From Defluviicoccus sp. (GTDB lineage Bacteria > Pseudomonadota > Alphaproteobacteria > MPNO01): a stretch of 36,763 nt of DNA. Position numbers and translations under genes: made by a program. The first letter of the stretch is position 1. The number at the start of each line of letters is the position of its first letter. Of the stretch, positions 1 to 36,763 are shown one piece after another. The notes below the pieces were generated by a model. That model did not search any database. It worked only from the letters and a program-made list of their open reading frames with translations, and was not told the DNA's origin. Where the stretch lies: the NCBI GenBank assembly GCA_022823775.1, contig JAJEHI010000012.1:1-36763 (forward strand). Reading direction: 5' to 3'.

Positions 1-945
1 CGTCGCGGCGTCGCTGTGGCGCGCCGGGTCGGCGAGCGGCAACCCGCAGGCCGCGCGCACCGCCTGCTCGAACTGGCTCGCGGCGCAGGCATCGAGCGTC
101 CAGTGGCCCGAATTGTGCACCCGGGGCGCGATCTCGTTGGCGAGCAGGGCGCCGCCGCGCGCGACGAAGAACTCGACCGCGAGCACCCCGACATAGTCGA
201 GCGCCTCCGCGATCCGCGCCGCCAGCGCGCGCGCCTCGCGGTCGACCGCCGGGGCGATGCGCGCCGGAACGCGCGAGGTGCGGAGGATGCCGTTCTCGTG
301 CTCGTTCTCCGCGGTGTCGAACGCGGCCGCCGCGCCGTCGCGGGCGCGCGCGATCACCACCGAGACCTCGCATTCGAAATCGACGCGCTCTTCCAGGATC
401 GCGCGGCCGGCGCCGAGTTGCCGCCACGCCGCCTCCGGGTCGGAATCGGCGCGGATTTCCCGCTGGCCCTTGCCGTCGTATCCGAGCCGTGCCGTCTTGA
501 GGATCGCGGGCGCGCCGATTTCGGCCATCGCCCGGCGGAGGTCGGCGGCGGACGCGACCGGTGCAAACCGGGTCGTGGAGACGCCGATACCGTTGAGAAA
601 GGACTTCTCCGCCACCCGGTCCTGGGCGACCGCGAGCGCCCGCGCGTCGGGGCGGACCGGAACCGTCCCGGCGAGCCGCTCTACCGTCGCGGTCGGGATG
701 TTCTCGAATTCGAGCGTAACGACATCGACGGCGTCCGCGAACGCGGCCAGCGCCGTCTCGTCCCCGTAATCCGCGCGGGTCGCGAACGCCGCGACCTCGG
801 CGGCGGGGGCGTCCGTTTCGGGGCAATAGACGTGGCAGCGATAGCCCAGCCTCGCCGCCGCCATCGCGATCATCCGGCCGAGCTGGCCGCCGCCGAGGAT
901 GCCGATGACGGAACCCGGCGGCAGGGTCGCCGGCGCGGCGGCCAT
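1..945 (-). CDS. purK: N5-carboxyaminoimidazole ribonucleotide synthase, 3' end cut by window edge
   Basis: PurK uses ATP and bicarbonate to carboxylate AIR to N5-CAIR in purine synthesis; PurE then rearranges the product. Reading the minus strand from ATG at 945 gives 315 codons open to the window edge. The N-terminus carries the family's nucleotide-fold start GILGGGQLGRM (about residues 14-24). The ATP-grasp glycine-rich loop LKTARLGYDGKGQ lies near residues 147-160, and the ATP/Mg-binding stretch NEIAPRVHNSGHWT near 267-280. Family members are about 360-390 residues, so only the C-terminal end is missing. The ATG lies one base after the purE stop, so the two genes are translationally coupled. 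Identification is secure; whether the missing C-terminus is intact cannot be seen. Confidence 0.95.
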   Translation of the reverse strand, partial: MAAAPATLPPGSVIGILGGGQLGRMIAMAAARLGYRCHVYCPETDAPAAEVAAFATRADYGDETALAAFADAVDVVTLEFENIPTATVERLAGTVPVRPDARALAVAQDRVAEKSFLNGIGVSTTRFAPVASAADLRRAMAEIGAPAILKTARLGYDGKGQREIRADSDPEAAWRQLGAGRAILEERVDFECEVSVVIARARDGAAAAFDTAENEHENGILRTSRVPARIAPAVDREARALAARIAEALDYVGVLAVEFFVARGGALLANEIAPRVHNSGHWTLDACAASQFEQAVRAACGLPLADPARHSDAAT

Positions 946-946
946 G

Positions 947-1462
947 TCAGCCCCCGCTATCGACCGGGTCCACGGGGACGGCGGCGGTCTGGCGCCGGCG
1001 CCAGTCGTCGAGCCGGTCGGCGAGCGCGGGGTCGAGCAGGGCCAGCACCGAGGCCGCGAGCAGGCCGGCGTTGATCGCGCCCGCCTTGCCGATGGCGACG
1101 GTCCCGACCGGGACGCCGCCCGGCATCTGGACGATCGAGAGCAGGCTGTCGAGGCCGGAAAGCGCCTCGGAGCGGACGGGCACGCCGAATACGGGGAGCG
1201 TCGTCATCGCGGCGACCATGCCCGGCAGATGGGCCGCGCCGCCGGCGCCGGCGATTATCGCCCTGATTCCCCGCCCGCGCGCCTCCCGCGCGTAGGCGTA
1301 AAGCCGCTCGGGCGTGCGGTGCGCCGAGACCACGCGGGTCTCCACCGCGACGCCGAGCTCCTCGAGCACGTCCGCCGCGTGGCTCATCGTCGGCCAGTCC
1401 GACCGGCTGCCCATGATCACGCCGACCAGCGGCGCGTCGTCCTTCCGCTTCTCTTCGGGCAA
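947..1462 (-). CDS. purE: N5-carboxyaminoimidazole ribonucleotide mutase (class I PurE)
   Basis: Converts N5-CAIR to CAIR, the step after PurK. The 171-residue product has the class I PurE signatures: [13 protein letters not shown] near residues 14-26 (phosphate/CAIR-binding loop), [10 protein letters not shown] near 45-54 with the catalytic His, and [12 protein letters not shown] near 71-82. The start is TTG at 1462, preceded by a GGAGG Shine-Dalgarno sequence about eight bases upstream; no ATG lies in a suitable position. It sits between the DUF465 gene and purK on the minus strand with gaps of 21 and 1 bases, so ydcH-purE-purK is very probably one transcript. Length is normal for the family and nothing looks damaged. 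Confidence 0.96.
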
Positions 1463-1483
1463 GATCCGTGCCTCCGTCGGGAG

Positions 1484-1684
1484 TCAGGCGATGATGTCGG
1501 GGACCAGCAGGGCGCGGATGCGCGCGATCTCGTCCTTCAACCTCAGCTTGCGCTTCTTGAGCCGCTGCACCTGCAGCTGGTCGTAGACCGGCGTCTCCGA
1601 GATCCGGGCGATCACGTCGTCGAGATCGCGGTGCTCCGTCTCGAGCTCGGCGAGACGCCGCCGCAGGGTGTCCTGCTCTCCCAT
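1484..1684 (-). CDS. DUF465/YdcH family small coiled-coil protein
   Basis: A 66-residue, highly charged, all-helical protein. It has the DUF465 pattern: an N-terminal heptad-like helix (LRRRLAELETEHRDLDDVI), a short linker, then the conserved basic block LKKRKLRLKDEI near residues 45-56. I chose ATG at 1684 because the DUF465 core begins there; a longer open frame to 1720 adds only atypical residues. The biochemical function of DUF465 proteins is not known. It is the first gene of the purEK transcript, 21 bases before purE. A second member of the same family is encoded on the other strand at 2450-2623, and their basic blocks are nearly identical. Confidence 0.85.
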   Translation of the reverse strand: MGEQDTLRRRLAELETEHRDLDDVIARISETPVYDQLQVQRLKKRKLRLKDEIARIRALLVPDIIA

Positions 1685-1789
1685 GGTACCGTTACAAGTG
1701 TCCGCGCAAACCGGCGGCACGATAGCAGAATGCGCTCCGAACCGTTATCACTGGTGGCGTCCGCATCGCAGAGAATCGAGGAGAAAAGC

Positions 1790-2359
1790 GTGGCCGCCGA
1801 ATTTCCCGACCATCCGTTCTGGGATTTTTCGCTCCGGGTCTATGGCAGCGAGGGTGTGCCGGAGGCGTGCCTCGTGTTGCAGGAGCGCCACGGCATCGAC
1901 GTGAACGTCCTGCTCTACTGCTTCTGGCTCGGCGCGAGCGGGCGGGGGACGCTCGACGACGGCGAGATCGCCGCGGTGTGCCGGACGGTCGATGCCTGGC
2001 ACCGTGACGTCGTCCGCGCCGTCCGCGCCGTCCGCCAGCGGCTGAAGGGCGGGTTCGGCGGGGCGCCGGTCGCGCTCTCGGAGCCGCTCCGCCGCCGGGT
2101 CGCGAAGATCGAGGTCGACCTTGAGCATGTCGAGCAGCTGATGCTGGCGGGCTCGCTCGCCCGCGAGGACGACGAAAGCCTCGACGAAGGCTCGCGGCTG
2201 GACCATGCCCTCCGCAATGCCGCCGCCTATTTCCGGGCGGTCGGGATCGAGCCCGACGCGGCCGACGCCGCCCAGACCGCGATCGTCCTCGGCCCCGCCT
2301 TCGATGCCCTCCCTCACGCCGCCGTCGCGGACGCCGCCCGGGCGACGCTCGCCCCCTGA
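1790..2359 (+). CDS. TIGR02444 family protein (DUF2390)
   Basis: A 189-residue protein of the TIGR02444 family, whose function is unknown. The recognisable part is the N-terminus, FWDFSLRVYGSEGVPEACL followed by LQERHGIDVNVLLYCFWLG, which is the family hallmark. The rest is predicted helical and rich in Ala, Arg and Glu. I take GTG at 1790 as the start because GAGGAG (1778-1783) lies seven bases before it and the family motif begins nine residues later. An in-frame ATG at 1730 would add 20 unconserved residues and has no ribosome site. It is divergent from the DUF465 gene at 1684, so the roughly 100 bases between them must hold both promoters, though I saw no clear -35/-10 pair. Confidence 0.8.
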   Translation: MAAEFPDHPFWDFSLRVYGSEGVPEACLVLQERHGIDVNVLLYCFWLGASGRGTLDDGEIAAVCRTVDAWHRDVVRAVRAVRQRLKGGFGGAPVALSEPLRRRVAKIEVDLEHVEQLMLAGSLAREDDESLDEGSRLDHALRNAAAYFRAVGIEPDAADAAQTAIVLGPAFDALPHAAVADAARATLAP

Positions 2360-2449
2360 TCGCCCGCGCCTCCCGCGAGAGTCGATTGCATCCACCGCCC
2401 GGCGGGGTATCCTGATTCCAACGCACCGAAGGGAACGGGAGGACGGTCG

Positions 2450-2623
2450 ATGACTGTCGAAGAGCAGGTCGCCTCCTTGAAGGCTCGCCACGCCGAGCTC
2501 GAGGAGGCGCTGACCCAGGAAAACGCGCGGCCCATGCCGGACGCCGCGACGATCGCGGACCTCAAGAAACGCAAACTCAGGATCAAGGACGAACTCGCCA
2601 GGCTGACGGTAGCGACCGGCTAG
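2450..2623 (+). CDS. Second DUF465/YdcH family mini-protein (57 aa)
   Basis: A short gene that automated length cut-offs would drop. ATG at 2450 is preceded by GGGAGGA at 2437-2443, a near-ideal ribosome site, and the frame closes with TAG at 2621. The 57-residue product starts MTVEEQVASLKARHAELEEAL, a heptad-rich helix, and ends with the basic block LKKRKLRIKDELARL. That block is almost identical to the one in the DUF465 protein encoded at 1484-1684. The strong ribosome site, codon use like its neighbours and clear paralogy make it a real gene. Its function is unknown, as for the whole family. It lies 90 bases after the TIGR02444 gene and 70 bases before prpE on the same strand. Confidence 0.85.
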   Translation: MTVEEQVASLKARHAELEEALTQENARPMPDAATIADLKKRKLRIKDELARLTVATG

Positions 2624-2693
2624 ATCCGCGACTCGGACGCTTCCGCACGGTGCCGGGCTTCTTCGCCGCCATCCCCACCGAGGAGGAGATGCC

Positions 2694-4589
2694 GTGAGCG
2701 AGCGCTACGACGAAATCTACCGCCGTTCCATAGACGACCCGGAGGGCTTCTGGGCCGAAGCCGCCGCGGCGATCGACTGGCACCGAAGCTGGGACCGCGT
2801 GATCGACGACGGGGCGCAGCCGGCGGCGCGCTGGTTCGCGGGCGGCATGCTGAACACCTGCCACAACGCGCTCGACCGCCATGTCGAGGCGGGGATCGGC
2901 GACCGGACGGCGCTGATCTACGACAGCCCGGTCACCGGCGCGCAACGGCGCTTCACCTACGCCGGGCTCCGGGACCGCGTGGCGCGGTTTGCGGGCGCCC
3001 TCGCGGCGCGCGGCGTGGGCCGCGGCGACCGGGTGGTGATCTACATGCCGATGGTGCCCGAAGCGGCGATCGCGATGCTGGCCTGCGCCAGGATAGGCGC
3101 GGTCCATTCGGTCGTCTTCGGCGGGTTCGCGGCCAACGAGCTCGCCGTCAGGATCGACGATTCGACGCCCAGGGCGATCGTCGCCGGCTCCTGCGGGATC
3201 GAGCCCGGCCGGGTCGTCCGCTACAAGCCGCTCCTCGACCAGGCGATCGAGACCGCCCGCCACAAGCCCGATTTCTGCGTCATCCTGCAGCGCGAGGCCG
3301 AACCCGCCGAGCTGGTTCCCGGACGCGACGTCGACTGGGACGAGGCCGTCGCGGCCGCCTCGCCGGTCGACTGCGTCCCGGTGGCGGCGACCGATCCGCT
3401 CTACATCCTCTACACGTCCGGCACCACCGGCCAGCCCAAGGGGATCGTGCGCGACAACGGCGGGCATGCCGTCGCCCTCAATTGGTCGATGCCCAACATC
3501 TACGACATCGCGCCGGGCGAGGTCTTCTGGGCCGCCTCCGATGTCGGCTGGGTGGTGGGGCACTCCTATATCGTCTACGCGCCGCTGCTGAACGGATCGA
3601 CCAGCATCCTGTTCGAGGGGAAGCCCATCGGCACGCCCGACGCGGGCGTCTACTGGCGCGTGATCGCCGAGCACGGCGTCAAGGCGCTGTTCACCGCGCC
3701 CACCGCCTTCCGCGCGATCAAGAAGGAAGACCCCGACTGCGCGCTGCGCGCGGACTACGACATGTCGGGCTTCGAGACCTTGTTTCTCGCCGGCGAGCGG
3801 GCCGACCCCGACACCGTCAAGTGGGCCGAGGACCATCTAGGCGTGCCGGTGATCGACCATTGGTGGCAGACCGAGACCGGATGGCCGATCGCCGCCAACT
3901 GCGTCGGCCTCGGGCGGGCGCCGGTCAAGCACGGCTCGCCGACCCGCGCCGTCCCCGGCTGGGATCTGCGGGTGCTCGACGAGGCGGGCAGGGAACGACC
4001 GGCGGGGGAGATCGGCGCGCTGGTCGCGCGTCTGCCCATGCCGCCCGGCTGCGCGCCGACGCTGTGGAATGCCGACGAACGTTTCCGCGAGGCCTATCTG
4101 ACCGAGTTCCCGGGTTGCTACGCGACCGCCGACGCCGGTTATATCGACGACGAAGGCTACGTGTTCGTGATGGCCCGGACCGACGACATCATCAACGTCG
4201 CCGGGCACCGGCTGTCGACCGGCGCGATGGAAGAGGTGCTCGCCGAGCATCCCGACGTCGCCGAGTGCGCGGTGATCGGCGTCGCCGACTCGCTCAAGGG
4301 CCAGGTTCCGTTCGGACTGCTGGTCCTCAAGGACGGGGTCGCGCGGGACACGGGCGCGATCGTCGACGAGGCGGTCGGCATGGTGCGCGGGCGGATCGGC
4401 CCGGTCGCCGCCTTCAAGTCGGCCTCGGTGGTGGCCCGCCTGCCCAAGACGCGGTCGGGCAAGATCCTGCGCGGCACGATGCGCCAGATCGCCGACGGCG
4501 AGGAGTGGAAAATGCCGGCGACCATCGAGGACCCGGCGGCCCTCGACGAGATCGCGGCGTCGCTGGGCGCGGCCGGCTACCCGAGCTGA
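2694..4589 (+). CDS. prpE: Propionate--CoA ligase (PrpE-type acyl-CoA synthetase)
   Basis: An adenylate-forming enzyme that activates propionate (and probably acetate) to the CoA thioester through an acyl-AMP. The 631 residues carry the full ANL set: P-loop YTSGTTGQPKG (about 239-249), the A5 region DHWWQTETGWPI (about 387-398), the hinge-region motif RTDDIINVAGHRLSTGAMEE (about 492-511) and the terminal lysine motif PKTRSGKILRG. The HRLSTGAMEE and WWQTETGWPI wording fits PrpE better than acetyl-CoA synthetase, and the length matches PrpE (about 630) rather than Acs (about 650). The start is GTG at 2694 behind AGGAGGAG at 2681-2688; the ATG at 2689 leads straight to a stop. The last 13 bases overlap the convergent trcR end. 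No prpBCD genes are nearby, so it probably acts as a stand-alone salvage enzyme. Confidence 0.92.
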   Translation: MSERYDEIYRRSIDDPEGFWAEAAAAIDWHRSWDRVIDDGAQPAARWFAGGMLNTCHNALDRHVEAGIGDRTALIYDSPVTGAQRRFTYAGLRDRVARFAGALAARGVGRGDRVVIYMPMVPEAAIAMLACARIGAVHSVVFGGFAANELAVRIDDSTPRAIVAGSCGIEPGRVVRYKPLLDQAIETARHKPDFCVILQREAEPAELVPGRDVDWDEAVAAASPVDCVPVAATDPLYILYTSGTTGQPKGIVRDNGGHAVALNWSMPNIYDIAPGEVFWAASDVGWVVGHSYIVYAPLLNGSTSILFEGKPIGTPDAGVYWRVIAEHGVKALFTAPTAFRAIKKEDPDCALRADYDMSGFETLFLAGERADPDTVKWAEDHLGVPVIDHWWQTETGWPIAANCVGLGRAPVKHGSPTRAVPGWDLRVLDEAGRERPAGEIGALVARLPMPPGCAPTLWNADERFREAYLTEFPGCYATADAGYIDDEGYVFVMARTDDIINVAGHRLSTGAMEEVLAEHPDVAECAVIGVADSLKGQVPFGLLVLKDGVARDTGAIVDEAVGMVRGRIGPVAAFKSASVVARLPKTRSGKILRGTMRQIADGEEWKMPATIEDPAALDEIAASLGAAGYPS

Positions 4590-5194
4590 GACTCGGGGTC
4601 CGGCGGCGGGTCGGGCTCGGTCCGCGCCAGCTGTTCCACGGGAAACACGTCGTCGCCTTCGTCCACCGGCTCGGGGACGTATCCCGCCTTTTCCAGCGCC
4701 GCGTCGAGATCGGCGCGGGTGCACAGCTCCAGCCCGACCGGCTCGCGCGGCTTGATGTTCGCCATGTTCCAGTGGGTGCGCTCGCGGATCGCGACGATGG
4801 TCGGCTTGGTGGTGCCGATCAGCTTGGAAATCTGGCCGTCCGAGAGGTCCGGGCAGTTGCGCACCAGCCAGGCGATCGCGTCCGGCTTGTCCTGGCGGCG
4901 GGCCACCGGGGTGTAGCGCGGGCCCTTGGTACGGGGCGACGGGCGGGGAATGTCCTGCACCGCCATCTCGAGGCGCGCCGCCGGATCGGCGCTGCACCGC
5001 TCGATCTCCTCGCGGGTGAGCTGGCCGTTGGAGATCGGATCGAATCCGATCATCCCGATCGCGACCTCCTCGTCGGCGATGCTCTGCACCTCGAGCTCGT
5101 GGAGGCCGCAGAACGCGGCGATCTGCTCGAAGGTGAGGGCGGTGTTCTCGATCAGCCACACCGCGGTGGCCTTGGGCATCAGGGGGTTGTCCAT
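4577..5194 (-). CDS. trcR: Cell-cycle transcriptional regulator TrcR (DUF1013)
   Basis: A 205-residue member of the alphaproteobacterial DUF1013 family, characterised as the cell-cycle regulator TrcR. It has two helix-turn-helix-like segments. The first (about residues 9-45, AVWLIENTALTFEQIAAFCG) resembles the family's N-terminal domain. The second (about 105-140, LSDGQISKLIGTTKPTIVAI) has the look of a recognition helix followed by RERTHWN. The C-terminal 50 residues are acidic and proline-rich. ATG at 5194 is the natural start. Its 3' end overlaps prpE by 13 bases tail to tail. The gene lies about 1.3 kb from the parS pair, compatible with an origin-proximal location. Family assignment is firm; the target genes in this organism are unknown. 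Confidence 0.85.
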   Translation of the reverse strand: MDNPLMPKATAVWLIENTALTFEQIAAFCGLHELEVQSIADEEVAIGMIGFDPISNGQLTREEIERCSADPAARLEMAVQDIPRPSPRTKGPRYTPVARRQDKPDAIAWLVRNCPDLSDGQISKLIGTTKPTIVAIRERTHWNMANIKPREPVGLELCTRADLDAALEKAGYVPEPVDEGDDVFPVEQLARTEPDPPPDPESQLG

Positions 5195-5211
5195 GCGCTT
5201 TCTCTCGTCGC

Positions 5212-5230
5212 GTCCCGGGCTCTCCGGGAC
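5212..5230 (-). terminator. Small GC hairpin between quinone oxidoreductase and trcR
   Basis: GTCCCGG (5212-5218) and CCGGGAC (5224-5230) form a perfect seven-base stem with a five-base loop. It sits between the stop of the upstream minus-strand gene (5235) and the trcR start (5194). There is no T-run after it on either strand, so it could attenuate or stabilise RNA rather than be a true intrinsic terminator. Confidence 0.3.
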
Positions 5231-5234
5231 GTGT

Positions 5235-6236
5235 TCAAACGGTTAGCACGATCTTACCGATATGGGCGCTCGATTCCATCAGCGCGTGCGCCCGGGCGGC
5301 CTCGTCGAGCGCGAAGGTGGCATGGACGACCGGCCGCACGCTCCCCTCGGCCAGCAGCGGCCACACCTCGCGTTCGAGCGCCTCGGCGATGGCGCCCTTC
5401 TGGGCGACGGTGCGGGGCCTGAGCGTCGAGCCGGTCAGGACCAGCCGCTTGACCATCAGGAGGCCGAGCGGGATCGTCGCCTCCGCCCCCTCCCGGACCG
5501 CGATCTGGACCAGCCGCCCCTCGACGGCGAGCGCGCGGACGTTGCGCGCCAGATAATCCCCGCCCACCATGTCGAGGATCAGGTCGACGCCGCGCTTCTC
5601 CGTCAGCTCCCTGACGACGGCGACGAAATCCTCCTCGGCGTAGACGATGCCGCGCTCGGCGCCGAGCTCCTCGCAGAAGGCGCATTTCTCCTTCGTCCGG
5701 GCGGTCGCGAACACGCGGGCCCCGAAGGCGCGCGCGATCTGGATGGCGGTCGTGCCGATCCCGCCCGAGCCGCCGTGGATCAGCACCGTCTCGCCGGCGC
5801 GCAGCCGCCCGCCGTCGAACAGGTTGGTCCAGACGGTGAAGAAGGTCTCCGGCAGCGCCGCCGCCTGCACCATGTCGAGCCCGTCCGGGACCGGCAGGCA
5901 TTGCGGCACCGGCACCGCGCAGTATTCGGCATAGCCGCCGCCGCTCACCAGCGCGCAGACGGCATCGCCCGGCGCCGGTCCGGACACGCCGGGACCGAGC
6001 GCCGCGACCTCTCCGGAGAGTTCCAGCCCGGGCAGGTCGCTCGCCCCGGGCGGCGGCGGGTAGTTGCCGCGGCGCTGGGCAACGTCGGGGTAGTTGACGC
6101 CGGCCGCCGCGACCCGGACCAGCACCTCGCCCTCGCCGGGCTCGGGCACCGGGCGGGTGCAGGGGCGCAGCGTCTCGGGTCCGCCGGGCTCGGAGATCTC
6201 GATCGCCTTCATCGAAGCGGGAACGCTCTGGGTCAT
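5235..6236 (-). CDS. PIG3-family NAD(P)H:quinone oxidoreductase (zinc-free MDR)
   Basis: A medium-chain dehydrogenase/reductase that reduces quinone-type substrates with NADPH. The 333-residue product shows the quinone oxidoreductase fold: N-terminal MKAIEISEPGGPETL, the segment AAAGVNYPDVAQRRGNYPPP (about 48-67) typical of the PIG3/TP53I3 group, and the Rossmann glycine motif VLIHGGSGGIGTTAIQIA (about 150-167). The zinc-binding cysteines of alcohol dehydrogenases are absent, as expected. ATG at 6236 (MTQSVPAS) or ATG at 6212 (MKAIEI) could start translation; neither has a strong ribosome site, and I kept the longer one because many homologues have such a short lead. It is divergent from the DUF1192 gene at 6325. 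The physiological substrate is unknown. Confidence 0.85.
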   Translation of the reverse strand: MTQSVPASMKAIEISEPGGPETLRPCTRPVPEPGEGEVLVRVAAAGVNYPDVAQRRGNYPPPPGASDLPGLELSGEVAALGPGVSGPAPGDAVCALVSGGGYAEYCAVPVPQCLPVPDGLDMVQAAALPETFFTVWTNLFDGGRLRAGETVLIHGGSGGIGTTAIQIARAFGARVFATARTKEKCAFCEELGAERGIVYAEEDFVAVVRELTEKRGVDLILDMVGGDYLARNVRALAVEGRLVQIAVREGAEATIPLGLLMVKRLVLTGSTLRPRTVAQKGAIAEALEREVWPLLAEGSVRPVVHATFALDEAARAHALMESSAHIGKIVLTV

Positions 6237-6324
6237 CGCGGCAAGTCGGGGGTGGGTCGAACGGGTTGCCTGTCTAGCGGCTGGGCGACACACTGGCAAG
6301 ACGGATCGCAGGAGGGCCGGCGGC

Positions 6325-6510
6325 GTGGACGAAGAGGATCTGGCATTCCGGAAGGGGCCCGCGAAGCTGCGCGACCTCGACTCGCTCTCCATCGAGGAGC
6401 TCGAGGAGTACATCGACGAGCTCGAGGCGGAGATCCGCCGCGTCCGGGACGACATCGAGAAGAAACAGCGCCACCGCGCCGGCGTCGAGGGGCTGTTCAA
6501 GCGCGGCTAA
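6325..6510 (+). CDS. DUF1192 family mini-protein (61 aa)
   Basis: A 61-residue acidic coiled-coil protein of the alphaproteobacterial DUF1192 family. Its centre, LDSLSIEELEEYIDELEAEI (about residues 14-33), is the family signature, followed by the charged helix RRVRDDIEKKQRHRAG. The start is GTG at 6325 with AGGAGGG at 6310-6316; a longer open frame from 6094 is antisense to the oxidoreductase and not real. The function is not known. It is the third very small helical protein in the first 7 kb. The first parS site begins on the base after its stop codon, so its transcription runs directly into the ParB-binding region. Confidence 0.8.
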   Translation: MDEEDLAFRKGPAKLRDLDSLSIEELEEYIDELEAEIRRVRDDIEKKQRHRAGVEGLFKRG

Positions 6511-6526
6511 TGTTTCACGTGAAACA
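6511..6526. promoter_or_regulatory. parS: parS site 1 (ParB-binding centromere)
   Basis: TGTTTCACGTGAAACA is a perfect 16-base palindrome identical to the bacterial parS consensus bound by ParB/Spo0J during chromosome segregation. It starts directly after the DUF1192 stop codon. An identical site lies 37 bases downstream. Two exact copies of a 16-base palindrome so close together are not expected by chance in GC-rich DNA. Confidence 0.93.
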
Positions 6527-6527
6527 A

Positions 6528-6546
6528 AGGTCAGCATTCTTGACCT
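6528..6546. repeat. Inverted repeat centred between the two parS sites
   Basis: AGGTCA (6528-6533) and TGACCT (6541-6546) form a perfect inverted repeat around a seven-base centre. Together with the flanking parS sites they make one larger inverted repeat, 6511-6533 against 6541-6563, with a single mismatch in 23 positions. This suggests the two parS sites arose by an inverted duplication or are read as one symmetric unit. Confidence 0.8.
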
Positions 6547-6547
6547 A

Positions 6548-6563
6548 TGTTTCACGTGAAACA
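6548..6563. promoter_or_regulatory. parS: parS site 2 (ParB-binding centromere)
   Basis: A second exact TGTTTCACGTGAAACA palindrome. Centre-to-centre distance to site 1 is 37 bases, about three and a half helical turns, so ParB dimers on the two sites would face different sides of the helix. A low-GC stretch with a T-run follows at 6578-6585. Confidence 0.93.
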
Positions 6564-6604
6564 TTAGCGAGAAACGGTATTTTTTCCGTCCCCCGGGGAC
6601 GGAA

Positions 6605-7271
6605 CGACAGCCCGCTCGCGCCCCTGAACCCGGTCCTGAGAAGCGCGTGGCGGGGAAAACCGGCGGCCTGCTAACGGTTTGCGGCCCGGTCTTCGCATGA
6701 CGGTTCCGCGCGGCACGGAGTCATTAGTGCATCAAAACCAGAGACATCAAGATGCTCGAATGCCCTCTCCCGGCCCCTCCCGGAGGAAGGGGAGAGGCGC
6801 CGGAGAGGCCCGCCGCGCGGGAACGGTTGCGCGACAGGGACATTGCCCGCTCGCCGGCGGTTCCGGAGAAGCGCGCGGTCTGTCGTTCGCCCCGCTGTCG
6901 CCCCGGCACAAGTCCATTGCTGTCCGGTTTAGACTCAGGTGCCGACGCCGCCCCCCCCCGTCATGGCCGGACTCGTTCCGGCCATCCACGTCTCGCGGCA
7001 TCGCGGTACGAGCCGGGAGGGAACGAGGCAGCGGTCCCACGTGGATGCCCGGAACGAGTCCGGGCATGACGATACGGGGGCGGTGGCGGAGGACGTTCGC
7101 ACCGCCCGCGCGTGTCCCGATACGGTCGATGCGTCGGAAGGCCGCTTGAACCGACGGCTTGAACCCGACCCAGCCCGCTAAACCGGACAGCAGTGGCGCA
7201 AGGCCGGGGTGACAGGCTTGGGGGCCCGCCGCGGCGCGGGCTCCTCTTCGGCCACTGGCGAGAAATGCGCG
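6605..7271. other. Gene-free, repeat-rich stretch downstream of polA
   Basis: No convincing gene is present; the open frames here follow the palindromic repeats and lack ribosome sites and family motifs. The stretch holds an imperfect CCTCTCC/GGAGAGG hairpin (6764-6797) and a concentric set of inverted repeats (6896-7215). A further GCCCGC/GCGGGC stem lies at 7225-7242, just beyond the polA stop; on the minus strand it could act in polA transcript ending, although no T-run follows. Confidence 0.7.
6896..7215. repeat. Concentric (nested) inverted-repeat element, about 320 bases
   Basis: Three inverted-repeat pairs share one centre. The outer pair is TGTCGCCCCGGC (6896-6907) and GCCGGGGTGACA (7204-7215), with one mismatch. 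The middle pair is TGCTGTCCGGTTTAG (6918-6932) and CTAAACCGGACAGCA (7178-7192), perfect. The inner pair has 33-base arms, 6959-6991 and 7039-7071, with two mismatches. Each inner arm is itself a hairpin: TGGCCGGA/TCCGGCCA in one, TGCCCGGA/TCCGGGCA in the other. The two mismatches between arms are a compensatory pair that keeps each small hairpin intact. No open frame inside looks like a transposase, so it resembles a non-autonomous or REP-like mosaic element. Confidence 0.75.
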
Positions 7272-10040
7272 CTAATGCGCCTCGGCCCAGCTGCGGCCGC
7301 GGCCGGTTTCGACGGTGAGCGGCACGCTGAGATGGGCGGCGGTCTCCATGGTCCGGGCGACCAGCGCCGCGGTCTCGTCGAGTTCGCCGTCGGGGACCTC
7401 GAACAGCAGCTCGTCGTGCACCTGGAGCAGCATCCGGGCGCCGAGACCCGCGTCCGCGAGCGCGTCCGGCAGGCGTATCATGGCGCGCTTGATGATGTCG
7501 GCCGCCGCGCCCTGGAGCGGCGCGTTGATCGCGGCGCGCTCCGAGAAGTTGCGCCGCGCCGGGTTCTTGTCCGCGATCGCCGGGGTATGGCAGCGCCGCC
7601 CGAACGCCGTCGTCACGTAGCCGTTGGCCCGCGCGAAGGCCTTGGTGGTCTCCATGTAGTCCCGAATGCCGGGATAGTGCTCGAAATAGGCCTCGATATA
7701 GGCCCGCGCCTCGCTCTGCGGGATGCCGAGCTGGCGCCCGAGGCCGAACGGGCTGATGCCGTAGATGATCCCGAAATTGATCGCCTTGGCGCGGTTGCGC
7801 ACCGCCGGGTCCATCCCCTCCACCGGCAGCCCGAACACCTCGCCCGCCGTGCGTGCGTGGATGTCCGCGCCCTCGTGAAAGGCCTGCTTGAGCGCCTCGA
7901 TATCGGCGACATGGGCGAGCAGCCGCAGCTCGATCTGCGAATAGTCGGCCGACAGCAGCGTATGGCCCTTCTCGGCGACGAAGGCCTTGCGGATCTTGCG
8001 CCCGTCTTCGGTGCGGACCGGGATGTTCTGCAGATTGGGCTCGTTCGAGCTCAGCCGCCCGGTCGACGCGATCGCCTGTCCGAACGAGGTATGCACCCGC
8101 CCGGTCGCCGGATTGACCGCTTCGGCGAGCGCCTCGGTGTAGGTGCTCCGGAGCTTGGCGAGCTGGCGCCAGTCGAGGACCAGCCTGGGCAGGGTATGGC
8201 CCTGCGCGGCGAGCCCTTCGAGGATGTCCGCGCCGGTCCCGTAGGCGCCCTGCTTGGTCTTCCTGCCGCCTTCGAGCCCCATCTCCTCGAACAGCACCGA
8301 GCCGAGCTGCTTGGGCGAGCCGATGTTGAAGTCGTGCCCCGCCTCCCGGTAGATGTCCTCGGCGAGCGCCGCCCCTCTTTGCTCGAAGTCGCGCGAGAGC
8401 GCGCCCAGCACCGAACCGTCGACCTTGATTCCGGTGCGCTCCATGCCGGCGAGCACCGCGACCAGCGGGCGTTCCAGCGTCTCGTACACCGTCGCCATGC
8501 GGTCCGCGACCAGCCTCGGCTTGAGCAGGCGGTGGAGCCGCCCGGTCATGTCGGCGTCCTCCGCCGCGTAGTCGCGCGCCGCCTCCAGCGGCACCTCGGC
8601 GAAGGTGACCGCCTTCCTCCCCGAGCCGGCGACGTCGGAGAACTTGATGTTGGTGTGCCCGAAATGGAGCTTGCAGAGCTCGTCGAGCCCGTGCCCGTGC
8701 ATCCCGGCCTCGAGCACGTATGAGAGCAGCATCGTGTCGTCGACCGGCGACACGTCGATGCCGTAGCGCGCCAGCACCTCCATGTCGTACTTGATGTTGT
8801 GGCCGATCTTGAGGACGCCGGGATCCTCCAGGAGCGGCTTGAGGGCGGCGAGAGCGTCGGTAAGCGGGATCTGCCGCGGCGCGTCCTCCGGCCCGTCGAT
8901 CAGGTCGCCCGTCCCGCCGCCGGGCGCGACGTGGGCGAGCGGGACGTAGCAGGCCCGGCCGGGCTCCACGGAGAGCGAGACGCCCACGAGCTCGGCCCGC
9001 ATCGAATCGAGCGAGGTGGTTTCGGTGTCGACCGCGACCGCGCCCGCGCGCGTCGCCTCGGCGATCCATTGCGCGAGCTCCGCCGCGTCGTCCACCAGCG
9101 AATAGTCCGGCCCTTCCGCCTCCCGGTCCGGCGCGGCGGCGTCATCGCCGGTCGCGGCGAGGCCGACCGCGGTTCCGATCTGGGCCAGCATCGACTTGAA
9201 CCCGTGCTCGCGCAGGAACCCGCCGAGCGTCTCCGCGTCGGGCGGGACCGCGATCAGATCGTCGACCGCCTGCTCCACCGGCGCGTCGATCCTGAGCGTC
9301 ACCAGGTCGCGCGAGACCCGCGCCATGTCGGCGTTCTCGATCAGGTTCTGGCGCCGCTTGGGCTGCCTGATCTCCTCGGCCCGTTCGAGAAGCGTGTCGA
9401 GATCGCCGTAGGTCCGGATGAGCTCCGCCGCCGTCTTGATCCCGATCCCCGGCACGCCGGGGACGTTGTCGGTGGAATCGCCGGCGAGCGCCTGCACGTC
9501 GATCACGCTCTCCGGTCCGACGCCGAAGCGCTCGATCACCTCGTCGCGCCCGACGGTCAGGTTCTTGGCCGGATCCAGCATCGAGACGCCGTCGTTCACG
9601 AGCTGCATCAAATCCTTGTCGGACGACACGATCACCACCTCGTGGCCCTCCTCGCGGGCCATGCGGGCGAAGGTGGCGATCAAATCGTCGGCCTCGAAGC
9701 CGGGCAGCTCGATGCAGGGCACGTTGAAGGCGCGCGTCGCTTCCCGGATGAGGCCGAATTGCGGCACCAGCTCTTCCGGCGGATCGCTCCGGTTCGCCTT
9801 GTAGTCGGGATAGATGTCGTTGCGGAACGACACGCGCGAGCTGTCGAAGATCACCGCGAAGCGGCGCGTGCCGGCATCGCTCAACAGCTTCGCCAGCATC
9901 TTCGAGAAGCCGAACACCGCGTTGACCGGGACGCCTTCCGGGTTGGTCATCGGCGGCAGGCCGTAAAAGGCGCGGAAAATGTACCCCGACCCGTCGACCA
10001 GATAGACCGGTTCCGCGCCGTCCTGTCCGGTCTCCGCCAT
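7272..10040 (-). CDS. polA: DNA polymerase I
   Basis: Repair and Okazaki-fragment polymerase. From ATG at 10040 the product has 922 residues, normal for the family, with all three domains. The 5'-3' exonuclease starts VYLVDGSGYIFRAFYGLPPM near residues 11-30. The 3'-5' exonuclease has VAVDTETTSLD near 337-347, HNIKYDMEVL and AAEDADMTGRL, so its metal-binding acids are present and proofreading is probably active. The polymerase has DYSQIELRLLAH near 697-708, RAKAINFGIIYGISPFGLG near 747-765 (O-helix) and LLQVHDELLFEVP near 870-882. GGAGG about seven bases before the ATG supports this start; the longer open frame to 10463 reads through repeats. It is flanked on both sides by palindromic repeat regions. 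Confidence 0.97.
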   Translation of the reverse strand: MAETGQDGAEPVYLVDGSGYIFRAFYGLPPMTNPEGVPVNAVFGFSKMLAKLLSDAGTRRFAVIFDSSRVSFRNDIYPDYKANRSDPPEELVPQFGLIREATRAFNVPCIELPGFEADDLIATFARMAREEGHEVVIVSSDKDLMQLVNDGVSMLDPAKNLTVGRDEVIERFGVGPESVIDVQALAGDSTDNVPGVPGIGIKTAAELIRTYGDLDTLLERAEEIRQPKRRQNLIENADMARVSRDLVTLRIDAPVEQAVDDLIAVPPDAETLGGFLREHGFKSMLAQIGTAVGLAATGDDAAAPDREAEGPDYSLVDDAAELAQWIAEATRAGAVAVDTETTSLDSMRAELVGVSLSVEPGRACYVPLAHVAPGGGTGDLIDGPEDAPRQIPLTDALAALKPLLEDPGVLKIGHNIKYDMEVLARYGIDVSPVDDTMLLSYVLEAGMHGHGLDELCKLHFGHTNIKFSDVAGSGRKAVTFAEVPLEAARDYAAEDADMTGRLHRLLKPRLVADRMATVYETLERPLVAVLAGMERTGIKVDGSVLGALSRDFEQRGAALAEDIYREAGHDFNIGSPKQLGSVLFEEMGLEGGRKTKQGAYGTGADILEGLAAQGHTLPRLVLDWRQLAKLRSTYTEALAEAVNPATGRVHTSFGQAIASTGRLSSNEPNLQNIPVRTEDGRKIRKAFVAEKGHTLLSADYSQIELRLLAHVADIEALKQAFHEGADIHARTAGEVFGLPVEGMDPAVRNRAKAINFGIIYGISPFGLGRQLGIPQSEARAYIEAYFEHYPGIRDYMETTKAFARANGYVTTAFGRRCHTPAIADKNPARRNFSERAAINAPLQGAAADIIKRAMIRLPDALADAGLGARMLLQVHDELLFEVPDGELDETAALVARTMETAAHLSVPLTVETGRGRSWAEAH

Positions 10041-10111
10041 CTCGCCCTCCGTCCGCCCGGTCCGACGAAGGATGCTGAATGCGCCGGGCTTTGTCGAGCC
10101 GGGGCTATGCT

Positions 10112-10219
10112 CCCCTCCCGCTTGCGGGAGGGGTTGGGGGAGGGCCTCGGCGGGCCTTTGCCGGGCTCCGCCTTTCGCTGGCGCGGCCCCCACCCGGCCT
10201 CCCCCGCAAGCGGGGGAGG
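10112..10219. repeat. Pair of perfect GC hairpins (REP-like)
   Basis: Two 10-base perfect stems with two-base loops face each other about 64 bases apart. The first is CCCCTCCCGC (10112-10121) with GCGGGAGGGG (10124-10133). The second is CCTCCCCCGC (10198-10207) with GCGGGGGAGG (10210-10219). The loops are TT and AA, so the two are near-inverted copies of each other. Such units are common interspersed repeats between genes in GC-rich alphaproteobacteria. Confidence 0.75.
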
Positions 10220-10229
10220 AGTCTTCCGC

Positions 10230-10287
10230 CGTACCGCGGTGCCGCGAGACATGGATGCCCGGAACAATTCCACCGCTGTCCGGTTTA
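10230..10287. repeat. Partial copy of the repeat found downstream of polA
   Basis: Bases 10230-10270 match, in reverse complement, most of 6971-7013, including the stretch around CCGCGAGACATGGATGCCCG. The match stops inside the inner hairpin. It is followed directly by GCTGTCCGGTTTA (10275-10287), the sequence of the middle arm of the concentric element, so internal material has been lost between the two modules. Confidence 0.65.
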
Positions 10288-10338
10288 ACTTCGGAACGGG
10301 CTCTGTGCCGACACGCGAGACCGTCTTCGCCTCCTCGC

Positions 10339-10450
10339 TGTCGCCCCGGCCTTGAGCCGGGGTCCAGGGCCACAGGCACCGTCGTCGCCCAGCTCCCCTC
10401 GGATCGGCATCGGGGGCAGGCCTGGACCCCGGCGCAAGGCCGGGGTGACA
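10339..10450. repeat. 30-base-arm inverted repeat (palindromic mosaic element)
   Basis: Arms 10339-10368 and 10421-10450 are inverted copies with two mismatches, each beginning or ending in the module TGTCRCCCCGGCCTTG. Each arm contains a smaller CCCCGGC/GCCGGGG stem. The same module forms the outer pair of the concentric element at 6896-7215, linking the two regions on either side of polA. Confidence 0.75.
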
Positions 10451-10583
10451 ACAGGGGGGACAAAGAGGGCAGATGCGGGCGGGCCGCGATCCGTGTCTCA
10501 ATCCGGCGGAAGGGTTTCGGGAACGGACAGGAAAAAGCTCGTGGATGGTCGGCCTTTGCCGACCATGACGGGATGGGACAGGA

Positions 10584-11867
10584 CTAAGTCCCGGCCTCCC
10601 CGCCCTCCTCCGCGAGGACGGCGCCGGCGAGGTAGAGGGAACCGCAGACCAGCACCCGGGACGGTCCGGGATGGCGCCGCGCGATGGCGTCGAGGGCATC
10701 GGCGGCGGCGGGGCAGGGGTGCGCGTCGACGCCGAGGGCGCGCGCGGCCTGGGCGAGCCGCTCCGGGGGGTGGCAGGCATAGGCGCCGGGTACCGGCACG
10801 CCGCGGAAGCTCGCGATCCCGCCGGCGAGCGGCGCGAGGAACTCCTCCGGCGGCCGGACGGCGAGATGTCCCATCACAAGGTGCAACGGCAGGTCCGACC
10901 AGCCTTCCGTCACCCGCGCCAGCGCTTCGCCGGCGGAGCGGTTGTGTCCGCCGTCCAGCCAGAGCTCCCGATCCGGGCCGAGCCGCGCCGACAACCGGCC
11001 GCCCGCCAGCCGCTGCAGCCGCCCCGGCCAGCGAGCGGCGGCGATGCCGGCCTCGATCGCCGCCCGGTCGAGGGCCGGCCAGCCGAGCGCCCGCGCGGCG
11101 GCCGCGGCGATGCCGGCGTTTTCCAGCTGGTGAGGACCGATCAGGCCCGGCGGCGGGATTTCGAACGCGCCCTTCGCGTCGCGGAACGACCGGCCCTCCA
11201 TGCGCCATTCCCGGCCGTGCCTCAGCAGCGGCGCGCCGATTTCGGCGGCGCGCGCGGCGATGACCTCGTCCGCTTCCGGGCGTTGCGGCCCGATCGCGGC
11301 CGGGACCCCGGGCTTCAGGATCCCCGCTTTCTCGAAGGCGATCTCGGGGACGGTCTCGCCGAGGAAATGGACGTGGTCGCGCGAGACCGGCGTGATGACC
11401 GAGAGCGCCGGAGCCCGAATGACGTTGGTCGCGTCGAACCGCCCGCCGAGCCCGGTCTCGATCAGCGCTATATCGGCGGGCACGCGGGAGAAGGCGAGGA
11501 AGGCGGCCGCCGTGGTGATCTCGAAAAACGTGATCGGGGCGCCGCCGTTCGCCTCCTCGCAGGCCGCGAGCGCGTCGTTCAGCGGTTCCTCCCCGATCGG
11601 CCGGCCGCGAACCCCGATCCGCTCGTTGAAGCGGATCAGATGCGGCGATACGTAGACATGGGCGCTCAGCCCCGCCGCCTCGCAGATCGCCTTGACGAAC
11701 GCGATTACCGAGCCCTTGCCGTTGGTGCCGGCGACGTGGACGACCGGCGGCAGCGCGCGGTCGGGGCGGTCGAGCGCGTCGAGCAGACGCTCGATCCGGT
11801 CGAGGCTCAGGTCGATCAGCTTGGGGTGGAGGCGGGTCAGCCGTTCGAGAACGGCGTCACTCGGCAA
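10584..11867 (-). CDS. folC: Bifunctional dihydrofolate synthase / folylpolyglutamate synthase
   Basis: Adds glutamate to dihydropteroate and to reduced folates, an ATP-dependent Mur-ligase-type reaction. The 427-residue product shows the nucleotide-binding loop VHVAGTNGKGSVIAF near residues 43-57, the folate/Mg region VYVSPHLIRFNERIG near 71-85, the motif ETGLGGRFDATNV near 138-150, and the C-terminal domain start WLDGGHNRSAG. Length is normal. The start is TTG at 11867, which overlaps the end of accD by 11 bases; no better start is visible. It is the last gene of the aroA-to-folC run and ends in the repeat-rich stretch upstream of polA. accD-folC pairing is common across proteobacteria. Confidence 0.95.
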   Translation of the reverse strand: MPSDAVLERLTRLHPKLIDLSLDRIERLLDALDRPDRALPPVVHVAGTNGKGSVIAFVKAICEAAGLSAHVYVSPHLIRFNERIGVRGRPIGEEPLNDALAACEEANGGAPITFFEITTAAAFLAFSRVPADIALIETGLGGRFDATNVIRAPALSVITPVSRDHVHFLGETVPEIAFEKAGILKPGVPAAIGPQRPEADEVIAARAAEIGAPLLRHGREWRMEGRSFRDAKGAFEIPPPGLIGPHQLENAGIAAAAARALGWPALDRAAIEAGIAAARWPGRLQRLAGGRLSARLGPDRELWLDGGHNRSAGEALARVTEGWSDLPLHLVMGHLAVRPPEEFLAPLAGGIASFRGVPVPGAYACHPPERLAQAARALGVDAHPCPAAADALDAIARRHPGPSRVLVCGSLYLAGAVLAEEGGEAGT

Positions 11868-12786
11868 CGGCGGCGTCCGGCGTCCGCTCGGCGGGCGGCG
11901 CCGGCAGTTCGAGCTCGGCCTCCGGGTCCGGCGTTTCGAGAGGATTCGTCAGCAGGTCGATCAGGTCGGCCAGCGTGTCCCGCATCTCCGCGCGCGGCAC
12001 CACCATGTCCACCATGCCGTGTTCGAGGAGGTATTCGGCGCTCTGGAAGTTCTCCGGCAGGGTCTCGCGGATGGTCTCCTCGATCACCCGCCGTCCGGCG
12101 AAGCCGATGGTCGCGCCGGGCTCTGCGATCGCGATGTCGCCCAGCATGGCGAACGAGGCCGAGACGCCGCCCGTCGTCGGATCGGTGAGGACGACGATGT
12201 AGGGCAGCCCGGCCTGCTTGACGCGCTCGATAGCGATGGCGGTTCGGGGCATCTGCACGAGCGAGAGAATGCCCTCCTGCATGCGTGCCCCGCCCGACGA
12301 GGGAAAGACGATCAGCGCCGCCCTGTCCGCCACCGCGCGGTCGGCGGCGGCGAGGATGCCGTCGCCGACGGCGATTCCCATCGACCCGCCCATGAAGCGG
12401 AAGTCGAAGGCGGCGATCGTCGCGGGCGCCCCCTTCAGCGTTCCGGCGGCGACCAGGATCGCGTCGTCTCCGCCGGTCTGGCTCCGGCTGTCGCGCAGGC
12501 GTTCGGAATAGCGCTTGCGGTCGCGGAACTTGAGCGGATCGGCGACGCAGGGCGCCAGCTCCACGGTCTCCCAGCCGTCGGGGTCGAGGATCGAGCTTAC
12601 CCGCGTGCGGGCGTCGATGCGGAGGTGGTGGCCGCAATGGGAACAGACATGCAGCGCGGCCTCGAGCTCGCGATGAAAGATCATCTGCTCGCATTGCGGG
12701 CATTTCGCCCAGAGGTTTTCCGGAACCTCCTGCTTCTTCCCAACGAGGGCCCGGATTTTCGGGGGGATGTTGGTCAGCCAGTTCAA
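11857..12786 (-). CDS. accD: Acetyl-CoA carboxylase carboxyltransferase subunit beta
   Basis: Beta half of the carboxyltransferase that makes malonyl-CoA for fatty-acid synthesis; its partner AccA is not in this window. The 309-residue product begins [15 protein letters not shown]. It has the four-cysteine zinc ribbon at C29, C32, C48 and C51, then the crotonase-fold carboxyltransferase core with FPSSGGARMQEGILSL and LTDPTTGGVSASFAM. The start is a TTG at 12786 that overlaps the trpA stop as TTGA, with GAGGAGG a few bases upstream inside the trpA end. The Asn-Trp-Leu after the start is the conserved family N-terminus, so this start is firm. Its C-terminal tail of about 30 residues is acidic and proline-rich. 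Confidence 0.96.
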   Translation of the reverse strand: MNWLTNIPPKIRALVGKKQEVPENLWAKCPQCEQMIFHRELEAALHVCSHCGHHLRIDARTRVSSILDPDGWETVELAPCVADPLKFRDRKRYSERLRDSRSQTGGDDAILVAAGTLKGAPATIAAFDFRFMGGSMGIAVGDGILAAADRAVADRAALIVFPSSGGARMQEGILSLVQMPRTAIAIERVKQAGLPYIVVLTDPTTGGVSASFAMLGDIAIAEPGATIGFAGRRVIEETIRETLPENFQSAEYLLEHGMVDMVVPRAEMRDTLADLIDLLTNPLETPDPEAELELPAPPAERTPDAAVAE

Positions 12787-13640
12787 CCGCCGGCCTCCTC
12801 GGCTTCCGGCCCGCGCCCGTTCCGCACCCCGCCGGCCAGCTCGCGGACCAGCGCCTCGACGCCCGGGATCGTTCCGCTTCCCGCGCGCCCGTTCGAAAGC
12901 GTCGACTCGATCCGCTGCACGATCGCCGATCCCACCACCACCGCGTCGGCGAAGCCCGCGATTTCCGATGCCTGCCCGGCGTCGCGGACCCCGAAACCGA
13001 CCGCGACCGGAAGGTCGGTCGCCTTGCGAACCCGCGCGAGCCCGGCCGCCACATCGCGTGTCATCGCCGATTTGGTCCCGGTAATGCCGGTCACCGAAAC
13101 GTAGTAAACGAATCCGTCGCAATCGGCCAGAATCCGCCGCAGGCGCGCGTCGTCGGTGGTCGGGGCCACGAGGCGGATCAGGGCGAGCCCGGCGGTTTCG
13201 GCCGGCCCCCGCAACTCCTCGTCCTCCTCCGGCGGCAGGTCGACGACGATCAGCCCGTCGACCCCGGCCGCCCGCGCGTCGGCCGCGAACGCCTCGGAGC
13301 CGTAGCGGTAGATCGGGTTGAAATAGCCCATCAGGACGAGCGGCGTGTCGGCGTCGCGCTCCCGGAAAGCGGATACCATGGCGAGCGTATCGGCCATCGT
13401 CTGGCCGGCGCGGAGCGCCCGCTCGCCGCCCGCCTGGATCGAGGGGCCGTCGGCCATGGGGTCGCTGAACGGCATGCCGAGCTCGATCAGGTCGGCGCCG
13501 AGCGCGGGCAGCCGGGCGAGGATCGCGGCCGAGGTCTCGCGGTCCGGGTCGCCGGCGGAAACGAACGGGATGAAGGCCGACCGGCCCTCCCCGGCGAGGG
13601 CGGCGAAGCGCCGGGCGATGCGGTCGCGGCCTCCCGTCAC
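12783..13640 (-). CDS. trpA: Tryptophan synthase alpha chain
   Basis: Cleaves indole-3-glycerol phosphate to indole, which is channelled to TrpB. The 285-residue product has the barrel motifs [11 protein letters not shown] near residues 23-33 and [19 protein letters not shown] near 51-69. The catalytic equivalents are Glu53 and Asp64. The phosphate-binding motifs VSVTGITG and [10 protein letters not shown] are present. The start is GTG at 13640, overlapping the trpB stop as GTGA, so translation is coupled. At its 3' end the stop shares TTGA with the accD start. The C-terminal 25 residues are variable and charged. Confidence 0.96.
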
Positions 13641-14845
13641 AGTTCGACCCCCAGCGCCTCGGCGACGGTGAAGACGTCCTTGTCGCCCCGGCCGCACATG
13701 TTCATCACCAGCAAATGGTCGGACGGCAGGCCGCCCGCGATCCGCGCCACGTGGGCGAGCGCATGGCTCGGCTCCAGCGCGGGCAGGATGCCTTCGAGGC
13801 GGCTGCACAGCTGGAACGCCTCCAGCGCCTCGGCGTCGGTGACCGAGACGTAGCGCACCCGGCCCACGTCGTGGAGCCAGGCGTGCTCCGGCCCGACCCC
13901 CGGGTAATCCAGCCCCGCCGAGATCGAATGCGCCTCCTGGATCTGGCCGTCGCCGTCCTGCAGGAGATAGGTCCGGTTGCCGTGCAGCACCCCCGGCGAC
14001 CCGGCGGTCAGCGAGGCGGCGTGGCGCCCGGTGTCGAGCCCTTCTCCGGCCGCCTCCACGGCGTGGATGTCGATCCCCGTCTCGTCGAGAAAGGGATGGA
14101 ACAGCCCCATCGCGTTGGACCCACCGCCGATGCAGGCGACCAGCGTATCGGGAAGCCGCCCCTCGGCGGCGAGGATCTGGTCGCGGACCTCGTTGCCGAT
14201 GACCGACTGGAAGTCGCGCACCATCGCGGGGTAGGGGTGCGGACCCGCCACCGTGCCGATGACGTAGAACGTATCGTCCACGTTGGCGACCCAGTCGCGC
14301 AGCGTCTCGTTCATCGCGTCCTTCAGCGTGCGGCTGCCCGACGTGACCGGCACGACCTCGGCGCCGAGCAGCTTCATGCGGAACACGTTGGGCGCCTGTC
14401 GCGCGATGTCGGTCTCGCCCATATAGACGACGCAGGGAAGGTCGAAGAGCGCGCAGACGGTCGCCGTGGCGACGCCGTGCTGGCCGGCTCCGGTCTCGGC
14501 GATGATCCGGGTCTTCCCCATGCGGCGGGCGAGCAGGATCTGGCCCACCGTGTTGTTGATCTTGTGGGCGCCGGTGTGGTTGAGCTCGTCGCGCTTGAAA
14601 TAGATCTTCGCGCCGCCCAGATGGGCGGTCAGCCGCTCGGCGAAGTAGAGCGGGCTCGGCCGGCCGACATAGTGCTCCAGGTAGTAGCGCAGCTCCGCCT
14701 CGAAGGCCGGGTCCCGTTGCGCCGCGCGCCACGCCCGCTCGACCTCCAGGATCAGCGGCATCAGGGTCTCGGCGACGTAGCGCCCGCCGAACGGGCCGAA
14801 CCGGCCCTGGGCGTCGGGCCCGTCGCGATAGGTGTTGCGTTCCAC
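13637..14845 (-). CDS. trpB: Tryptophan synthase beta chain
   Basis: PLP enzyme that joins indole and serine into tryptophan. From GTG at 14845 the product has 402 residues. N-terminal [17 protein letters not shown] is the family hallmark; the PLP lysine is Lys95 in [12 protein letters not shown]; the phosphate-binding stretch [12 protein letters not shown] follows near residue 240. I preferred GTG at 14845 because GGAGAGAG lies directly upstream and the next residues are conserved. An in-frame GTG at 14875 would add ten residues and overlap the trpF end. The genes trpF-trpB-trpA-accD-folC run without gaps, so tryptophan and malonyl-CoA synthesis share a transcript. No leader peptide or attenuator was recognised. 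Confidence 0.95.
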
Positions 14846-14867
14846 CGTACTCTCTCCGCCGCGCCCC

Positions 14868-15515
14868 TCAGGCACCGGCCGCCGCCCGGATGAAGGCGGC
14901 GATCAGGGACGTGTCCTTGACGCCGGGCGCGCTTTCGACGCCGGAAGATACATCAACGCCCGGCGCGCCGCTCGTCCGGATCGCCTCGGCGACGGTGTCG
15001 GGCGTGAGCCCTCCCGACAGCATCCACGGGCAGGGCCAGTCGAGCCCCGCGAGCATCCGCCAGTCGAAGGTGAGCGCGTTGCCGCCCGGCATGAACCGCC
15101 CTTCGGTCGACGGTGCCTTGGCGTCGAACAGCAGCCGGTCGGCGATGCCGTCATAGCGCCGGGCCGCCTCGATGTCGTCCGGATCGCCGACCTTGATCGC
15201 CTTCATCGCCGGCTTGCCGGTCCTTCGCCTGATCTCCGCCACGCGCTCCGGACTCTCGTTGCCGTGGAGCTGGAGGAGGTCGAGCCGGGCGACGGAAAGC
15301 ACGCTCTCCAGCGCCTCGTCGGTCGGGTCGACGAACAGGCCGACGACCGTGATGCCGGCAGGCGCGGCGGCGGCGAGCGCGGCGGCCTCCTCCGCGGACA
15401 CGTTGCGCGGCGAGCGGGGAAAGAACACCAGCCCGACCTCGCTCGCGCCCTCCGCGACCGCGGCCTCGAGAACGCCGGCCGTGCTGACGCCGCAGATCTT
15501 TACGCGGGTCGTCAT
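14868..15515 (-). CDS. trpF: Phosphoribosylanthranilate isomerase
   Basis: Catalyses the Amadori rearrangement of phosphoribosylanthranilate to CdRP in tryptophan synthesis. The 215-residue barrel starts [14 protein letters not shown] with the catalytic Cys at position 8. The general-acid Asp is Asp131 in RLLFDAKAP, and the phosphate-binding loop is [13 protein letters not shown] near residues 168-180. The C-terminal [16 protein letters not shown] is the second phosphate motif. ATG at 15515 overlaps the stop of the upstream lapA-like gene as ATGA. All catalytic elements are intact. trpC, trpD and trpE are not in the window, the usual split in alphaproteobacteria. Confidence 0.96.
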
Positions 15516-15886
15516 CGGGCGCGCGATTTGAGCCGGATCCGGGGCAGCCTGGCGCGGCGCGCCCCGGGCGGCTCGGGAGCTTCCGCGTCCCCGTCGCCCT
15601 GCGCCTCGCGCGCCGCCTCGACCAGGGTTAGCTCTCGTTCGAGCGCGCTCGCCTTGCGCTTGTCGGCGCGCGCGCGGCGCCGCCACTTGCCGTCCGATAT
15701 CCATTGCGCCGATCCGCCGACCGCCATGCCGGCCGCGAGCGCGCCGAGCACCGCGATGTAGACCGGAAGATCGATCTCCAGCGGCAGCGGCCACAGATTC
15801 AGCGTCAGCGAATGGCGGTTGGCGACCGCGAAGACGACGAACGCCGCCGCGACGGGAATGAAGACCAGCCTGTATAAAATCTTCAT
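15512..15886 (-). CDS. LapA-domain (DUF1049) inner-membrane protein
   Basis: A 124-residue membrane protein of the LapA/DUF1049 family. Segment one (about residues 5-23, YRLVFIPVAAAFVVFAVAN) and segment two (about 42-60, VYIAVLGALAAGMAVGGSA) are hydrophobic and separated by the family's short loop NRHSLTLNLWPLPLEID. The C-terminal half is cytoplasmic-type: basic, helical, then Pro/Arg-rich. LapA/LapB proteins regulate lipopolysaccharide assembly in enterobacteria; whether this distant homologue does so is unknown. It sits 42 bases after ihfB and overlaps trpF by four bases (ATGA). The ihfB-lapA-trpF order recurs in alphaproteobacteria. Confidence 0.8.
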   Translation of the reverse strand: MKILYRLVFIPVAAAFVVFAVANRHSLTLNLWPLPLEIDLPVYIAVLGALAAGMAVGGSAQWISDGKWRRRARADKRKASALERELTLVEAAREAQGDGDAEAPEPPGARRARLPRIRLKSRAR

Positions 15887-15928
15887 CCGCGGTCTCGCCC
15901 CGATCGGTCCGGGCGCGGGCGTCCCGGC

Positions 15929-16213
15929 TCAGGAATCCGCGTTCAGCCGGTCGCGCAGGTCCTTGCCCGCCTTGAAGAAGGGCACGTACTTCTTCTCCAC
16001 GTTGACCGACTTGCCGGTGCGCGGATTGCGGCCGACCCGCTCGCCCCTCTCCTTGACGGAAAAGGCGCCGAAGCCGCGCAATTCGACGCGGCCGCCACGG
16101 TAGAGGGCGTCGGAGATCTCATCGAAGATGGTGGAGACGATGCGCTCTATGTCGCGCCGGAACAGATTGGGATTCTGGTCGGCAAGACGCTGGATCAACT
16201 CGGACTTGGTCAT
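15929..16213 (-). CDS. ihfB: Integration host factor subunit beta
   Basis: A 94-residue histone-like DNA-bending protein that pairs with IhfA. It starts [17 protein letters not shown], has the dimer-core stretch [17 protein letters not shown] near residues 43-59, and the minor-groove arm [20 protein letters not shown] near 61-80 with the intercalating Pro in RNPRTG. The N-terminal wording MTKSELI and the downstream [11 protein letters not shown] identify it as IHF-beta rather than HU. It lies between sppA and the lapA-like gene. Length and all motifs are normal. Confidence 0.95.
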
Positions 16214-16298
16214 CCGCGGCCGTTCCCGGACTCATTCCGCCTAGCTGGCCTTCGATCGTCCTTCCCGGCGGGCGGCCGGCGGCCATCTTCAGGTCCCG

Positions 16299-17210
16299 TC
16301 AGCGGACGCCAGCGTGCCAGACCGACACCAGACCGTCAAGCGTAAGCCGTTCAGAGAAAATGGTTCTTTCGCCCAGCGACGCCGCCCGGTCGAGCAGTTT
16401 GGCGAACCTGCCGCTCTCCCCCACCTCGCGAATCGGGAGCCCCGGGGCGATGCCCTTCTCGGCTTCGAGCCAGGCGGCCGCGTCCGTTTCCCCGCCGATC
16501 GCGTCGACCAGACCGGCGTCCAGCGCCTGCCGCCCGGTGAGCACGCGCCCGTCCGCGATTCTCTCCAGCCCGGCGCCGTCCAGACCGCGCCGCTCCGCGA
16601 CCAGATCGAGAAACATCCGGTGGCTGTCGGCGATCAGCTCCCGCAAGACCTCGCGCCCGTCGTCGGAGAGCTTCTCGTATCCCGACGGCATCGCCTTGAG
16701 CGGTCCGCTGCGGATCGTCTCCGCGCCGATCCCGAGCTTTTCGAGAAGCCCCGAAATATCCGCCGTGTGCATCACCACGCCGATGGACCCGGTGACGGTG
16801 CCGCGGCGGGCGACGACGCGGTCGGCCCCGATCGCGGCCATGTACCCGGCCGACGTGGCGAGGCTGCCGAGGACGGCGATCACCGGCTTCTCGCGGGCGA
16901 CGGCGCGGAGCGAGCGGTAGAGCGCCTCGCCGCCGACCACGGTGCCGCCCGGGCTGTCGATGCGGACGATCAGCGCCCGCGCGTTCCCGTCCCTGGCGAC
17001 GGACGCGAGGATACGGTGCCGGCGCGGATCGTCGGCGATCAGCCCCTGGACGGTGTGGCGCGCGATGTAGTCGCCGCCGCCGAAGCCGGAAAACCGTCCG
17101 AAACCGGCGAGCGCGGCGAGCAGCAAAGCGAGGATTCCCACTCCCCGCCAGAAAGAGAGCCGCCGCTTCAGGCGCCGGCGGTCGATCAGATAGTCCGCGT
17201 CGAGAGCCAT
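16299..17210 (-). CDS. sppA: Signal peptide peptidase SppA (S49 serine protease)
   Basis: Membrane-anchored protease that digests released signal peptides in the periplasmic leaflet. The 303-residue protein has a basic N-terminus, one membrane segment (about residues 22-41) and a short-form S49 domain. The nucleophile is Ser120 in GSLATSAGYMAA and the general base is Lys172 in RSGPLKAMPSGYEKL; the 52-residue spacing equals that of other half-size SppA enzymes. The substrate-binding motif RIDSPGGTVVGGEALY lies near 83-98, and TGSIGVVM near 140-147. It is a single-domain form like the Bacillus enzyme, not the duplicated E. coli form. It lies between rpsA and ihfB on the same strand, 40 and 85 bases away. 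Confidence 0.92.
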   Translation of the reverse strand: MALDADYLIDRRRLKRRLSFWRGVGILALLLAALAGFGRFSGFGGGDYIARHTVQGLIADDPRRHRILASVARDGNARALIVRIDSPGGTVVGGEALYRSLRAVAREKPVIAVLGSLATSAGYMAAIGADRVVARRGTVTGSIGVVMHTADISGLLEKLGIGAETIRSGPLKAMPSGYEKLSDDGREVLRELIADSHRMFLDLVAERRGLDGAGLERIADGRVLTGRQALDAGLVDAIGGETDAAAWLEAEKGIAPGLPIREVGESGRFAKLLDRAASLGERTIFSERLTLDGLVSVWHAGVR

Positions 17211-17250
17211 GCGGACGGCGGCGGACCGGGTCTAAGCGGGACCGACGGCG

Positions 17251-19116
17251 TCAGCCGTCCTTGTCCTCGCCGCCGGCATCCCCGCCCTCGTCGGCCGGGG
17301 CGTCCGTCTCCGGCGTCTCCGCCGGGTCGCTGTCGGCCGGGGCCTCCGTCTCCGGCGTCTCGGCCGGACCGGTGTCGGCCGTGGCCTCGCGCTGAGCGCG
17401 TTCGCGGATTGCCGCGCCGAGAATGTCGCCCAGGCTGGCCCCGGAATCGGTCGAGCCGTACTCGGCCATCGCCTGCTTCTCCTCGGCCACCTCCTGCGCC
17501 TTGATGGACAGCGAGACCTTGCGGTCGCGGCGGTCGATACTGGTGACCCGCGCATCGATCCGGTCGCCCGCCGCGAAGCGGTCGGGGCGCTGGTCGGCGC
17601 GGTCGCGCGACAGTTCCGCCCGGCGGATGAACCCCGGCAGGCCGCTCGCCACGGTGACCTCCAGCCCGGTGTCCAGCACCTTGGCGACTGTGCAGGTCAG
17701 GACGTCGCCGCGCTTGACGTTCTCGATCGCGATCTGGAACTGGTCTTCCTCGAGCTGCTTGATGCCGAGCGAGATGCGCTCCCTGTCGGGATCGACGTCG
17801 AGCACCCTGGCCTTCACCAGGTCGCCCTTCTTGTAGTCCCGCAACGCTTCCTCGCCCGGGCGCGCCCAGTCGATATCCGAGAGATGGACCATCCCGTCGA
17901 TCTCGCTGTCGAGGCCGACGAACAGGCCGAACTCGGTGATGTTCTTGACCTCTCCGTCGATGACCGAGCCCACCGGGTGGCTTTCGAGGAACTGGTCCCA
18001 CGGGTTCTCGCGGCATTGCTTGATCCCGAGCGAGACCCGGCGCTTGTTGGAATCGACCTCCAGCACCATCACCTCGACCTCCTGGCTGGTCGAGACGATC
18101 TTGCCGGGGTGAACGTTCTTCTTGGTCCAGCTCATCTCGGAGACGTGGACCAGCCCTTCGACGCCGGGCTCCAGTTCCACGAAGGCGCCGTAGTCGGTGA
18201 TGTTGCTGACCCGGCCGGTGAACTTCACGCCCACCGGGTATTTGTGCTCCACCCCGTCCCACGGGTCGGCCTCGAGCTGCTTCATGCCGAGCGAGATGCG
18301 CTGGGTTTCCGGGTTGTAGCGGATGACCTGGACCTTGACGGTCTGCCCGATGCTGAGCGCGTCGCTCGGATGGTTTATCCGGCGCCACGCGATGTCGGTG
18401 ACGTGCAGCAGCCCGTCGACCCCGCCGAGATCGACGAAGGCGCCGTAATCGGTGATGTTCTTGACGATCCCTTCGAGGATCTGGCGCTCCTTAAGGTTGG
18501 CCAGAAGCTCGTTGCGGGCCTCGGCGCGGGATTCCTCGAGCACCGCGCGCCGCGAAACCACGATGTTGCCGCGCCTGCGGTCCATCTTGAGGATCTGGAA
18601 CGGCTGCGGCGTGCCCATCAGCGGCGAGACATCGCGGACCGGGCGCACGTCGACCTGGCTTCCGGGCAGAAACGCCACCGCGCCGGAAAGATCGACGGTA
18701 AATCCGCCCTTCACCCGGCCGAAGATCGTGCCGCTGACCCGTTCCCCGGCACCGAACGCCTTCTCGAGCAGGGTCCACGCCTCTTCCCGGCGCGCCCGCT
18801 CGCGTGACAGGACCGCCTCGCCGTTGCGGTCCTCCATGCGCTCCAGATAGACATCGACCGAGTCGCCCACCTTCAACTCGGGCTCGCGGCCGGGAGCCGC
18901 GAACTCCTTGAGCGCGACCCGCCCCTCCGATTTGAGCCCGACATCGACGAGCGCCGAATCGTTCTCGATACTGATCACGGTACCCTGGACCACCGAGCCT
19001 TCGGTGGGCTCGCGTACCGCAAAGCTCTCCTCGAGCATGCTCGCGAAATTTTCTCCCGCGATCGCTTCGGGGGGCACGTCCGCCGCCTGCTGTTCGGCGG
19101 CTGCTTCGTTCGACAT
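17251..19116 (-). CDS. rpsA: 30S ribosomal protein S1
   Basis: Binds mRNA on the small ribosomal subunit and helps melt leader structures. The 621-residue product from ATG at 19116 shows six S1 repeats. Clear repeat starts include GSVVQGTVISIENDSALVDV (residue about 40), GIVKNITDYGAFVDLGGVDG (about 215), GRVSNITDYGAFVELEPGVE (about 302) and GEVKNITEFGLFVGLDSEID (about 388). Family members in this class are usually about 560-570 residues. The excess is an acidic, Pro/Thr/Glu-rich C-terminal tail of about 45 residues containing a 14-residue tandem repeat. AGGAA lies upstream of the ATG. It sits in the conserved aroA-cmk-rpsA-ihfB order. Confidence 0.96.
   Translation of the reverse strand: MSNEAAAEQQAADVPPEAIAGENFASMLEESFAVREPTEGSVVQGTVISIENDSALVDVGLKSEGRVALKEFAAPGREPELKVGDSVDVYLERMEDRNGEAVLSRERARREEAWTLLEKAFGAGERVSGTIFGRVKGGFTVDLSGAVAFLPGSQVDVRPVRDVSPLMGTPQPFQILKMDRRRGNIVVSRRAVLEESRAEARNELLANLKERQILEGIVKNITDYGAFVDLGGVDGLLHVTDIAWRRINHPSDALSIGQTVKVQVIRYNPETQRISLGMKQLEADPWDGVEHKYPVGVKFTGRVSNITDYGAFVELEPGVEGLVHVSEMSWTKKNVHPGKIVSTSQEVEVMVLEVDSNKRRVSLGIKQCRENPWDQFLESHPVGSVIDGEVKNITEFGLFVGLDSEIDGMVHLSDIDWARPGEEALRDYKKGDLVKARVLDVDPDRERISLGIKQLEEDQFQIAIENVKRGDVLTCTVAKVLDTGLEVTVASGLPGFIRRAELSRDRADQRPDRFAAGDRIDARVTSIDRRDRKVSLSIKAQEVAEEKQAMAEYGSTDSGASLGDILGAAIRERAQREATADTGPAETPETEAPADSDPAETPETDAPADEGGDAGGEDKDG
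17291..17374 (-). repeat. 42-base tandem repeat in the rpsA 3' end
   Basis: Two in-frame copies of a 42-base unit (17291-17332 and 17333-17374) encode the 14-residue units TGPAETPETEAPAD and SDPAETPETDAPAD. They form an acidic, disordered tail beyond the last S1 domain. A third partial unit starts at 17375. Repeat number in such tails is prone to slip between strains. Confidence 0.85.
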
Positions 19117-19214
19117 GGGCGTTCCTGCCTCGCTCGGCCTCTGTTCAAACCTGTCTCGCCCCGACACCGGCGCCGTCCGGAGGACCGTGCGCGCGGCACC
19201 TCTTCCGGGCGACA

Positions 19215-19880
19215 CTACTTTTGGGACGTCGTCCGCGCGTCGAAGTGCGCCAGCGCCTCCCGGAACGCCTCGTCCGCATTCATGGCCGATGTGTCGATCA
19301 CGAAGGCGTCCTCGGCGGGCGCCAGCGGCGCCACCGCGCGATCCCGATCCCGGGCGTCGCGCGCTTCCATATCACGCAGAACTGCCGCGTATATAGCGTT
19401 TGCGCCCCGTTGCCGCAACTCGCGAACGCGCCGCCGGGCGCGCACTTCCGGGCTCGCGTCGAGGAAGAGCTTCACCTGCGCGTCCGGGCAGACGACGGTG
19501 CCGATATCCCGCCCGTCGAGCACCGCGCCGGCGGCGCCGCCCGGCGGGGCGGCGGCGAACCCGCGCTGGAAGTCGAGCAGCGCCGCGCGCACCCCCGGAT
19601 CGGCGGCCACCACGCTCGCCGCCGACGTGACCGTTTCTTCCCGGAGCCCCTCGCCCGCGAGATCGCCCGCCTCGAGAGTCCGCGCCGCCCGCAGCGCGGC
19701 TTCGCCGTCGGCCGGATCGCCGCCCCGGTCCATCGCCCGCCTGGCCACCGCGCGGTAAAGAAGGCCGGTATCGAGATGCGCGAAACCGAGATGCTCCGCC
19801 AGACGCCGGGCGATCGTGCCCTTGCCGCTCGCCGCCGGCCCGTCGACCGCGACGACGACGGGCGCGTCAGCCATCGGCAT
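19215..19880 (-). CDS. cmk: Cytidylate kinase
   Basis: Phosphorylates CMP and dCMP with ATP. The 221-residue product has the P-loop [16 protein letters not shown] (about residues 12-27), the CMP-binding segment [14 protein letters not shown] near 36-49, and the family motif [15 protein letters not shown] near 119-133. Length is normal. ATG at 19880 overlaps the aroA stop by 14 bases; a second ATG at 19874 (MADAPVVV) is equally possible and neither has a strong ribosome site. aroA-cmk-rpsA is one of the most conserved gene orders in proteobacteria, and cmk is separated from rpsA by 98 bases. Confidence 0.95.
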
Positions 19881-21213
19881 CGTCCAGCGGCGCGATCGCC
19901 GCGCCCAGCCCGTTCATCGCCGCCGCGAAGCCGGGGAAGCTCGTGTCGATGGTCTCGGTGCCGGCGACCGCGATCGGACGTTCGCAGGCGAGGCCCAGCA
20001 CCAGGAACGCCATCGCGATCCGATGGTCGTGCGCGGCATCGATCGTCGCGCCGCCCGGCGGACGCCCGGCGCATCCCTCGACGATCAGCGTGTCGCCCTC
20101 GATCGCGGCACCGACGCCCGCCGCGCCAAGCCCGTCCGCGATCGCCGCGAGCCGGTCGCTCTCCTTGACGCGCAACTCGCCCAGCCCGTGCATCCGCGTC
20201 GTGCCTTCGGCGAAGGCGGCGGCGACGGCGAGGATCGGGTATTCGTCGATCATGCGGGGCGCCCTGCCGGCGGGCACGTCGATCGCCCTGAGCCGGGCCT
20301 TCCCGGCATGCGAGAAGGTGAGACCGCCGACCGGCTCGGCCTCCGCCGTTCCGGCGCGCTCCACGGCGACCGCCGCGCCCATCTCGTCGAGGCAGTCGAA
20401 CAGCCCGGTGCGCGTCGGGTTGAGGCCGACTTCGGGGATATGGACCCGCGAGCCTGGCACCAGCAGGGCCGCGACTCCGGGAAAGGCGGCCGACGACGGG
20501 TCGCCCGGCACGGAGACGGCGCGGCCGGAAATCTCCGGCTGACCGCGCAAGGTGATCGCGCGGCCGCCGTCTTTCTCGGCCACCGCGATTTCGACCCCGT
20601 ACCGGCGCAGCATCAGCTCGCTGTGATCGCGCGTCCGGCGCGGTTCGATCACCGTCGTCTCGCCCGGCGTGTTGAGCGCGGCGAGAAGGATCGCCGACTT
20701 GACCTGTGCCGACGCCACCGGCAGCGCGTACTCGATCGGCACCGGGTCCCTGGCCCCGGTCACCGTCAACGGCAGCAGGTCGTCTTCCCGCGCCGCGACG
20801 ACCGCGCCCATCGCGCGCAGCGGTTCGGCCACCCGGCCCATCGGCCGGGTTCGAAGCGAGGCGTCGCCGGTCATCGTCGCGGTGAGCGGGTGGGTGCCGA
20901 GCACGCCCAGCAGCAGCCGGGCCGCGGTGCCCGAGTTGCCCAGGTCGAGGACCGTATCGGGCTCGGCCAGCCCGCCGATGCCGGTGCCGTGCACCGACCA
21001 CTCGCCGGCGCCGGTGCGCTCGATCGACGCGCCGAGCGCGCGCAGCGCGGCCGCGGTGGCGAGGACGTCCTCGCCCTCGAGCAGCCCGTCGATGCGCGAC
21101 TCGCCGACGGCAAGCGCGCTCACGATCAGCGCACGGTGGGAGATCGACTTGTCGCCTGGGACCCGCACCGTACCGGAAAGGCATCCCGCGGATCCCGAGT
21201 CCAGCATCGCCAT
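19867..21213 (-). CDS. aroA: 3-phosphoshikimate 1-carboxyvinyltransferase (EPSP synthase)
   Basis: Sixth step of the shikimate pathway, joining PEP and shikimate-3-phosphate. The 448-residue product carries [17 protein letters not shown] near residues 18-34, the PEP-site loop [14 protein letters not shown] near 89-102, [17 protein letters not shown] near 115-131, and the second-domain motif [17 protein letters not shown] near 240-256. The wording [13 protein letters not shown] and NPTRTGL places it in the class II-like branch common in alphaproteobacteria. At the loop position where the CP4 enzyme has Ala, this protein keeps Gly. ATG at 21213 is the only sensible start. It is the first gene of the long minus-strand run. 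Confidence 0.96.
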
Positions 21214-21302
21214 GGTGACATCGGGGTTGGGGTCGGCGGGACCGATTTAGCACAGCGCCCGGCCGCGCGCGATTCCGTCGCATCCGGGGGCGCAACTTCG
21301 CT

Positions 21303-21331
21303 TTGACAGAACGCCCCGTTCGTGGCAATGG
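21303..21331 (+). promoter_or_regulatory. Candidate promoter for the FYDLN zinc-ribbon gene
   Basis: TTGACA (21303-21308) is a perfect -35 hexamer, followed after 17 bases by CAATGG (21326-21331), a weak -10. It lies between the divergent aroA and the FYDLN gene, about 30 bases before the GTG start. The -35 is convincing; the -10 is poor, so treat the exact element as tentative. Confidence 0.4.
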
Positions 21332-21362
21332 CTCCCGCGTTTCGAAACCTGTGGAGGACGAG

Positions 21363-21731
21363 GTGGCGAAGCCCGAGTGGGGATTGAAGCGGACGTGCCG
21401 CGAGTGCGGAAAGCGCTTTTACGATTTTCACCGCGATCCGATCGTCTGCCCGGCCTGCCAGGCGGTCTTCGACCCTCTGGCGACGCTCAGGCCGCGGCGA
21501 AGCCGTTCGGCGCCGGCCGCCGCGGCCGCGCCCCCCAAGCCCGTCGCCGCGGAAGAGCCGGACGAGACCGGAGAGGACGAGGATGCCGAGACGGACGTTA
21601 TCGAGGTCGAGGACGGCGAGGTCGAGGACGACTCGGTTATCGACAGCGACGACGATGACGGTATGATCGACGCCGAATCCGATCTCGGAGAGGACGAGAT
21701 TTCGGGCGGCATGGCGGACGAGGAGGAGTGA
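21363..21731 (+). CDS. TIGR02300 / FYDLN-acid family zinc-ribbon protein
   Basis: A 122-residue protein of the alphaproteobacterial TIGR02300 family (FYDLN acid). The N-terminal 35 residues form a four-cysteine zinc ribbon with Cys at 12, 15, 29 and 32, around the signature RFYDFHRDPIVCPAC (family consensus FYDLN). The remainder is Ala/Pro-rich and then extremely acidic, with runs of Asp and Glu to the end. The start is GTG at 21363 behind GGAGG at 21353-21357; the open frame upstream to 21303 lacks a ribosome site. Family function is unknown. tRNA-Ala follows 28 bases later on the same strand and may be cotranscribed. Confidence 0.85.
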   Translation: MAKPEWGLKRTCRECGKRFYDFHRDPIVCPACQAVFDPLATLRPRRSRSAPAAAAAPPKPVAAEEPDETGEDEDAETDVIEVEDGEVEDDSVIDSDDDDGMIDAESDLGEDEISGGMADEEE

Positions 21732-21759
21732 GACCGCTCATCGGGCGAAGAGAGGTACA

Positions 21760-21835
<76 letters not shown>

Positions 21836-21841
21836 GACCCC

Positions 21842-21869
21842 GGGACCCGGCCGGAAACGGCCGGGTCCC
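21842..21869 (+). terminator. Strong hairpin after tRNA-Ala
   Basis: GGGACCCGGCCG (21842-21853) and CGGCCGGGTCCC (21858-21869) form a perfect 12-base stem closed by a GAAA tetraloop, starting seven bases after the tRNA. No T-run follows, so it is either a T-poor terminator or an RNA-processing/stability hairpin. Confidence 0.6.
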
Positions 21870-21926
21870 GGCCGTCTGCGGTGCGGGCTTTCCGGGTAGA
21901 CCCTGAATGCGCCGGCGAGATCCGGT

Positions 21927-22232
21927 TCAACCCGGCGGCGCCTCCAGCGTGGGGATCGCAGATACATCGACTGTGCGTTCTGCGACGGCAAGATCGTGGA
22001 TTCGCTGAAGATTGATCCAGAATCGCGCGCCGTTGCCGAAGAGCTTGCCCAGCCGAACCGCCATTTCCGCCGTGACCGGCTGCTTCTCGTTCAGAATATC
22101 GTAGAGAGTCTGCCGGGAAATTCCGAGAGCGGCGGCTACGGATGTCTTGCTGACGGCCAGTGCAGGCAGGATATCCTCACGGAGAATCTCGCCGGGATGC
22201 ACCGGGTCGATGGAAGGATGTCGTTCGATCAT
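21927..22232 (-). CDS. higA: HigA-type antitoxin (XRE helix-turn-helix)
   Basis: A 101-residue DNA-binding antitoxin. It starts MIERHPSIDPVHPGEIL, the HigA/VapI family opening, followed by a helix-turn-helix from about residue 27 to 55 (KTSVAAALGISRQTLYDIL), then VTAEMAVRLGKLFGNGARFW, which is also diagnostic. In this family the antitoxin follows the toxin, as here: the higB stop and higA start share TAATG (22230-22234). It neutralises HigB by complex formation and represses the operon; the inverted repeat at 22551-22571 is a candidate operator. The module lies just beyond tRNA-Ala, a frequent insertion point for accessory DNA. Confidence 0.9.
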   Translation of the reverse strand: MIERHPSIDPVHPGEILREDILPALAVSKTSVAAALGISRQTLYDILNEKQPVTAEMAVRLGKLFGNGARFWINLQRIHDLAVAERTVDVSAIPTLEAPPG

Positions 22233-22510
22233 TAGTGATAGTCCTCTATATCCACTTCCACCGCACCGTCCTCGTCCCACCCGAAGGTAACCCGGAGGTT
22301 CGCGGTCAGACGAACCGCATAGCGGCCCTTCCGGTCGCCCTTAAGAGGGTGGAAATACGATCCTGGATAGTTCGCTTCCGAAGGCGTATCCGCCGCTTCG
22401 AGAGCCGCCAATATCCGGCGCAGTCTCCCGATCCATTCCGCATTCAGTCCTCGCGCCCGCCCCCTCGTCCAATAGTCGCGAAGCGCCTTGTGTCGGATGC
22501 TGCCGATCAT
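22232..22510 (-). CDS. higB: HigB-type mRNA interferase toxin (RelE superfamily)
   Basis: A 92-residue ribosome-dependent mRNase toxin. It starts MIGSIRHKALRDYWTRG, the family's IRHKGL-type opening. It contains the core motif YFHPLKGDRKGRYAVRLTAN near residues 51-70, and ends with the characteristic FGWDEDGAVEVDIEDYH. The basic and histidine residues of the HigB active surface (H54, K57, R60, H92) appear intact, so it is probably functional. ATG at 22510 was chosen because the family sequence begins there; the open frame upstream to 22744 runs into the neighbouring gene. It is first in the higBA operon and one base overlaps higA. Confidence 0.9.
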   Translation of the reverse strand: MIGSIRHKALRDYWTRGRARGLNAEWIGRLRRILAALEAADTPSEANYPGSYFHPLKGDRKGRYAVRLTANLRVTFGWDEDGAVEVDIEDYH

Positions 22511-22550
22511 GCGTACGAGAGGGAACGAAACCGGATCGCCGTCAGGCGAT

Positions 22551-22571
22551 ACCTGACATATTGTCGCAGGT
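22551..22571. promoter_or_regulatory. Candidate HigA operator (inverted repeat over the -10)
   Basis: ACCTG (22551-22555) and CAGGT (22567-22571) form an inverted repeat with an 11-base spacer. The repeat covers the predicted -10 of the higBA promoter, where an autorepressor would be expected to bind. The half-sites are short, so this is inference from position as much as from sequence. Confidence 0.5.
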
Positions 22572-22586
22572 TCGAGGCGCTTGCAA
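22558..22586 (-). promoter_or_regulatory. higBA promoter
   Basis: On the minus strand TTGCAA (22581-22586) is followed, after exactly 17 bases, by CAATAT (22558-22563), a good sigma-70-type pair. The -10 ends about 47 bases before the higB ATG at 22510. It is one of the clearest promoters in the window and overlaps the inverted repeat proposed as the operator. Confidence 0.6.
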
Positions 22587-22607
22587 GAGCTCTGCCGTCC
22601 CCCCGCT

Positions 22608-23195
22608 TCAGCTGAGCGCGTAGGGAACCTGGTTCGGACCCGGGACCGGCTCGCCGTCGACGCCGTTCTCGTAGCCTTTCTGCCTGAACGTCCCGGTGCG
22701 CTGGCTGCGCACGATGAAGGCCACGGTCTTGCGGTCTCCGGCATACTCCGAATGGATCTCGTGCGGCGGCACGATGTCCACGTCGCCCGGGCCGCATTCG
22801 ATCGACATCGTCTCCGCCAGCCGCCTCGTGCCGTCCTCGTCGGTCGCCACGCCGAAGCGAACGATGCGCTCCTCGCCTTCGAGGAGGCCGTACACCGTCC
22901 AGCTCGGACCGTGATCGTGGATCATCGCGCGGCCGCCCGGATTCTTGATCAGGCCGTTGAGCGCGAAACCGTAATCCGGGTCCTCGTAGAAGAGGAGGTT
23001 GTCGACCTTCCTGCCGTCGTATCCGCCGACCGGCCAGTCTTGGGCGTGCGCCTTGAGTTCGGGGTCTCCGAGGAGAGCGGAGAGCAGTTCGCCGCAGCGC
23101 CGCCAGCGGGCTTCCCCTTCGAGCCCGGCGGCGCAGGCCGCGCGCATTTCCTCGACGAATTTCTCGACCGCCGGCAGCATTTTCGTCCGTTCCAT
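22608..23195 (-). CDS. Cupin-fold protein, cysteine-dioxygenase-like
   Basis: A 195-residue protein with a single cupin barrel. The metal motif is MIHDHGPSWTVYGLLEGEE near residues 91-109 (His-x-His and the second-strand Glu). The C-terminal barrel motif is DIVPPHEIHSEYAG near 140-153 with the third His. This matches the cysteine dioxygenase / COG5553 predicted metal-dependent group, which use Fe(II) to oxidise thiols or related substrates, but I cannot say which substrate. The N-terminal 85 residues are helical. ATG at 23195 fits the alignment. It is divergent from the hydrolase operon at 23372 and upstream of higBA on the same strand. Confidence 0.7.
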   Translation of the reverse strand: MERTKMLPAVEKFVEEMRAACAAGLEGEARWRRCGELLSALLGDPELKAHAQDWPVGGYDGRKVDNLLFYEDPDYGFALNGLIKNPGGRAMIHDHGPSWTVYGLLEGEERIVRFGVATDEDGTRRLAETMSIECGPGDVDIVPPHEIHSEYAGDRKTVAFIVRSQRTGTFRQKGYENGVDGEPVPGPNQVPYALS

Positions 23196-23256
23196 CGGGC
23201 CTCTCCAGGTTCCCGCGAACGATACCGCCCGCCGTTTTTCCGGTCAAAGCGGCGCG

Positions 23257-23285
23257 TTGCCAACCGGGCGGTCGGTGCGTAGTGT
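23257..23285 (+). promoter_or_regulatory. Candidate promoter for the hydrolase/LLM operon
   Basis: TTGCCA (23257-23262) and TAGTGT (23280-23285) are separated by 17 bases in the divergent gap between the cupin gene and the hydrolase operon. The -35 matches consensus at five positions, the -10 at only three. The element is plausible by position but weak. Confidence 0.3.
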
Positions 23286-23371
23286 CCGTTAGGTAGCTAA
23301 GCATCGGCGTTCCGCGCCGGTTCAGCCGCGCCAAGCACGTATCGGGACGAGGAAGCGGACGAGGGTCGATT

Positions 23372-24148
23372 GTGTCTGAAGGCAAGATGGAACGGATAAC
23401 GCTGCAGGGCATCGATCTGCCCTATGTCCGGCGCGGCAGCGGCCGGACGCTGCTCATGCTGCACGGCGGCGGCGGGCCGGTGGCGCCGATGCCCTTCGCG
23501 GCGAAGCTGATGGAGCGTTTCGACGTCGTGGCCCCGATCCACCCCGGTTTCGCGGGCACGCGGATACCGGATCGCTTCGACAACATCCACGATCTCAAGT
23601 TCCTCTATCTCGACTTCATCGACGCGCTGGAGATCGAGGACGCCGTGCTGATGGGCTTCTCGATGGGCGGCTGGACGGCGGCCGAGATCGCGGTGATGAC
23701 GACGGCCCGCTTCTCCAGCCTGGTGCTGGTCGATTCCGTCGGGATCAAGCCCGGCGACCGCGACACGAGGGACGTCGCCGACGTGTTCGCGACGCACCCG
23801 GCGGAATTGCTCAAGCTGACCTGGCACGACACGTCCAAGGCGCCCAACGTCGCCGAGATGGACGAGGACGCGCTCGCCGCGATGGCCGGCAACCGGATCG
23901 CGCTGGCCCTCTATACCTTCGATCCCTACATGCACAACCCGAAGCTGCCGGGGCTGCTGCACCGCATCGACATCCCGACCCTGCTGATCTGGGGCGAGAG
24001 CGACGGGCTGGTGACGCCCGAATACGGCGCCGCCTTCCGGGACATGATTCCGGGCGCGCGGATGGTTGTGATCCCCGAGGCGGGCCATGCGCCGCAGGCG
24101 GAGCAGCCCGAGGCCTTCCTCTCCGAATTTCTCGCCTTCGCGTCCTAA
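23372..24148 (+). CDS. Alpha/beta hydrolase (first of the LLM operon)
   Basis: A 258-residue serine hydrolase. The oxyanion region is LMLHGGGGP near residues 28-36, the nucleophile elbow is GFSMGGW with Ser97, the acid is in WGESDGLVTPE near 207-217, and the catalytic His is in EAGHAPQAEQPE near 237-248, so the triad is complete. No signal peptide is present, so it acts in the cytoplasm. The start is GTG at 23372 with GAGGG nearby; ATG at 23387 is a close alternative. It is followed after 15 bases by the flavin monooxygenase gene and then by a second hydrolase. An ester, lactone or carbon-carbon bond in a catabolic intermediate is the likely target; the substrate is unknown. Confidence 0.82.
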   Translation: MSEGKMERITLQGIDLPYVRRGSGRTLLMLHGGGGPVAPMPFAAKLMERFDVVAPIHPGFAGTRIPDRFDNIHDLKFLYLDFIDALEIEDAVLMGFSMGGWTAAEIAVMTTARFSSLVLVDSVGIKPGDRDTRDVADVFATHPAELLKLTWHDTSKAPNVAEMDEDALAAMAGNRIALALYTFDPYMHNPKLPGLLHRIDIPTLLIWGESDGLVTPEYGAAFRDMIPGARMVVIPEAGHAPQAEQPEAFLSEFLAFAS

Positions 24149-24163
24149 TCGAGGAGCCCGAAG

Positions 24164-25396
24164 TTGAAGACCTGGTTCTTTACCGAAGACGCCTATCCCT
24201 ACCTGCCCGACGCTGACAGCTACGAGTCGATCCGCGTCAACCTGCCCAACAAGCACTACGACCCCGACGTCGGCGCGGACCTCTACCACCGCTATCTCGA
24301 CATGTGGACCGCGGCCGACGAGATCGGCCTCGAGATCATGCTCAACGAGCATCACCAGACCGCGACCTGCGTGGTGCCGGCGGCGCCGCTGATGCTGGCG
24401 ATCCTGGCGCGCGAGACCAAGCGCGCGCGGCTCCTGATTCTCGGCAACCCGATCGCCAACCGGAACACGCCGGTTCGCGTCGCCGAGGAGATGGCCATGG
24501 TCGACGTGCTGTCGCGCGGCAGGCTGGAATGCGGCTTCGTGCGCGGTGTGCCCTACGAGTCCGCGCCGGCCAACGTGATCGCGTTCCGCGGCACCGAGCG
24601 CCTGTGGGAGGCGCACGATTTGATCATGAAGGCCTGGACCCATCACGAGGGTCCGTTCAACTTCGAGGGTCGCTTCTACCACATGCGCCAGGTCAACATC
24701 TGGCCGCGCCCCTACCAGCAGCCGCATCCGCCGGTCTGGGTCACCATCGGCAGCGCGGGGAGCGGCGTGCAGGTGGCCAAGCACAAGCATGTCGGAGCCG
24801 TCTTCCTCGCCGGCTACAACGGCATCCGCACCATCTTCGACGGCTATCGCGGCGGCTACCGCGAGGCTCACGGCACCGAGGCCCCGCTCGACCGGCTCGC
24901 CTATTGCGCGCTGATCCATGTCGGCGAGAACGAGAGCCGGGCGCGCGAGGGGGCGGAGAAGATCCTCTGGTACATGACCTCGAACAAGGTCGCCGCGCAG
25001 TGGAACAACCCGCCCGGCTACCACCCGCCGCATGTCGCGGCGATGATCATGAAGGGCGCGCGCGGCGGCGCCGGGGTGCCGCTCAACCCGCAGCTCGACG
25101 ACCAGATGGCGCGCGGCAACGTGTTCGCCGGCACGCCCGACAAGGTGTTCGAGCAGATCAAGGCGTTCTGGGAGTATTCCGGCGGGTTCGGCCACCTGCT
25201 GATGATGGGCCAGGCCGGGTTCCTCAGCTACGGCGACACGCTGACCTCGATGCAGCTGTTCAACGACGAGGTCTATCCGAGGCTGCGCGAACTGACCGAA
25301 TCCTACGATCCCGACCGCATGGCCCATCTGCGGAATTCGCTTCCCGACGTGGAGGCGACGTCGCTCGGCGATCTCGGCTTCGCTTTCGTCCGGTAG
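24164..25396 (+). CDS. LLM-class flavin-dependent oxidoreductase
   Basis: A 410-residue member of the bacterial luciferase-like (LLM) superfamily, which uses reduced FMN or F420 to oxygenate or reduce small molecules. The barrel shows EHHQTATCVVPAAPLMLAIL near residues 62-81 and GNPIANRNTPVRVAEEMAMV near 94-113. The family motif SRGRLECGFVRGVPYE follows near 117-132, then RPYQQPHPPVWVTIGSAGS near 180-198. The EHH and DxLSxGRxxxGxGxG-like positions identify the luciferase-like monooxygenase type. The start is TTG at 24164 behind GAGGAG at 24151-24156. With hydrolases on both sides (gaps of 15 and 5 bases), oxygenation followed by hydrolysis is the likely chemistry. A flavin reductase partner is not in the window. 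Confidence 0.88.
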   Translation: MKTWFFTEDAYPYLPDADSYESIRVNLPNKHYDPDVGADLYHRYLDMWTAADEIGLEIMLNEHHQTATCVVPAAPLMLAILARETKRARLLILGNPIANRNTPVRVAEEMAMVDVLSRGRLECGFVRGVPYESAPANVIAFRGTERLWEAHDLIMKAWTHHEGPFNFEGRFYHMRQVNIWPRPYQQPHPPVWVTIGSAGSGVQVAKHKHVGAVFLAGYNGIRTIFDGYRGGYREAHGTEAPLDRLAYCALIHVGENESRAREGAEKILWYMTSNKVAAQWNNPPGYHPPHVAAMIMKGARGGAGVPLNPQLDDQMARGNVFAGTPDKVFEQIKAFWEYSGGFGHLLMMGQAGFLSYGDTLTSMQLFNDEVYPRLRELTESYDPDRMAHLRNSLPDVEATSLGDLGFAFVR

Positions 25397-25401
25397 GTCC
25401 G

Positions 25402-26244
25402 ATGACGGAGATCGCCAGCAAGTACATCGACGTCGACGGCATCCGAACCCACTATCTCGAGGCGGGCGAGGGGCCGACGGTGGTCCTCCTGCATTCGGGC
25501 GAATACGGCGGCGCGGCGGAAATAAGCTGGCAGTTCGCCATCCCGGCGCTGGCGCCCGAGTACCGCGTCGTCGCGCCCGACTGGCTCGGGTTCGGACGCA
25601 CCGACAAGGTTTTCGACTTCGGCGACGCGCGGAGCCGCGTCTACCGCCACATGCAGCGTTTCGTCGAGCTCATGGGGATCGACGAGGCCGATTTCATGGG
25701 CAACTCCATGGGCGGGAGCAACCTCGCGCGGATCGCGGCGACCGAGCCCGGTCTCCTGCCGCTGCGCTCGATCGTGCTGTGCAGCGGCGGCGGGTTCACC
25801 CCCGAGACCGAGGAGCGCAAGACCCTGCTCGCCTATGACGGCAGCGAGAGGGCGATGCGGGCGCTGGTCAAGGCGATGCTGCACGACCCCAAATGGGGCG
25901 ACGACGATGCGCATGTCGCCCGGAGGCAGGAGTTCGCGCTGATGAAGGGCGCCTGGGAGTGCCAGTCGGCGCCGCGCCTGCGCCTGCCGGCGGAGGGAAA
26001 GGCGGGCTCGGGGTTCGGCACCCCGGACGCGACGCCCTATGAGAATATCGCCGTGCCGACGCTGATCGTCGCCGGCGCCAACGACCCGCTGCGCGAGCCC
26101 GGCTACGCGCCCAAGCTCGCTGCGCGCATCGAAGGCGCGGAGATCCACGTGTACGAAAATTGCGGCCACTGCCCCAATATCGAGCACGCCGAGCGGTTCA
26201 ACGCCCATGTGCTCGATTTCCTGCGCCGCGTGAACGCCGGCTGA
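25402..26244 (+). CDS. Alpha/beta hydrolase, meta-cleavage-product-hydrolase-like
   Basis: A 280-residue alpha/beta hydrolase, a length close to MhpC/BphD-type carbon-carbon hydrolases. It has VVLLHSGEYGGAAEISW near residues 27-43, corresponding to the family's oxyanion loop, then GFGRTDK near 63-69. The nucleophile elbow is MGNSMGGSN with Ser102, the acid is in VAGANDPLREPG near 227-238, and the His is in ENCGHCPNIEHAERFN near 254-269. The GNSMGG elbow and GHxPxxEHxxxFN ending are typical of meta-cleavage product hydrolases. ATG at 25402 follows the LLM stop by five bases, so the genes are cotranscribed. Its stop lies four bases from the stop of the convergent gamma-glutamyltransferase-like gene. 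Confidence 0.82.
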   Translation: MTEIASKYIDVDGIRTHYLEAGEGPTVVLLHSGEYGGAAEISWQFAIPALAPEYRVVAPDWLGFGRTDKVFDFGDARSRVYRHMQRFVELMGIDEADFMGNSMGGSNLARIAATEPGLLPLRSIVLCSGGGFTPETEERKTLLAYDGSERAMRALVKAMLHDPKWGDDDAHVARRQEFALMKGAWECQSAPRLRLPAEGKAGSGFGTPDATPYENIAVPTLIVAGANDPLREPGYAPKLAARIEGAEIHVYENCGHCPNIEHAERFNAHVLDFLRRVNAG

Positions 26245-26248
26245 CAGC

Positions 26249-27838
26249 TCACCAGACGGCGACCGCCCCGTTGCCGCGCGGGTCGCTGGCCCCTGAAAGG
26301 CGGCCGTCGGGGTAACGGATCGCGACGCCCGCATGGCCCATCGCGTCGCTGTGGGCGGGGACCGTCTCGACCTCGTGCCCGGCCGCGGCGAGCGCTTCCA
26401 CCGCATCCCGGTCGAACCCTTCCTCGATCCTCAGCGATGTCGTCTCCTCGCCCCAGGCCCGCCCGAGCAGCCAGCGCGGCGCGCTCACCGCCGCCTGCGG
26501 GTCCATGCCGTAGGTGACGATGCGGCTGTAGAGCGCCGCCTGCGTCTGCGGTTGCCCTTCTCCGCCCATCGTGCCGAAGGCCATCGTCCGGCCGTCGGCG
26601 AGCCGCGCGAGCGGCGGGTTGAGGGTGTGGAACGGCTTGCGTCCGGGCGCCAGCCGGTTGGGACCGCCGTCCGAGAGACTCATGCCGGAGCCGCGATTCT
26701 GCCAGACCAGCCCGGTCTCCGGCAGCACCAGGCCCGAGCCGAACTCCCAGTACAGGCTCTGGATGAAGCTGACCGCCCGCCCCGCCTCGTCGATCGCGCC
26801 CATCCAGACGGTGTCGCCGTCGGGCCCGGGCGCCGGCCAGGGGGCGGCCGTCCCGCGGTCGATGCCGCGCGCGGTCTCGTCGAGCGTTCCCGCCGTCAGC
26901 CAGCCCGCCGCGTCGACTTCCATCGTCGCGGGGTCGCCGAGATGCGCGTTGCGCAGGATAAAGGCCCGCTTGGTCGCCTCGACGATCCCGTGGACATGGG
27001 CGAACCCCTCGGGTTCCTCGCGCTCCAGGCCGAGCCGGTCGATCAGCCCCAGGATCATCAGCGCGGTCGCGCCCTGGGTTGGCGGCGGCATGTTGTAGAC
27101 CGTGCCGGCTGCGAGATCGACGGACAGCGGGGCGCGCCGGAGCGCACGGTGGCCGGCCAGGTCGTCGGCGTCCACCGGCGCGCCGGTCGCCTCGAGGTCG
27201 GCGGCGATGCGCCGCGCGAGCACGCCCCGGTAGAAGCCGTCCAGCCCGTCGCGCGCGAGGGAGCGCAGCGTTTCGGCAAGCGCCGGATTGCGGAACCTGC
27301 CGCCGGGCGCCGGTGCCGCGCCGCCGATCAGGAACGTCTCCGCGAAGCCCGGGACCGGGGCCAGCTCGTCCGCCTTGAGCGCCGTGGTCCGGGCCTGATT
27401 GTCGCTTGCCGGAAATCCGGTCTCCGCGAGCCGCACCGCGTCTTCGAGCAGCCGTTCGAGCGGCATCCGCCCGCCCCACTCCGCGGCGATCGCGAGCGCG
27501 GCGTCCCATCCCGATACCGTGCCGGCGACGGTGTTGGCGGCGAGCGGGCCGCGCGCCGGAATCGACGAGGCGCCGGCATAAAGCGCCGGCGCCGCGGCCG
27601 CACCCGTCGCACCGCAGGCGTCTATCCCGATCGGATCGGCGCCCGGCGCGGCGATCAGCCAGAAACCGTCGCCGCCGAGCCCGTTCATGTGGGGGTAGAC
27701 GACCGCGATGGCGGCGGCCGCGGCCACCATAGCCTCGATCGCGTTGCCTCCTTCCCGCAACACCGCGAGCCCGGCCGATGCCGCGAGCCCGTGCGGGGCG
27801 ACCACCATCCCGCGAATGCCGTCGGCCGCCCTCAGCAT
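26249..27838 (-). CDS. Gamma-glutamyltransferase-family Ntn hydrolase
   Basis: A 529-residue protein of the gamma-glutamyltranspeptidase superfamily, which self-cleaves into two subunits and hydrolyses or transfers amide-linked acyl groups. The N-terminal half has HGLAASAGLAVLREGGNAIEAMV near 16-38 and PHMNGLGGDGFWL near 49-61. The predicted self-processing nucleophile is Thr343 in GDTVWMGAIDEAG; the small subunit continues SLYWEFGSGLV and ends with FGTMGGEGQPQTQ. Classical enzymes have a Thr-Thr-His context; here it is Thr-Val-Trp, so this is a divergent subfamily whose acyl donor need not be glutathione. No signal peptide is seen, unlike periplasmic GGT. ATG at 27838 overlaps the upstream MBL gene by seven bases. 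Confidence 0.85.
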   Translation of the reverse strand: MLRAADGIRGMVVAPHGLAASAGLAVLREGGNAIEAMVAAAAAIAVVYPHMNGLGGDGFWLIAAPGADPIGIDACGATGAAAAPALYAGASSIPARGPLAANTVAGTVSGWDAALAIAAEWGGRMPLERLLEDAVRLAETGFPASDNQARTTALKADELAPVPGFAETFLIGGAAPAPGGRFRNPALAETLRSLARDGLDGFYRGVLARRIAADLEATGAPVDADDLAGHRALRRAPLSVDLAAGTVYNMPPPTQGATALMILGLIDRLGLEREEPEGFAHVHGIVEATKRAFILRNAHLGDPATMEVDAAGWLTAGTLDETARGIDRGTAAPWPAPGPDGDTVWMGAIDEAGRAVSFIQSLYWEFGSGLVLPETGLVWQNRGSGMSLSDGGPNRLAPGRKPFHTLNPPLARLADGRTMAFGTMGGEGQPQTQAALYSRIVTYGMDPQAAVSAPRWLLGRAWGEETTSLRIEEGFDRDAVEALAAAGHEVETVPAHSDAMGHAGVAIRYPDGRLSGASDPRGNGAVAVW

Positions 27839-28704
27839 CGGGCGGCGCCCGCGCGGGAATAATCGCCTTCCGCGACATGGATCTCGGCGGTCGGGTTGAT
27901 CCCTTCGGTCCAGCTCGGGTGGCGGTCGAACAGCAGCGGGTCGTGGCCCGGCACGACGCGCTCGACCGCGTCGCCCACCACGTCCCGTATGCGGCGGTAG
28001 CAATCGATCAGGTTCCAGGCGTCGCCCTGGATATAGGCGGGCGGCCACATGCGCTCGATGTTGGAGTACCAGTAGACGCAATCGCCGGCGACGACGTAGG
28101 GCCCGGAGCGGGTCGAGACCTCCAGCCACTGCGAGCCGAAGGTGTGCGAGTCGCGGGCGAGGTGGGCGGTGACGCCGGGAAGAACTTCGCTATCGCCGTC
28201 CAGGAATTCCACTCTTCCGTCCGCGATCAGCGCTTCGAGCATCTCGAAATCGCCCGGGTCGATCGACGAGAGCGGCCACTTCCGGGTGTCCGATCCCAAC
28301 CCGTCGGGCAGGGCGAACACGCCTTGCCAGCCTTCGTACTCGGCGCGCTGGACGTGGAACCGGGCGTTCGGGAACCGGTCCAGATTGCCGGCGTGATCGA
28401 AATGGAGGTGGGTCAGGATGACGTCTTCCACGTCGTCCGGCGCGAAGCCGATCTTGGCGAGCGTGGTCTCGGGGTGCTCGACCCCCTCGTATATCTTGCC
28501 GCTTGGCGACCAGCCGCCCTTCATCCCGGTATCGACGAGGGCCAGCCGCCTTCCGCCGCCCTCCGGTCCGCCGTGGAGGGCGGTGTAGATCATCGGGTTG
28601 CGGACCGTGCCCTGGTTGCTCTCCAGCAGCGTGCCGCCGAAGAAATCGCGCGGCATGTTCGAGCGCGTATAGGCGAACGCCCAGATCGAATAGTCGGTCG
28701 GCAT
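27832..28704 (-). CDS. Metallo-beta-lactamase-fold hydrolase (lactonase-like)
   Basis: A 290-residue zinc hydrolase. The main metal motif is LTHLHFDHAGN with His99, His101, Asp103 and His104. Further ligands are expected in RDSHTFGSQW (His near 186), VVAGDCVYW (Asp near 208) and VPGHDPLLF (His near 253). The overall pattern is that of N-acyl-homoserine-lactonase-like members, which open lactones or cleave esters, but the substrate cannot be read from sequence. ATG at 28704 is 14 bases after the stop of the LigA-like gene, and the 3' end overlaps the GGT-like start. All metal-binding positions appear intact. Confidence 0.85.
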   Translation of the reverse strand: MPTDYSIWAFAYTRSNMPRDFFGGTLLESNQGTVRNPMIYTALHGGPEGGGRRLALVDTGMKGGWSPSGKIYEGVEHPETTLAKIGFAPDDVEDVILTHLHFDHAGNLDRFPNARFHVQRAEYEGWQGVFALPDGLGSDTRKWPLSSIDPGDFEMLEALIADGRVEFLDGDSEVLPGVTAHLARDSHTFGSQWLEVSTRSGPYVVAGDCVYWYSNIERMWPPAYIQGDAWNLIDCYRRIRDVVGDAVERVVPGHDPLLFDRHPSWTEGINPTAEIHVAEGDYSRAGAARC

Positions 28705-28718
28705 CCGCGTCGGCCGGG

Positions 28719-29027
28719 TCAGGCCTCTCCCGCGCCCGGCACCATGTTGCGGGCGTAGGTCCGCGCGGCGTCGCTGTCGTTGTGGTTATAGGCGCCGCCG
28801 TGGAAGAACCGGCTCACCTGGGGCAGGAAATAAGGATGCACGCCGAGCTCCGCGAGCCTGCGGATGTCGACCTGCCGGAACGCTTCCTTCTCCGTCTCGC
28901 TCAGCCCGTATTCCTCGAACACGGTCTCCATGTTCTGGCGGAAACGGTGGAACAGACGCATGTCGCGGCGAACCTCGAAAATCATGCGGTTCGACGGCAA
29001 CGTTCGGTCGACATCGGCGATGGGCAT
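28719..29027 (-). CDS. Orphan LigA-like protein (protocatechuate 4,5-dioxygenase alpha-subunit fold)
   Basis: A 102-residue helical protein resembling the small LigA subunit of LigAB extradiol ring-cleavage dioxygenases. The matching part is LFHRFRQNMETVFEEYGLSE near residues 25-44, followed by EKEAFRQVDIRRLAELGVHP near 46-65 and YFLPQVSRFF, the LigA pattern of an EYGL turn and a GVHP/GxxYF motif. In LigAB the alpha subunit forms a lid over the iron site of LigB, but no LigB-like gene is in the window, so the partner is unknown. ATG at 29027 has GAGG five bases upstream. It sits between the radical SAM gene (63-base gap) and the MBL gene (14-base gap). Family assignment is probable, not certain. 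Confidence 0.65.
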   Translation of the reverse strand: MPIADVDRTLPSNRMIFEVRRDMRLFHRFRQNMETVFEEYGLSETEKEAFRQVDIRRLAELGVHPYFLPQVSRFFHGGAYNHNDSDAARTYARNMVPGAGEA

Positions 29028-29090
29028 ACCGGCCTCGCTTCAAGGGGCGGACGCCGAAGGAAACCACGCCCCGAGCGGAGCCGCAATGCC

Positions 29091-30050
29091 TTAACCCCGG
29101 CTGCAGGCGCCTCCGCCGAGGACGCAGAACCGGGCGCAGTGGGGATGGTTGAGCTTCACCTCGCCGGCTGCCTCCGCGAGGGTGCGGCCCAGGTCGAACT
29201 GCATCTCGTAGGGCAGGAGCGTGCAGGAGACCACGCTCGCCGGCTCTCCCTTGCGCTTGACCACCATGCGCTGGGTCGCGCACATCATCGCGTCCGGCGA
29301 GACGCCCAGAATGTTCCAGCAGTCTTCCGTTATCTCGGGCACGTCCGCGGTCTCGTCCATTTCCGGGAGCAGCGTCAGCTTGACCGGGTCGTGAACGTCG
29401 AAGTCGATCCCGTATCGGGCGAACAGGCGGGAGAACCCGGCGCGAAGCGACTCTTCGCCCTCGTCCCAGCAGGTGCGGCCGCAGACATGGACGTTGAAAC
29501 CGTTCTCCACCAGCCAGGCGAAGCCGGCGATGGCGGGTTTCCAGGACCGCTCGCCCCGCTCCATCTCGTGCAGCGCCGGCCCGTAGTGATCCAGCGACAC
29601 GCGGATGGCGAGCCGGTCCCCGTGGGTCTCCCTGAGCCGGAGCAGGTCGGCGGCGCGCTTCATCATCGGGCGCATCGCATTGGTCAGAACCAGGATGGAA
29701 AAGCCGCGGTCGAGGCAGGTCTCGACGATCGGCACGATATCGGGGTTCATGAACGGCTCGCCGCCGGTAAGCCCGATTTCCCGCGTCGGCAGTCCGGTCT
29801 CCGCGATCTCGTCGACGAAGCGCACCACGTCGGCAAGCGGCAGGTAGGCGAGCCGGTCGTTGGTCGGGCTGGATTCGATATAGCAGCCGCGGCAGGTGAG
29901 GTTGCAGAGCGTGCCGGTGTTGAACCACAGGGTCCGGAGCGCATCGAAGGCGACCGAGGCGCGCACGGCCCCGTCCGCCGTCACGTCGGGGTCGCGAAAC
30001 TTGACGCCGTCGAGCGCGGCGGCCTCGATCGAGGCAGGTTCTACCCTCAT
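29091..30050 (-). CDS. Radical SAM protein with cysteine-rich C-terminus
   Basis: A 319-residue radical SAM enzyme. The cluster motif is CNLTCRGC with Cys49, Cys53 and Cys56, in FNTGTLCNLTCRGCYIES. The SAM-binding region GLTGGEPFMNPD follows near residues 93-104 and ISVLTNAM-type and RVSLDHYG strands follow. The last 50 residues contain several further cysteines (VSCTLLPYE, HPHCARFCVLGGGACS), which suggest a second iron-sulfur cluster as in SPASM-type peptide- or small-molecule-modifying enzymes. ATG at 30050 was chosen; open frame continues upstream without support. It is the first gene of a minus-strand set with the LigA-like, MBL and GGT-like genes. The substrate is unknown. Confidence 0.85.
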   Translation of the reverse strand: MRVEPASIEAAALDGVKFRDPDVTADGAVRASVAFDALRTLWFNTGTLCNLTCRGCYIESSPTNDRLAYLPLADVVRFVDEIAETGLPTREIGLTGGEPFMNPDIVPIVETCLDRGFSILVLTNAMRPMMKRAADLLRLRETHGDRLAIRVSLDHYGPALHEMERGERSWKPAIAGFAWLVENGFNVHVCGRTCWDEGEESLRAGFSRLFARYGIDFDVHDPVKLTLLPEMDETADVPEITEDCWNILGVSPDAMMCATQRMVVKRKGEPASVVSCTLLPYEMQFDLGRTLAEAAGEVKLNHPHCARFCVLGGGACSRG

Positions 30051-30244
30051 GCGGCTAGGGCTCTTTGCGAAAGGAACTGGATCGTATAACGGACGCTTCC
30101 CCGCCGCGATAGGCAATATTTCGTGATTGCGCCCGTCGATATGGCCCCGGGCGGCCCGGCGTACTAAGTAGAGCGGGAGCGTATGCAACCGGGGACGAGC
30201 GGCAAGGATGCCGCGCCTTCCCGACCGGATCGAAGGAGGATTTC

Positions 30245-30904
30245 ATGACGCTGCGAATCAACGCGGAAGCCCCGAATTTCACCGCCGAAACCACCGACGG
30301 GACGATCGATTTCCACGACTGGATCGGCGACGGCTGGGCGATCCTGTTCTCGCATCCCAAGGACTTCACGCCCGTCTGCACGACCGAGCTCGGCTACATG
30401 GCCGGTCTGGCGTCCGAATTCGCGAAGCGCAATACCAAGATCCTCGGTCTCAGCGTCGATCCGGTCGGCAACCACAAAGAGTGGTTCAAGGACATCGAGG
30501 AGACCCAGGGCCACGCCGTGACCTATCCGCTGATCGGCGATCCCGAGCTCAAGGTCGCCAAGCTGTACGACATGCTGCCCGAGGGCGCGGGCGATACGTC
30601 CGAAGGCCGCACCGCCGCCGACAACGCAACCGTCCGCTCGGTCTTCGTGATCGGGCCCGACAAGAAGATCAAGGCGATGCTCACCTATCCGATGAGCACC
30701 GGCCGCAATTTCGACGAGGTGATGCGCCTGCTCGACTCGATCCAGCTGACCGCGCAGCACTCGGTTGCCACGCCGGTCAACTGGAAGGACGGCGAAGACT
30801 GCATCATCCTGCCGGCGGTCTCCGACGAGGCCGCGAAGGAGATGTTCCCCGACGGCTGGGACGCGCCGAGGCCTTATCTCCGGATCGTGCCGCAACCGCG
30901 CTAG
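30245..30904 (+). CDS. 1-Cys peroxiredoxin (Prx6 type)
   Basis: Reduces hydrogen peroxide and alkyl hydroperoxides. The 219-residue product has the peroxidatic Cys45 in FSHPKDFTPVCTTELG, the Prx6-group motif LSVDPVGNHKEWFKDIEE near 75-92, and the long C-terminal extension with NWKDGEDCIILPAVSDEAA near 178-196. The spacing and lack of a resolving Cys in the usual 2-Cys position put it in the Prx6 group. ATG at 30245 follows AGGAGG at 30235-30240, an excellent ribosome site. It is divergent from the radical SAM gene with about 190 bases between. The stop is followed immediately by a strong hairpin. Confidence 0.93.
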   Translation: MTLRINAEAPNFTAETTDGTIDFHDWIGDGWAILFSHPKDFTPVCTTELGYMAGLASEFAKRNTKILGLSVDPVGNHKEWFKDIEETQGHAVTYPLIGDPELKVAKLYDMLPEGAGDTSEGRTAADNATVRSVFVIGPDKKIKAMLTYPMSTGRNFDEVMRLLDSIQLTAQHSVATPVNWKDGEDCIILPAVSDEAAKEMFPDGWDAPRPYLRIVPQPR

Positions 30905-30905
30905 G

Positions 30906-30928
30906 GCCCGCCCGGCGCCGGGCGGGGC
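30906..30928 (+). terminator. GC hairpin between peroxiredoxin and guaD
   Basis: GCCCGCCCGGC pairs with GCCGGGCGGGGC, one bulged G aside, giving an 11-base stem with almost no loop. It starts two bases after the peroxiredoxin stop and ends one base before the likely guaD ATG. No T-run follows; it may partly end the first transcript or hide the guaD ribosome site. Confidence 0.5.
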
Positions 30929-30929
30929 G

Positions 30930-31400
30930 ATGGAGGGCAAACGGCATATGCGGCGGGCGATAGCGCTTTCCGTCGCCATGATGCGGGCCGATCGCGGCGG
31001 CCCGTTCGGGGCGGTGATCGTCAAGGACGGAGCGGTGATCGCCGAGGGCTTCAACAGGGTCACCTCGGACAACGATCCGACCGCCCACGCGGAGATCGTC
31101 GCCATCCGCGCCGCTTGCGCCGCGCTGGGTACGTTCTCGCTCGAAGGCTGCGAGATCTACACTTCCTGCGAGCCCTGCCCGATGTGCCTGGCGGCGATCT
31201 ACTGGGCCAGGCTCGACCGGATCTTCTACGCCAACGCCCGCGAGGACGCGGCGCGTATCGGGTTCGACGACGACCACATCTACCGGGAGATTCCGCTCCC
31301 TCCCGAACGCCGGGCGGTTCCGATGAGCCGGATGCTGGCCGACGAAGCCGAGGAGGCGTTTCGCGAATGGGAAGAAAAGCCGGACAAGGTTCCGTATTGA
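30930..31400 (+). CDS. guaD: Guanine deaminase (cytidine-deaminase fold)
   Basis: Hydrolyses guanine to xanthine and ammonia. From ATG at 30930 the product has 156 residues, the same length as Bacillus GuaD. The zinc ligands are His53 in DPTAHAEIVAIR and Cys83 and Cys86 in CEPCPMCLAAIYWARL; Glu55 is the proton shuttle. The C-terminal GFDDDHIYREIPLPPERR near residues 110-127 distinguishes GuaD from tRNA adenosine deaminase. ATG at 30948 has a better ribosome site (GGAGGG at 30932-30937), but the 30930 start restores the usual N-terminal helix and puts the ligands at the family positions. Adenine deaminase follows 13 bases later, so the two form a purine-base salvage operon. Confidence 0.88.
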   Translation: MEGKRHMRRAIALSVAMMRADRGGPFGAVIVKDGAVIAEGFNRVTSDNDPTAHAEIVAIRAACAALGTFSLEGCEIYTSCEPCPMCLAAIYWARLDRIFYANAREDAARIGFDDDHIYREIPLPPERRAVPMSRMLADEAEEAFREWEEKPDKVPY

Positions 31401-31413
31401 TCGGGAATTGCCC

Positions 31414-33126
31414 ATGACGCTGACGAGGGCGTCGCTCTCCGCGCGCATCGATCAGGCGCTCGGCCGACGGCCCGCCGACCTGGTCGTCAAGCACGCCCGG
31501 ATCCTCAACCTCGCGACCGGCGCGCTGGAGGAAGGCGACGTCGCGATCGCCGGCGAGATCGTGGTCGGCACGCACGACTCCTATGAGGGGCGGGTGACCG
31601 TCGATGGGCGCGGCGCCGTCGTCGTGCCGGGTTTTATCGACACCCACGTCCATGTCGAGAGCAGCGTCGTCACCCCGGCCGAGTTCGACCGCTGCGTGCT
31701 TCCCAGGGGGACGACGACCGCGGTGTGCGATCCGCACGAGATCGTCAACGTGCTGGGCGCCGAGGGGCTGGAATATTTCCTCGACTCCGCCGGCGACCTC
31801 GCCATGGACCTCCGGGTCCAGCTTTCGAGCTGCGTGCCCTCGACCTCGCTGGAGACCGCGGGCGCCCGGCTGGAGGCCGGGGATCTCCTGCGCTACCGGG
31901 ACCGCGAGCCGGTCATCGGCCTCGCCGAGTTCATGAGCTTCGGCGACATCTTCGCCCATGACGGTCCCACCCTCGACAAGCTCATCGCCTTCGAGGGCGC
32001 GCATATCGACGGCCACGCGCCGCTGCTTTCGGGCTACCGCCTCAACGCCTATGCCGCCTGCGGCATCCACAACTGCCACGAAAGCACCAACGTCGCCGAG
32101 GCGGCGGAGAAGCTGAAAAAGGGGTTCCAGGTTCTGATCCGCGACGGCAGCGCCTGCAAGGACGTGGCCACCCTGGCGCCGTTGCTGACCGATGCGAGCG
32201 CGCCCTTCATCGCGTTCTGCACCGACGACCGCAACCCGCTCGACATCGCCGAGGAAGGCCATCTCGACCATGTGATCCGGACCGCGATCGCCGCCGGCGC
32301 CCCGGTGGCGGCGGCCTACCGCTCGGCGACCTGGTCGGCGGCGAAAGGGTTCGGGCTCAACGACCGCGGGCTCGTCGCTCCGGGTTACCGCGCCGATCTG
32401 GTCCTGCTCGACGATCTGGACACGTGCGAGGTGCGGAGCGTCATCCGCTCCGGCGCGCTCGTCACCGACGCCACGTTCCCCGACCGGGCGGAAGCGCGGA
32501 AGCCGGTCGGATACGGCTCGGTCAAGCTCGACCCGGTGGATGAGAGCGCGTTCGCGATTCCTTCCGGCGGCCCGACCGGACCGGTAATCGGCCTCGTCCC
32601 GGGAACGGTGCTCACGGAGCATCTCACTCTCACGCTTCCCTACGCCGGCGGGCTCAGGGAGCGCGACCTCGACGCCGACGTGCTCAAGGTCTGCGTGTTC
32701 TCGCGCCACGGCAAGAACCGCAATGTGGGACGCGGTTTCGTCAAGGGCTTCGGGCTCCGGCGCGGCGCGCTGGCGTCCAGCGTCGGGCACGACAGCCACA
32801 ACGCGATCGCGGTCGGCTGCAGCGACGCCGACATGGCGGCGGCGATCAACCGTCTGATCGAAATTCAGGGAGGCTTCGTCGCGGTCGCCGACGGCCGGGT
32901 CGTCGACGAACTGCCGCTGCCGGTGGCTGGGCTGATGAGCGACCGGCCCTTCGAAGAGGTGCGCGACGGGTTGCGGGCGCTACGCCAAGGGGTGAAGGCG
33001 CTCGGCTGCCCGCTCGACGAGCCCTTGCTGCAACTCGCCTTCCTGCCGCTCCCGGTGATCCCGCACCTCAAGATCACCGATTACGGGCTGGTCGACGTCG
33101 ACCGGTTCGAGCTGATCGCCGCGTAG
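31414..33126 (+). CDS. ade: Adenine deaminase
   Basis: An amidohydrolase that converts adenine to hypoxanthine. The 570-residue product has the metal motif FIDTHVHVESSVVTPAEF near residues 74-91 (His78, His80), DPHEIVNVLG near 107-116, and GHAPLLSGYRLNAYAACGI with further ligands. Also present are FCTDDRNPLDIAEEGHLD and the C-terminal ade-type SSVGHDSHNAIAVG near 452-465. These are diagnostic of the Ade family rather than of adenosine deaminase. ATG at 31414 (MTLTRAS) was chosen over TTG at 31408. It follows guaD by 13 bases. Its last 46 bases overlap the 3' end of the convergent crotonase-like gene. Confidence 0.94.
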   Translation: MTLTRASLSARIDQALGRRPADLVVKHARILNLATGALEEGDVAIAGEIVVGTHDSYEGRVTVDGRGAVVVPGFIDTHVHVESSVVTPAEFDRCVLPRGTTTAVCDPHEIVNVLGAEGLEYFLDSAGDLAMDLRVQLSSCVPSTSLETAGARLEAGDLLRYRDREPVIGLAEFMSFGDIFAHDGPTLDKLIAFEGAHIDGHAPLLSGYRLNAYAACGIHNCHESTNVAEAAEKLKKGFQVLIRDGSACKDVATLAPLLTDASAPFIAFCTDDRNPLDIAEEGHLDHVIRTAIAAGAPVAAAYRSATWSAAKGFGLNDRGLVAPGYRADLVLLDDLDTCEVRSVIRSGALVTDATFPDRAEARKPVGYGSVKLDPVDESAFAIPSGGPTGPVIGLVPGTVLTEHLTLTLPYAGGLRERDLDADVLKVCVFSRHGKNRNVGRGFVKGFGLRRGALASSVGHDSHNAIAVGCSDADMAAAINRLIEIQGGFVAVADGRVVDELPLPVAGLMSDRPFEEVRDGLRALRQGVKALGCPLDEPLLQLAFLPLPVIPHLKITDYGLVDVDRFELIAA

Positions 33127-33734
33127 GCCTCCGCCAGGCTGTCGGCCAAAGCACAGGTCTCGGTTTCCAGCGCGGCCGCCGGAACGACCCGTCCGACGAG
33201 TCCCATCGCCGCGGCCGCCTCCGCGTCGTAGGTGCGTCCTTCGAGGACCAGTTCGAGGGTTCTGGCGCGGCCGATGACCTTGAGCATGGCGGCGACGAAG
33301 CCGGTATCGAGGAAGAGCCCGATGGTTCTCGGCGACACCCGAAACAGGGCATCGTCGGCAGCAATGCGCAAGTCGCAGCGGCAGGCGATGTCGACGCCGC
33401 TCCCCATGCAATAGCCCTCGATCATCGCGACCGTGGGCATGGGGAGCGCTCCGAGCCGCCCTGCCGCCCGCTCCGTCGCCTCGCTGTAGGCCCGCGCCGA
33501 GACGGGATCCCGGCGTTCCTCGGCGAAACGCGACATGTCGAGGCCGGTCGAGAAGGCTCGCCCGCCCGTCCCCCGCACGACGACGCAGCCGACTCCCGCC
33601 GCCGTTTCGATCTCCGCGACACGCGCTTCGAGCGCCTCCCAGTCCTCTCGGGCCAGCGCGTTGAACCGCGACGGACGGTCGAGGGAAATCGTCGCCACGG
33701 CGCCATCGAATGTGAGTGCGATGTTCCCCGTCAC
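33081..33734 (-). CDS. Enoyl-CoA hydratase/isomerase-family (crotonase-like) protein, short form
   Basis: A 217-residue crotonase-fold protein, about 40 residues shorter than usual at the C-terminus. The oxyanion-hole segments are intact: GRAFSTGLDMSRF near residues 57-69 and IEGYCMGSGVDIACRCDLR near 104-122. The position of the first catalytic Glu (Glu144 of rat hydratase) is occupied by Pro in RVSPRTIGL, while the second Glu (Glu164) is kept in RTLELVLEG. Classical hydration needs both, so an isomerase, hydrolase or other crotonase reaction is more likely. The C-terminal helices that close the active site are missing; the frame instead ends inside the antisense of ade. The start is GTG at 33734. 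Confidence 0.75.
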   Translation of the reverse strand: MTGNIALTFDGAVATISLDRPSRFNALAREDWEALEARVAEIETAAGVGCVVVRGTGGRAFSTGLDMSRFAEERRDPVSARAYSEATERAAGRLGALPMPTVAMIEGYCMGSGVDIACRCDLRIAADDALFRVSPRTIGLFLDTGFVAAMLKVIGRARTLELVLEGRTYDAEAAAAMGLVGRVVPAAALETETCALADSLAEAYAAISSNRSTSTSP

Positions 33735-33856
33735 GGCCGGAGGCTAGTTCATTTCGATACTCGCGCGAACCGCCGCCGAGCCCATCGGGTCATGATTCTG
33801 TCCCCCGCGGCGCAATCGAACTATCATCGCTTCGTGCCAACGGGAACCGAGCCCAC

Positions 33857-34579
33857 ATGCCGTTCGCGCATTACCTCATCGATATCGCCATCTGCCTCAG
33901 GCGCCTGACGTGGTTGCCGCTGCCGGCGGACCCCTCCGAAGAGGGGCGGACGTTCGAGGAAGCGTGCTGGGCCTACCCGGCGGTCGGCGCCGGGATCGGA
34001 GGGGTCGCGGCCATCGCCTATCTCGCGGCGCATGGGCTCGGTCTGGCGCACGGCGTCGCGGCGGTCGTCGCGCTCGCCGCTTCCGTCGCCGTCACCGGAG
34101 CGGGGCCCGAACGCGCGCTTGCCCGGGCGGCCGGGGCGCTGGTCTCGCCGCGCGGCGAGGACGACGCGCCCGGAGCCGAGCGGACCCTGATCGCGTTGGC
34201 TCTGGTGGTCCTGTTTCGGGCCACCGCCATCGCGGCGGCGGCGGGCACCGGGGCGGTGGGCGGCATTCTGATCGGCGCTGCCGCGATCGCCTATGCCTGC
34301 CAGCTGGCCGCGTTGCACGCCGCGCCCGACCGCGAGGCGGAGACACCGCCCAGGCCGCCGCTCGGAGCCGTCGCCGCCGGGCTCGCCATAGCCGCGGCGA
34401 TTTCCCTGCTGGTCCTGCCCCAGGGGTGGCTCGCGGCCGTGATCGTCGCGGGCGTCGCGACCGGCGCCGTCATTTACGCCGCGCGGCGCCCCGCCGCGAG
34501 TTCCGCGCGACGGACGCTGCCGGCGGTGCTCGCCCTCGCGGAGATCCTCGTTCTCCTCGCCGTCATCGCGTCCCCGTAA
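33857..34579 (+). CDS. CobS-like membrane protein lacking the catalytic acidic motif
   Basis: A 240-residue, Ala-rich membrane protein with five or six hydrophobic segments. Its N-terminus (LRRLTWLPLP, then CWAYPAVGAGIGGVAAIAY near residues 37-55) resembles cobalamin-5-phosphate synthase CobS. The hallmark LHxDGLaDxxDG that should follow is replaced by TGAGPERALARAAGAL near 80-95, without any Asp. The later DSRxGxxG-type motif is also absent. I therefore see a CobS-derived protein that probably cannot make cobalamin, or a separate family with a similar membrane layout. ATG at 33857 opens the CobS-like part. It overlaps the convergent oligopeptidase gene by 17 bases. No other cobalamin gene is nearby. 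Confidence 0.55.
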   Translation: MPFAHYLIDIAICLRRLTWLPLPADPSEEGRTFEEACWAYPAVGAGIGGVAAIAYLAAHGLGLAHGVAAVVALAASVAVTGAGPERALARAAGALVSPRGEDDAPGAERTLIALALVVLFRATAIAAAAGTGAVGGILIGAAAIAYACQLAALHAAPDREAETPPRPPLGAVAAGLAIAAAISLLVLPQGWLAAVIVAGVATGAVIYAARRPAASSARRTLPAVLALAEILVLLAVIASP

Positions 34580-36644
34580 CCGCGATGGCGAAGGCATAGA
34601 CCATCGCGACCTCGACCAGCCGGTCGAACCGGCCGGACGCGCCGCCGTGACCCGCCTCCATGTTAGTGTGGAGCAGGACCGGAGCGTCGCCCGCGTTCAG
34701 CCGGCGCAGCCGCGCGACCCATTTGGCCGGCTCCCAATAGGTGACCCGGGGGTCGGTCAGCCCGCCCGTCGCGAAGATCGCCGGATAGTCCCGGGCGGCC
34801 ACGTTGTCGTAGGGCGAATAGGAGGCGATCAGGCGGTAGGCCGCTTCGTCCTCGATCGGATTGCCCCATTCCGGCCATTCCGGCGGGGTGAGCGGCAGGT
34901 CGGCATCGCACATCGTGGCGAGCACGTCGACGAACGGCACTTCGGCGAGGATCGCGGCGAAGAGATCGGGCCTCAGGTTGGCGACCGCCCCCATCAGCAT
35001 CCCGCCCGCGCTCCCGCCATGGGCGGCGATCCGGCCCTTCGCGGTATAGCCCTCGGCGATCGAATGTTCGGCGGCGGCGATGAAGTCGGCGAAGGTGTTG
35101 GGCTTCTTCTCCCGCTTGCCGTCGAGATACCAGCCGTAACCGCGATCCGCGCCGCCCCTGATATGCGCGATGGCATAGACGAAGCCGCGGTCGACGAGGC
35201 TGAGCCGGTTGGTCGAGAACGAGGCCGGGATGGAATGGCCGTAGGCGCCGTAGCCGTAGAGCAGCAGCGGCGCCGAACCGTCGAGCGGGGTATCGCGGCG
35301 GTGGAGCACGGAGACCGGAATCCGCGCACCGTCATGGCCGGTCGCGGTCAGCCGGCGGGTGACGTAGTCGTCGGGGTCGTGCCCGCTCGGCACTTCCTGG
35401 GTCTTGCGCAGCCTGCGTTCCCGGCTCGCCATGTCGTAGTCGAACGTCCGATTCGGGGTCGTCATCGAGCTGTAGACGAAGCGGAGGATCGCCGTGTCGA
35501 ACTCGTAGCCGGGCAGGAGCGCGAGATCGTAGGCTTCCTCGTCGAAGGCGATCTCGTGCGTCTCGCCGCCCGCGAGATCGGTCACGACGATGCGCGGCAG
35601 TCCGTCCGCGCGCTCCAGCCGGACGTGGTGGCCCGCGAACAGCCGTTGCGCGCGCACATAGACGCCCTCCTCATGGGCCAGCCAGTCGGTCCAGTTCTCG
35701 CGTCCCGGCTCGTCGAGCGGCGCGGTCGCGATCCTGAAGTCGACCGCCCCGCCGGCGTTGGTCCGGACGAACAGCCGGTCGCCGCGATGAGCGACGTCGT
35801 ACTCGACCCCGGGGTCGCGCGGCGCGACGAGACGCGGCTCGCCTTGCGGCGCGTCCGCGTCGATCAGCCGGACCTCCGACGTGGTGTGATCGTGCGCCGA
35901 GACGGTGACGAACCGCCCGCTCTCCGACTTGCCGATGCCGACGAAAAATCCGGGATCGGCCTCCTCGTAAACCACCGCGTCCTCGCCGCCGTCGCCGATG
36001 CGATGGCGGCGAACCTGCCAGGGCCGGTGATTGTCGTCGATGACGGTGTAGAAGACGGTCGCGCCGTCATTGGCCCAGACGACATCGCCCCGCGCGTCTT
36101 CGATCGGCCCGTCGACGATCTCCCCCGACGCGATGTCGCGAACGAAGATCCGGTAGCGTTCGGACCCGTTCATGTCGGTCGCATAGGCGAGGCGGCGATG
36201 ATCGGGGCTGTGCCGGCAGGCCGCGATCCGGAAATAGCTTTCGCCTTCCGCCTCCCGGTTGCCGTCCAGCAGCACCTCCTCGGCGCTCTCTTCGTCCCGC
36301 GGGACCCGGCAGAACACCGGATGCTCGCCGTCCTCCACGTAACGGACGTAGTAGTGCCAATCCCCGTCGGGCGCGGGAACGGTGCTGTCGTCCTCCTTGA
36401 TACGCCCGCGCATCTCGTCATAGAGCGCTTCGCGAAGATCGGCGTGGGGAGCGAGAAAGGCGTCCTTGTATGCGTTCTCGGCCTCCAGATAGGCGCGGAT
36501 TTCCGGGTCGAGGGCCTCCGGGTCGCGCATCACGCGCTGCCAGTCGGGATCCTTAAGCCAGGCGTATTCATCCTGCCGTGAGATGCCGTGGAGGACGGTC
36601 GAGACCGGCCTTTGGGCAGCAACGGGCGGAAGCCGGTTCGGCAT
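34563..36644 (-). CDS. ptrB: Oligopeptidase B-type S9 prolyl oligopeptidase family protease
   Basis: A serine peptidase that cleaves short peptides, typically after basic residues in oligopeptidase B. The 693-residue product has the N-terminal signature HGISRQDEYAWLKDPDW near residues 20-36 and a beta-propeller through about 400. The alpha/beta hydrolase domain follows with YGYGAYGHSIPASFS near 463-477 and the nucleophile in AAHGGSAGGMLMGA near 540. The Asp lies in TDPRVTYWEPAKW and the His in NMEAGHGGASGR near 675. The EYAWLKD opening and YGYGAYG wording favour oligopeptidase B over prolyl oligopeptidase. ATG at 36644 has GGAGG about eight bases upstream; the longer frame to 36710 lacks support. 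No signal peptide, so cytoplasmic. Confidence 0.9.
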   Translation of the reverse strand: MPNRLPPVAAQRPVSTVLHGISRQDEYAWLKDPDWQRVMRDPEALDPEIRAYLEAENAYKDAFLAPHADLREALYDEMRGRIKEDDSTVPAPDGDWHYYVRYVEDGEHPVFCRVPRDEESAEEVLLDGNREAEGESYFRIAACRHSPDHRRLAYATDMNGSERYRIFVRDIASGEIVDGPIEDARGDVVWANDGATVFYTVIDDNHRPWQVRRHRIGDGGEDAVVYEEADPGFFVGIGKSESGRFVTVSAHDHTTSEVRLIDADAPQGEPRLVAPRDPGVEYDVAHRGDRLFVRTNAGGAVDFRIATAPLDEPGRENWTDWLAHEEGVYVRAQRLFAGHHVRLERADGLPRIVVTDLAGGETHEIAFDEEAYDLALLPGYEFDTAILRFVYSSMTTPNRTFDYDMASRERRLRKTQEVPSGHDPDDYVTRRLTATGHDGARIPVSVLHRRDTPLDGSAPLLLYGYGAYGHSIPASFSTNRLSLVDRGFVYAIAHIRGGADRGYGWYLDGKREKKPNTFADFIAAAEHSIAEGYTAKGRIAAHGGSAGGMLMGAVANLRPDLFAAILAEVPFVDVLATMCDADLPLTPPEWPEWGNPIEDEAAYRLIASYSPYDNVAARDYPAIFATGGLTDPRVTYWEPAKWVARLRRLNAGDAPVLLHTNMEAGHGGASGRFDRLVEVAMVYAFAIAVTGTR

Positions 36645-36763
36645 CAGCTGCGCCTCCTGCGATTGATGTCGGTCGTTGGCGGAAGCGGTGCGCTCGTACC
36701 CGTCTGTCACCCGTAATCGTCAGCGGAGACCGACCGTCCACGAGTTTTTCTGTATCAACGGCA

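Follow-up and report, generated by a model that had tools for sequence, protein, structure and literature searches.

Both parS sites and REP-like repeats are already known. REP sequences are multi-copy, palindromic and extragenic, and they often lie at the 3' ends of genes or between convergent genes. The locus described here touches on both subjects. It shares with the chromosomal ParABS systems of Caulobacter, Bacillus, Pseudomonas and Streptomyces the exact 16-bp parS consensus, canonical parA and parB genes, and a native cluster of sites by mnmG, rsmG and parAB. It differs from them in number, since three of the five genomes of the genus carry 35-52 exact sites while the highest count known, near the origin, is about 20-23 (PMC7333895), and in layout, since the sites come in pairs locked at 37 bp around a dedicated inner motif and most copies lie on a dispersed repeat. 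In Caulobacter, as here, several parS are found close together beside the parAB operon; yet Caulobacter has one cluster near the origin (PMC5815017, PMC4368675), whereas this genus has about 20 units, copies of which were gained and lost between species. Extra parS placed in mid-arm are harmful in Caulobacter (PMC5815017). Scattered targets of ParB have been described in Pseudomonas aeruginosa, where they are 7-base half sites (PMC10419367); the targets predicted here are also scattered over the genome, but they are full palindromes, paired, and carried on a repeat. Finally, the element resembles the REP and BIME sequences of enterobacteria and pseudomonads in being multi-copy, palindromic, extragenic and placed at gene 3' ends, and departs from them in that its palindromes are parS. 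In the open-access literature we found no report of a dispersed repeat with full parS pairs and a dedicated middle site.

Anatomy of the twin parS site and of a dispersed element

The window (the whole stretch of 36,763 nucleotides that was analysed) is contig C189 of a draft genome of 4.80 Mb, which is split into 198 contigs and has an estimated contamination of about 4.8%. Two exact copies of the 16-bp parS palindrome TGTTTCACGTGAAACA lie at 6511-6526 (parS1) and 6548-6563 (parS2), 37 bp apart from start to start and separated by a gap of 21 bp. Set against the reverse complement of 6541-6563, the sequence at 6511-6533 shows a single mismatch, which agrees with the 53-bp inverted repeat described in the first-pass annotation. 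The window holds three parS matches at up to three mismatches, against 0.02 expected from shuffled sequences. The TAA stop (6508-6510) of a DUF1192 gene (6325-6510, forward strand; PF06698, E 8e-17) directly abuts parS1, so that the unit sits between this gene and the convergent polA, encoding DNA polymerase I (7272-10100, reverse strand, start codon approximate; PF00476, E 2e-154). The gap is filled by the spacer AAGGTCAGCATTCTTGACCTA (6527-6547, forward strand), which forms the inner inverted repeat. To the right of 6563 the repeat unit runs on to about 6754. It comprises a linker TTAGCGAGAAACGGTATTTTTTCC (6564-6587, forward strand), a palindrome GTCCCCCGGGGAC (6588-6600) that serves as a marker of the element and occurs 21 times in the genome, and a tail (6601-6754, forward strand) common to a copy on contig C10. 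Two other features lie nearby. The gene of TrcR, an alphaproteobacterial cell-cycle regulator (PF06242), is found at 4577-5194 on the reverse strand, 1.3 kb from the twin-parS unit, and an inverted repeat around GGCCGGACTCGTTCCGGCC / CCCGGAACGAGTCCGGGC at 6961-7080 is another probable dispersed repeat. A search of the window against Rfam gave a tRNA as its sole match.

The genome as a whole contains 35 exact parS on 18 contigs, plus several with one mismatch. Most of them form pairs exactly 37 bp apart, a pair that occurs about 15 times, and there is one triplet. The four congeners have 23, 52, 22 and 35 exact sites, and in 22 further genomes from the family and order the count is 0-4; the five genomes of the genus are all fragmented drafts, including at least one MAG. 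Among the exact pairs of these five genomes with a spacer of 15-30 bp, 45 of 46 have exactly 21 bp. Hence the twin layout with its inner inverted repeat, to which the first-pass annotation had drawn attention, is a maintained architecture, but with about 20 units in the genome it is no lone marker of the origin. The sole exception to 37 bp in the genus is a locus of congener G003 (locus L019; L175 5248), in which two parS lie 33 bp apart and the inner motif is absent. A universal preference for 37 bp was considered and found no support: close parS pairs of unrelated bacteria are spread over 23-58 bp without such a lock, and arrays in a 1.8-Mb alphaproteobacterium of another family (G256) are spaced by 33-43 bp. 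These last are tandem arrays of up to eight sites with varied spacers on many contigs (C1, C2, C5, C7, C13; L295-L313), and they are a second, different case of parS proliferation. In the five congeners the bases flanking parS on its outer sides are also constrained (121/138 T, 105/138 T, R in 129/138, G in 106/138), giving an extended CYAA-parS-TTRG.

Around these sites we delimited an element with about 20 copies in the genome, built of palindromic modules and nearly always intergenic, as expected of an extragenic palindromic repeat of the REP or BIME kind. All 21 genomic occurrences of GTCCCC[C/G]GGGGAC (hereafter the G palindrome) belong to it; 20 of them lie within about 130 bp of a parS that is exact or has one mismatch, and the remaining one, on contig C187, is near a parS decayed at three positions. 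Copies of type A (14 loci) consist of the parS pair, linker, G palindrome and tail, and those of type B (six loci) of one parS, the inner motif, about 100 bp and the G palindrome. One subfamily of type A, subfamily 1, is about 265 bp long, with copies 80-92% identical and a right end formed by TGTCAAC-N4-GTTGACA. The copy in the window and the one on contig C10 (L007), which are 80% identical over 250 bp, are members of a second subfamily, and the linker of the window copy is the counterpart of TTGTCCCGATATGGGACTATTTTTCGC in subfamily 1. The parS side of type A copies faces a gene 3' end in at least 23 of the 32 scored, a count for which the gene caller missed short genes such as DUF1192. The right-end palindrome recurs about 200 bp to the right of parS2 at L008, L010, L011, L013-L017 and loci of G002; it resembles the inner spacer motif (GTCAAC..TGAC), and the same putative protein may be the ligand of both. 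Two type B copies at two contig ends, L006 (C4, 9376) and L022 (C179, 126), are 96.5% identical over 487 bp and are either a recent duplication or an assembly duplicate. In several places (L018, L164, L182; L020, L183) inverted pairs of units enclose 2-5 kb of genes, with their parS ends facing inward.

We therefore read the twin-parS block as the head of an extragenic element, dispersed and REP-like, that includes a copy of the host's own centromere unit, and would give this reading roughly two chances in three. By its sequence, the unit comprises two parS on either side of a 21-bp spacer whose inverted repeat is conserved and asymmetric; in the dispersed copies it is followed by a hairpin-like linker, the G palindrome and a tail, for about 250-265 bp overall.

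Descent, gain and loss of the copies

The window lacks parA and parB, as had been remarked from its sequence, and both were found in the same genome. They are adjacent on contig C103, and the domains of the second (ParB_N, E 3e-33; HTH_ParB, E 2e-30) are those of a canonical ParB. Upstream of mnmG lies a parS triplet without tail, and a single parS stands between mnmG and rsmG. One end of contig C103 matches the DNA adjoining the mnmG parS locus in a genome of another family, G185. In that family (G055, G185) one unit, which has the same inner motif, stands just before rsmG and beside parAB, and G185 has no further parS in the 1.2 Mb examined. Because the tail-less unit is found both at the native locus and in another family, the dispersed units most likely descend from the native centromere. 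The outward direction rests on parsimony: the unit would have begun as a chromosomal centromere, tail-less at mnmG-rsmG-parA-parB, and the dispersed copies probably derive from it by copying outward.

The comparison with congeners reveals copies of very different ages. At least 13 of the genome's own parS loci have a counterpart in the same position in G002 or G004, with about 90% identity. Four copies of subfamily 1 have congener loci that keep one or both flanking genes and contain neither parS nor the G palindrome. Several copies are thus old and common to species, several are specific to their own species, and some are decayed. At the window locus the unit is present in G002 and G004 (with parS1 kept in both), decayed in G003, where the G palindrome is intact, and lacking in G001; since the unit is decayed or absent in congeners, single copies must be dispensable. 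As read from these assemblies, parS sites undergo birth and death between species.

Such turnover might also be that of a selfish element. In this alternative the repeat is MITE-like, its palindromic ends serve a putative transposase or recombinase, the match to parS helps it to spread, and the loading of ParB is incidental or parasitic. The element-free loci of congeners, the species-specific copies of subfamily 1 and the common palindrome at the right end, about 200 bp from parS2, all suit this idea. However, the two ends are different palindromes, and the head occurs without a tail both at the native centromere and in another family, as expected if it descends from a centromere that works. 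Nor was a transposase found: a search for RAYT (Y1_Tnp, PF01797) had no match in the own genome, with matches in five of 14 controls, and we rejected RAYT as the spreading enzyme, a further departure from REP and BIME. Taken together, this makes a selfish element of this kind possible but rather unlikely. The intergenic DNA at element-free congener loci does not align, and target-site duplications are therefore not readable there. Other sources were considered and set aside, with no exact match in viral contigs for a phage and no plasmid match for a plasmid.

The spacer between the paired sites

The 49 oriented spacers from five species share the consensus WARGWCAGCAtkgTTGACCTA, i.e. WARGWCA-N6-TTGACCTA, of which the window spacer is a member. 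TTGACC and G.CA are invariant in all 49, and the centre is variable. In a genome scan allowing one mismatch the motif was found only beside parS, bar one weak, chance-like match. Conservation between orthologous copies follows the same pattern, with 95% identity in the spacer arms and 98% in the G palindrome, against 70% in the spacer core and 78% in the tail; the linker stands at 86%. The corresponding 99% for parS is biased, since congener loci were chosen for their exact parS pairs.

An inverted repeat of this kind could be conserved as a structure rather than as a binding site. The block would then be an RNA or DNA hairpin, a terminator or a 3'-end stabiliser, which contains parS by chance and in which selection acts on the stem and not on ParB. 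The 53 bases are indeed part of a longer, near-perfect stem (-58.7 kcal/mol for 111 nt, z -9.95), the element is located at gene 3' ends, and the linker of subfamily 1 resembles a short hairpin followed by a T-run. But a hairpin has no need for arms that are each the 16-bp parS, type B copies with a single parS retain the inner motif without the second parS, and a pattern scan gave no terminator on the forward strand at 6511-6563. The arms themselves tell the same story: no compensatory change between them was found in the 49 spacers, TTGACC never varies, the pair at positions 5-17 is A-A in 18 of 49, and the outer pair is mismatched in 42 of 49. Since the changes in the arms are uncompensated, an asymmetric site for a protein is a better reading of the inverted repeat than a stem. 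We rejected both hairpin-driven conservation and an intrinsic terminator, and consider a hairpin improbable as the explanation of the block. The middle motif would then be a candidate site for a second protein.

Chromosomal position and significance of the copies

The first-pass annotation proposed that the twin site places the window near the chromosome origin and that the main peak of ParB should be found there. Put more strongly, the pair would be a special, origin-proximal double parS, the main loading point of ParB, in which a palindrome of palindromes fixes the geometry of two clamps. The sites are indeed canonical and their 37-bp spacing is strict, and synteny with G002 suggests that contig C75, which carries dnaA, adjoins the window contig on its left by one end. 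Yet there are about 20 units and 35 exact parS, the native cluster is elsewhere, on other contigs beside mnmG and parAB, and G001 lacks the window copy itself, which in G003 is decayed. The annotation had reasoned that many copies far from the origin, or relatives lacking the sites together with no binding of ParB here, would speak against it; the genome-wide scan and the comparison with relatives went against it in part, the copies being many and the site being kept in only some of the congeners. Its use of the window copy as an origin marker was not borne out.

The loci were also mapped onto G185. We compared the element loci with 20 control stretches over the 1.2 Mb around the parS of that genome, where synteny between families is low and positions only a minority of the element loci; confident matches were obtained for five element loci and six control stretches, and in this weak test the former did not cluster closer to parS, i.e. 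there was no enrichment near the origin. Relative to the G185 parS, genes on the left side of the window unit fall at +346 to +354 kb and most of those on its right side at -245 to -283 kb, the two exceptions there being at -384 and +198 kb; dnaA maps at -148 kb. Neither the window genes nor dnaA would by this mapping place the window at the origin, and a broad origin domain is compatible with the positions. Contig C35, which lacks parS, carries genes that in G185 lie about 25 kb from the native site. That the window copy is the main peak of ParB is unlikely, and we regard a special double site at the origin as quite improbable. An artefact of draft assembly, through foreign contigs or collapsed repeats, is hardly credible: the genome is in 198 contigs with its share of estimated contamination and the copies on C4 and C179 are nearly identical (96.5%), but congeneric assemblies carry the element beside the same genes, and it is present in five assemblies in all.

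If the repeat does carry the host's centromere unit, its working can be sketched. ParB would be expected to bind at the window site and at the dispersed parS, as ParB-CTP clamps that load at each parS and slide outward. A second protein between the clamps would explain why the spacing is fixed at 37 bp (about 3.5 helical turns) and why TTGACC is invariant, and might separate the two clamps or direct them. The units would add capacity for the loading of ParB, and perhaps of SMC. Single copies would be redundant, so that the host could tolerate their gain and loss as long as total ParB-loading capacity stays high. We put forward only tentatively this fuller proposal, in which a three-part centromere unit, two ParB loading sites around one reserved for a second protein, has come to head a mobile extragenic repeat that spreads working centromere sites, with copies born and lost between species.

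The expansion of bacterial centromeres and the variation in parS number are stated open questions (PMC5815017, PMC7333895). The genus offers a natural series to address them, as the same loci are found with two, one, decayed or no parS, alongside species-specific gains. A further, specific proposal is a candidate protein that would bind TTGACC between two ParB loaders. On the reading favoured here, the element would illustrate in nature how the centromere sites of a bacterium can multiply.
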